Shown here: positions 1 through 32,071 of the stretch, piece by piece
Position numbering within the stretch: position 1 is the first letter of the stretch
Layout: every line of letters begins with the position of its first letter
From: a virus
Length of the DNA stretch: 32,071 nucleotides
Direction: 5' to 3' (one strand)
IMG/VR virus record: IMGVR_UViG_3300031726_000031
Location: 1-32,071 of that record
Position numbers and translations under genes: made by a program
The notes under the pieces: model-generated
What the model saw: the letters and a program-made list of their open reading frames with translations, nothing else
Told to the model about the DNA's origin: nothing
Database searches by the model: none

Positions 1-392
1 GCTCTGGTCGCGGCGTCGGTCGCGGGTTCCCCTCGGAGCTTGGCAACGCCATGGAGCATGACGTGCTCGTAGGCTGGTCGAATGGCAGCAACGATCTCGT
101 GCTCGTTGACCTGCCGCCCGAAGAGATCGGCGTGCTTCGCCGGGTTGGCGCGCAGCCACCATACGCAAGCGGCGATGCCGCTTGCGATGGCAGCCGTGGT
201 TGGCGAGCCCACGATGACCTCGTGCTCCGGCGGCACCAAGTCGGCCGCGCGGTAGATGCCGCGCATGGCCCGCCGAATGCGCTTGAGCTCGGCCTCGGTG
301 TACTCGCCGGTCAGCAGCGCTTTCGCTATCCACTTGTCGCGCCAGCGGCCGAACTGCGCCTCATGCTCGGGGGTGAGCTTGTAGAGGGCCAT
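1..392 (-). CDS. DUF6745-like protein, N-terminal part (cut by window edge)
   Basis: Reading leftward from the ATG at 392 gives an open frame to the window edge with no stop, starting MALYKLTPEHEAQFGRWRDK and continuing with an acidic helical stretch, then GSPTTAAIASGIAACVWW. The start pattern (LTPEhEA.f...r.kWi..gL.TG...) resembles the N-terminus of DUF6745 proteins, whose function I do not know. The C-terminus lies outside the window, so length cannot be judged. The gene begins 3 nt after the stop of the 112-residue gene upstream and is the last visible member of the leftward operon. The family name is pattern recognition from memory. The reading frame itself is well supported by codon usage and operon spacing. 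Confidence 0.6.
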   Translation of the reverse strand, partial: MALYKLTPEHEAQFGRWRDKWIAKALLTGEYTEAELKRIRRAMRGIYRAADLVPPEHEVIVGSPTTAAIASGIAACVWWLRANPAKHADLFGRQVNEHEIVAAIRPAYEHVMLHGVAKLRGEPATDAATR

Positions 393-395
393 GGT

Positions 396-734
396 CTAGT
401 CCTCGACCCGCCGCCAGCCCTGCGGCGTGTACTCACGCTGGCGCCGCACCTCGTACGTGCCGGCGTTGAACATGATCGCCTCATGTGTGTCGTGCGGACG
501 CAGGTGATCGAGCTGGCTTGGGCCTGCCAGGCGCAGGTAGCAGACCATCGGGTCGCCGACCTCGAAGACCTCGATGCCGTGCGCGGTGCCAAACTGGTGA
601 TTGTGGCCAGTCTCCGAGTGCGCGACAACAACCGGGCCCTTGCCGAGCTTCTTCGGCTTGGCATCGGCTGGCAGCTTCTCCACCCTGCGAAACAACACGT
701 CGCCCTGCGCTGCCTGATTCTCGAAAGTCTTCAT
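396..734 (-). CDS. conserved-type hypothetical protein, His-rich centre (112 aa)
   Basis: The gene starts at an ATG preceded by a good AAAGGAGA ribosome site, and that ATG overlaps the stop of the preceding gene (ATGA). The protein begins MKTFENQAAQGDVLFRRVEK and has a central HSETGHNHQFG stretch, then HDTHEAIMFNAGTYEV and a C-terminal YTPQGWRRVED. The clustered histidines followed by a short beta-rich segment could form a small metal-binding cupin-like fold, but no family could be proven. I have seen similar small proteins beside DUF6745 genes, which is the arrangement here, so the two probably act together. No enzymatic role can be assigned. Confidence 0.7.
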   Translation of the reverse strand: MKTFENQAAQGDVLFRRVEKLPADAKPKKLGKGPVVVAHSETGHNHQFGTAHGIEVFEVGDPMVCYLRLAGPSQLDHLRPHDTHEAIMFNAGTYEVRRQREYTPQGWRRVED

Positions 735-988
735 CCGTTCTCCTTTGTGCAGAGTGAAATTCCGTGTGCGATGCCGGCCTGACGCGCGTTGTCGACGTCG
801 CGCAGCCGCTTGGCCTCGGCGTCCGCGAGGTCGAGCGTCAGGCTCTTCACGTCGTAGCGAAGGCCGCCCAGCTCTTCGAGCAACACTCCGACACGCGTCT
901 CCAGGTCGGCGCAGCGCTTGCGCAAGTGGACGACCTCGACGTCGGCAACAATGTGCAGTGGGTCGCGCAGAGCGATGGCACCGCTCAC
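731..988 (-). CDS. small coiled-coil protein (85 aa, GTG start)
   Basis: The GTG at 988 overlaps the TGA of the upstream gene (GTGA), and the TGA of this gene overlaps the next ATG, so it is translationally coupled on both sides. Most of the sequence is a predicted amphipathic helix rich in Leu, Arg, Glu and Asp (VVHLRKRCADLETRVGVLL and onward), consistent with a coiled coil and oligomerisation. There is no signal peptide, membrane segment or catalytic motif. A longer frame exists upstream, but it is Arg-rich and overlaps the preceding gene, so the coupled GTG is preferred. Function unknown. Confidence 0.6.
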   Translation of the reverse strand: MSGAIALRDPLHIVADVEVVHLRKRCADLETRVGVLLEELGGLRYDVKSLTLDLADAEAKRLRDVDNARQAGIAHGISLCTKENG

Positions 989-1194
989 AGCCCCACCGTC
1001 GCCGCGCGCTCTTCGGCGGCCGCCAACAGCGCGTCGGTGCCTGCGTCGGTCGCCTGGTATCCACCGTCGACGGCGCGCACCCAGCCCTTCGAGATGCATC
1101 GAGCGAGGGTGTCGGCGCGGTCAGCGAACAGGCACGCGCGGCCAACGTCCATCCATGCGAGGCACGACAGGATGCGGCGGCTGTCGTCGTCCAT
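985..1194 (-). CDS. small winged-helix-like protein (69 aa)
   Basis: The protein starts MDDDSRRILSCLAWMDVG and ends GGYQATDAGTDALLAAAEER. The segment SKGWVRAVDGGYQATDAG resembles the recognition-helix and wing end of small winged-helix proteins, where a 'GYrlT.aG...L' pattern is common. This suggests, without proving, a DNA- or protein-binding role. Its ATG directly follows the TAG of the upstream gene, and its TGA overlaps the next start. It belongs to the leftward operon and would be controlled by the operator-bearing promoter near 1806-1834. Confidence 0.6.
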   Translation of the reverse strand: MDDDSRRILSCLAWMDVGRACLFADRADTLARCISKGWVRAVDGGYQATDAGTDALLAAAEERAATVGL

Positions 1195-1398
1195 CTAGCT
1201 CACCGCCTGGTCAACGTTGACCGTCGACGAGAAGGGAGCGCCTACGACACGTGCAATCGAACTGCCACAGAGGCAATCACGCTGCTCTAGCACCACGTCG
1301 CCCTCTTCAACGGCCGGCCAGTGCTGCACATTGCCGAGCGACTGCCACACGGCGCGGTTGAGCTTCATCGCCTCGTGCTGCTGGCTCGTGCACTTCAC
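1195..1398 (-). CDS. hypothetical protein (67 aa)
   Basis: The frame begins MKCTSQQHEAMKLNRAVWQS and contains an acidic central stretch (AVEEGDVVLEQRD), then a CLCG pair. I recognise no domain. It is accepted as a gene because its ATG overlaps the TGA of the preceding gene by 4 nt, its stop abuts the next ATG, and its amino-acid balance looks real. One alternative is that only part of it is translated, since an internal ATG occurs at codon 11. Confidence 0.55.
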   Translation of the reverse strand: MKCTSQQHEAMKLNRAVWQSLGNVQHWPAVEEGDVVLEQRDCLCGSSIARVVGAPFSSTVNVDQAVS

Positions 1399-1646
1399 GA
1401 CGCGGCCTCCAGCAACGCCAAGATCCGCTGCTCAATCGCGGCCAGCCCCGGCGTCGACCCGTACCGCTCGACGTGCTGGCGCAGCAGCCCGTGCGCGAGT
1501 CCCAGCTTGTAGCCGACCGTGAACGGCGTACCCAGGCCATTGCTCGCGTCGGCGGCCGCCTCGAACGCATCCCGCACGCGCTGCTCACTCGCGGACTGGC
1601 CCCGTGCCACCTTGACGCTGACGGTGATTTCCTTGTCGCCCATCAT
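1395..1646 (-). CDS. first gene of the leftward operon, hypothetical (83 aa)
   Basis: The protein opens MMGDKEITVSVKVARGQS, then has a helical region (VRDAFEAAADASNGLG) and a C-terminal helix (AAIEQRILALLEAAS). There are two adjacent ATGs; the upstream ribosome site GAGGAGG is very close to the first, so the second (1643) may be the true start. It is the first coding sequence after a leader of about 150 nt running from the predicted leftward promoter. The position matches the first genes after PL in lambdoid phages, but no similarity to N or any other antiterminator was recognised. Confidence 0.65.
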   Translation of the reverse strand: MMGDKEITVSVKVARGQSASEQRVRDAFEAAADASNGLGTPFTVGYKLGLAHGLLRQHVERYGSTPGLAAIEQRILALLEAAS

Positions 1647-1805
1647 CCCCTCCTCGTTGCAGCACCCACCCTCACCCCGGCCTTCGCCTCGTCTTCGCTG
1701 GCGTCTCCCGACGCTGCTATCGACTCAGCTACTGATTTGCCTCACAGACTTGGCGGGTACGCCGCATCCGGGGAGCTGACTGTCTTGGGCTGTGCTGATA
1801 GAAAG
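1647..1805 (-). other. untranslated leader of the leftward operon
   Basis: This stretch holds no convincing gene on either strand. It would be the 5' leader of the leftward transcript starting near 1799. It contains only a very short ATG-initiated frame and ends with the strong GAGGAGG ribosome site of the first gene. I found no clear rho-independent terminator in it. Confidence 0.4.
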
Positions 1806-1834
1806 ACTATGTACCGTTGCGGTACGCACGTCAA
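1806..1834 (-). promoter_or_regulatory. leftward promoter with embedded operator (PL-like)
   Basis: On the minus strand there is TTGACG (1834-1829), a 17-nt spacer and CATAGT (1811-1806). The spacer is almost filled by the perfect palindrome at 1811-1825. The predicted start is near 1799. The same arrangement occurs rightward at 2670-2698, with 22 of 30 positions identical. A bound protein would cover the spacer and block RNA polymerase. A further half site GTACCG lies at 1844-1849. Confidence 0.75.
1811..1825. promoter_or_regulatory. operator OL: GTACCG-N3-CGGTAC palindrome
   Basis: GTACCGTTGCGGTAC is a perfect 6-bp inverted repeat with a 3-bp centre. The only other copy seen in the window is at 2679-2693, also between the -35 and -10 of a predicted promoter. 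The likely ligands are the two small HTH proteins encoded nearby (2214-2606 and 2706-2978). Confidence 0.8.
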
Positions 1835-1906
1835 CCTGAAATCGTACCGATATGGGTCCGCCGTCGAGAAAAAAGCGATGTCGTACCCCGCTGGCAGACT
1901 TTTCAC

Positions 1907-2314
1907 ATGCGAACGAAACGGGTAGCGGTTGCGGCTCGGCCAGGGCTACTGGCGACGGTGATGGAGTGCGTAGGCGACGGGGTGGCCGTCGAGGACTTGA
2001 CTAGCGGGACGAAGCTGCGCCACCAACTGCACAGGATGCAGCCGCTACTCGTCGTCGTGGACGAGAGGGCTGGCCGCACCTGGCGCGCGATCTCGGCGGT
2101 GCCGCGCATCCACCTCGTGCGCTCTCAGCCTCGGGTGATTGCCCTACTGGAGAAGATCGACCAGCGACGGGAAAGACTCGCCGCCATGGCTGGGTGCTAC
2201 GACGCGGTGGACCTCAGCCGGTCTTCTTGGCCGGACGATCTGCGGGAGGCCGTTTGGCTTGCCGGTCAAGACGACGCTGCCGACCTGCCAGTGGTGACGA
2301 CGGGGCAGGGGTAG
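1907..2314 (+). CDS. hypothetical protein between the two early promoters (135 aa)
   Basis: From the ATG at 1907 the frame encodes MRTKRVAVAARPGLLATVME, a central LLVVVDERAGRTWRAISAVP and a helical C-terminal half (RVIALLEKIDQRRERLAAMA). Third codon positions are G/C-rich up to about 2210. The last 100 nt run antisense to the repressor gene, so the two genes converge and overlap. The position resembles that of accessory genes near cI in lambdoid immunity regions. No clear ribosome site is visible, and longer upstream starts exist but would cross the operator. The function is unrecognised, and the C-terminal end beyond 2214 may be poorly constrained. Confidence 0.5.
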   Translation: MRTKRVAVAARPGLLATVMECVGDGVAVEDLTSGTKLRHQLHRMQPLLVVVDERAGRTWRAISAVPRIHLVRSQPRVIALLEKIDQRRERLAAMAGCYDAVDLSRSSWPDDLREAVWLAGQDDAADLPVVTTGQG

Positions 2315-2606
2315 GCGCAGGCGGTGGTGGTGGTGAGGCTTCTCGTCGTCCTCGTTGCTCTGCGGCAAAGACCTGCAGCGCCGTCAAGAACTCGACGGGG
2401 TCCTGTTCAAGTCGCGCGGCGATGCGACCCAGGTAGTCGATACGGAAGGCGCGATTCTCCTTCTCCTTGAGATAGCCAACCAGCTGCGATCGGCTCTTGG
2501 CATAGCCCATCCATCGGGCCAGCTCGGCCTCCTTGATGCCCTCTTTGGTCATCAAATGGCGAAGCCAGGAGCGGATCACGTCATCGAGCAGGGTGGGCCC
2601 AGGCAC
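2214..2606 (-). CDS. HTH transcriptional repressor candidate (CI-like position, 130 aa)
   Basis: Reading leftward from GTG 2606 the protein has an N-terminal helix (LLDDVIRSWLRHL) and a helix-turn-helix region at about residues 20-60 (EAELARWMGYAKSRSQLVGY). LGRIAARLEQDPVEFLTALQ follows, typical of XRE-type domains. The C-terminal third is a Pro/Ala/Arg-rich low-complexity tail, with no LexA-type peptidase motif, so RecA-stimulated self-cleavage is unlikely. The gene lies between two promoters that carry identical operators, which is the position of a lysogeny repressor. The start is uncertain: ATG 2552 would shorten the N-terminus and still keep the HTH. The last 100 nt overlap the convergent gene. 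Confidence 0.65.
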   Translation of the reverse strand: MPGPTLLDDVIRSWLRHLMTKEGIKEAELARWMGYAKSRSQLVGYLKEKENRAFRIDYLGRIAARLEQDPVEFLTALQVFAAEQRGRREASPPPPPAPTPAPSSPLAGRQRRLDRQAKRPPADRPAKKTG

Positions 2607-2669
2607 GTTCTCTAGCCTATCAAGCGGAGCCGTGTGCGACGGCGTTACCTCTGCGGTGCAGCTTTTCAT

Positions 2670-2698
2670 TTGACTGCGGTACCGTTGCGGTACATAGT
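2670..2698 (+). promoter_or_regulatory. rightward promoter with embedded operator (PR-like)
   Basis: TTGACT (2670-2675), a 17-nt spacer and CATAGT (2693-2698) form a good sigma-70-type promoter. The palindrome at 2679-2693 occupies the spacer. Transcription should begin at about 2705-2706, which coincides with the ATG of the Cro-like gene. This promoter would drive the long rightward early operon. Confidence 0.75.
2679..2693. promoter_or_regulatory. operator OR: GTACCG-N3-CGGTAC palindrome
   Basis: This is the second perfect copy of the 15-bp palindrome at 1811-1825, with the central trinucleotide in the same top-strand orientation (TTG). It is preceded by an overlapping CGGTACCG (2677-2684), which is itself palindromic, so this site may hold an additional half site and bind with different affinity from OL. 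Confidence 0.8.
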
Positions 2699-2705
2699 GC
2701 CGAGC

Positions 2706-2978
2706 ATGAGCAACATGCCGCCGAATCCCCTGGCCGCCTACTTCGAGGGGCACGTCCTCGGCCGACGAGAGGCTCGTATCCAGCTGGCGAAGGCCCTTGG
2801 CTGTCACGAGGGCACGCTCCGCCTGATCGCCTCGTGGAAGCGCACGCTGTCGACGACGCTGGCAAGCCGCATCGAGATCGCCACGCAGGGGCTGGTGAAC
2901 GCCGCTGAACTGGCGTTCCCGAAGTCCTCGCCAGTTCCCGTCCCCATCAAGGCCCCCGCTCGCAAGCGCGCCGCCTGA
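2706..2978 (+). CDS. Cro/YdaS-like small DNA-binding protein (90 aa)
   Basis: This is the first gene of the rightward operon. The protein starts MSNMPPNPLAAYFEGHVLGR and has a helix-turn-helix-like segment at about residues 20-60 (REARIQLAKALGCHEGTLRL), then TLASRIEIATQGLVNAAEL, similar to Cro/YdaS-type proteins. A short basic tail (PARKRAA) follows. No ribosome site precedes the ATG, which lies 7 nt after the -10 box, so the message is probably leaderless. ATG 2715 is an alternative start. By position it should counteract the repressor at the shared operators. Confidence 0.7.
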   Translation: MSNMPPNPLAAYFEGHVLGRREARIQLAKALGCHEGTLRLIASWKRTLSTTLASRIEIATQGLVNAAELAFPKSSPVPVPIKAPARKRAA

Positions 2979-3026
2979 TGTCTTCCCGCTCGTCGTCCAA
3001 CCCCGTCGAGAGCTGAGGTCTTTGCG

Positions 3027-3545
3027 ATGGCATCCATGCCTCGAACCATGCGCCAAGACTCACCGGGTAGTCACCGGGTTGAACTTTCCCGGTCCGCTTC
3101 CGGCCCCGAGCAACAGGGGTTTTCCTTCGCTGAAAAGGCCCAGGTCGACGCTACCAAGCGCGAGCTTCTGGCGATGTTTGTCGAGGCTGTGAAGCTGGTC
3201 AAAGAGCGTGGCGGTGTCTCTTGGCTCACGTCCAAGCTGGACTGCGCGCCGTCGTATGAGTCGAAGATCAACGGCGCGATCAACGGCGAGCAAGACCGCA
3301 AGGTGCAGCTCGATTGGTTCGCCCCGCTGCTCGACGACCCGAATGCGGCCGACTTCATTGCGGCGTGGATCTGCCAACGCACCAAGCATGAACCGCCCGT
3401 CAAGAAACGCGTGATCGAGGACAGCGCGATTGAGACCGCTGCGCGCGAGGTCATCGCCGAGATGAAGGACCACGACCAGCGCGACTTGATGCGGGCGCGC
3501 ATTGCCAAGAAGGTCGGATGCCGGCCCGAGGACGTGAAGCTGTGA
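3027..3545 (+). CDS. second early regulator candidate (CII-like position, 172 aa)
   Basis: The N-terminal 40 residues are polar and poorly structured. They are followed by FSFAEKAQVDATKRELLAMF and a helical segment with WLTSKLDCAPSYESKINGAI, which looks like a helix-turn-helix where the second helix contacts DNA. The tail is highly charged and helical (ETAAREVIAEMKDHDQRDLM). The order repressor-Cro-this gene matches the place of CII-type activators in lambdoid phages, but sequence similarity to CII is only suggestive. A GAGG ribosome site lies about 8 nt before ATG 3027; ATG 3036 is also possible. It is more likely DNA-binding than enzymatic. Confidence 0.6.
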   Translation: MASMPRTMRQDSPGSHRVELSRSASGPEQQGFSFAEKAQVDATKRELLAMFVEAVKLVKERGGVSWLTSKLDCAPSYESKINGAINGEQDRKVQLDWFAPLLDDPNAADFIAAWICQRTKHEPPVKKRVIEDSAIETAAREVIAEMKDHDQRDLMRARIAKKVGCRPEDVKL

Positions 3546-4000
3546 TCTGTAGCTGTCAGATTGAGCGATTCTGGAAAAGGGTTTCCAGGTCAGCCGGGTG
3601 TTGGCTCTGGACCGGAGCCAGTGACGGTAGATACGGACAGGCCCACGTCAACAAAAAGCCCGTCAAGGCTCACAGGCTGTCTTGGATTCTATCATTTGGA
3701 GATATCCCGTCAGGCCTGCTCGTATTGCACCGCTGCGATAATCCGCCGTGTGTGAATCCAGCGCATTTGTTTCTTGGAACTAGCCAAGACAACTCGGACG
3801 ACAAGCACGCCAAGGGGCGCAACAGGTCGGGCATCGGCGAGAAATGCCATACGGCGGTTCTTTGCGCTTCCTTGGTGGTTGAGATTCGCCGTCGACACCA
3901 ACAGGGCGAGAGTCACGCGCGGCTCGCGCGCGAATTTGGGGTCTCGCCAAGCAGCATAGGCAGGGCCGCGACCCGTGAAACATGGAGGCACGTTCCATGA
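3542..4000 (+). CDS. HNH homing-type endonuclease with C-terminal HTH (152 aa)
   Basis: GTG 3542 overlaps the TGA of the previous gene (GTGA) and is preferred over an upstream in-frame ATG. The protein shows the HNH_3-type signature: CWLWTGASDGRYGQ at 20-33, AHRLSW at 43-48, then HRCDNPPCVNPAHLFLGT at 63-80 with the zinc/catalytic residues H63, C65, C70, H75, and N84 in the following QDN. The last 50 residues (GESHARLAREFGVSPSSIGR) form a resolvase-like helix-turn-helix that would set target specificity. Such enzymes are often selfish inserts in phage genomes. It sits cleanly between genes, and its base composition is somewhat less GC-rich than its neighbours, which fits recent insertion. Confidence 0.85.
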   Translation: MICSCQIERFWKRVSRSAGCWLWTGASDGRYGQAHVNKKPVKAHRLSWILSFGDIPSGLLVLHRCDNPPCVNPAHLFLGTSQDNSDDKHAKGRNRSGIGEKCHTAVLCASLVVEIRRRHQQGESHARLAREFGVSPSSIGRAATRETWRHVP

Positions 4001-4089
4001 AAGCGGTAGCCAAGCTCGGGGCGCCGGTGCAGGCGTTCGTCGACGCAGAGGTCTATGCCGACGAGCCTGAGCGGAAGGGTCGGCGATGA
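3997..4089 (+). CDS. mini-ORF, acidic/basic 30-residue peptide
   Basis: This ATG overlaps the HNH stop (ATGA) and its TGA overlaps the next ATG (ATGA). The peptide starts MKAVAKLGAPVQAFVDAEVY and ends with a charged segment, ERKGRR. No motif is recognised. It is supported only by tight coupling on both sides and a balanced composition, so it could also be a non-conserved spacer that keeps ribosomes moving. Confidence 0.45.
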   Translation: MKAVAKLGAPVQAFVDAEVYADEPERKGRR

Positions 4090-4415
4090 CGGCCGAGCGG
4101 ATCGCCGAGTTGCGTCGCCTGGAAGCCGCGACGGTCAACTCGACATGGGACAACAAGCACAAGCCGCAGACGGTTGCTCGATACGTCGAGGCGATGCGCG
4201 TGGCCTTGCCCCAGGCGCTCGACGAGATCGTGCGTCTGCGGGCGGCGCTGAAGCCGTTGATCGTCGAGCCAGCCCAGATCTTCGACGGCGACAAGCCCCT
4301 CGACGAGTGGGTGTGCTGCCACTGTGGCACCTACGGCACCACGGCGACGAACATCGCGCATGATGCTGGCTGCGAGTACGTGGTGGGGCGCGCGCTGCTC
4401 GACGGTGGCGCATGA
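4086..4415 (+). CDS. hypothetical protein with CxxC pair (109 aa)
   Basis: The N-terminal 65 residues are helical (AERIAELRRLEAATVNSTWD, later ALDEIVRLRAALKPLI). A cysteine-containing end follows with WVCCHCGTYG and a later H-D-A-G-C, which could bind one zinc ion. The helix-then-zinc layout is common in small early phage proteins of unknown role. It is coupled by 4-nt overlaps to both neighbours. Confidence 0.7.
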   Translation: MTAERIAELRRLEAATVNSTWDNKHKPQTVARYVEAMRVALPQALDEIVRLRAALKPLIVEPAQIFDGDKPLDEWVCCHCGTYGTTATNIAHDAGCEYVVGRALLDGGA

Positions 4416-4561
4416 CCCAAGAGCAGATGGCTCGCGCTCTCCGTCGGCTGGTCCGCCTCCAGCGCCGCGACCTCATCGCACGCCGCGCCAAGCCCTCGAC
4501 GCTGACTGAGCGCGAGCGGCTGCTGTTGGTTTTCGCGTCTCGGCATAAAGCCAAGGCGTAG
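4412..4561 (+). CDS. small basic protein (49 aa)
   Basis: ATG 4412 overlaps the previous TGA. The sequence MTQEQMARALRRLVRLQRRD and on is an Arg-rich amphipathic helix, followed by STLTERERLLLVFASRHKAK. It is strongly basic and could bind nucleic acid or an acidic partner. No family is recognised. Confidence 0.55.
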   Translation: MTQEQMARALRRLVRLQRRDLIARRAKPSTLTERERLLLVFASRHKAKA

Positions 4562-4604
4562 CAGTTCAACGGCGTGGCCCTGCGGGGTCGCGCAAGGAGT
4601 GTCC

Positions 4605-4940
4605 ATGCCGCAACGCGACTTTTTAGACGTCGTCACCGACCTCGACGACGGCAAGGTCCACCAGAAGCTCACCGACGAGCTGGCGAAGATGATCGCCGCC
4701 GTCCAGGAGACCAGCCTCAGCGGCGCGATCACGCTGACGCTCAAGGCCAAGCCCAAGGGCCGCGAGGTCTACGTGGTCGCCGAGATCAAGGCGAAGGTCC
4801 CGAAGGAGGGGAACATGGCGACGCTGTTCTTCGTCGACAAGGGCGGCTCCCTTACCCGCGAGGACCCGGCGCAGTTGTCGCTGCGCACCGTGCCCGCCAA
4901 GCCCGAGAAGCTCCACCAGCTCAGCAAGGACAAGGAGTAG
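4605..4940 (+). CDS. hypothetical early phage protein upstream of DUF2303 gene (111 aa)
   Basis: An AAGGAG ribosome site at 4593-4598 sits 6 nt before ATG 4605, making this start better than the GTG at 4599. The protein begins MPQRDFLDVVTDLDDGKVHQ, then has a helix and two beta-like segments (SGAITLTLKAKPKGREVYVV) and an acidic/lysine-rich end. Genes of this size and shape commonly precede DUF2303 genes in phages, which is the case here. The biochemical role is unknown. Confidence 0.7.
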   Translation: MPQRDFLDVVTDLDDGKVHQKLTDELAKMIAAVQETSLSGAITLTLKAKPKGREVYVVAEIKAKVPKEGNMATLFFVDKGGSLTREDPAQLSLRTVPAKPEKLHQLSKDKE

Positions 4941-4943
4941 CCC

Positions 4944-5822
4944 ATGCTCACCGAAGCCATCGAGAAGATCGTCGAGCTTGCTCACGCCGACACCCGCGAC
5001 GCCACCGCCGAAACCTACGACCACATCAAAGTCGAGGACGGCGAGATTCCCGTTGTTCTCCAGCGCGGCCCGGACGGCTGCACCACCACGACGGTGTTCG
5101 AGCGCGCCCTGGTCATCGCCGAGGAACGCCGCGCCACCCCGCGCGCCCTGGTCGCTGTCCAGACGCTGACCGACGTCGACAGCTTCACCCGCTACGTCAA
5201 CCGCTTCAAGAACGCCGATAGCGCGATCTTCGCCGACGCGGAGGCCGTGAAGCTGCGCGCCGTCCTCGACTTTCATGCACCGTCGAGCACGCCCGAAAAC
5301 CAGCGGTGGGGCCGGCATCGCGCGCTCTACGCCTGCCCGCTCTCGGAGCCGTGGAAGCGTTGGACCGCGTTCGACGGCAAGCCGATGTCGCAAGACGAGT
5401 TCGCCGACTTCATCGACGCGAACATGGCCGACCTCACGTCGCCGACCGCAACCGACGTGGACGTGGCCCAGCCCGCCGCCGTCCTGGAGATGGCGCGCAA
5501 TCTCCAGGTCCGCACCAAGGGCGCCTTCGAGCGGCAGGTCAATCAGACCACCGGCGAGAGCAACTTTCTTGCGCGCACCGAGAACGAGACCACCTCGACG
5601 AAGATCTACCGGGCCTTCGCGCTCAAGCTGCCGGTGTTCCGCAACGGTGAGCCGTGGCGCGTCGAGGCGCGCATCCGCTTCAAGCTCGCCGAGCAGAAGG
5701 CGACCTTCAGCTACCACCTCCACCAGCGGATCGAGACCATCGAGCACGCCTTTGCGGAGGTGTGCAAGGTCGTGGGCGACGCGACCAGCCTGCCGATCTT
5801 CGCTGCGCCGGTGAGCGCGTAG
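4944..5822 (+). CDS. DUF2303 (YfdQ-like) phage protein (292 aa)
   Basis: The protein matches the pattern of DUF2303/YfdQ proteins. An N-terminal part carries a short glycine-poor strand region. A central segment has VLDFHAPSSTPENQRWGRHR and then WTAFDGKPMSQDEFADFIDA. The C-terminal part contains LEMARNLQVRTKGAFERQVN and KIYRAFALKLPVFRNGEPWR. The length is usual for the family. The family is widespread in phages and prophages, and its function is not established as far as I know. It starts 3 nt after the preceding stop, so both are likely co-translated. Confidence 0.85.
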   Translation: MLTEAIEKIVELAHADTRDATAETYDHIKVEDGEIPVVLQRGPDGCTTTTVFERALVIAEERRATPRALVAVQTLTDVDSFTRYVNRFKNADSAIFADAEAVKLRAVLDFHAPSSTPENQRWGRHRALYACPLSEPWKRWTAFDGKPMSQDEFADFIDANMADLTSPTATDVDVAQPAAVLEMARNLQVRTKGAFERQVNQTTGESNFLARTENETTSTKIYRAFALKLPVFRNGEPWRVEARIRFKLAEQKATFSYHLHQRIETIEHAFAEVCKVVGDATSLPIFAAPVSA

Positions 5823-5825
5823 GCG

Positions 5826-6104
5826 ATGGGCAAGACATCGGCAAGGGACCAAGTCCACGATCTGTACGGAAGCAACGAGCGGCGACGGGTGCAGGCCATC
5901 AAGGACGCGCGCACGATGGCGCGGCCCGTTTACTCGCCCTGGTCGCGCACAGGCATCGTCCGCGTGCGTACTGCCATCGGTCTGGCGGTGGTGCGAGCGG
6001 AACAGGCCGATAAGCGCGAGGCTCGCCGGGAGATTCGTGCACCTGGCAGCAAGCAGGCGGCGTATCGGCGCACGAGGGGACGTCGTCGCCGGGGCGTGCG
6101 CTGA
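5826..6104 (+). CDS. small basic protein (92 aa)
   Basis: The protein starts MGKTSARDQVHDLYGSNERR and ends in a cluster of arginines (RTRGRRRRGVR). It is highly positively charged and lacks a hydrophobic segment, so nucleic-acid binding is a reasonable guess. It begins 3 nt after the DUF2303 stop. Its TGA overlaps the next ATG by one base. Confidence 0.6.
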   Translation: MGKTSARDQVHDLYGSNERRRVQAIKDARTMARPVYSPWSRTGIVRVRTAIGLAVVRAEQADKREARREIRAPGSKQAAYRRTRGRRRRGVR

Positions 6105-6589
6105 TGGAGGCGGGGGATAGCGCGGTCGACAAGGCAAAAGACGCGTACGGAAAAGCGACGCTCTATCGCACCGCGCCCAAGACGCCCGACGAGCGCGCCG
6201 ACGATGCCGAGATGGAGCTGGCGCGCGCGCGGAGGCAGCATCGTGCCGCGCTGGCCGTGGTCATCGGCGCAGCGCTCGCACTTGTCTGCTCGGTCCTGGT
6301 GGGCGTTGGGGCGCAGCTCGACGACCTGGACGCCCGGCGGCGTGCTGCCGAGCAAGACGCGCGCGAGCTGGGGGCGCTCCTGCCCACCATGTCGCGGCTC
6401 AAGAGCCTGTGCACCGTCGAGCGCGAGCGCGCAGAAGAGCAGCGGGACATCTGCGCGGCAACTCTGCTCGGCGGCTATCACGTTCCCAGCCAGAGTCCCA
6501 CTCGCCTCCATTTCCGCGACCGCGTCACCGGCGCGGATAGCATCGTCGAGTACAGGTGGGATGTCCCGACGGCAGCGTGGCGGCGATGA
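6104..6589 (+). CDS. single-pass membrane protein with coiled coil (161 aa)
   Basis: Residues 1-46 are charged and helical. Residues about 47-68 (AALAVVIGAALALVCSVLVG) form one transmembrane segment, followed by an acidic coiled coil (QLDDLDARRRAAEQDARELG). A C-terminal domain has two cysteines and beta character, with YHVPSQSPTRLHFRDRVTGA. The charge distribution suggests an inner-membrane anchor with the C-terminal domain outside. It lies in the early operon rather than near lysis genes. Superinfection exclusion, membrane anchoring of replication or an Rz-like role are possible; none is shown by the sequence. Confidence 0.7.
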   Translation: MEAGDSAVDKAKDAYGKATLYRTAPKTPDERADDAEMELARARRQHRAALAVVIGAALALVCSVLVGVGAQLDDLDARRRAAEQDARELGALLPTMSRLKSLCTVERERAEEQRDICAATLLGGYHVPSQSPTRLHFRDRVTGADSIVEYRWDVPTAAWRR

Positions 6590-6681
6590 GCGGCATTCCG
6601 TTCGACTTCACGATCCTGGGCTTCCTGGAGTTGCTGATCGTCGCCGCGCTCGGCTCTCTTTTTCGTCTGGTGTGGTCATGA
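6586..6681 (+). CDS. mini membrane protein (31 aa)
   Basis: ATG 6586 overlaps the stop of the membrane-anchored gene (ATGA). The peptide MSGIPFDFTILGFLELLIVA continues hydrophobically to LFRLVWS, so nearly all of it is one membrane helix. It is tightly coupled to the gene before it, which suggests the two are partners in the membrane. It is too short for a family call. Confidence 0.5.
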   Translation: MSGIPFDFTILGFLELLIVAALGSLFRLVWS

Positions 6682-6746
6682 CGTGTATGTGCCTGCGATA
6701 TGCCCATACGCACACCGCAGCGACGGTGCAAGGGCAGACACCATGA
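6678..6746 (+). CDS. possible 22-residue mini-ORF
   Basis: The frame MTCMCLRYAHTHTAATVQGQ overlaps the previous TGA and the next ATG by 4 nt each. Coupling is the only support. It may simply link the small membrane ORF to the Cys-rich gene. Listed so that the stretch is not left unexplained. Confidence 0.25.
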   Translation: MTCMCLRYAHTHTAATVQGQTP

Positions 6747-6985
6747 GCCTGTGCTCTCGGTGTGGCCTGAAAAAGGCAGACGGTGTCTGTATCGGCATTG
6801 CGCAGGGTGTGTGCCTGCCGAAGCAGAAACGCCGACGGACTGAGGGCGTGCGGCCGGTCGTCGAGCCGTCATCGCCGGGCAACCTGGTGCGCGCGTTCGA
6901 GGTCGCCATGAAGAAGCTGCCGCCGACTGGACGCATGACCCAACGTCAGCGTCGGCGCGCACTGGCGAAGCGGAGCTACAAGTGA
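6743..6985 (+). CDS. small Cys-containing basic protein (80 aa)
   Basis: ATG 6743 (MSLCSRCGLKKADGVC) is preferred over an in-frame GTG upstream because it keeps the 4-nt overlap pattern and places a CxxC at the N-terminus. C4, C7, C16 and a later cysteine could bind a zinc ion. The rest is basic (KQKRRRTEGVR, RQRRRALAKRSYK). A nucleic-acid-binding role is plausible. Confidence 0.6.
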   Translation: MSLCSRCGLKKADGVCIGIAQGVCLPKQKRRRTEGVRPVVEPSSPGNLVRAFEVAMKKLPPTGRMTQRQRRRALAKRSYK

Positions 6986-7362
6986 GCACCTGCACGCGCA
7001 AGATCGATTGCAGCTGCGAGCACTGCGCCGATGCCGGCCACGTCGAGACGTGCTGCGGCCAGCCAACGACGTGGGACCCGCTCTACGTCGGCGAGGCCTG
7101 CGGCGGACTCATGCTCCGTGGCGGTTGGGTCTGCGCCACATGCGGCACGGCCTACCTCTGCCGCGCGTCGCGAGTCGCTGACGAGGGATGGACATGGAGC
7201 AAGGGCAACATGTCGATCAACTGCGGTGGGTATCGCATCCGCCTCGACGGCGAGAAGGATGGCCGTGAGGCGTTCCTACGGCGGCTGATGGAGCTGCCAG
7301 CGCTGGAGGTTCGAGTGCTGGAGCTCGAGCGTGAGCTCGCAACGCTCAAGGCCACGCCATGA
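6982..7362 (+). CDS. Cys-rich zinc-ribbon-like protein (126 aa, GTG start)
   Basis: The GTG overlaps the previous TGA. The protein has many cysteines: CTRKIDCSCEHC at the start, ETCCGQPTTWDP, then GWVCATCGTAYLC. These can supply two zinc sites. The C-terminal third is a coiled coil (LPALEVRVLELERELATLKA). The zinc-plus-coiled-coil layout recurs in the small proteins at 7952-8230 and 8230-8523. The function is unknown. Confidence 0.7.
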   Translation: MSTCTRKIDCSCEHCADAGHVETCCGQPTTWDPLYVGEACGGLMLRGGWVCATCGTAYLCRASRVADEGWTWSKGNMSINCGGYRIRLDGEKDGREAFLRRLMELPALEVRVLELERELATLKATP

Positions 7363-7955
7363 GCGACATCCACTACACCCCTGCCTGGGTGACGCAGCTC
7401 GCGCTCACCGCCGGCATCTTCGGCCGGCCACGCGTTGGCGAGGTGTGGCTTGAGCCATCTGCTGGCCGTGGCGCCATCCTGCGCGTGGTGCGCTCCGAGC
7501 ATCCCGCGCTGACACTCCACGCCGTCGAGATCGAGGACCACCGCGAGGAGCTGCTGGTGTCGGCAAGCAGCGCCACCATCGGCAATTTTCTCGGGATGGA
7601 GCCATACGAGGTCTCGCTCGTCGTCGGCAATCCTCCCTTCTCGCGCGCTCTGGAGTTCATCCACCACTCGCTCAAGTTCGCGCCTCGCGTGGTCTTCCTC
7701 CTGCGTCTCGGTTTCCTCGAAAGCGCCGAGCGGGCCAGCTGGTTTCGTGTGTGCTGCCCTGACGTCGCAGTTATTCCCGACCGCATCAGCTTCGACGGTG
7801 AAGGCTCCGACAAGAGCGCCTATGCGTGGTTCACCTTCTATCGCGATGCCAACCGCAACCAAGGCACGCTGCGTATCCTGCCGACGGCGCCGCTCTCGAT
7901 CCGCGAGCGTGGTGCGAAACGCCCACCACAGCCCTCCCTCTTCGGTGACTCGTGA
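7359..7955 (+). CDS. phage DNA N-methyltransferase (198 aa)
   Basis: Class I methyltransferase motifs are visible: motif I EPSAGRGAIL at 32-41 for S-adenosylmethionine binding, an acidic residue ending strand 2 (HAVEIED at 54-60), and motif IV NPPF at 91-94, the amino-methyltransferase signature. A C-terminal SAYAWFTFYRD matches the end of the core fold. The enzyme is short, so the target-recognition region must be small. Such phage enzymes usually act on adenine or cytosine amino groups and protect against host restriction or mark phage DNA. It is in the early operon without a restriction partner. Confidence 0.85.
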   Translation: MSDIHYTPAWVTQLALTAGIFGRPRVGEVWLEPSAGRGAILRVVRSEHPALTLHAVEIEDHREELLVSASSATIGNFLGMEPYEVSLVVGNPPFSRALEFIHHSLKFAPRVVFLLRLGFLESAERASWFRVCCPDVAVIPDRISFDGEGSDKSAYAWFTFYRDANRNQGTLRILPTAPLSIRERGAKRPPQPSLFGDS

Positions 7956-8230
7956 TCTGCGCCCGCTGCACCCAACTGCGCGCCCAGCTCCGCGAGCTGG
8001 AGACCCAGCGTGCCGCCGATGCTGGCTGCAAGAAGCTTCTGGAGGGCGAGATCCGCGAGAAACACAGTGAGGTGCTCAAGCTGCGCCTGGAGGGCGTGCG
8101 GATGCGTGAAGAGCTGGCCTTGCTCAAGGCCCACAACGCGCAGCTCAGCGCGGCTCAGGCTGCGCGGGATGCCATTGACGATCCACAGCTGACGCTGACC
8201 TCGCGCACTCGACGGCTGGAGGTCGACTGA
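7952..8230 (+). CDS. coiled-coil protein with N-terminal CxxC (92 aa)
   Basis: GTG 7952 overlaps the methyltransferase stop. The sequence starts with C-A-R-C and continues as a long coiled coil (TQLRAQLRELETQRAADAGC, then LRLEGVRMREELALLKAHNA). The start resembles that of the next gene (CSRCERMERQLAELEQ), so the two look like a tandem duplication that diverged. It likely forms oligomers, with or without metal. The role is unknown. Confidence 0.65.
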   Translation: MICARCTQLRAQLRELETQRAADAGCKKLLEGEIREKHSEVLKLRLEGVRMREELALLKAHNAQLSAAQAARDAIDDPQLTLTSRTRRLEVD

Positions 8231-8523
8231 TGTGCTCTCGCTGCGAACGGATGGAGCGCCAACTCGCCGAGCTGGAACAGGAGCGGGATACTGCGCGCGC
8301 GGACCGCGATCTGGTGGTCACCGCCACGGCCAAGCCGCTGCTGGCGCCACCTGTCACAGCGGGGTGCTTTGCGTGTGGGCAACCCGTCGGGAACGATGTC
8401 GTGGTTGTCAACGGTGCCGAAGGCCGGATCTACTACCACCAGGGCTGCGCCGCCGATTTCGCGCGCGGGACGGCTCGCCTGCTTCGTGGGCGGCTCTGGT
8501 CGCTACAGGGTGAGAAGCGATGA
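8230..8523 (+). CDS. CxxC coiled-coil/zinc protein, paralogue of the upstream gene (97 aa)
   Basis: ATG 8230 shares one base with the previous TGA. The N-terminus repeats the CxxC-plus-coiled-coil pattern of its neighbour, then a second part has CFACGQPVG and YYHQGCAADF, matching a small zinc-binding treble-clef or ribbon (C-x2-C ... H-x2-C). The combination suggests a protein-protein or DNA adaptor. No enzymatic residues are apparent. Confidence 0.65.
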   Translation: MCSRCERMERQLAELEQERDTARADRDLVVTATAKPLLAPPVTAGCFACGQPVGNDVVVVNGAEGRIYYHQGCAADFARGTARLLRGRLWSLQGEKR

Positions 8524-8882
8524 GGCTGGTCATCTTCGGCGCCCCGAGGACAAAAAAGACGTCCCAGCGCATCCTGACTTTCGGCAAGTTCAAGAAGGTC
8601 GTGCCATCGGAGGCGTACCTCGCATGGCGCGACGCGGTGCTGCCTCAGCTTCGCGCACAGGCCATCGAGCTCGGCATCGCCAGGCCCGTCAACCTGTGCG
8701 CGTTCTTCTACCGCGACGCTCTGCGCGGCGACCTCATCGGCTACATCCAGGGCCTTGCCGACGTCCTGCAAGAGGCCGGCATTCTCGCCGACGACAAATG
8801 GATCGAAGGCCTCGACGGGTCGCGCCTGCTCAAGGATGCCGAGCATCCACGGGTGGAGTTCGAGATTGAGAGGCTCGAATGA
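8520..8882 (+). CDS. rusA: RusA-family Holliday junction resolvase (120 aa)
   Basis: The size fits RusA. The N-terminal strand MRLVIFGAPRTKKTSQRI is typical, with the basic patch that binds DNA. The acidic region runs RGDLIGYIQGLADVLQEAGI with D71 and D81, then ADDKWIEG with D91/D92, positioned like the three metal-binding aspartates of RusA. The usual DxDN is reduced here to D71 followed by LIGY, so this is a divergent member. The role is cleavage of Holliday junctions during recombination or before packaging. It overlaps its neighbours by 4 nt. Confidence 0.8.
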   Translation: MRLVIFGAPRTKKTSQRILTFGKFKKVVPSEAYLAWRDAVLPQLRAQAIELGIARPVNLCAFFYRDALRGDLIGYIQGLADVLQEAGILADDKWIEGLDGSRLLKDAEHPRVEFEIERLE

Positions 8883-9145
8883 TGCTCGTGCCGCCAGATC
8901 AGAACGCCCGCGTCCTCGAGCGCGATCGCCACGCCTGCAGCATCTGCCACACCATCGAGGGTGAGCTCTTCGCCGACTACATCGTGCCTCTCCGCGACGG
9001 TGCCAACGCTGGCGTGTCGACGCGCGACCTCTACAGCGACAGCAATTGCATCACCTCGTGCAAGCCATGCCGCGACCGTCGGCATGGTGGGCCTCTCGAC
9101 CCGGCAATCACGCTTCGTGTTCTTCAGGAAAGGCTTGGGCGATAG
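8879..9145 (+). CDS. HNH-like zinc protein (88 aa)
   Basis: The order RDRHACSIC, then FADYIVPLRDGA, then NCITSCKPCRDRRHGG matches the HNH fold: a first CxxC, a central strand where D-H-x-x-P is expected, and a second CxxC. Here the expected catalytic histidine is replaced (ADYIVP instead of xDHIxP), so nuclease activity may be reduced or use another residue. It lies directly after the RusA gene. Either a degenerate HNH nuclease or a structural zinc protein is possible. Confidence 0.7.
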   Translation: MMLVPPDQNARVLERDRHACSICHTIEGELFADYIVPLRDGANAGVSTRDLYSDSNCITSCKPCRDRRHGGPLDPAITLRVLQERLGR

Positions 9146-10074
9146 TGGCCGAGATTCGCAGTTGGTTCCCATTCTACCCAGCCGACTGGGTCACCAACGA
9201 GGACGTCGTTGACATGTCGCTGGCTGAACGCGGCGCATACCTGGAGCTGCTGTGCCACCAGTGGAGAAACGGAAGCATCCCCGACGACATGGAGCGGCTG
9301 CGCAAGATCGCACGCTGCACCGCAAAGGAGATGACACAGGTGTGGCCCAAGGTGTCGCCGATGTTTCCCCCAGCTGACGAGGATGGGCGGCTCGCCAATG
9401 GGCGAATGAGCAGGGAGCGCGTGAAAGCTGAGGCCATTTCGGTGAAGTCCTCAACCTCTGCCGAAAAGCGTTGGCGTGCTCACAAACCCGATGCCAACGC
9501 ATTGCCCGTGCATAGCGAAGGCAATGCCACCAAAACTAATGAGGCACTAAGTAGGGGTATGGTTAGGTTAGGTACTGGTTCTGAAGCTTCTTCCGATCAG
9601 AGCGAACCTTCACCCACCACGCCCACGCACCAGGTAGAGCCACCAGACCAAAGCGGCATGGCGGTGGTGAAGATCTGGAATCGCATTCAGCTCGAGGGCG
9701 TTCCGCCAATGCACAACCCGCACGCCCTCCTTCCCGTCGCTGAAGCTTTATCGTCGGTGAGGACCGAGCTTTTGGACGCCTCAAAACCCTGTCCTGGCGA
9801 CGCTGAAATTCTGCTTGGACTTGCTCGGCGGCTGTTGCCAATGGCGCGGGCTGGCCTGAACGTTTGGCAGCCGAAAACCATGGCGCGTTACGTCGGTGAC
9901 GCGGTTTTGGTGGCCCTCGGCAAGATGGATCCAGAAGCCAAGCCGAGTACCCCGGTGTCGAAGTTTGCGCCACCCGAGCCACCCAAGGGCCGCCCCGAGC
10001 TCCGAAGTGCAGCCGATGTTTTAGCCGAGCGAAAAGCCCGGCGTGAACTTGAATCCACCGACGAGGAAACGTGA
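9145..10074 (+). CDS. DUF1376 replication protein (309 aa)
   Basis: GTG 9145 shares its first base with the TAG of the previous gene. Residues about 4-60 (SWFPFYPADWVTNEDVVDMS, LELLCHQWRNGSIPDDMERL) are the DUF1376 domain found at the N-terminus of phage replication initiators or helicase loaders. A polar linker (about residues 110-170) with lower GC content follows, then a helical C-terminal domain ending in a charged tail. It sits immediately upstream of the DnaB-type helicase and probably loads it at the phage origin. A short AT-richer stretch around 9530-9590 within the linker could hold origin function, though no iterons were seen. Confidence 0.85.
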   Translation: MAEIRSWFPFYPADWVTNEDVVDMSLAERGAYLELLCHQWRNGSIPDDMERLRKIARCTAKEMTQVWPKVSPMFPPADEDGRLANGRMSRERVKAEAISVKSSTSAEKRWRAHKPDANALPVHSEGNATKTNEALSRGMVRLGTGSEASSDQSEPSPTTPTHQVEPPDQSGMAVVKIWNRIQLEGVPPMHNPHALLPVAEALSSVRTELLDASKPCPGDAEILLGLARRLLPMARAGLNVWQPKTMARYVGDAVLVALGKMDPEAKPSTPVSKFAPPEPPKGRPELRSAADVLAERKARRELESTDEET

Positions 10075-11441
10075 AGCCCAACGCCTCCAGCATCGACAGC
10101 GAACGGACCGTGCTCGGCGCCGTCTTGCTGCATCCCAGCAGCCTTGTCGACGTGCTGTCCGTCGTCGACGCGCAGGATTTTTACCACCCGCTGCACCGGA
10201 AGGTCTGGGAGGCCATCGTCGACTGCGATGCCAAGCAAACCCCCGTCGACCAGGTGAGTCTTTCGGCCGCGCTGGGATGGCTGCCTGAAGCCCATGACGA
10301 CATGCTAGCCCGGCTCGCCGCCGACTGCGTGACCGTCGAGAATATCGCGTGGCACGCCGAGCGGGTCAGGGCCAAGGCCGAGCGTCGGCGTCTGGTCGAA
10401 AAGCTGTCAGCCCTGACGGCGATGGGTCACGGAGACAGCGACGATGGCGACTTTTTCCAGGCCGTCGACACGTCGCTGATTGCCCTCGGCGACCGCAAAA
10501 GCGTCTCGACTGGCGTGGGGATGAAAGCAGCACTCAGGGCATGGACACGGCGGCTCGAGGAGAGCTGGAATCGCGTCAGAGCTGGCACCGTCATCGTCGG
10601 CATTCCGACCGGCTTTGCGGACTTCGACGCCATCACTGGCGGCTTGCGACCCGGAAATCAGTATGTCGTCGCCGCGCGGCCAGCCATGGGAAAGACCGCT
10701 TGGGCGCTTCAGGTCGCCAAGGTCGCGGCGATGGCAGGTCACCCCGTCAGGATCATCTCGCAGGAGATGCCCGTACACGACCTGGTCGACCGCTTCGTGT
10801 CCGAGGTGGGCGACGTCGACAACTCAGTATTGCGCTCGGGCGACCTGCAGCAGCGCGACTGGCTTCGCGTGTCGCGGGCCACCGCCGATCTTGCCGAGCT
10901 GCCCATCACGCTCGACGACGAGTCGGTCACGTTCGCCGCCGCTGCAGCCCGAGCTCGCCGATGGCGCGCCAAGCTGCCTGCAGGCTGCAAAGACCCACTG
11001 GTCATCTGCGACTACATGCAGCTGTTCCTCGAGCAGGCCGATATCGAATCACGCGAGCGTCAGGTGGCGGCGACGAGCGCGGGCGGCAAGCAGCTTTCCA
11101 AGCAGATCGGCGTGGCCGTGCTGCAGCTCGCCCAGCTCAACCGCGACTGCGAAAAGCGTCAGGACAAGCGGCCGATGATGAGCGACCTACGCGAGTCGGG
11201 CACCATCGAGCAAGACGCTGACCTCATCGGATTTTTGTATCGAGACCAGGTCTACCACCCGAAGCCCGACAACCCACTGCACGGCACCGCCGAGCTCATC
11301 ATCGGCAAGAACAGGTTTGGCCCGATGCTCACCTGCTGGATGGATTACGAGGGCAGTCGCACGCGCTTCACGAGCCGCTCGGCTCCTGTCCAGCGTCAGG
11401 AATATAGCGAGCCCGCGCGCCACTGGAACGACGGCCGATGA
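10071..11441 (+). CDS. dnaB: DnaB-type replicative helicase (456 aa)
   Basis: The N-terminal domain begins with the usual DnaB opening (SIDSERTVLGAVLLHPSSLV), followed by YHPLHRKVWEAI. The RecA-like domain has IPTGFADFDAITGGLRPGNQ, Walker A ARPAMGKTAWAL (about 202-213) and Walker B LVICDYMQLF (about 310-319). Further on come QLNRDCEKRQDKRPMMSDLR and ESGTIEQDADLI, with the arginine/sensor motifs of the family. The length is normal. It unwinds DNA at the replication fork as a hexamer. The start is GTG, overlapping the previous TGA. Confidence 0.95.
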   Translation: MKPNASSIDSERTVLGAVLLHPSSLVDVLSVVDAQDFYHPLHRKVWEAIVDCDAKQTPVDQVSLSAALGWLPEAHDDMLARLAADCVTVENIAWHAERVRAKAERRRLVEKLSALTAMGHGDSDDGDFFQAVDTSLIALGDRKSVSTGVGMKAALRAWTRRLEESWNRVRAGTVIVGIPTGFADFDAITGGLRPGNQYVVAARPAMGKTAWALQVAKVAAMAGHPVRIISQEMPVHDLVDRFVSEVGDVDNSVLRSGDLQQRDWLRVSRATADLAELPITLDDESVTFAAAAARARRWRAKLPAGCKDPLVICDYMQLFLEQADIESRERQVAATSAGGKQLSKQIGVAVLQLAQLNRDCEKRQDKRPMMSDLRESGTIEQDADLIGFLYRDQVYHPKPDNPLHGTAELIIGKNRFGPMLTCWMDYEGSRTRFTSRSAPVQRQEYSEPARHWNDGR

Positions 11442-11665
11442 GGCGGATCGATTGCGGCTGCACAGCCTGCACCTCGCGCGACCAGAGCTATGCCGAGTTG
11501 CTGTGGGCCGCCAAGCCCAAGGCACCCTGGGCGAAGGCTGAGCCGATCGTTAGGCATGTGCTGCCAGCACCACCTATGCGTGAAACCTCGCCTCAGCGAC
11601 TGCATCGAATGGCTTACGGCAACACGCTGCCTGTCGTCGAGAAGTGGCTGAAAGGAAAACCATGA
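11438..11665 (+). CDS. small Cys-containing protein (75 aa)
   Basis: ATG 11438 overlaps the helicase stop. The sequence MRRIDCGCTACTSRDQSYAE carries three cysteines near the start, then an Ala/Pro/Lys-rich middle and LPVVEKWLKGKP. It is short and unrecognised. Its start (C-G-C-T-A-C) recalls the Cys-rich gene at 6982. It is probably the last well-supported gene of the continuous rightward operon. Confidence 0.6.
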   Translation: MRRIDCGCTACTSRDQSYAELLWAAKPKAPWAKAEPIVRHVLPAPPMRETSPQRLHRMAYGNTLPVVEKWLKGKP

Positions 11666-11916
11666 GCCGTGTGAATATGTCCTGGGAAGTGCCAAGCATC
11701 TTCGCCTCGGTGATGCGCGGCATCGTGCTGAACTTGCGCGGACTGAGGAGAACGCTCCCAAAGGGCCGCAAGGACGGGCGTCGATGGTGCAAGGGTTGCA
11801 GCCGGCGGCGCCAGCACCTTCTGCGCAGCGGCTTCGGCGACACGTTCGACCAGGTCGTCGGCTTCCCCGAGCTCAACGCGGACGGCGGCGCGCAGCTCAT
11901 CGGTGAAGCCGCTCAC
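11614..11916 (-). CDS. uncertain leftward ORF downstream of an HTH gene (100 aa)
   Basis: GTG 11916 overlaps the TGA of the HTH gene. The first 45 residues (SGFTDELRAAVRVELGEADD, LVERVAEAAAQKVLAPPA) look like a genuine acidic helical protein. The rest becomes His/Ser-rich and lies opposite the better-coding rightward frame. The real product may be shorter than the frame, or the gene may have been cut by recombination. Confidence 0.35.
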   Translation of the reverse strand: MSGFTDELRAAVRVELGEADDLVERVAEAAAQKVLAPPAATLAPSTPVLAALWERSPQSAQVQHDAAHHRGEDAWHFPGHIHTAHGFPFSHFSTTGSVLP

Positions 11917-12354
11917 TTCGACACCAGCCCGAGGCGCTGCAGGTTGGCGGCAACGAGCAGGATGCTTCCACGCCGCGCCGGCTGCCCGGAGAAGATGCGT
12001 AGGAGCGTCGTCGGCGTGACCGTCAGCGCCGCGGCCGCACGATTGACGCCCCGGGCTTCAACCAGCCCATTGAGAGCGCGCCGCTCGTTGGTATTCAGTT
12101 CGTATCCCATGGGTTTTACGAAACCACGGGCACCCGCGAGCGATGAATCCCCACTCTGGGGGTTGGTGCTAAGTGGGGGTCCTTGCGCGTTCGGCTGCTG
12201 CGTCAACGGCTTTGGCGATTTTCTCCACGACCTCACCGACGGTCATCCCGGTCTTTTTTACGGTCAAAGACGGTGGCCAATACCCGAGCAGAATCGCTGT
12301 CGCGGCCGACTCGTTGCGGGTTGGCTCGGTCCTGCACCGGCGGCTGCCGAATGA
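11662..12354 (+). CDS. uncertain rightward ORF, only first half looks coding
   Basis: ATG 11662 overlaps the previous stop. The first 55-60 residues (MSRVNMSWEVPSIFASVMRG, then KGRKDGRRWCKGCSRRRQH) have strong G/C at third positions and a basic C-x2-C. After about 11840 the frame stays open but becomes Arg/Ser/Pro-rich and runs antisense to a convincing leftward HTH gene. This suggests that the original gene was interrupted when the leftward island entered, leaving a fused open frame. The end coordinate is simply the next in-frame stop. Confidence 0.3.
   Translation: MSRVNMSWEVPSIFASVMRGIVLNLRGLRRTLPKGRKDGRRWCKGCSRRRQHLLRSGFGDTFDQVVGFPELNADGGAQLIGEAAHFDTSPRRCRLAATSRMLPRRAGCPEKMRRSVVGVTVSAAAARLTPRASTSPLRARRSLVFSSYPMGFTKPRAPASDESPLWGLVLSGGPCAFGCCVNGFGDFLHDLTDGHPGLFYGQRRWPIPEQNRCRGRLVAGWLGPAPAAAE
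11913..12110 (-). CDS. small HTH DNA-binding protein on the opposite strand (65 aa)
   Basis: From ATG 12110 the protein reads MGYELNTNERRALNGLVEAR, then GVNRAAAALTVTPTTLLRIF and SGQPARRGSILLVAANLQRL. The middle is a clear helix-turn-helix of the XRE/Fis-like type (A-A-x-A-L-x-V-x-P-x-T-L-L-R). It lies opposite to the surrounding rightward genes. Palindromes just upstream (12112-12125 and 12149-12178) could be its own operators. A GTG at 12236 would extend it through those palindromes and is less likely. It may be a separately expressed regulator during lysogeny. Confidence 0.6.
   Translation of the reverse strand: MGYELNTNERRALNGLVEARGVNRAAAALTVTPTTLLRIFSGQPARRGSILLVAANLQRLGLVSK
12112..12125. 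promoter_or_regulatory. palindrome GGTTT-TACG-AAACC before the leftward HTH gene
   Basis: A 5-bp inverted repeat with a 4-bp centre lies directly upstream of ATG 12110 (minus strand). The placement suits an autoregulatory operator, though arms this short can occur by chance. Confidence 0.4.
12149..12178. repeat. inverted repeat CCCCACT ... AGTGGGG
   Basis: Two perfect 7-bp arms at 12149-12155 and 12172-12178 are separated by 16 nt, in the gap before the leftward HTH gene. It may be an operator or an RNA hairpin. No T-tract follows on either strand, so a terminator is not supported. Confidence 0.4.
12169..12246 (-). CDS. possible leftward mini-ORF (25 aa)
   Basis: ATG 12246 gives MTVGEVVEKIAKAVDAAAER followed by a short tail. 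It looks like one amphipathic helix and reads more like protein than the other frames here. The same frame stays protein-like for about 20 codons upstream (LLGYWPPSLTVKKTG), so this could be the C-terminal end of a longer, frameshifted gene. Low certainty. Confidence 0.3.
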   Translation of the reverse strand: MTVGEVVEKIAKAVDAAAERARTPT

Positions 12355-12478
12355 CCACAGGCACGGTCCCGATGTCATCTCCAGCAGCATTGAGCAACGC
12401 ATCTGCTGCGGTTGTCGCCGATTGACTTTCGACGTTCAGGTGATTCAAGTGGGCATCATCGACGAAACCAAGGTCCAC
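12233..12478 (-). CDS. possible leftward ORF (81 aa), competing rightward frame exists
   Basis: Reading leftward from GTG 12478 gives VDLGFVDDAHLNHLNVESQS, then a long acidic/polar sequence ending VLATVFDRKKDRDDRR. G is favoured at first codon positions, which supports coding. The opposite aligned frame (12173-12496) has G/C-rich third positions and ends in TFDVQVIQVGIIDETKVHVA, overlapping the next rightward start. I cannot decide between the two from the sequence alone. Confidence 0.3.
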   Translation of the reverse strand: MDLGFVDDAHLNHLNVESQSATTAADALLNAAGDDIGTVPVVIRQPPVQDRANPQRVGRDSDSARVLATVFDRKKDRDDRR

Positions 12479-12492
12479 GTTGCGGTGTCGAC

Positions 12493-12651
12493 ATGAAGCG
12501 CGGCCACCTGCTGCTGGTAGTCCGTCATGGCGGGAAGAACTACGAATACTCACTCGATTTTGCGCAGCGCGATGTGCAGATGGCTCTCAAAACCACCATG
12601 GCCGCGCTCGCAGACCTGGCAAAGCGAGTTGCCGAGGAGAATCCATCGTGA
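12493..12651 (+). CDS. small protein (52 aa)
   Basis: ATG 12493 gives MKRGHLLLVVRHGGKNYEYS, two beta-like strands followed by a helix (MALKTTMAALADLAKRVAEE). The TGA overlaps the next GTG. No family is recognised. It appears to resume the rightward operon after the ambiguous segment, coupled to the probable late regulator. Confidence 0.55.
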   Translation: MKRGHLLLVVRHGGKNYEYSLDFAQRDVQMALKTTMAALADLAKRVAEENPS

Positions 12652-13115
12652 GCATCGGCCACCAGCTCGAGCGCGCCCAGCTCTATGCCACCGACGAGCA
12701 CGGGCGGCGCATCCCGAAGCGTCAGGGCAACCTGGCCACCCACTGCCACATCAACCCGACGAAGAGCCACGCGCTGAGCCACCCTGAGCGGGAGAACCCG
12801 GCCGAGCTCGAGCAACAGGCGTTGATGTGTGCGCGGCTCACGCCCGAAGAGCAGGCCATCTTCGACATGCAGGCGTTCGGGACGCAGGAAACGGTCGAGC
12901 GCGAGATTGACGACCTCGAGCTCGACCAGCACATCGCCGATGGCTGGACTGTCGTGCATCACCACGGTGGCCGCGCGGTGCTCAAGCGCGACTTCATCCA
13001 CACGGCGACATACGCCGAGATGGCCAAATACCTCGGGCTCACGGAGCGCCAGGTGCACCGCAAGGTGAGCTCGGCGCACGCCAAGATCCGCAAGGCGCGA
13101 GAGGGGCTCAGGTGA
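12648..13115 (+). CDS. sigma-70 region-4-like regulator, candidate late-gene activator (155 aa)
   Basis: GTG 12648 overlaps the previous TGA and is chosen over upstream in-frame starts. The N-terminal part is polar with several histidines (NLATHCHINPTKSHALSHPE). A central acidic helix region (TPEEQAIFDMQAFGTQETVE) follows, then a C-terminal helix-turn-helix, ATYAEMAKYLGLTERQVHRK, ending VSSAHAKIRKAREGL. This end matches the -35-binding domain of sigma factors and of phage late activators such as the ArpU/RinA-type proteins. The gene is the last large one before the virion module, which supports late-gene control. This is inference from fold and position. Confidence 0.65.
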   Translation: MSIGHQLERAQLYATDEHGRRIPKRQGNLATHCHINPTKSHALSHPERENPAELEQQALMCARLTPEEQAIFDMQAFGTQETVEREIDDLELDQHIADGWTVVHHHGGRAVLKRDFIHTATYAEMAKYLGLTERQVHRKVSSAHAKIRKAREGLR

Positions 13116-13204
13116 GCATGCTGCACCGCACTGTCACACGCGTCACAACTGTCACGCCGGCAGACGTTGTCACACGCGTCACATCAACTACGGTGGAGAT
13201 ATGA
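13112..13204 (+). CDS. possible 30-residue VTx-repeat peptide
   Basis: GTG 13112 overlaps the previous TGA and the TGA at 13202-13204 overlaps the next ATG. The peptide runs VSMLHRTVTRVTTVTPADVV and ends TRVTSTTVEI. The repeated GTCACA hexamers fall in frame as Val-Thr. It may be a real mini-gene or an accident of a DNA repeat placed between coupled genes. Confidence 0.3.
   Translation: MSMLHRTVTRVTTVTPADVVTRVTSTTVEI
13133..13183. repeat. 9-bp-phased GTCACA array (iteron-like)
   Basis: GTCAC hexamers begin at 13133, 13142, 13151, 13169 and 13178, all on a 9-bp grid, with a degenerate unit at 13160. Two 16-bp blocks TGTCACACGCGTCACA (13132-13147 and 13168-13183) are identical. Two further GTCACA copies 9 bp apart lie at 13414 and 13423, at the end of the next gene. 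Cooperative binding sites for a small DNA-binding protein such as the adjacent 13201 product would look like this. Confidence 0.65.
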
Positions 13205-13437
13205 ATAAGCAGCTGATTCGAGGGTACAAGGACCTCAGCAAGTACATCCTCGAGCACCACCACGAGGACATCAGCGAAGCCTCACTGCGACAAGCTTCTC
13301 GACGGGGCAAGGACAAACTGCCGGTCACGTGGATGCTTGGACATGCGCGCTTCGAGCCTGCGGTGATAGACGACTGGGTGAAGCGTCAGCGAGCCAAGCC
13401 GACACGCACAAAGGTCACAGCTGTCACATCAGCCTAA
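13201..13437 (+). CDS. excisionase-like small DNA-binding protein (78 aa)
   Basis: The protein starts MNKQLIRGYKDLSKYILEHH and has a winged-helix-like layout: a helix pair (EDISEASLRQASRRGKDKLP), a strand (VTWMLGHARFEPA) and a closing helix (VIDDWVKRQRAKP). This resembles excisionase/MerR-like HTH_17 proteins, where 'lP...g..rf....v..W' is the usual signature. GGTGGAG precedes the ATG. Phased GTCACA repeats sit just upstream and inside its 3' end, suggesting that it binds its own region. No integrase is visible nearby, so it may instead be a regulator. Confidence 0.6.
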   Translation: MNKQLIRGYKDLSKYILEHHHEDISEASLRQASRRGKDKLPVTWMLGHARFEPAVIDDWVKRQRAKPTRTKVTAVTSA

Positions 13438-13737
13438 TTGACCAGCAGGGTCGACTCGCGGCCTCCTACGCGCAGGGACTCGGTGCGTGTAGGGCGAGGG
13501 TGACCATGCGCAAGGGCACGCTTAAGAGCTCGCACCGCAAGCTACAAGATCTCCAGCGCGCTGCCACAACGACAGCGCACCAACAAGCGCTCGCACGGTC
13601 CAGCGACCCCCACTGACCCGGCCAGCACACCCCGGTGGCCTCTAAAAATCTGACGGCCTGGGTCAAGGGTTGCACGAGGCAACACTTTTGACGGCCAACG
13701 AAGGTTTCAGGCCGGGCTAGGCCCCAGGAGCTGCAAA
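13438..13737. other. junction between early and late regions, mostly non-coding
   Basis: This 300-nt stretch separates the last regulatory gene from the virion module. It contains a possible 36-codon ORF (13506-13616) and two TGACGGCC copies at 13651-13658 and 13689-13696, 38 bp apart, which could be activator sites. No consensus sigma-70 promoter or rho-independent terminator is evident. The late promoter is expected here, and it would fit activation by the 12648-13115 product. Confidence 0.45.
13506..13616 (+). CDS. possible small basic ORF (36 aa)
   Basis: ATG 13506 follows GAGGGTGACC, a fair ribosome site. The peptide MRKGTLKSSHRKLQDLQRAA is basic and helical and ends ALARSSDPH. It stands alone in the junction region and has no recognised relatives. 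Confidence 0.35.
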   Translation: MRKGTLKSSHRKLQDLQRAATTTAHQQALARSSDPH

Positions 13738-14145
13738 ATGCCCGAAAATCGTGCCTCGGGCGGTGCTCGGGCGGTGCAGCGTAAACACGCCTCCAGGGCC
13801 TCAGCACGCAAGCGTCTCGGTCAGGGCCCCGACGTATCGGCCGCGGAGTTTCGAAAGGCCTGGAAGCGCGGTAAGAAGCCGGTCGACGCGCTGGACGAGT
13901 CGATCGAGTTCCTCCGCACCGCACTGCGTGAGGCCGGCGCCGATCTGGTGCTGCCCGCCGAGCAGAAGCGCGAGCAGATCGGCCGGCTAGCTGCAGCTCT
14001 CGGCAAGCTCACCGACCCCAAAAAGATGATCGAGGAGCTGGGCGCCGAGCTGCGAGAAGCGCACGCCGCGCTGGAGGCTCTGAAAGATGCCGCACAAGAG
14101 TCTCCGCCAGATCCGCAAGGAGCTCCAGCACCTCCAGCACACTGA
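13738..14145 (+). CDS. small terminase subunit candidate (135 aa)
   Basis: AGGAG lies 7 nt before ATG 13738. The N-terminal third is basic and polar (SASRASARKRLGQ-type), followed by helices (AEFRKAWKRGKKPVDALDES, EQKREQIGRLAAALGKLTDP) and a Pro-rich acidic tail. It lies directly before the terminase large subunit and overlaps it by 59 nt, which is the usual place for the small subunit that recognises packaging sites. No specific family could be confirmed, and a scaffold or head-associated protein is possible. Confidence 0.5.
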   Translation: MPENRASGGARAVQRKHASRASARKRLGQGPDVSAAEFRKAWKRGKKPVDALDESIEFLRTALREAGADLVLPAEQKREQIGRLAAALGKLTDPKKMIEELGAELREAHAALEALKDAAQESPPDPQGAPAPPAH

Positions 14146-15769
14146 CCGCTTCGTAGACGCGCGGCTCGAGCTGCAGGCCCCAGACGGCGAGTCGCTCCTG
14201 GTCGTCGGCGGATGCTGGGACCACTTCACTCATCGCTACGTCGACCGCCCCTGCGCCACGCGGGTGCTCAAGCTCAAGGTGTCGCAGGTCGAAGTCGGTC
14301 GTGCGGTCGCCAAGTACATCGCGCAGCGGCTCGCCGGAGATGACAGCAGGGTCGCGCTGATGGAGCTCATCGGCAACCGCGGCGGCGGCAAGACGTTCTT
14401 CGGCGCGGTGCTGATGGTGGTCATCGCGCTGGCGCTGCCTGGCAGCTATCAGATCGGCGCCTCGCTGACCTCGAAGCAAAACCGCGAGCTCAAGCAGGGC
14501 ATCAAGCAGGTCTGCGGCCCGTTTTGGAAGTCGTGGATCTCGAACGACATCAGCGACCCGCGCGACCCGCGCACCGAGTTCGCCACCCGCGGCACGGTGC
14601 TGTGGCTCACCGCCAAGAACCCCAAGGCGCTGCGCCAGGCCCTTCTTTCCTTCGAGCACGTCTGCATCAACGAGGGCCAGGACCAGCGCGAGGTGATGTT
14701 TACCAACGCGATCTCCGCCATCCGCAACACCGGCGGCATCGTCACGGTGCTGACCAATCCGCCACAGGAAGGCTCCGGCGACTGGGTAGCAATCCTGTAT
14801 CAGGGGATCGAGGCGGGCAGCCAGGACGGCCTGGCGTTCATCCTGCGGGCCGAAGACAACGACGCGGTCAACCAGCCGACGCGCGGCAAGATCGAGCGGC
14901 TGCTGCGTCTCGTGAACCCGGACGCCGCCGATCGCGATGGCCTCGGCCTCATCAGCCTTTCGGGCAACGTCGGCTATCCCGGCTTCACTCGCCGCCTGCG
15001 AGTGGTCAACGCCAAGGGCCGCTGGGTTTCTGGCCACGTCGGCGAGCCCATCAACCTCGGCCCCTACGCGTGGGTCGACATCACCAAGCGGCTCACCGCG
15101 GAGAAGACGGGCGGCGAGGGATTCGACTATGTCGCCGGCGGCGACTTCCAGACGGAGCCCGGCAGCTGCGCCGGCGTCGGCAAGTTCTTCGAGACGCCAG
15201 ACGGCATCCTGCTGTGGGTGAAGGAGTTCATCGCCACTAACGGCACGGAAGCCGACCTCACCATGGCGCTGACCATGAAGGGGTACTTTCCTGGCTCAGT
15301 CGACTACGACGGCAAGCCCGCGGCGAGCTGCCTCATCATCGGCGACGCCACCGGCGCACGGCAGAACGCCGAGCACAGGAAGCGCGACCCCTACAGCTTC
15401 ACCCGGCTGCGCGCCGACGGATGGACCGTGCGGCCGCCGGCGCTCTACGGACCGAAGCGCACGCCGTGGAACCCGCTGGTCACTGACTCGCGCAAGCAGA
15501 TGAAGCTCGCTTTCATCACCGGCGTCATCGTGCTGTCGTCGGCGTGCATCGAGGCGCAAGCGCCGTTCCCATCGCTGGTTGAATCCTTCGCGCGCGCCAA
15601 GGTGAACGCCAACGGCAAGTTCGAGAAGCGCGGCCACTACACCCACGGTCCCGACGGCGTCCGCTACATGGCGTGGTGGGGCCTGCCGAAGTCGGTCGCT
15701 CCGGTGCCCGAGTCGCCGGCCTTCGACAAGGAGTCCTTCGAGCTGCTCGAGGGCATCAAGCTTTTTTGA
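14087..15769 (+). CDS. terL: terminase large subunit (560 aa)
   Basis: This is the packaging motor and nuclease. Walker A is GNRGGGKT at 96-103. The Walker B strand HVCINEGQ places N195-E196 where most families have D-E. A coupling motif TNPP follows. The C-terminal RNase H-like nuclease has AGGDFQ with D353 and IIGDATGAR with D420 as metal-ligand candidates. The length fits TerL. GGAGG precedes the ATG, and the start lies inside the previous gene. The protein packages DNA into proheads and cuts concatemers. The missing Walker B aspartate is unusual and is discussed under findings. Confidence 0.9.
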   Translation: MPHKSLRQIRKELQHLQHTDRFVDARLELQAPDGESLLVVGGCWDHFTHRYVDRPCATRVLKLKVSQVEVGRAVAKYIAQRLAGDDSRVALMELIGNRGGGKTFFGAVLMVVIALALPGSYQIGASLTSKQNRELKQGIKQVCGPFWKSWISNDISDPRDPRTEFATRGTVLWLTAKNPKALRQALLSFEHVCINEGQDQREVMFTNAISAIRNTGGIVTVLTNPPQEGSGDWVAILYQGIEAGSQDGLAFILRAEDNDAVNQPTRGKIERLLRLVNPDAADRDGLGLISLSGNVGYPGFTRRLRVVNAKGRWVSGHVGEPINLGPYAWVDITKRLTAEKTGGEGFDYVAGGDFQTEPGSCAGVGKFFETPDGILLWVKEFIATNGTEADLTMALTMKGYFPGSVDYDGKPAASCLIIGDATGARQNAEHRKRDPYSFTRLRADGWTVRPPALYGPKRTPWNPLVTDSRKQMKLAFITGVIVLSSACIEAQAPFPSLVESFARAKVNANGKFEKRGHYTHGPDGVRYMAWWGLPKSVAPVPESPAFDKESFELLEGIKLF

Positions 15770-15834
15770 GGTGACCCATCGAAGCTCTCGCCGTCTCGCT
15801 GATCGCAGCCAATGCGGGAAGCGAGGACAGCCCC

Positions 15835-17223
15835 TTGTCCGGGGTGTTGCGCGAGCCGCCGATCACCATCGCGCCGGACTTCCAGACCGTCGACGCCATC
15901 AAGGGCGTCATTACCACGCTCGACTACGGCCAGTTCATGTATGCGGCCTGGCTCATCGAGCAGATGTGGTGGAACAGCCGGCTCCGCGGCATCACCAACA
16001 CGCGGATGGATGGCCTGGTCGGCACCCCCATCCGCTGGCAGCCAGGGCGTGAGAACCGAGACGCCCGAGCTGCGGCGCGGGACATCGTCACCGACTGGCC
16101 TCTCATCGCGTCGACAGCCACGAGAAAGCAGATCTCGAAGTGGGGTCTCAATCTCGGGGTCTGCTTCGCGCAGATGCATTGGTACAAGGCGTCAGGCACA
16201 AGGCGCCAGATTCCGAAACTTGAGACCTACCACCCGCAGTGGGGGTCGTTCGACTGGTCTCTGCGCGCCTACCGAGTCTTCACGCAGAACGCTGGCTGGG
16301 TGATCGTGCCGTCGCCAGCGCTCTCGATCCCGGGCGAGCAATGGCAGCCGCCAGATGGCGTCGGTGCGCAGCAGATGGAGCCCGCGGACCGCTGGGTGGT
16401 CCACGAGCCTTTTGGTCAGCACAGCTGGCGCGACGGTCTGGTGCACTCAGCGTGGGACCCGTGGTTTGGCCTGACGCTCGCGAACCGCAACATGCACCGC
16501 TCGTCGGAGAAAATGGGCCTCGGAATTGCCAAGGTCAAATATCCGAAGTCGGTCGACAAGACGGCGCTCAATCTTCTGATCTCGAAGATGCGGCGACTCG
16601 GCCGGGAAGCAGTCATTCCCGTCGAGCAGTACGGACCGAACACCACCGCCGGCGACGATTTGCCGATGGCAAACTATGACGTCGAGCCGTTCGAGTGGAC
16701 GCAGACCGGCGCCGACATCATCACCCGCGACCGCGAGTCGTGCCTGTCAGATCTGGCGATCTTGTACCTCGGGCACAACACGACCGCCGAGACCAAGGGC
16801 GCCAGCGTTGGCGCGAGCGCGCAGGTCGGCAACAATATCCGCGGCGACATCCGCGTAGGCGACTGCTACAGCGAGTTTGCGACGATGTACGGCGGCCCGG
16901 TGCGCGCCTGGGCCGAGCGGAACTATGGCGACCCGGGAAACGCGCCGATCCCCATCTACGTCACCGAGGACCCGTCGGAGAACACGGCGGCATCGACGAC
17001 GCTGTTCAACGTCGCCAACGCCATCGACAAGCTGCGGCAGAGCTGCCCCGGAATCGACTTCGACGAGCTGCTCAACCGCTTCGGTGTGCCGCTGCAGCCA
17101 GGCGGATGCAAGTTGCAGCAGCCGCTCGTGCCGCCGGCGCCGAGTGGAGCAGGCAAAACGCCACCAGCAGCGCCCCATAGCGACCCAGAACCAGCCACCG
17201 ACGGCGAGGAGACGGCATCATGA
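15835..17223 (+). CDS. portal protein, DUF935-like (462 aa from TTG)
   Basis: The protein follows TerL and precedes the protease, the standard portal slot. It shows QFMYAAWLIEQMWWNSRLRG and MDGLVGTPIRWQPGRENRDA. Then come SKWGLNLGVCFAQMHWYKAS, DRWVVHEPFGQHSWRDGLVH and WFGLTLANRNMHRSSEKMGL, which resemble Mu gp29-like portals. The C-terminal 40 residues are Pro-rich. Coding clearly extends upstream of TTG 15835 to 15778 (IEALAVSLIAANAGSEDSPL), where a GAGGTGA site is followed by ATC rather than ATG, so the real start is unclear. It forms the DNA entry ring and head-tail joint. Confidence 0.8.
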   Translation: MSGVLREPPITIAPDFQTVDAIKGVITTLDYGQFMYAAWLIEQMWWNSRLRGITNTRMDGLVGTPIRWQPGRENRDARAAARDIVTDWPLIASTATRKQISKWGLNLGVCFAQMHWYKASGTRRQIPKLETYHPQWGSFDWSLRAYRVFTQNAGWVIVPSPALSIPGEQWQPPDGVGAQQMEPADRWVVHEPFGQHSWRDGLVHSAWDPWFGLTLANRNMHRSSEKMGLGIAKVKYPKSVDKTALNLLISKMRRLGREAVIPVEQYGPNTTAGDDLPMANYDVEPFEWTQTGADIITRDRESCLSDLAILYLGHNTTAETKGASVGASAQVGNNIRGDIRVGDCYSEFATMYGGPVRAWAERNYGDPGNAPIPIYVTEDPSENTAASTTLFNVANAIDKLRQSCPGIDFDELLNRFGVPLQPGGCKLQQPLVPPAPSGAGKTPPAAPHSDPEPATDGEETAS

Positions 17224-18875
17224 TGCTCGAGCTCTTCGGCGCGCCTTGGCTCATCACCGAGTCCAGCCTCAAGACCATTATCGCGATCGCCTCGCGTGAC
17301 ACGTTCTTCGCCGATGCGCGCAAGCAGGCGCTCGAGGCCCGCGACGGCACGCCGCTCAAGAACGCGAGAAGTGCGTACAAGCGCGGCGCAGTTGCAGTGA
17401 TTCCCGTCGTCGGCCCGCTCATTCGGCACGCAGACATGTTCAGCGAGATCTCTGGCGCCACCAGCTACGCGGCGCTGCGCAAAGATCTCCAGGTCGCGCT
17501 CGACGACTTCAACGTGTCGAGCATCCTGTTCAACGTCGACTCACCCGGCGGCGAGGCCAACGGCTGCTTTGAGCTGGCCGACGCCATCTTTGCCGCACGC
17601 AAGGTCAAGCCGGTCCGCGCCTACGTCGGCGGCATGGGCGCCTCGGCTGCCTATGCCATCGCCTGCGCCTGCGAAGACATCACCTGCGCCGCCTCTGCCG
17701 AGCTCGGCTCCATCGGCGTGCGGGCGGGCTACCTCGACGCCTCGAAGGCGTACGAGCAGGCGGGCCTCAAAGAGTGGACCTTCGTCAGCTCGCAGTCGCC
17801 CTACAAGGCCTTCGACGTCAACGTGGACGACGACCGTGCGCGCCTGCAGGTGGTGCTCGACGACCTTGCCCAGGTCTTCGTCGAGCAGGTCGCACGCAAC
17901 CGCGACGTCGATGTCGACGACGTCCTCTCAGATTTCGGCAAGGGCGACGTCATGGTCGGCGCCCGAGCCATCGCCGCCGGCCTCGCAGACCAGGTCGGAG
18001 ACTTCGAAGCGCTCATCGCCGAAATGCAACAGCAGGCCGGCGCCCAACCCACTGACGCGTTCCGCGTCGCAGCCAAGGTGAAACGCATGGCCATCAAAGC
18101 CGAGCCCGTGATCCCCGCCCCCACCGCCAGCGTGTCGAATGAGAAGTGCGACGGCTGCGGCAGCAAGATGGCGGGAAACAGCTACTGCCAGTCCTGCTAC
18201 GACGGGGACGACGACGAGACCGAAGACGACGACGAGGACGCCAAGGCGCTCGGTGTCGACAAGTCCACGTCGCGCGCGGACCGCCGCGGCCGCATGGCCG
18301 CGCTGCTCGACTTCGAGCAGAAGGTCCTGGCCACTACCGATCGCACCACGCCGGCCGCAGCCGTCACCCGCATCGTCAACGGCATGGCGGCGCTGGCGGA
18401 GCGCGACCAGCTGCGCGCCGCGGAAGAGGAGCGGGCCAAGCAGGCGCTGCACGGCAAGTATGTGGCCGCGCTCAGCGATCCGCGCCTGTCGCTCGTCCAC
18501 CTGTCGAAGATGGCGCCGGCGTTCATCTCGAGCGCGCCCAACAAGGACAAGGACGGCAAGGCGCTGCCGAGCGACCGCGAGCTGGTGCGGGCCGCCATCG
18601 AGGGCCTGGAGTCGCAGACGCAGGCCGGCCTGGTCAGCGCGCTCAGCCTGGCCAAGGCGACGCCGGAGCTCGTGGAGCAGCTCTCCGCGATCGCGGATGC
18701 CCAGGGCCCGGCGCCGACCATCAACGAGCAGCCGCCGCTCGACAGCGCCAACCGCAACGCCGTGGTCAGCGCCAGCAAGGCGGAGCTGGCCCGCTTCGGC
18801 ATCTCCCAGGAGTCGCTCAACAAGTACGCCAACGTGCACTCGGTCGCCGACCTTCCGGCGCAGAAAGGGCAGTAA
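17220..18875 (+). CDS. head maturation protease (S49/SppA-type) fused to scaffold (551 aa)
   Basis: Residues about 50-260 are an S49-type serine peptidase, with SPGGEANG, GGMGASAAYAIA carrying the likely nucleophile S142, GSIGV, and K196 in SQSPYKAF at the right distance for the Ser-Lys dyad. A zinc ribbon CDGCGSKMAGNSYCQSC (C310, C313, C323, C326) follows, then an acidic stretch DDDETEDDDED. A helical scaffold-like C-terminus ends VHSVADLPAQKGQ. An internal ATG at 18087 has its own AAGGTGA site and could yield the scaffold alone, as in lambda C/Nu3. The 5' end overlaps the portal stop. Confidence 0.85.
   Translation: MMLELFGAPWLITESSLKTIIAIASRDTFFADARKQALEARDGTPLKNARSAYKRGAVAVIPVVGPLIRHADMFSEISGATSYAALRKDLQVALDDFNVSSILFNVDSPGGEANGCFELADAIFAARKVKPVRAYVGGMGASAAYAIACACEDITCAASAELGSIGVRAGYLDASKAYEQAGLKEWTFVSSQSPYKAFDVNVDDDRARLQVVLDDLAQVFVEQVARNRDVDVDDVLSDFGKGDVMVGARAIAAGLADQVGDFEALIAEMQQQAGAQPTDAFRVAAKVKRMAIKAEPVIPAPTASVSNEKCDGCGSKMAGNSYCQSCYDGDDDETEDDDEDAKALGVDKSTSRADRRGRMAALLDFEQKVLATTDRTTPAAAVTRIVNGMAALAERDQLRAAEEERAKQALHGKYVAALSDPRLSLVHLSKMAPAFISSAPNKDKDGKALPSDRELVRAAIEGLESQTQAGLVSALSLAKATPELVEQLSAIADAQGPAPTINEQPPLDSANRNAVVSASKAELARFGISQESLNKYANVHSVADLPAQKGQ
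18087..18875 (+). CDS. possible internally started scaffold protein (262 aa)
   Basis: ATG 18087 in the protease frame follows AAGGTGA at 5 nt spacing. The product would start MAIKAEPVIPAPTASVSNEK and contain the zinc ribbon, the acidic linker and the helical scaffold domain. Nested scaffold genes are known for lambda-type proteases. Here it is inferred only from the ribosome site and domain boundary. Confidence 0.4.
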   Translation: MAIKAEPVIPAPTASVSNEKCDGCGSKMAGNSYCQSCYDGDDDETEDDDEDAKALGVDKSTSRADRRGRMAALLDFEQKVLATTDRTTPAAAVTRIVNGMAALAERDQLRAAEEERAKQALHGKYVAALSDPRLSLVHLSKMAPAFISSAPNKDKDGKALPSDRELVRAAIEGLESQTQAGLVSALSLAKATPELVEQLSAIADAQGPAPTINEQPPLDSANRNAVVSASKAELARFGISQESLNKYANVHSVADLPAQKGQ

Positions 18876-18878
18876 GCC

Positions 18879-19715
18879 ATGACCGCCTCAACGGACAATC
18901 GCGCCTTCACCGGCGACGGCAGCAATCTCGACCGCGGGCGCGTGGCGTCGGCGTGGGCCGGCCCCGTCGCTGCGTCGACGATCCTCAAGACCGGCTGCTT
19001 GGCCGGCCAGCTCTACACCGACACCGCCAACCCGCCGGCCCTCGTCGACTACGTCGCGGACGGCTCGATGCGTTGCGTCGGCTTCGTCACGCTCGGCTGC
19101 GACAACAGCGCCGGCGTGCTCAACGCCCGCTTCGCGGCGGTCATCTCGGAGACGGGATGCCTCGTCGACAAGAACGCCGGCGGCGGCAACGCCATCGGTC
19201 CGGCCGACGTTTTCTCGCCGATCTACGGCGCGGACAACCAGACCTGCTCAAAGCTCCCCGCGGACGGCCCGCTCATCGGCATTCTCACCGGCATCGATCG
19301 CCAGACCCTGCAGCCCGTGGTCCTGGTCGATCCGCTGACCGCGATCTGGATGAGCACGCGCCAGGTGATTCCGATCTCGATCCCCCTCGCTGCTCTTCTG
19401 GTCGGCGGCGGCATCGCGGCGGCCTACACCCCGAGCTTCCCCGGTCGCATCCTGGCGGTGTCGTACTCCACGACCCTGCCCGGCGCCGGCGCCGGCGCCA
19501 CGTTCGTCATGTCGGTGAAGATCGCCGGCGTCCCCACCACTGGCGGTCTCGCGACCCTCACGCTCGCCAACCAGACCCAGGGTGCCGAGCTTCAGGGCTC
19601 CGCCATCACCGCCCTCAACCGCTTCCAGGGCGGCCAGCAGATCACGCTGGTGAACGCCGCCGGCACCGTGTTCACCGCGGGCCAGGTGCAGGCCAACCTG
19701 CTCGTCGGTCCGTAA
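18879..19715 (+). CDS. head decoration or capsid-associated protein candidate (278 aa)
   Basis: The N-terminal half has VAASTILKTGCLAGQLYTDT and DGSMRCVGFVTLGCDNSAGV, and the C-terminal half is beta-rich with TTGGLATLTLANQTQGAELQ and a glycine/alanine-rich hinge at about 175-190. Genes between protease and major capsid protein usually encode decoration proteins of the gpD type. This one is longer than usual, as if a second beta domain had been added. No direct family match was recognised. Confidence 0.55.
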   Translation: MTASTDNRAFTGDGSNLDRGRVASAWAGPVAASTILKTGCLAGQLYTDTANPPALVDYVADGSMRCVGFVTLGCDNSAGVLNARFAAVISETGCLVDKNAGGGNAIGPADVFSPIYGADNQTCSKLPADGPLIGILTGIDRQTLQPVVLVDPLTAIWMSTRQVIPISIPLAALLVGGGIAAAYTPSFPGRILAVSYSTTLPGAGAGATFVMSVKIAGVPTTGGLATLTLANQTQGAELQGSAITALNRFQGGQQITLVNAAGTVFTAGQVQANLLVGP

Positions 19716-19829
19716 GCTCTCGCTCCTCCTCGCCTTCGCCTGATGGGTCGCCGGTCCCCTTTCTAGACCGGCTCAGCCTCTCAACCAGCAGCACAGCAAC
19801 GCGGTCAACGCCGCGGACAGGAGACGCCC
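19716..19829. other. gap before the major capsid gene, with hairpin
   Basis: The gap contains GCCGGTC (19750-19756) and GACCGGC (19766-19772), a 7-bp stem with a 9-nt loop and no following T-run. It may stabilise or process the capsid mRNA rather than terminate transcription. AGGAG stands before the capsid ATG at 19830. Confidence 0.5.
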
Positions 19830-20894
19830 ATGGCGTTCGCCGGCCCCATCAATGCGCCTCGGGCGCTCGATCCCGTCACCGCAGTCCGCGTCAAGTTCAT
19901 GGACGCGTACTCGGACATGTTCAAGCAGCCGGCCTACGCCGACTACTTGAAGTTCGTCTACATCGACGACCCCGAGGGCGACCTCATCTACACGATCTAC
20001 GCCGAGCCGATGATGCCGCTCCGCGCCTGGTACCAGGACCGGCCGATGTCCTCGACGGACTTCCGCTACTGGACCCAGTCCATCCGCCGGTTTGGCGACG
20101 GCATGGAGATGGACGTCGACGACCTGAAGGACGACTCCAACCCGGCGAAGCGGAAGATGTACGTGATGAGCGCCGAGAAGCTCGGCGAGGCCGCGGCCGG
20201 TCTGTGGCCGTCGCTGGTGGCGGAGGCCATCGTCCGCGGCGTGACGTCGATCTGGCTGCCCGACGGCCAGAAGATCTTCGACAACCACCCGATGTCCATC
20301 AAGAAGGCGTCGGTGGGCAACTTCCGCAACTACTACGCCAACAACGTGCAGGGCGGCTCGTCGGCGTTCGCGCTCAACTACGCCAACCTGCTCTTTGCGC
20401 TCAAGGCCGGCCTCGCATTCAAGGCTCCGACGGGCCTGGACTACCCGGTGCATTACACCCACCTCGGGGTGCCGCCCGGTCAGGCCAAGTCGGCCGCGCG
20501 TCTCGTGCAGTTCGACCGCCTGCCCGGCGTCGAGATCAACGCCGCCAACATCGGCGGCGACGCGGTGAACGAGATCGCCAAGCTGTACAGCCCTGAGGTC
20601 TGCGAGATCGCCAACCTTCCGGCCGGCACCTGGTGCCTCATCGACGCCACCACGCCGTCGGAGCGTCCGATCGCGCTCAAGAAGCGCCAGGACGTCACCT
20701 GGCAGTTCACCCAGGGCGGCGAAGTCGTCGGCACCTCGCAGGACGAGGGTCTCGTCTCCGAGATGGTGTTCACCAAGAACAAGACCAAGTACGGCCCGAA
20801 GGCGCGCGGCGAGGCGTTCTTTCGCAACTGGTGGAGGGTCGCTTTCTTCGACGGCAACGCATCGCCGGTCACCTCCCTCTCCATCATCTCGTAA
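19830..20894 (+). CDS. major capsid protein, Mu gpT-like (354 aa)
   Basis: The length and position fit a major head subunit. DAYSDMFKQPAYADYLKFVY and DRPMSSTDFRYWTQSIRRFG are followed by LPDGQKIFDNHPM at about 144-156. That segment resembles the 'DGkplFs.dHP' signature of Mu gpT-type capsid proteins. A late KARGEAFFRNWWRVAFFDGN ends the fold. A good ribosome site precedes the ATG. The protein forms the HK97-fold shell. The gpT assignment rests on pattern similarity. Confidence 0.8.
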   Translation: MAFAGPINAPRALDPVTAVRVKFMDAYSDMFKQPAYADYLKFVYIDDPEGDLIYTIYAEPMMPLRAWYQDRPMSSTDFRYWTQSIRRFGDGMEMDVDDLKDDSNPAKRKMYVMSAEKLGEAAAGLWPSLVAEAIVRGVTSIWLPDGQKIFDNHPMSIKKASVGNFRNYYANNVQGGSSAFALNYANLLFALKAGLAFKAPTGLDYPVHYTHLGVPPGQAKSAARLVQFDRLPGVEINAANIGGDAVNEIAKLYSPEVCEIANLPAGTWCLIDATTPSERPIALKKRQDVTWQFTQGGEVVGTSQDEGLVSEMVFTKNKTKYGPKARGEAFFRNWWRVAFFDGNASPVTSLSIIS

Positions 20895-20924
20895 GCCCAA
20901 CCGGAACCGGAAAGGACCATCCAC

Positions 20925-21392
20925 ATGCAGGGAATTCTTCGCCCGATCCCGACCTACCAGTCGCACAATCTGGCTGGCGTTCGCATCGACACCAACGGTC
21001 GCAAGTTCGTTGTCGACGAGGACGCCGCCAAGAAGTTCGACGTCACGCCGCTGTACAACGCGGTCGACAAGAGCGACTTCGGCGACGAGCGCAAGGCGAT
21101 GCTGCGCCGCGAGATCGAGGGCTCGGTCAAGGCGGGATTCTGCGACGACCCGGCTGGCCCGCTCGTGCTCTCTGACAAGGCCTATGCCTTCGTCAAGGAG
21201 CTCAACGGCACGGCTATCATGATCGAGCCGCTCGACGGCGGCGCGGGCCTGGCGGTGGAGCAGCTCGCCCAGAAGGACGAGGAGCTCGCCGCCACCCGCG
21301 ACGCGCTCGCCCAGAAGGACCTCGAAGCGGCGCAGCTGAAGGCGCGCATCGAGGAACTCGAGGCCGCCAGCGCCGTCAAGGCCAAGAAGTAA
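20925..21392 (+). CDS. head-associated coiled-coil protein (155 aa)
   Basis: AAAGGA lies upstream of ATG 20925. The N-terminal 100 residues include IPTYQSHNLAGVRIDTNGRK and KSDFGDERKAMLRREIEGSV. The C-terminal 50 residues are a regular coiled coil (LAQKDEELAATRDALAQKDL). It lies between capsid and connector genes, so a head-completion or fibre-like role is likely. No family was recognised. Confidence 0.6.
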   Translation: MQGILRPIPTYQSHNLAGVRIDTNGRKFVVDEDAAKKFDVTPLYNAVDKSDFGDERKAMLRREIEGSVKAGFCDDPAGPLVLSDKAYAFVKELNGTAIMIEPLDGGAGLAVEQLAQKDEELAATRDALAQKDLEAAQLKARIEELEAASAVKAKK

Positions 21393-21395
21393 GAC

Positions 21396-22085
21396 GTGAC
21401 CCAGGCCAACCTCATCACTCCGGCGGAACTCCCGCAGTATGGAGCGCCGTCGGAGTGGTTGGCCCAGTTCCAGCCGCGGCCGCTGGCGGTGCAGATCATC
21501 ACCGGCGGCATTCTTGGCGTCATGTCGTTTCAGTGGAAGCGCCAGGAGCAGGACGACAACACCTGGAGCGCTACCATCATCAGCGAGGCTGGCGCGTCGT
21601 CGCAGTTCGACCTGCCTGACCCCGGCTATGGCTCTTTGATTTTCGGCGCTGGCTCTTATTCTCCCACGACCAGCTACGTAGTGGGTTCGACGGGGATCGT
21701 GACGCCGGGGATTGGCGCGCTCAACGCGCTGACCGCCACGCGCTTTGATCCGCGCCTGGTTGCATGCACCACTGCCACCAAGAAGGCCTGCACGTGGATG
21801 CAGCCACGCATTGTGGGCCCCGTCCTCTCGGTGGGCGAAGACATCAAGGAATGGCTGGCGCACACGGCCATCTTCTCGCTGCTCTCGCGCAACGGCTTCG
21901 CTCCGGCGAGTGCCGAAGCGGGAGCCGACGACAACCGCCGCGCCAACGCCGAGAGCGCCAAGCGCGAGCTCAAGGCCATCGGCGCGGCATCCGAGCGGCC
22001 CGCCGACTTGGTTGATTCCTCAACTTCACAGCAGGGTGCCGGCCTCAACGCATACCCGCTCGGCGACGACCTCGCAGGATGGTGA
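21396..22085 (+). CDS. head-tail connector candidate (229 aa, GTG start)
   Basis: The start MTQANLITPAELPQYGAPSE resembles gp36/DUF1320-type connector proteins. The C-terminal half also fits that fold: SVGEDIKEWLAHTAIFSLLS, then RRANAESAKRELKAIGAASE. An extra beta-rich segment (about 35-110, SFQWKRQEQDDNTWSATIIS) is inserted in the middle, making the protein longer than DUF1320 members. The role would be closing the head and joining the tail. Confidence 0.55.
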   Translation: MTQANLITPAELPQYGAPSEWLAQFQPRPLAVQIITGGILGVMSFQWKRQEQDDNTWSATIISEAGASSQFDLPDPGYGSLIFGAGSYSPTTSYVVGSTGIVTPGIGALNALTATRFDPRLVACTTATKKACTWMQPRIVGPVLSVGEDIKEWLAHTAIFSLLSRNGFAPASAEAGADDNRRANAESAKRELKAIGAASERPADLVDSSTSQQGAGLNAYPLGDDLAGW

Positions 22086-22088
22086 CCA

Positions 22089-22436
22089 ATGGGTCTTGAA
22101 GCATATCAGGGCTCGACGGGCATCTCGAATGACGCCGTCGGTGCTACGCCGGTCCAACTCGGCGCCGGTCCACAGCAGATCATCGCGATCATCCTCACCA
22201 ACACCACAGGCGCTACGGCCTATGTCCAGTTCTTCGACAAGCTGGCCGCGAACGTCAGCCTTGGCACCGACGTGCCGAAGTTCTTCATCCGGCTGGGCGC
22301 GAACCAGCAGCTGGCGATCTTGGGCTGTGAGCCGATCACGCTCGGCGGCTCGGGTGCCAGCATCGCCGGCACAACGGCACCAGGCAATGCCGTCGCCGCG
22401 GTCGTCAGTGTGACGGCATTTATGCTGCCGCTCTGA
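22089..22436 (+). CDS. small beta-rich structural protein (115 aa)
   Basis: The sequence is neutral, Gly/Ala/Thr-rich and beta-like throughout: GATPVQLGAGPQQIIAIILT, NTTGATAYVQFFDKLAANVS, FFIRLGANQQLAILGCEPIT. It is typical of small decoration or head-fibre proteins. It is placed between connector and gpG-like genes. No family is assigned. Confidence 0.55.
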   Translation: MGLEAYQGSTGISNDAVGATPVQLGAGPQQIIAIILTNTTGATAYVQFFDKLAANVSLGTDVPKFFIRLGANQQLAILGCEPITLGGSGASIAGTTAPGNAVAAVVSVTAFMLPL

Positions 22437-23011
22437 TGCCGCTGACTGGCGACTTCGAAAAGCTGCATCGCCTGGTCGATGGCGTCGCCAGCCTGGCTCG
22501 CGGCACCGAGAAGCAAAGGCTCACCAGCAAGGTGCGGGGCTCAGTCCGCACGTTGCTCAACGACGAGTTTCGGCGGGGCGTAGGTCCCGACGGCACGCCG
22601 TGGAAGAAGACCGTGCGCGGGCTGGCGGCGCTTGTCTCGCGCAAGCTGGCGCAGGCGTGGATGGCGACGCTGCTGCCGAACGGTGTGCGCTTCACCGCAA
22701 AGACATCCAGGGACATCCTCGACGCGCACCAACAGGGCGAGACGTTCGCGGCGCGCGCTGTTGCGTCGCATCGGCAGTTCTCCACCTTCGACAAGCTTGG
22801 CCGGATGGTCAGGACGAGCCGAGCCCTGAACAAAAAGGGCGAGGCACGCCGCGGCGTGACGCAGACCTATGCGCGGGCCCACCACGTCGGTCCGCGAGTA
22901 CTTCCGGCGCGCCCAAGCTACCCGACCACCACACTGCCCGATCGCTGGGCCAAGGCTGTCGGTGGTGGCCTGCTCACGATGTTCACCGAGTGGCAGCGGA
23001 GGTTCGGGTAG
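22436..23011 (+). CDS. virion morphogenesis protein, Mu gpG-like (191 aa)
   Basis: The protein reads VRGSVRTLLNDEFRRGVGPD and GTPWKKT, the signature of Mu gpG-like virion morphogenesis proteins ('F..e..P.G..W..l'). It ends in THHVG-like and ARPSYPTTTLPDRW segments, also seen in that family. It likely acts in tail completion or head-tail joining. The ATG shares a base with the previous TGA. Confidence 0.75.
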   Translation: MPLTGDFEKLHRLVDGVASLARGTEKQRLTSKVRGSVRTLLNDEFRRGVGPDGTPWKKTVRGLAALVSRKLAQAWMATLLPNGVRFTAKTSRDILDAHQQGETFAARAVASHRQFSTFDKLGRMVRTSRALNKKGEARRGVTQTYARAHHVGPRVLPARPSYPTTTLPDRWAKAVGGGLLTMFTEWQRRFG

Positions 23012-24175
23012 ATGCCGTCTCCCAAGTCGCCGCCGACGCTGCTTGGCGACTCGCTGAACACGATGCCGGCGCTGGCCAACTTCGCGCCGGTGCTTGTCGG
23101 TGGCAGGAAGAAGCTTAAAACGCGACCTTGTCCGTCGGTGGTGCTGATTCCCATCGAGGGGCCGCACGGTCCTGGTCTCGATGTGATCGCATCGCTCGTC
23201 GACGTGGACCTCAAGATGCTGGCGATCATCTGGGCCAAGGACATCGACCAGGCGTGGGATCTGAAGGCCCGGCTGGTCCAGGCCCTCAAGCAGCACGCCA
23301 TTGGGAACCCGACGGCGCCATTCGCGGCAACCCCGAGTCAGCAAGGTTTTTTCATCACCTACATCAACGAGGAATGGGACCCAATCCCCGACGCTGCGCA
23401 GGACGGCGAAGAGGTTGGTGTGGCCTTCACGATCCGCGCGGCCGTCGCGCCAGTTCAACGGCTCGGCGTCGGCCTGGTGGCGGCCACGTCCATCGCCCCG
23501 GCAGTCCTGGCGGGCAACGACTACGCGACCCTGCTGCTGGCGCAGCGCACCGCGGCCGGCCTCTTCCCGCGCAACTACTGGACGCTTGACTACGGCACCA
23601 AGTGCACGACGGGAAGCGCTGGCTGCATCGATCGCGGCAGTGCTGGACAGGCGCTCATCAACCTCGCAGCGCCGATCGACCAGCAGAGCTTTGTCCCGTC
23701 GAGCCTGACCGGCGCCGCGCGAATCCAGGCGGCCGACAGCGGGTCCCTGCGAGTCAACGTCGGCGCAATCAGCTCGACTCCGTTCGCCGTCGAGACCTGG
23801 CTCACCGCCTACACGCAGGTCGCTCCGCTGACGGGCATGGTTGGCCTTGGGCAATTCTCGATCGGCCTCGACGCGGCCGGGCACTTCCTGATCTGGGGCG
23901 GCTCCTCGGCGATCGTCACCTCGTCGCGCCTCTATGCACCTGGCGCGCGCCACTTCGTGATGGCCCGCTACAACACCAGCGGCACCCTGTGGGATCTGTG
24001 GGTCGACGGCACGCTCGTCGGCAGCGCAGTTCACGCTGCGCCAGCAATCAGCGGCGACTTTTTCCAGATCCAAGGCGACGGCAATGACGTCGCGTTTGAG
24101 CACCCAGCTTTGACGCTCGGCCTGCCAACGCAGGCGCAGCAAATCGCAACCACCGCGCTCGCCGACCTTCTCTAA
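23012..24175 (+). CDS. tail-terminator-like protein fused to a LamG/lectin-like domain (387 aa)
   Basis: Residues 1-150 look like a tail terminator or completion protein: CPSVVLIPIEGPHGPGLDVI, DVDLKMLAIIWAKDIDQAWD, FFITYINEEWDPIP and VGVAFTIRAAVAPVQ. From about 180 a beta-sandwich domain of the LamG/concanavalin type appears, with PFAVETWLTAYTQVAPLTGM, GRYN-like spacing in GARHFVMARYNTSGTLWDLW and VDGTLVGSA. Such domains bind carbohydrate or decorate surfaces. The fusion would display a lectin-like domain at the head-tail neck. Confidence 0.65.
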   Translation: MPSPKSPPTLLGDSLNTMPALANFAPVLVGGRKKLKTRPCPSVVLIPIEGPHGPGLDVIASLVDVDLKMLAIIWAKDIDQAWDLKARLVQALKQHAIGNPTAPFAATPSQQGFFITYINEEWDPIPDAAQDGEEVGVAFTIRAAVAPVQRLGVGLVAATSIAPAVLAGNDYATLLLAQRTAAGLFPRNYWTLDYGTKCTTGSAGCIDRGSAGQALINLAAPIDQQSFVPSSLTGAARIQAADSGSLRVNVGAISSTPFAVETWLTAYTQVAPLTGMVGLGQFSIGLDAAGHFLIWGGSSAIVTSSRLYAPGARHFVMARYNTSGTLWDLWVDGTLVGSAVHAAPAISGDFFQIQGDGNDVAFEHPALTLGLPTQAQQIATTALADLL

Positions 24176-24188
24176 CGGGAGACCCCAC

Positions 24189-24521
24189 ATGAACGAAGTC
24201 CAAAGCGCCCCCGGCGCTGACGCCACCGTTGCGCCCGAACCCGCGCACGCGGCCGCCCCGGTCTCCGCTCCTCCGCCAGCTCCGCCCGCGCCCGCCGAAG
24301 AAGCGCCAGCGGTCGAGGAGCGCGTCGAACCCACCGTGCGCGACCACGCGGCCCGGCTCGAGCTCGAGCCTTGGCAGATCGCCACCATCGTCGCGCGCAT
24401 GAACGGCGAGCACGACGCCGATGGCAAGCGGGTCTTCGCCAAGGGCGTCGACCTCAACACGCGCCTCACCGACACCGACTTTGACGCCGCGCTGAAGACC
24501 GCGCTGCACGGGAGAATCTAA
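24189..24521 (+). CDS. small protein with Pro/Ala-rich N-terminus (110 aa)
   Basis: About 45 residues of Ala/Pro-rich linker (AAPVSAPPPAPPAPAEEAPA) precede a compact domain (ARLELEPWQIATIVARMNGE, VFAKGVDLNTRLTDTDFDAA). It lies immediately before the sheath gene, where Mu-like phages carry a small gene of unknown role. Its stop base is shared with the sheath ATG. Confidence 0.6.
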   Translation: MNEVQSAPGADATVAPEPAHAAAPVSAPPPAPPAPAEEAPAVEERVEPTVRDHAARLELEPWQIATIVARMNGEHDADGKRVFAKGVDLNTRLTDTDFDAALKTALHGRI

Positions 24522-26311
24522 TGTCGCAGGGTCAATCGGTCTGGAGCGTCACCTCCGGCGGCGGGCAGATCCGCGCTACCTCGCAGCAGATCGCGCGCTC
24601 CGTTGTGCACCTCGACGTGTCTCCGCTCGGCACGCCCAACACGCTGATCCCCATCGGCGACCCGTCGGGCATCAAGGCCCTTCTCGACTCGGGGCGCCTC
24701 GCCGAGGTCTGTGCGTTCACCGCGCGGCAGGGCCAGAGCAAGTATGCGATGCCGGTCAACCCGTCGGTCGCAGGCGCGCTCGGGCCCGTCGTACAGTCGG
24801 GCGCCGGCGTTGGCGTCGTCACGCCCTCCTTCGTCCCGCACAAGGGCATCCAGCTCCTGTGTACCATCGGCGGCATCCTCGGGACCTCGTTCGTCCGCGC
24901 CTCGCTCGATGGCGGCGTGACCTACGGCCCAGCGTTTGCCACCGCCGCCTCGGTGCGTATCCCCGGCACCTATTGCACGCTATCGTTCGGCGCTGCCACC
25001 TACGTCGCCACCAAGACGTGGAACCTCGGCATCGACGGCACGATCACCCCCGGCTCCGGCTGGGCCGGCGTCATCACGCAGGTGTCGAGCCCGATAGACG
25101 ACTACGAGATCGTGGTCACGGTCAACAAGACCGGTGCCCTCGGCGCGGCCGTCATCCAGGTCTCCCTCGACAACGGCAACGGCATCTTCATCTCGTCGGC
25201 CCTGGTGCCAGTGAGCGGCATCGTGGTGCTCCCCGGCACCGGCGTTATCCTCACGCTCTCGGGCGCGTCGTTCTCCCAGGGCGACACCTACACCTTCCTG
25301 GTGGTCGGGCCGACGTTCAACACCACCGACCTCAACAACGCTCTCACCGCGCTGCGCGCCAACCCGACGGTGGCGGCGACGCTCCTCCACGTCTCGGCCA
25401 TGCCGAGCTCGGCCGCCGGTGCCTTCTCGGCCGCCGCAACGCTCGACGCCGCGGTCGCCGGCGCCTTCGCCACCACCGGCTACGACTGGAGCGCTGCGTG
25501 CGACTGCCCCTCGAAGACGGGCGGCATGCGCATCACGTCGGCCATCACCAGCCGCAAGCACCTGCGGCCGCTCTCGTGGATGGCCGTCGAGATCTACTGC
25601 CGCACGGACCCAAGGCAGGAGCTCGCAGCCGTCGAGGTCGGGCCGCTCAAGGCCTTCTGGCCGGCGGGGCAGCAGACGATCGCAGGCCCCGGCGACATGG
25701 TGGTCCCGTCGTCGGTGGCGATCTATGACACCGCCGACACCGACGCCGTGATCTTGGCGGCGCGCGGCGGCGACCTCTCCGGGCGCACCTCGGTGTTCGT
25801 CGGTGGACGCGACGAGCGTCTGCAGCCGGGCCTCGACGATGTGCAAATCAACACCGCCACGACCTACGGCGGCGGCGGGTCCATCGCCGCGTACCTCACG
25901 ATCACCGCCGGCGTGTCGGGCTGGAAGAACCTCACCAGCAATGCGGCCTTCGCTGACGCCGGCGCGGTCCGCGCGCTGAACGTCTTCATCGCGGCGCTCC
26001 GGCCGGCCGTGCAGCAGCTCATGGGCCAGCGGCCGCAGGTCAACGGGGACGGCACGATCTCCGAGATCGACGCCACCGGGTACGACACCGCGCTCGACGG
26101 CGTCGCCAAGCGGACCATGGGCTTGGTGGCGGGTGGCGCCTTCTCCCGGCCGCAGTGCTCGTTCGCGAATGCGCAGGTGCTGCGCAGCTCGCAGCTCGGC
26201 CAGAACCCAAAGCGACTGGACGTCGCCTACAACCTCCAGTCGCTCGGCGAGGTCACCAACATCGCCAACGCCGTGTCGCTCAGCGGCGTGCTCTCGCTCG
26301 CCATCCAGTAA
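24521..26311 (+). CDS. contractile tail sheath protein, DUF2586-like (596 aa)
   Basis: It is followed at once by the tube gene, as in contractile-tailed phages. The N-terminal QIARSVVHLDVSPLGTPNTL and the C-terminal LTSNAAFADAGAVRALNVFI, LRPAVQQLMGQRP and LNIAYNLQS-like ending (RLDVAYNLQSLGEVTNIANA) match sheath architecture. Residues about 105-270 hold two tandem beta-rich units, each with 'SLDgG/nG' and an 'IPGT/LPGT' step. These would bulge from the sheath surface. Together with the tube it forms the contractile machine. Confidence 0.75.
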   Translation: MSQGQSVWSVTSGGGQIRATSQQIARSVVHLDVSPLGTPNTLIPIGDPSGIKALLDSGRLAEVCAFTARQGQSKYAMPVNPSVAGALGPVVQSGAGVGVVTPSFVPHKGIQLLCTIGGILGTSFVRASLDGGVTYGPAFATAASVRIPGTYCTLSFGAATYVATKTWNLGIDGTITPGSGWAGVITQVSSPIDDYEIVVTVNKTGALGAAVIQVSLDNGNGIFISSALVPVSGIVVLPGTGVILTLSGASFSQGDTYTFLVVGPTFNTTDLNNALTALRANPTVAATLLHVSAMPSSAAGAFSAAATLDAAVAGAFATTGYDWSAACDCPSKTGGMRITSAITSRKHLRPLSWMAVEIYCRTDPRQELAAVEVGPLKAFWPAGQQTIAGPGDMVVPSSVAIYDTADTDAVILAARGGDLSGRTSVFVGGRDERLQPGLDDVQINTATTYGGGGSIAAYLTITAGVSGWKNLTSNAAFADAGAVRALNVFIAALRPAVQQLMGQRPQVNGDGTISEIDATGYDTALDGVAKRTMGLVAGGAFSRPQCSFANAQVLRSSQLGQNPKRLDVAYNLQSLGEVTNIANAVSLSGVLSLAIQ

Positions 26312-26363
26312 CCCCAAGAAAACCAGCAACAGCGACGGGGCCCCGGTCCCGTGAGGAGCCCCC

Positions 26364-26864
26364 ATGCCTTACACCATCGGCGGCCAGGAATACCAGCACG
26401 CGCTGGTCGACCTGCAGGCCGTGAGCACCGGCGCGCCCTACAAGTTCTCGAAGTTCAAGGCGGTCAAGTTCAAGGACGCCGCCAAAAAGTCGGCGGTCAC
26501 CGACTCGCAGGGGCAGATCGTCAGCTACACCATCGGCAAGCAGGAAACCGATGCGTCGATCAAGATGCTGACGAGCGAGTGGTTCAACTGGCGCGACTGG
26601 TTGCTGCAGCAGGCGGCTATCATCACCGCCCAGAACCAGGGCAACAAGATCGGCTATGGCCAGGTCGCCAGCGATCTCACCGTGCAGTTCGGCAACACGC
26701 TGGTCTCGCTGAAGAAGCGCAAGCTCCTCGGCGTCATGGTCAACGAGGAGGCGATGGAGTCCGACGACAACCAGTCGGCGCTCGAGATCGAGGTCCCCCT
26801 CTTCCTCCTCGCCGTCACCGACGAAAACGGCAACCGCCTCATCGAATACCGGAAGCAGGGGTAA
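26364..26864 (+). CDS. tail tube protein (166 aa)
   Basis: GAGGAG precedes ATG 26364. The protein is beta-rich and of tube-like length: VDLQAVSTGAPYKFSKFKAV, KFKDAAKKSAVTDSQGQIVS, TIGKQETDASIKMLTSEWFN. It ends VEVPLFLLAVTD-like, as in tube or virion-structural proteins. It is directly after the sheath gene. It polymerises inside the sheath. Confidence 0.7.
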   Translation: MPYTIGGQEYQHALVDLQAVSTGAPYKFSKFKAVKFKDAAKKSAVTDSQGQIVSYTIGKQETDASIKMLTSEWFNWRDWLLQQAAIITAQNQGNKIGYGQVASDLTVQFGNTLVSLKKRKLLGVMVNEEAMESDDNQSALEIEVPLFLLAVTDENGNRLIEYRKQG

Positions 26865-26867
26865 GCG

Positions 26868-27605
26868 ATGGAGATCCTCGTCGTCAAGCCCACGGAGGCA
26901 GAGCTCGCCGTGCTGTTGTCCGAGCACGCGCATCGCTTTCCTCAAAAGGCCCACTTCGTCATGCCCAGCGAGGGCGGCGAGGTGGACCTGCCGGTGCTGC
27001 TCGGCAATCCCACGGGCGCGTGCAAGATGCCCGAAGGGGCCTACGTCTCGGACGCGTGGGACACGACGATCTCGACGATGTTCAAACCGCTGGCCGACGC
27101 CGACAGCGACGTCTTCCCGCTGGTGGCCGACAGCATCCTGTGGCCGGCCCCGGCGGTGTGGAACTCGTGGTGCCAGCGTTGGGCGGCGCTGCCCAACGTG
27201 GTCTATAAGGCCCTCCGAGAGAAGGTCGGCGCCGACCTTTCGGCCATCGCGATGCCGCCGAAGTCGGAGACCGCGTCGGCGCCGGTTGTCGTCGCCCTCT
27301 CCCGTGGGCGATCCAACACTTGGCGGCGCATTGCCGTAGGTGGTCGCAAGTTCGACCTGGTATTGCAGCCGCCAGACTCGGGCCTTTGGCGCCTGTTCTG
27401 CGACGCCATCAAGAAGCGCGACGCCAAGGTCTCCCAGCTCGTCCGTGACCTGGCGCAGTCCTGCCTCGTCGTGGCCGTCGAGGGGGAAGAGACGCGCAGC
27501 GCCGACGACCTCTTTGGGCCCTTTCCGGGGGCATCAACCGTCATCGCGCTGGCCGTATCGACCCTGGCGGGGGTGGCCTCGAGGTACGAACTGGGGGAAT
27601 GGTAA
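26868..27605 (+). CDS. tail assembly chaperone candidate (245 aa)
   Basis: It lies between the tube and tape-measure genes, where tail assembly chaperones are found. It starts MEILVVKPTEAELAVLLSEH and includes TTISTMFKPLADADSDVFPL, WNSWCQRWAALPNVVYKALR and a late acidic segment VAVEGEETRSADDLFGPFPG. A second small ORF in the -1 frame overlaps its end. The length is greater than for typical first chaperone subunits. The function is inferred from position only. Confidence 0.5.
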   Translation: MEILVVKPTEAELAVLLSEHAHRFPQKAHFVMPSEGGEVDLPVLLGNPTGACKMPEGAYVSDAWDTTISTMFKPLADADSDVFPLVADSILWPAPAVWNSWCQRWAALPNVVYKALREKVGADLSAIAMPPKSETASAPVVVALSRGRSNTWRRIAVGGRKFDLVLQPPDSGLWRLFCDAIKKRDAKVSQLVRDLAQSCLVVAVEGEETRSADDLFGPFPGASTVIALAVSTLAGVASRYELGEW

Positions 27606-27760
27606 GCGCGTATCGGCGCGCGCGCCTCAATCCCCTCTCTATCGCCGAAGCTGTATTGAGTTTGCTGCCGATTGAAAACCCGTCCGAGCGGCAACAGGTC
27701 GGGGCTCTCGCCGTCGGTGAATTCCTCGTCAACATCAACCGCTTCGTCGGGGGTAAATAA
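27599..27760 (+). CDS. small ORF overlapping chaperone end, in -1 frame (53 aa)
   Basis: ATG 27599 gives MVSAYRRARLNPLSIAEAVL, then LLPIENPSERQQVGALAVGE and FLVNINRFVGGK. It starts 7 nt before the previous gene's end, in the -1 frame, and shares its last base with the tape-measure ATG (TAATG). The layout recalls the G/G-T frameshift pair of lambda, but I see no well-phased slippery heptamer. It is accepted as a small chaperone-type gene. Confidence 0.6.
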   Translation: MVSAYRRARLNPLSIAEAVLSLLPIENPSERQQVGALAVGEFLVNINRFVGGK

Positions 27761-29409
27761 TGGCCCTTGACTTCGTAATGAATATTGCGGGCAACTGGGT
27801 CGACGGTCTCGAAAAGGGAAACCGCAAGCTCGAGGACACCGAGAAGAAGAGCCACGAGGCCGGCGAAGCGGTCAAGTTCTTCGAGACCGAGCTGGGCAAG
27901 GTGCGCGCGGGCGCCGCCAGTCTCGACTTCGGCGCACTGGTCGAGGGCGGCCATTTCTTCCAGTTCGACCTGGCTGAGGGCGCCCTCATCGCCTTCGAGG
28001 CCATCAAGAAAGTCGCCGAGGTCATCGTCGAGGCCGGCAAAGCCGCGCTCGAGCTGGGCGGCGAGTTCGTCAAGGCGAGCGCCGCGGCCGAGGATCTCGA
28101 TCTGGCGGTCAAACTGACCGTCGGCGACGAAGGCCAAGAGCAGGTCAACAAGCTGGCCGAGTCCTTCAAGGGGACGCAGTTCAACGAGAAGTTCATCAAG
28201 TCGGCGCTGCTACCCATCCTCGAAGAGTCGGGGATGAAGAACGCCGACCAGTGGGATAACTTGGTCACCGCCGCCACCGACGTGGCGACGCGAAAGAACA
28301 CCGGCCAGGCGGGCGCCGTCGAGGCGCTGCAGGCCCTGCGCAGCATCGACCTGCGACCCGAGAAGATCGGCGGGTCGCTGAAGGCGCTCGGCATCCATAG
28401 CGACGCGTTCTACAAGGACCTCGCCGACCTCAACCACATGACCGTCGAGGCGCAGAAGAAGGCGCTGAAGACCGGCCACGCGGACTCGGGGCAGCTCCTG
28501 TCGGTGGCGCTCCACCAGATCGCGTCGCGCAACAAAAGCGGCAAGCTCGGCGGCGCGACCAACGAGGGCGCGGACACGCTCGGCTCGCAGCTCAAGCGCC
28601 TGAGCCAGCTCAAAGAGAATCTCTTCGAGGGTCTCGCCGACTCGCCGGGCATGCATGCCGTCTCGGGCTTCGTGAAGAACTTCGTCGACGTCCTGGGCGA
28701 AGAAGCGCCTGCGCTCATCCAGCAGATCGGCGGCATCTTCGAGGATGTCTTCGGCGCCATGTCCGGCCCCGAAGGCATGGAGAAGATGCGCGAGATGGTC
28801 CGCTCGGTTGGGGCGTCCGTGGTCACCTTCATCCACGACTTCCGCGACGCATGGCCGAGCATCAAAGAGGGTGCCGTCGAGGTCTGGGAGGTCGCCAAGG
28901 GCATCGCAGCGACGTTGCTGGCGATGGTCCGCTACATCAAAGAGTCGACCACCAGCGCGCTCGACCTCGGGCACTCGCTCGCTGGCGTCGCGGACTTTCT
29001 CGGCGGCAAGTCGACCGACAAATACGACCGGCCGCGCGCCCAGTTTGGAGATCGACCTGGCGGGGCCGGCGAGGCCATGTCCCCGCTGCAAGAGCTGTTC
29101 GAGAGCCACATCCCGAAGTTTGCCGACGGCGGCGTGGTCGACTCGCCCACCGTCGCGCTCGTCGGCGAGGCTGGGCCCGAGGCCATCGTGCCGCTCGGCG
29201 CTGGTGGCGGAAAGACGCTCTCCGACTTCGAGAAGTCGTCGGACTCGTCGAGCAGCAACAGCGCGCGGCCGTCCCTCACCGTCAATTTCGGCGACCTGTA
29301 CTTCGCGCCGGGCACGACGGCGGAGGACGCACGGGAAGCAGCGCGCGCGTTCCGCGTCGAGCTCGAAAAGGCAGTAGCTGAAGTTGCGGCAAACCTGGGG
29401 GTTTCATGA
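27760..29409 (+). CDS. tail tape measure protein (549 aa)
   Basis: This long, helical, Ala/Glu/Lys-rich protein has the classical tape-measure ending FADGGVVDSPTVALVGEAGP (about residues 452-471) followed by EAIVPLGAG. Hydrophobic segments occur near 90-105 and 380-395, as expected for a protein that later enters the membrane. It is short for the family. By the usual 0.15 nm per residue it would set a tail of roughly 80 nm. Its stop overlaps the next ATG. Confidence 0.9.
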   Translation: MALDFVMNIAGNWVDGLEKGNRKLEDTEKKSHEAGEAVKFFETELGKVRAGAASLDFGALVEGGHFFQFDLAEGALIAFEAIKKVAEVIVEAGKAALELGGEFVKASAAAEDLDLAVKLTVGDEGQEQVNKLAESFKGTQFNEKFIKSALLPILEESGMKNADQWDNLVTAATDVATRKNTGQAGAVEALQALRSIDLRPEKIGGSLKALGIHSDAFYKDLADLNHMTVEAQKKALKTGHADSGQLLSVALHQIASRNKSGKLGGATNEGADTLGSQLKRLSQLKENLFEGLADSPGMHAVSGFVKNFVDVLGEEAPALIQQIGGIFEDVFGAMSGPEGMEKMREMVRSVGASVVTFIHDFRDAWPSIKEGAVEVWEVAKGIAATLLAMVRYIKESTTSALDLGHSLAGVADFLGGKSTDKYDRPRAQFGDRPGGAGEAMSPLQELFESHIPKFADGGVVDSPTVALVGEAGPEAIVPLGAGGGKTLSDFEKSSDSSSSNSARPSLTVNFGDLYFAPGTTAEDAREAARAFRVELEKAVAEVAANLGVS

Positions 29410-30020
29410 GCGACGATACGTTCGGCCCGAAGATCTTCCCGCCGCTCGGTCCCTACGGCTCGGGCGGGGCGATCGAGGCCACCGGGTGGGATCGCGCCAT
29501 GATCGCCGGCCAGGTCGTCCCTGGTCAGTCGCGCATCACCAACGGCGGCATCCTCATCAAGATCCAAAAGAAGTCGAAGGATGGCGCCAACGGGGCCAAC
29601 CCGACGCTGCATGGGCTCGACCCGCAGCCCATCGATATGGAGATCACCACCCACAGCAACGACGAGCGTGAGGCGCTCGCGAGCATGGTGGCCGGCCTGG
29701 TGCCCAAGATCACCAAGAACAAGAAGCTCGACCCGAAGCCGGTGTCCTTCGATCACCCGTCGGTGCGTCACCTCGGCATCGGCACCGTGCTGCTCATCAA
29801 GGTGGGCGCTTTCATCGTGGTGTCGCCGAACGTGGCCAAGCTCGCGATCGGCCTCATCCACTGGATGCCCGCAACCGACGGCGCCACTACTGGCCAGTTC
29901 ACGGCACCCAAGCGCACCATCGACAACGAGCGCAAGGGCACCAACAAGAAGCCGACTGAGCAGCCAGGCTTCGGTGGCCCGCCGGCTGGCCTGAAGCAAG
30001 TCGGGCAGATCGGCGGCTGA
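29406..30020 (+). CDS. baseplate/tail protein candidate (204 aa)
   Basis: It starts MSDDTFGPKIFPPLGPYGSG and has ILIKIQKKSKDGANGANPTL, ITTHSNDEREALASMVAGLV and VSFDHPSVRHLGIGTVLLIK, then a polar basic tail. The central beta-rich part resembles hub or tail-tip proteins that follow the tape measure in Mu-like and P2-like orders. A specific family was not recognised. Confidence 0.55.
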   Translation: MSDDTFGPKIFPPLGPYGSGGAIEATGWDRAMIAGQVVPGQSRITNGGILIKIQKKSKDGANGANPTLHGLDPQPIDMEITTHSNDEREALASMVAGLVPKITKNKKLDPKPVSFDHPSVRHLGIGTVLLIKVGAFIVVSPNVAKLAIGLIHWMPATDGATTGQFTAPKRTIDNERKGTNKKPTEQPGFGGPPAGLKQVGQIGG

Positions 30021-30697
30021 TGTCGCTCATCAAGTGTGGCACTTCCGACGTGCTCACCGGGCACATCCACATGCCGAGCCGCGGCCCCTGGTTCGCCGAG
30101 CTAGATCTCGACACAGACACAGCGCCCAGCGGTAAGGTCAACCTCGCCTCGGATGGTGGCCTGAGCATCAAGGGCACCGTCGTAAAGCCTGGCGCGGACC
30201 GGCGCGGCATCATGCACACCCGCATGGTCGGCGGCGCTGGCGGCCTCGCTGTGCTCGTTGGCGCAGCGTCCTACGCGAACGCGCTCCTGAGCGACCCGCT
30301 CAACGCGATCATGTCCGCCTCGGGTGAGTCGCTCTCCTCGACGATTTCGACGTCCATCACCAGCATCATCCTGCCGTTCTGGTCGCATCTCGTGCAGTCG
30401 GCGCGAGCCGCGCTCGACCTCTTGGTCTCTGCCGCCGCCAGGGCGCTTGGCCTCGCGCTGACGTGGCGGATGCTGAGCGATGGCACGGTCTGGATCGGCC
30501 AGGAGACCTGGCCGTCGCAGGCAATGGCAGCCGGCGCCGACCTGGTGCGCCAGTTTCCCTCCGCCGGCCGCTACGAGCTCGGCGTGCAAACCCTTTCGCT
30601 TCTGCCCGGCGTGAACCTTGCCAGCGTTGGCAACGTGGGCGCGGTCGACCACTGGGTCGCAGACTCCAATCTAGAGAGCTGGGCATGGCTGGCCTAG
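30020..30697 (+). CDS. baseplate hub-like protein (225 aa)
   Basis: The N-terminus SLIKCGTSDVLTGHIHMPSR, then WFAELDLDTDTAPSGKVNLA and LSIKGTVVKPGADRRGIMHT, reads like the first domain of phage baseplate hubs. A hydrophobic helical stretch (about 125-150, IILPFWSHLVQSARAALDLL) and LLPGVNLASV follow. It sits between the tape measure and the spike, the hub position. It is shorter than typical gp44-type hubs, so the role could be split with the preceding gene. Confidence 0.55.
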   Translation: MSLIKCGTSDVLTGHIHMPSRGPWFAELDLDTDTAPSGKVNLASDGGLSIKGTVVKPGADRRGIMHTRMVGGAGGLAVLVGAASYANALLSDPLNAIMSASGESLSSTISTSITSIILPFWSHLVQSARAALDLLVSAAARALGLALTWRMLSDGTVWIGQETWPSQAMAAGADLVRQFPSAGRYELGVQTLSLLPGVNLASVGNVGAVDHWVADSNLESWAWLA

Positions 30698-31200
30698 TCG
30701 ACCTGTGGACCGCGGTCATCCGCGCGGCGCTGAAGCTGCCGGTAGACCCTGGCGAGCCGCCCGACCTCATGCGACTGGGCCTCTATGAGGCGCGCGTTGA
30801 CGTCTGCGCGACTGACGGCAGCACGCTCGACGTCACCCCCAACGACAAGCGCCTTCCGCCCGCCAAGGGCGTGAAGCTCAAGGCTGGTATCCCTGGCGCC
30901 GTGGCCACCGTCCAGGCTGGCGCTGTCGTGCTGCTGGGCTGGGAGCGCGGCGATCCGGGCAGCCCCTACTGCGTGCCCTGCTGGAGCTCGGGCGCCACCG
31001 TGGTCAAGCTGGTGCTCAACGCCCAGGCGATCTATCTCGGCGGCGAGTCGGGCGCCGACAAGATCTGCCGCAAGAGCGACTTTGATAGCCACACGCATGC
31101 TGCCGGCACGCTATCCGCTCCAGGCGGCGGCGGCGCGGTCACCGGTGCAACGGCAGGCGCTGTGGCTATCACCGGCACCTCGATCACGCAGGCCAAGTAG
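30685..31200 (+). CDS. baseplate spike / puncturing protein, gp45/V-like (171 aa)
   Basis: ATG 30685 overlaps the previous gene by 13 nt and is preferred over far upstream in-frame starts, which lie inside that gene. The protein has an N-terminal OB-like region (YEARVDVCATDGSTLDVTPN, PGAVATVQAGAVVLLGWERG). A C-terminal repeat region ends DFDSHTHAAGTLSAPGGGGA, VTGATAGAVAITGTSI. The HTHxAG plus Gly/Thr/Ala repeats are typical of the membrane-piercing beta-helix tip. Confidence 0.75.
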   Translation: MAGLVDLWTAVIRAALKLPVDPGEPPDLMRLGLYEARVDVCATDGSTLDVTPNDKRLPPAKGVKLKAGIPGAVATVQAGAVVLLGWERGDPGSPYCVPCWSSGATVVKLVLNAQAIYLGGESGADKICRKSDFDSHTHAAGTLSAPGGGGAVTGATAGAVAITGTSITQAK

Positions 31201-31605
31201 ATGCCGACCGACTACGGCACAGACGTCCTCGGCCTCGACGACATTGACGACCCAGAGACCGTCGTTTCGGGCGAGCTCAACCTGGCCTACGCGCTGGCGC
31301 GGCGCCTCATCACGCCTACCGGCGCCATGCTGGAGATCGGCGACACCGCGCCCTACGACAGCATCGACATCCGGCTGTGGATGGGCGCGCGCTTCAGCCT
31401 GCTCGACCGCACCATGCTGGACGACCTGCAGATGCAGGCGCGCCAGGTCCTAACCCAAGACGAGCGTGTGGCCAGCATCACCGTGCTGGCCACCTTCGCC
31501 AGCGGCACCCTGAGCGTTGCCGTCCAGGGCTTCGGCGCTGAAGGTCCGTTCTCTTTCATCGTCGCCACCAACGGCGTCACCGCGCAGTTTCTTCGAGGTC
31601 CCTGA
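31201..31605 (+). CDS. baseplate wedge protein, gp46/W/gp25-like (134 aa)
   Basis: It contains ELNLAYALARRLITPTGAML and EIGDTAPYDSIDIRLWMGAR, close to the 'a..R.l.TprG.l' region of Mu gp46 and W/gp25-like wedge proteins. DLQMQARQVLTQDERVASIT, with the D-E-R-V of the catalytic-like core, follows. It starts directly after the spike stop. It forms the wedge that starts sheath assembly. Confidence 0.75.
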   Translation: MPTDYGTDVLGLDDIDDPETVVSGELNLAYALARRLITPTGAMLEIGDTAPYDSIDIRLWMGARFSLLDRTMLDDLQMQARQVLTQDERVASITVLATFASGTLSVAVQGFGAEGPFSFIVATNGVTAQFLRGP

Positions 31606-32071
31606 TGGCGTCGACGCCGCAATTCGCCGACCTCCTGACTGTCCCGTCGCAGGATGACGTCCTGAACCAGGAGGTCCTGCCCGAGCTGACGAAGCGTAAC
31701 GTGCGCCTCACCGACTGGACTGTCGGTGCCATCTATCGCGCGTTCGCCTATGTCGTCTCGCTGATGCGCGTGAATGTGCGCCTCGCCATCGCGACCATCA
31801 TGGCGGCCGGCTTCGAGGACTATGTCTTCGGTTTCGCCACGCCACCGCCGAATGCCGATGGCACGATTGCCGACCTGACCGGCTGGGCGCCGCTGGTGGC
31901 CAAGCAGCGCTACGGCATCGACCAGATCAAGGCCAGCTACACCCGACGCACGATCACGCTCACCAACGCGTCGGTGTCGTCGTACGGGCCGCTGCAGCCC
32001 GGGCCGATCCTCATGATTCAGTTCCCGTCGGGGAATCGCTACATCCTCGACCAGGTGCTGACGATCCCGGC
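31605..32071 (+). CDS. baseplate J-like protein, N-terminal part (cut by window edge)
   Basis: ATG 31605 shares its first base with the previous TGA. The visible part reads MASTPQFADLLTVPSQDDVL, then RLTDWTVGAIYRAFAYVVSL, and GFEDYVFGFATPPPNADGTI, LTGWAPLVAKQRYGIDQIKA. This matches the opening of Mu gp47/gpJ-like wedge proteins, which begin with 'G...r..G.r.l.e.l' and a helix-rich N-terminus. The C-terminal part lies beyond the window. Confidence 0.7.
   Translation, partial: MASTPQFADLLTVPSQDDVLNQEVLPELTKRNVRLTDWTVGAIYRAFAYVVSLMRVNVRLAIATIMAAGFEDYVFGFATPPPNADGTIADLTGWAPLVAKQRYGIDQIKASYTRRTITLTNASVSSYGPLQPGPILMIQFPSGNRYILDQVLTIP

Follow-up and report, generated by a model that had tools for sequence, protein, structure and literature searches.

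Organization of the locus

The window analyzed here is the entire virus record IMGVR_UViG_3300031726_000031, a stretch of 32,071 bases with a G+C content of 66%. It represents a fragment of a phage genome whose first and last genes run past its ends, both of which lie inside open reading frames. Apart from the genes discussed below, it encodes early genes, an HNH endonuclease, a replicative helicase, a terminase, a Mu-type portal, a head protease, and a tape measure protein. No integrase was recognized among the approximately 40 proteins scanned in this fragment, and no match to a tRNA or to an Rfam family was found within the window.

The features of interest (Table 1) are grouped around two opposed predicted promoters, PL and PR. 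The leader RNA of the PL transcript is not predicted to have an unusual fold (z -1.0). Family searches gave no convincing match for the small open reading frame between the promoters, which was scanned from an upstream start at 1817, or for the second gene of the rightward operon (PHROG and Pfam). The end of the latter gene is overlapped by the gene at 3518-4000, which encodes an HNH endonuclease with a C-terminal HTH. The two convergent genes of the switch region, 1907-2314 and 2214-2606, both lack a Shine-Dalgarno sequence.

Table 1. Predicted features of the switch region and of leader RNAs in contigs that encode Cro relatives
Feature	Position	Strand	Remarks
First gene of leftward operon, 83 aa	1395-1646	-	Leader of ~150 nt and good ribosome site
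PL, predicted leftward promoter	1834-1806	-	TTGACG-17-CATAGT; consensus match
Left operator (candidate), GTACCGTTGCGGTAC	1811-1825		GTACCG-N3-CGGTAC; PL spacer and first -10 base; exact copy
Weak left operator (candidate), GTACCGATATGGGTC	1844-1858		9/12 arm bases; center 33 bp upstream of main operator
Small ORF between PL and PR	1907-2314	+	No Shine-Dalgarno; convergent with repressor gene, 101 bp overlap tail to tail
Putative repressor, 130 aa	2214-2606	-	GTG start; in-frame ATG at 2669 would give 151 aa
Weak right operator (candidate), TTACCTCTGCGGTGC	2645-2659		9/12 arm bases; center 34 bp upstream of main operator; direct repeat D1, 78%
PR, predicted rightward promoter	2670-2698	+	TTGACT-17-CATAGT; consensus match
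Extra overlapping half site, CGGTACCG	2677-2684	+	Right side only
Right operator (candidate), GTACCGTTGCGGTAC	2679-2693		Inside PR; exact copy
Cro-like protein, 90 aa	2706-2978	+	First gene behind PR
Second gene of rightward operon, 172 aa	3027-3545	+	Occupies cII/ydaT place
Structured leader RNA	L050:3391-3480
Structured leader RNA	L052:3391-3480
Structured leader RNA	L053:3403-3480
Structured leader RNA	L058:3388-3480
Structured leader RNA	L064:3400-3480
Structured leader RNA	L065:3404-3492
Structured leader RNA	L066:2484-2620
Structured leader RNA	L070:3428-3516

A shared palindrome in two opposed predicted promoters

Only three sites in the whole 32 kb match a sigma-70-like promoter at 9 or more of 12 positions, and PL and PR are two of these. 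We presume from this resemblance that both promoters are active. A consensus search found no promoter for the repressor gene. The twin promoters were already named in the original prediction, and its count of 22 shared positions among 30 was reproduced with one extra upstream base included (22 of 29 over the promoters themselves). Within the -35 and -10 elements and the operator arms, 22 of 23 positions are identical between the two promoters, and none of the six other positions is shared. The chance of such a split by counting is 23/1,560,780, or approximately 1.5e-5, for position classes that were set after the sequence had been seen. The conserved bases appear to be selected because nearly all element positions agree while all others differ.

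The palindrome GTACCGTTGCGGTAC occurs as an exact copy twice in the 32,071-base record and nowhere else. Its offset from the first -35 base is 9 in both PL and PR, and it extends over 14 of the 17 bases of the spacer and into the -10 element by one base. A scan of the whole record thus bears out the earlier claim that an identical palindrome sits at the same offset in both promoters, with no further copy in the window. Read on the plus strand, both operators have the same sequence even through the center (TTG), and because of this they are direct copies that have been placed inside opposed promoters.

By our own arithmetic, the probability that 12 specified arm bases fall at a specified place is approximately 1e-7 for this base composition. 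Recurring dyads with 6-bp arms number seven, versus a mean of 2.9 per shuffled window, which is not significant alone. What lies beyond chance is the placement, in that both copies are in the same register of two promoters. The half-site hexamer GTACCG/CGGTAC is present seven times in the record, and six of these occurrences fall in the two promoter regions.

Weaker sites were sought by allowing the palindrome up to three mismatches. Over the window, this yielded 11 sites versus 12.9 expected by chance, and so there is no enrichment. The candidates GTACCGATATGGGTC and TTACCTCTGCGGTGC form a mirrored pair, and site pairs mirrored to within 1 bp arose in 9 of 100,000 Markov shuffles of the flanks (a rate of 9e-5). 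Two features pointed out previously, a half site (GTACCG) at 1844 and an overlapping CGGTACCG on the right, are both present. That the former belongs to a whole 9/12 match at 1844-1858, and that this match has a mirror site at 2645-2659, had been missed. The proposal that the region is reduced to single operators is thus at most partly right, because the sequence offers a second, degraded candidate site at mirrored distance on each side.

Candidate regulatory proteins

The protein encoded at 2214-2606 has a helical N-terminal part and a tail rich in proline and basic residues. Its matches to PHROG families are marginal (phrog_2328, E 0.056; phrog_3, E 0.069), it gave no Pfam match of any kind, and no peptidase or CI-type C-terminal autocleavage domain was found in it. 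It is mainly the position of the gene that suggests this protein is the repressor.

The protein encoded at 2706-2978 matches the PHROG repressor family phrog_35 (E 0.0018). Only three matches were found in the PDB, each of which is named Cro, with weak E values of 0.2-0.4. The match to the YdaS family of Pfam (E 0.12) falls below the family cut-off. Furthermore, the protein shares 43% identity over 61 aa with the Cro-like protein of phage ctpbd312. Its assignment as Cro-like is therefore supported by these sequence matches, short of proof. The structure models of the two candidates are of low confidence (pLDDT 64-65), that of the repressor being all-helical, and fold searches with either model were uninformative, returning no match.

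The cro gene has no Shine-Dalgarno sequence, although the majority of the other genes checked are preceded by a complete or partial one, and its ATG begins 8 bases past the end of the PR -10 element. Therefore, the cro mRNA is probably leaderless.

Relatives of the region

A nucleotide comparison of the first 25 kb with 50,697 phage records gave no relative, no close relatives of the repressor and Cro proteins were found in the collections searched, and a search with the portal protein returned no relatives. Likewise, the collections searched held no second example of a switch with this operator. In IMG/VR there is no occurrence of the exact operator joined to the -10 pattern or of the -35 element joined to the operator, and the operator is absent from 31 records that carry a distant relative of the helicase, of an early gene, or of Cro.

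A scan of a genome collection with GTACCGNNNCGGTACATAGT gave two matches, L003 and L004. The match in L004 lies inside a coding frame, and that at L003:7946-7982 lies in a spacer of a CRISPR array in the Oscillatoriales MAG RDYN01000075.1, without a -35 element. Neither is evidence for a related switch, because chance alone should produce a match to 17 fixed bases in a collection of that size. The spacer match may be due to chance, or the spacer may come from a phage with a similar operator.

The Cro-like protein has relatives encoded in 25 viral contigs. In at least 12 of these, a TCTAA-N7-TTAGA dyad is located shortly before the Cro-like gene at the place expected of a promoter spacer. Because the dyad sits where that spacer would be, an operator before the Cro-like gene seems to be usual. 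No second promoter copy of the dyad was present within the flanks examined for these loci. Many of the contigs L047-L070 carry an element like ACTATAACACAAATCTAATTNTGTGTTAGACT upstream of the Cro-like gene, which comprises two overlapping dyads and is likely to be the operator-promoter of this group.

Eight of the contigs with Cro relatives also have a predicted structured RNA in the leader that separates the cro-like gene from its promoter. It consists of a closing stem (GGGG/CCCC), the invariant loop parts AAAGCGGAUGCU, a GACGCAGCGAGUA-like strand, and a variable middle. Both sides have changed in 5 of the 11 predicted pairs. At the gathering score, Rfam matched none of these loci, and a search with L064 gave no match up to E 5. 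No good copy of this RNA is present in the window. The RNA is possibly a regulatory element of these switches that has yet to be described.

A model for the switch and its alternatives

We consider it likely that the region is a CI/Cro-type immunity region of a temperate phage, in which a repressor and a Cro-like protein share both operators and block RNA polymerase. With the promoters assigned by consensus, the gene order is the one expected: the repressor candidate is read leftward between PL and PR, and the Cro-like gene comes first behind PR. This reading is further favored by the mirrored weak sites, by the dyad before the Cro-like gene in contigs with Cro relatives, and by the CP-933P switch (PMC8630535). 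It is weakened by the marginal family matches of the repressor candidate, by models of both proteins that returned no fold match, by the missing integrase among the proteins scanned in this fragment, by the lack of a close relative in the collections that could show conservation, and by the finding of no second promoter copy of the dyad in the flanks of the loci with Cro relatives. We infer from the DNA sequence that one protein binds both palindromes, and likewise the order in which the sites are filled. In lysogeny, a dimer of the repressor would occupy the palindrome between the -35 and -10 elements of each early promoter and would thereby deny RNA polymerase access to PL and PR. In the lytic cycle, expression from PR would supply the Cro-like protein, which would bind the main sites and the weaker neighbors 33-34 bp upstream. 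This binding would dampen PL and PR, and probably also a repressor promoter near 2645-2659.

A more specific version of this model is a minimal switch with a perfect and a weak operator per promoter, a short repressor of 130 aa that lacks a cleavage domain, and a cro gene that is leaderless. The repressor would have no cleavage domain, and therefore induction would proceed by a route other than RecA-stimulated self-cleavage. We regard this version as tentative and, on balance, somewhat doubtful.

It is conceivable, albeit unlikely, that the sites are used by the Cro-like protein only, with the true repressor working at other sites or with a different function for the 2214-2606 protein. The Cro and CI sites of phage PY54 indeed share only marginal similarity (PMC4488713), and support for the 2214-2606 protein as a repressor is weak. 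However, the operators of repressor and Cro overlap in lambda and in CP-933P (PMC8630535), and the sites in the window are placed where a lysogenic repressor must act. It is quite improbable that the palindrome is the target of a regulator of the host, for example an SOS repressor resembling LexA, so that prophage induction would be coupled to host state. GTAC-type half sites do occur in some LexA motifs, and induction is otherwise unexplained for a phage repressor candidate in which no peptidase domain is detected. Nevertheless, the repressor of PL and PR is normally encoded by the phage, and the genes of two small candidate regulators are found directly between and next to the sites. Finally, although the two 29-mers form an inverted repeat and a terminator scan flags 1825-1811, it is very improbable that they represent an inverted promoter duplication with a non-regulatory palindrome, or an RNA hairpin or terminator, given that a simple duplication does not predict six differences in six non-element positions beside a palindrome that is perfect in both copies, and that the hairpin would have only six pairs, would lie upstream of the expected transcript start, and is not flagged in the right copy.

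Comparison with known phage switches

The CI/Cro-type reading invites comparison with lambda, which has the same gene order and directions and also carries an operator in the PL and PR spacers at one shared offset. When the lambda sequence was compared directly, its PL and PR 29-mers proved to be identical at 22 of 29 positions, the same count as here. OL1 and OR1 both start at offset 10, versus 9 in the phage studied here, and the operator center lies 18 bases from the -35 start in lambda versus 16 here. Other aspects differ. Lambda has three operators per side at a spacing of 23-24 bp, whereas the present region has one perfect site and one weak candidate that are 33-34 bp apart, and the operator sequence (GTACCG-N3-CGGTAC) is unlike that of lambda. 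The main operators are separated by 868 bp rather than 2,407 bp, a plus-strand open reading frame is found where lambda has rexAB, and the 130-aa repressor, in which no CI-type peptidase domain was found, is unlike lambda CI. Thus, the original likening to a lambda PL/PR switch is well supported by layout and direct comparison, but is doubtful with respect to single operators, given the degraded candidate site on each side.

The closest worked-out system is PaaR2/YdaS/YdaT of the E. coli O157:H7 prophage CP-933P. Experiments have established that its PL and PR, which have identical -35 and -10 elements and related operators, are repressed by the repressor and by YdaS, and that the sites of PaaR2 and YdaS at PR and PRM overlap (PMC8630535). 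Both systems have a short repressor (15 kDa in CP-933P, putative here), a Cro that is of the YdaS type in CP-933P and may be so here, one leaderless switch gene (a probable one here), and PL and PR elements that are alike (PMC8630535). In contrast, CP-933P has several GTTTAGTAA-type palindromes per region and a toxin-antitoxin pair in the repressor operon, and its leaderless gene is that of the repressor, whereas here it is probably cro. The immB region of the telomere phages PY54 and N15 is likewise a simplified CI/Cro region, in which Cro has a single operator (PMC4488713). However, the single Cro site of PY54 acts on the repressor promoter and is the only copy in that genome (PMC4488713).

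As judged from these sequences, the operator placement of lambda is repeated here with a different operator sequence, and the design is that of an ordinary switch. The finding leaves the understanding of phage switches unchanged. What it adds is a compact operator pair, together with a candidate repressor and Cro, from a lineage without close relatives in the collections, and this might constitute an orthogonal repressor-promoter pair.
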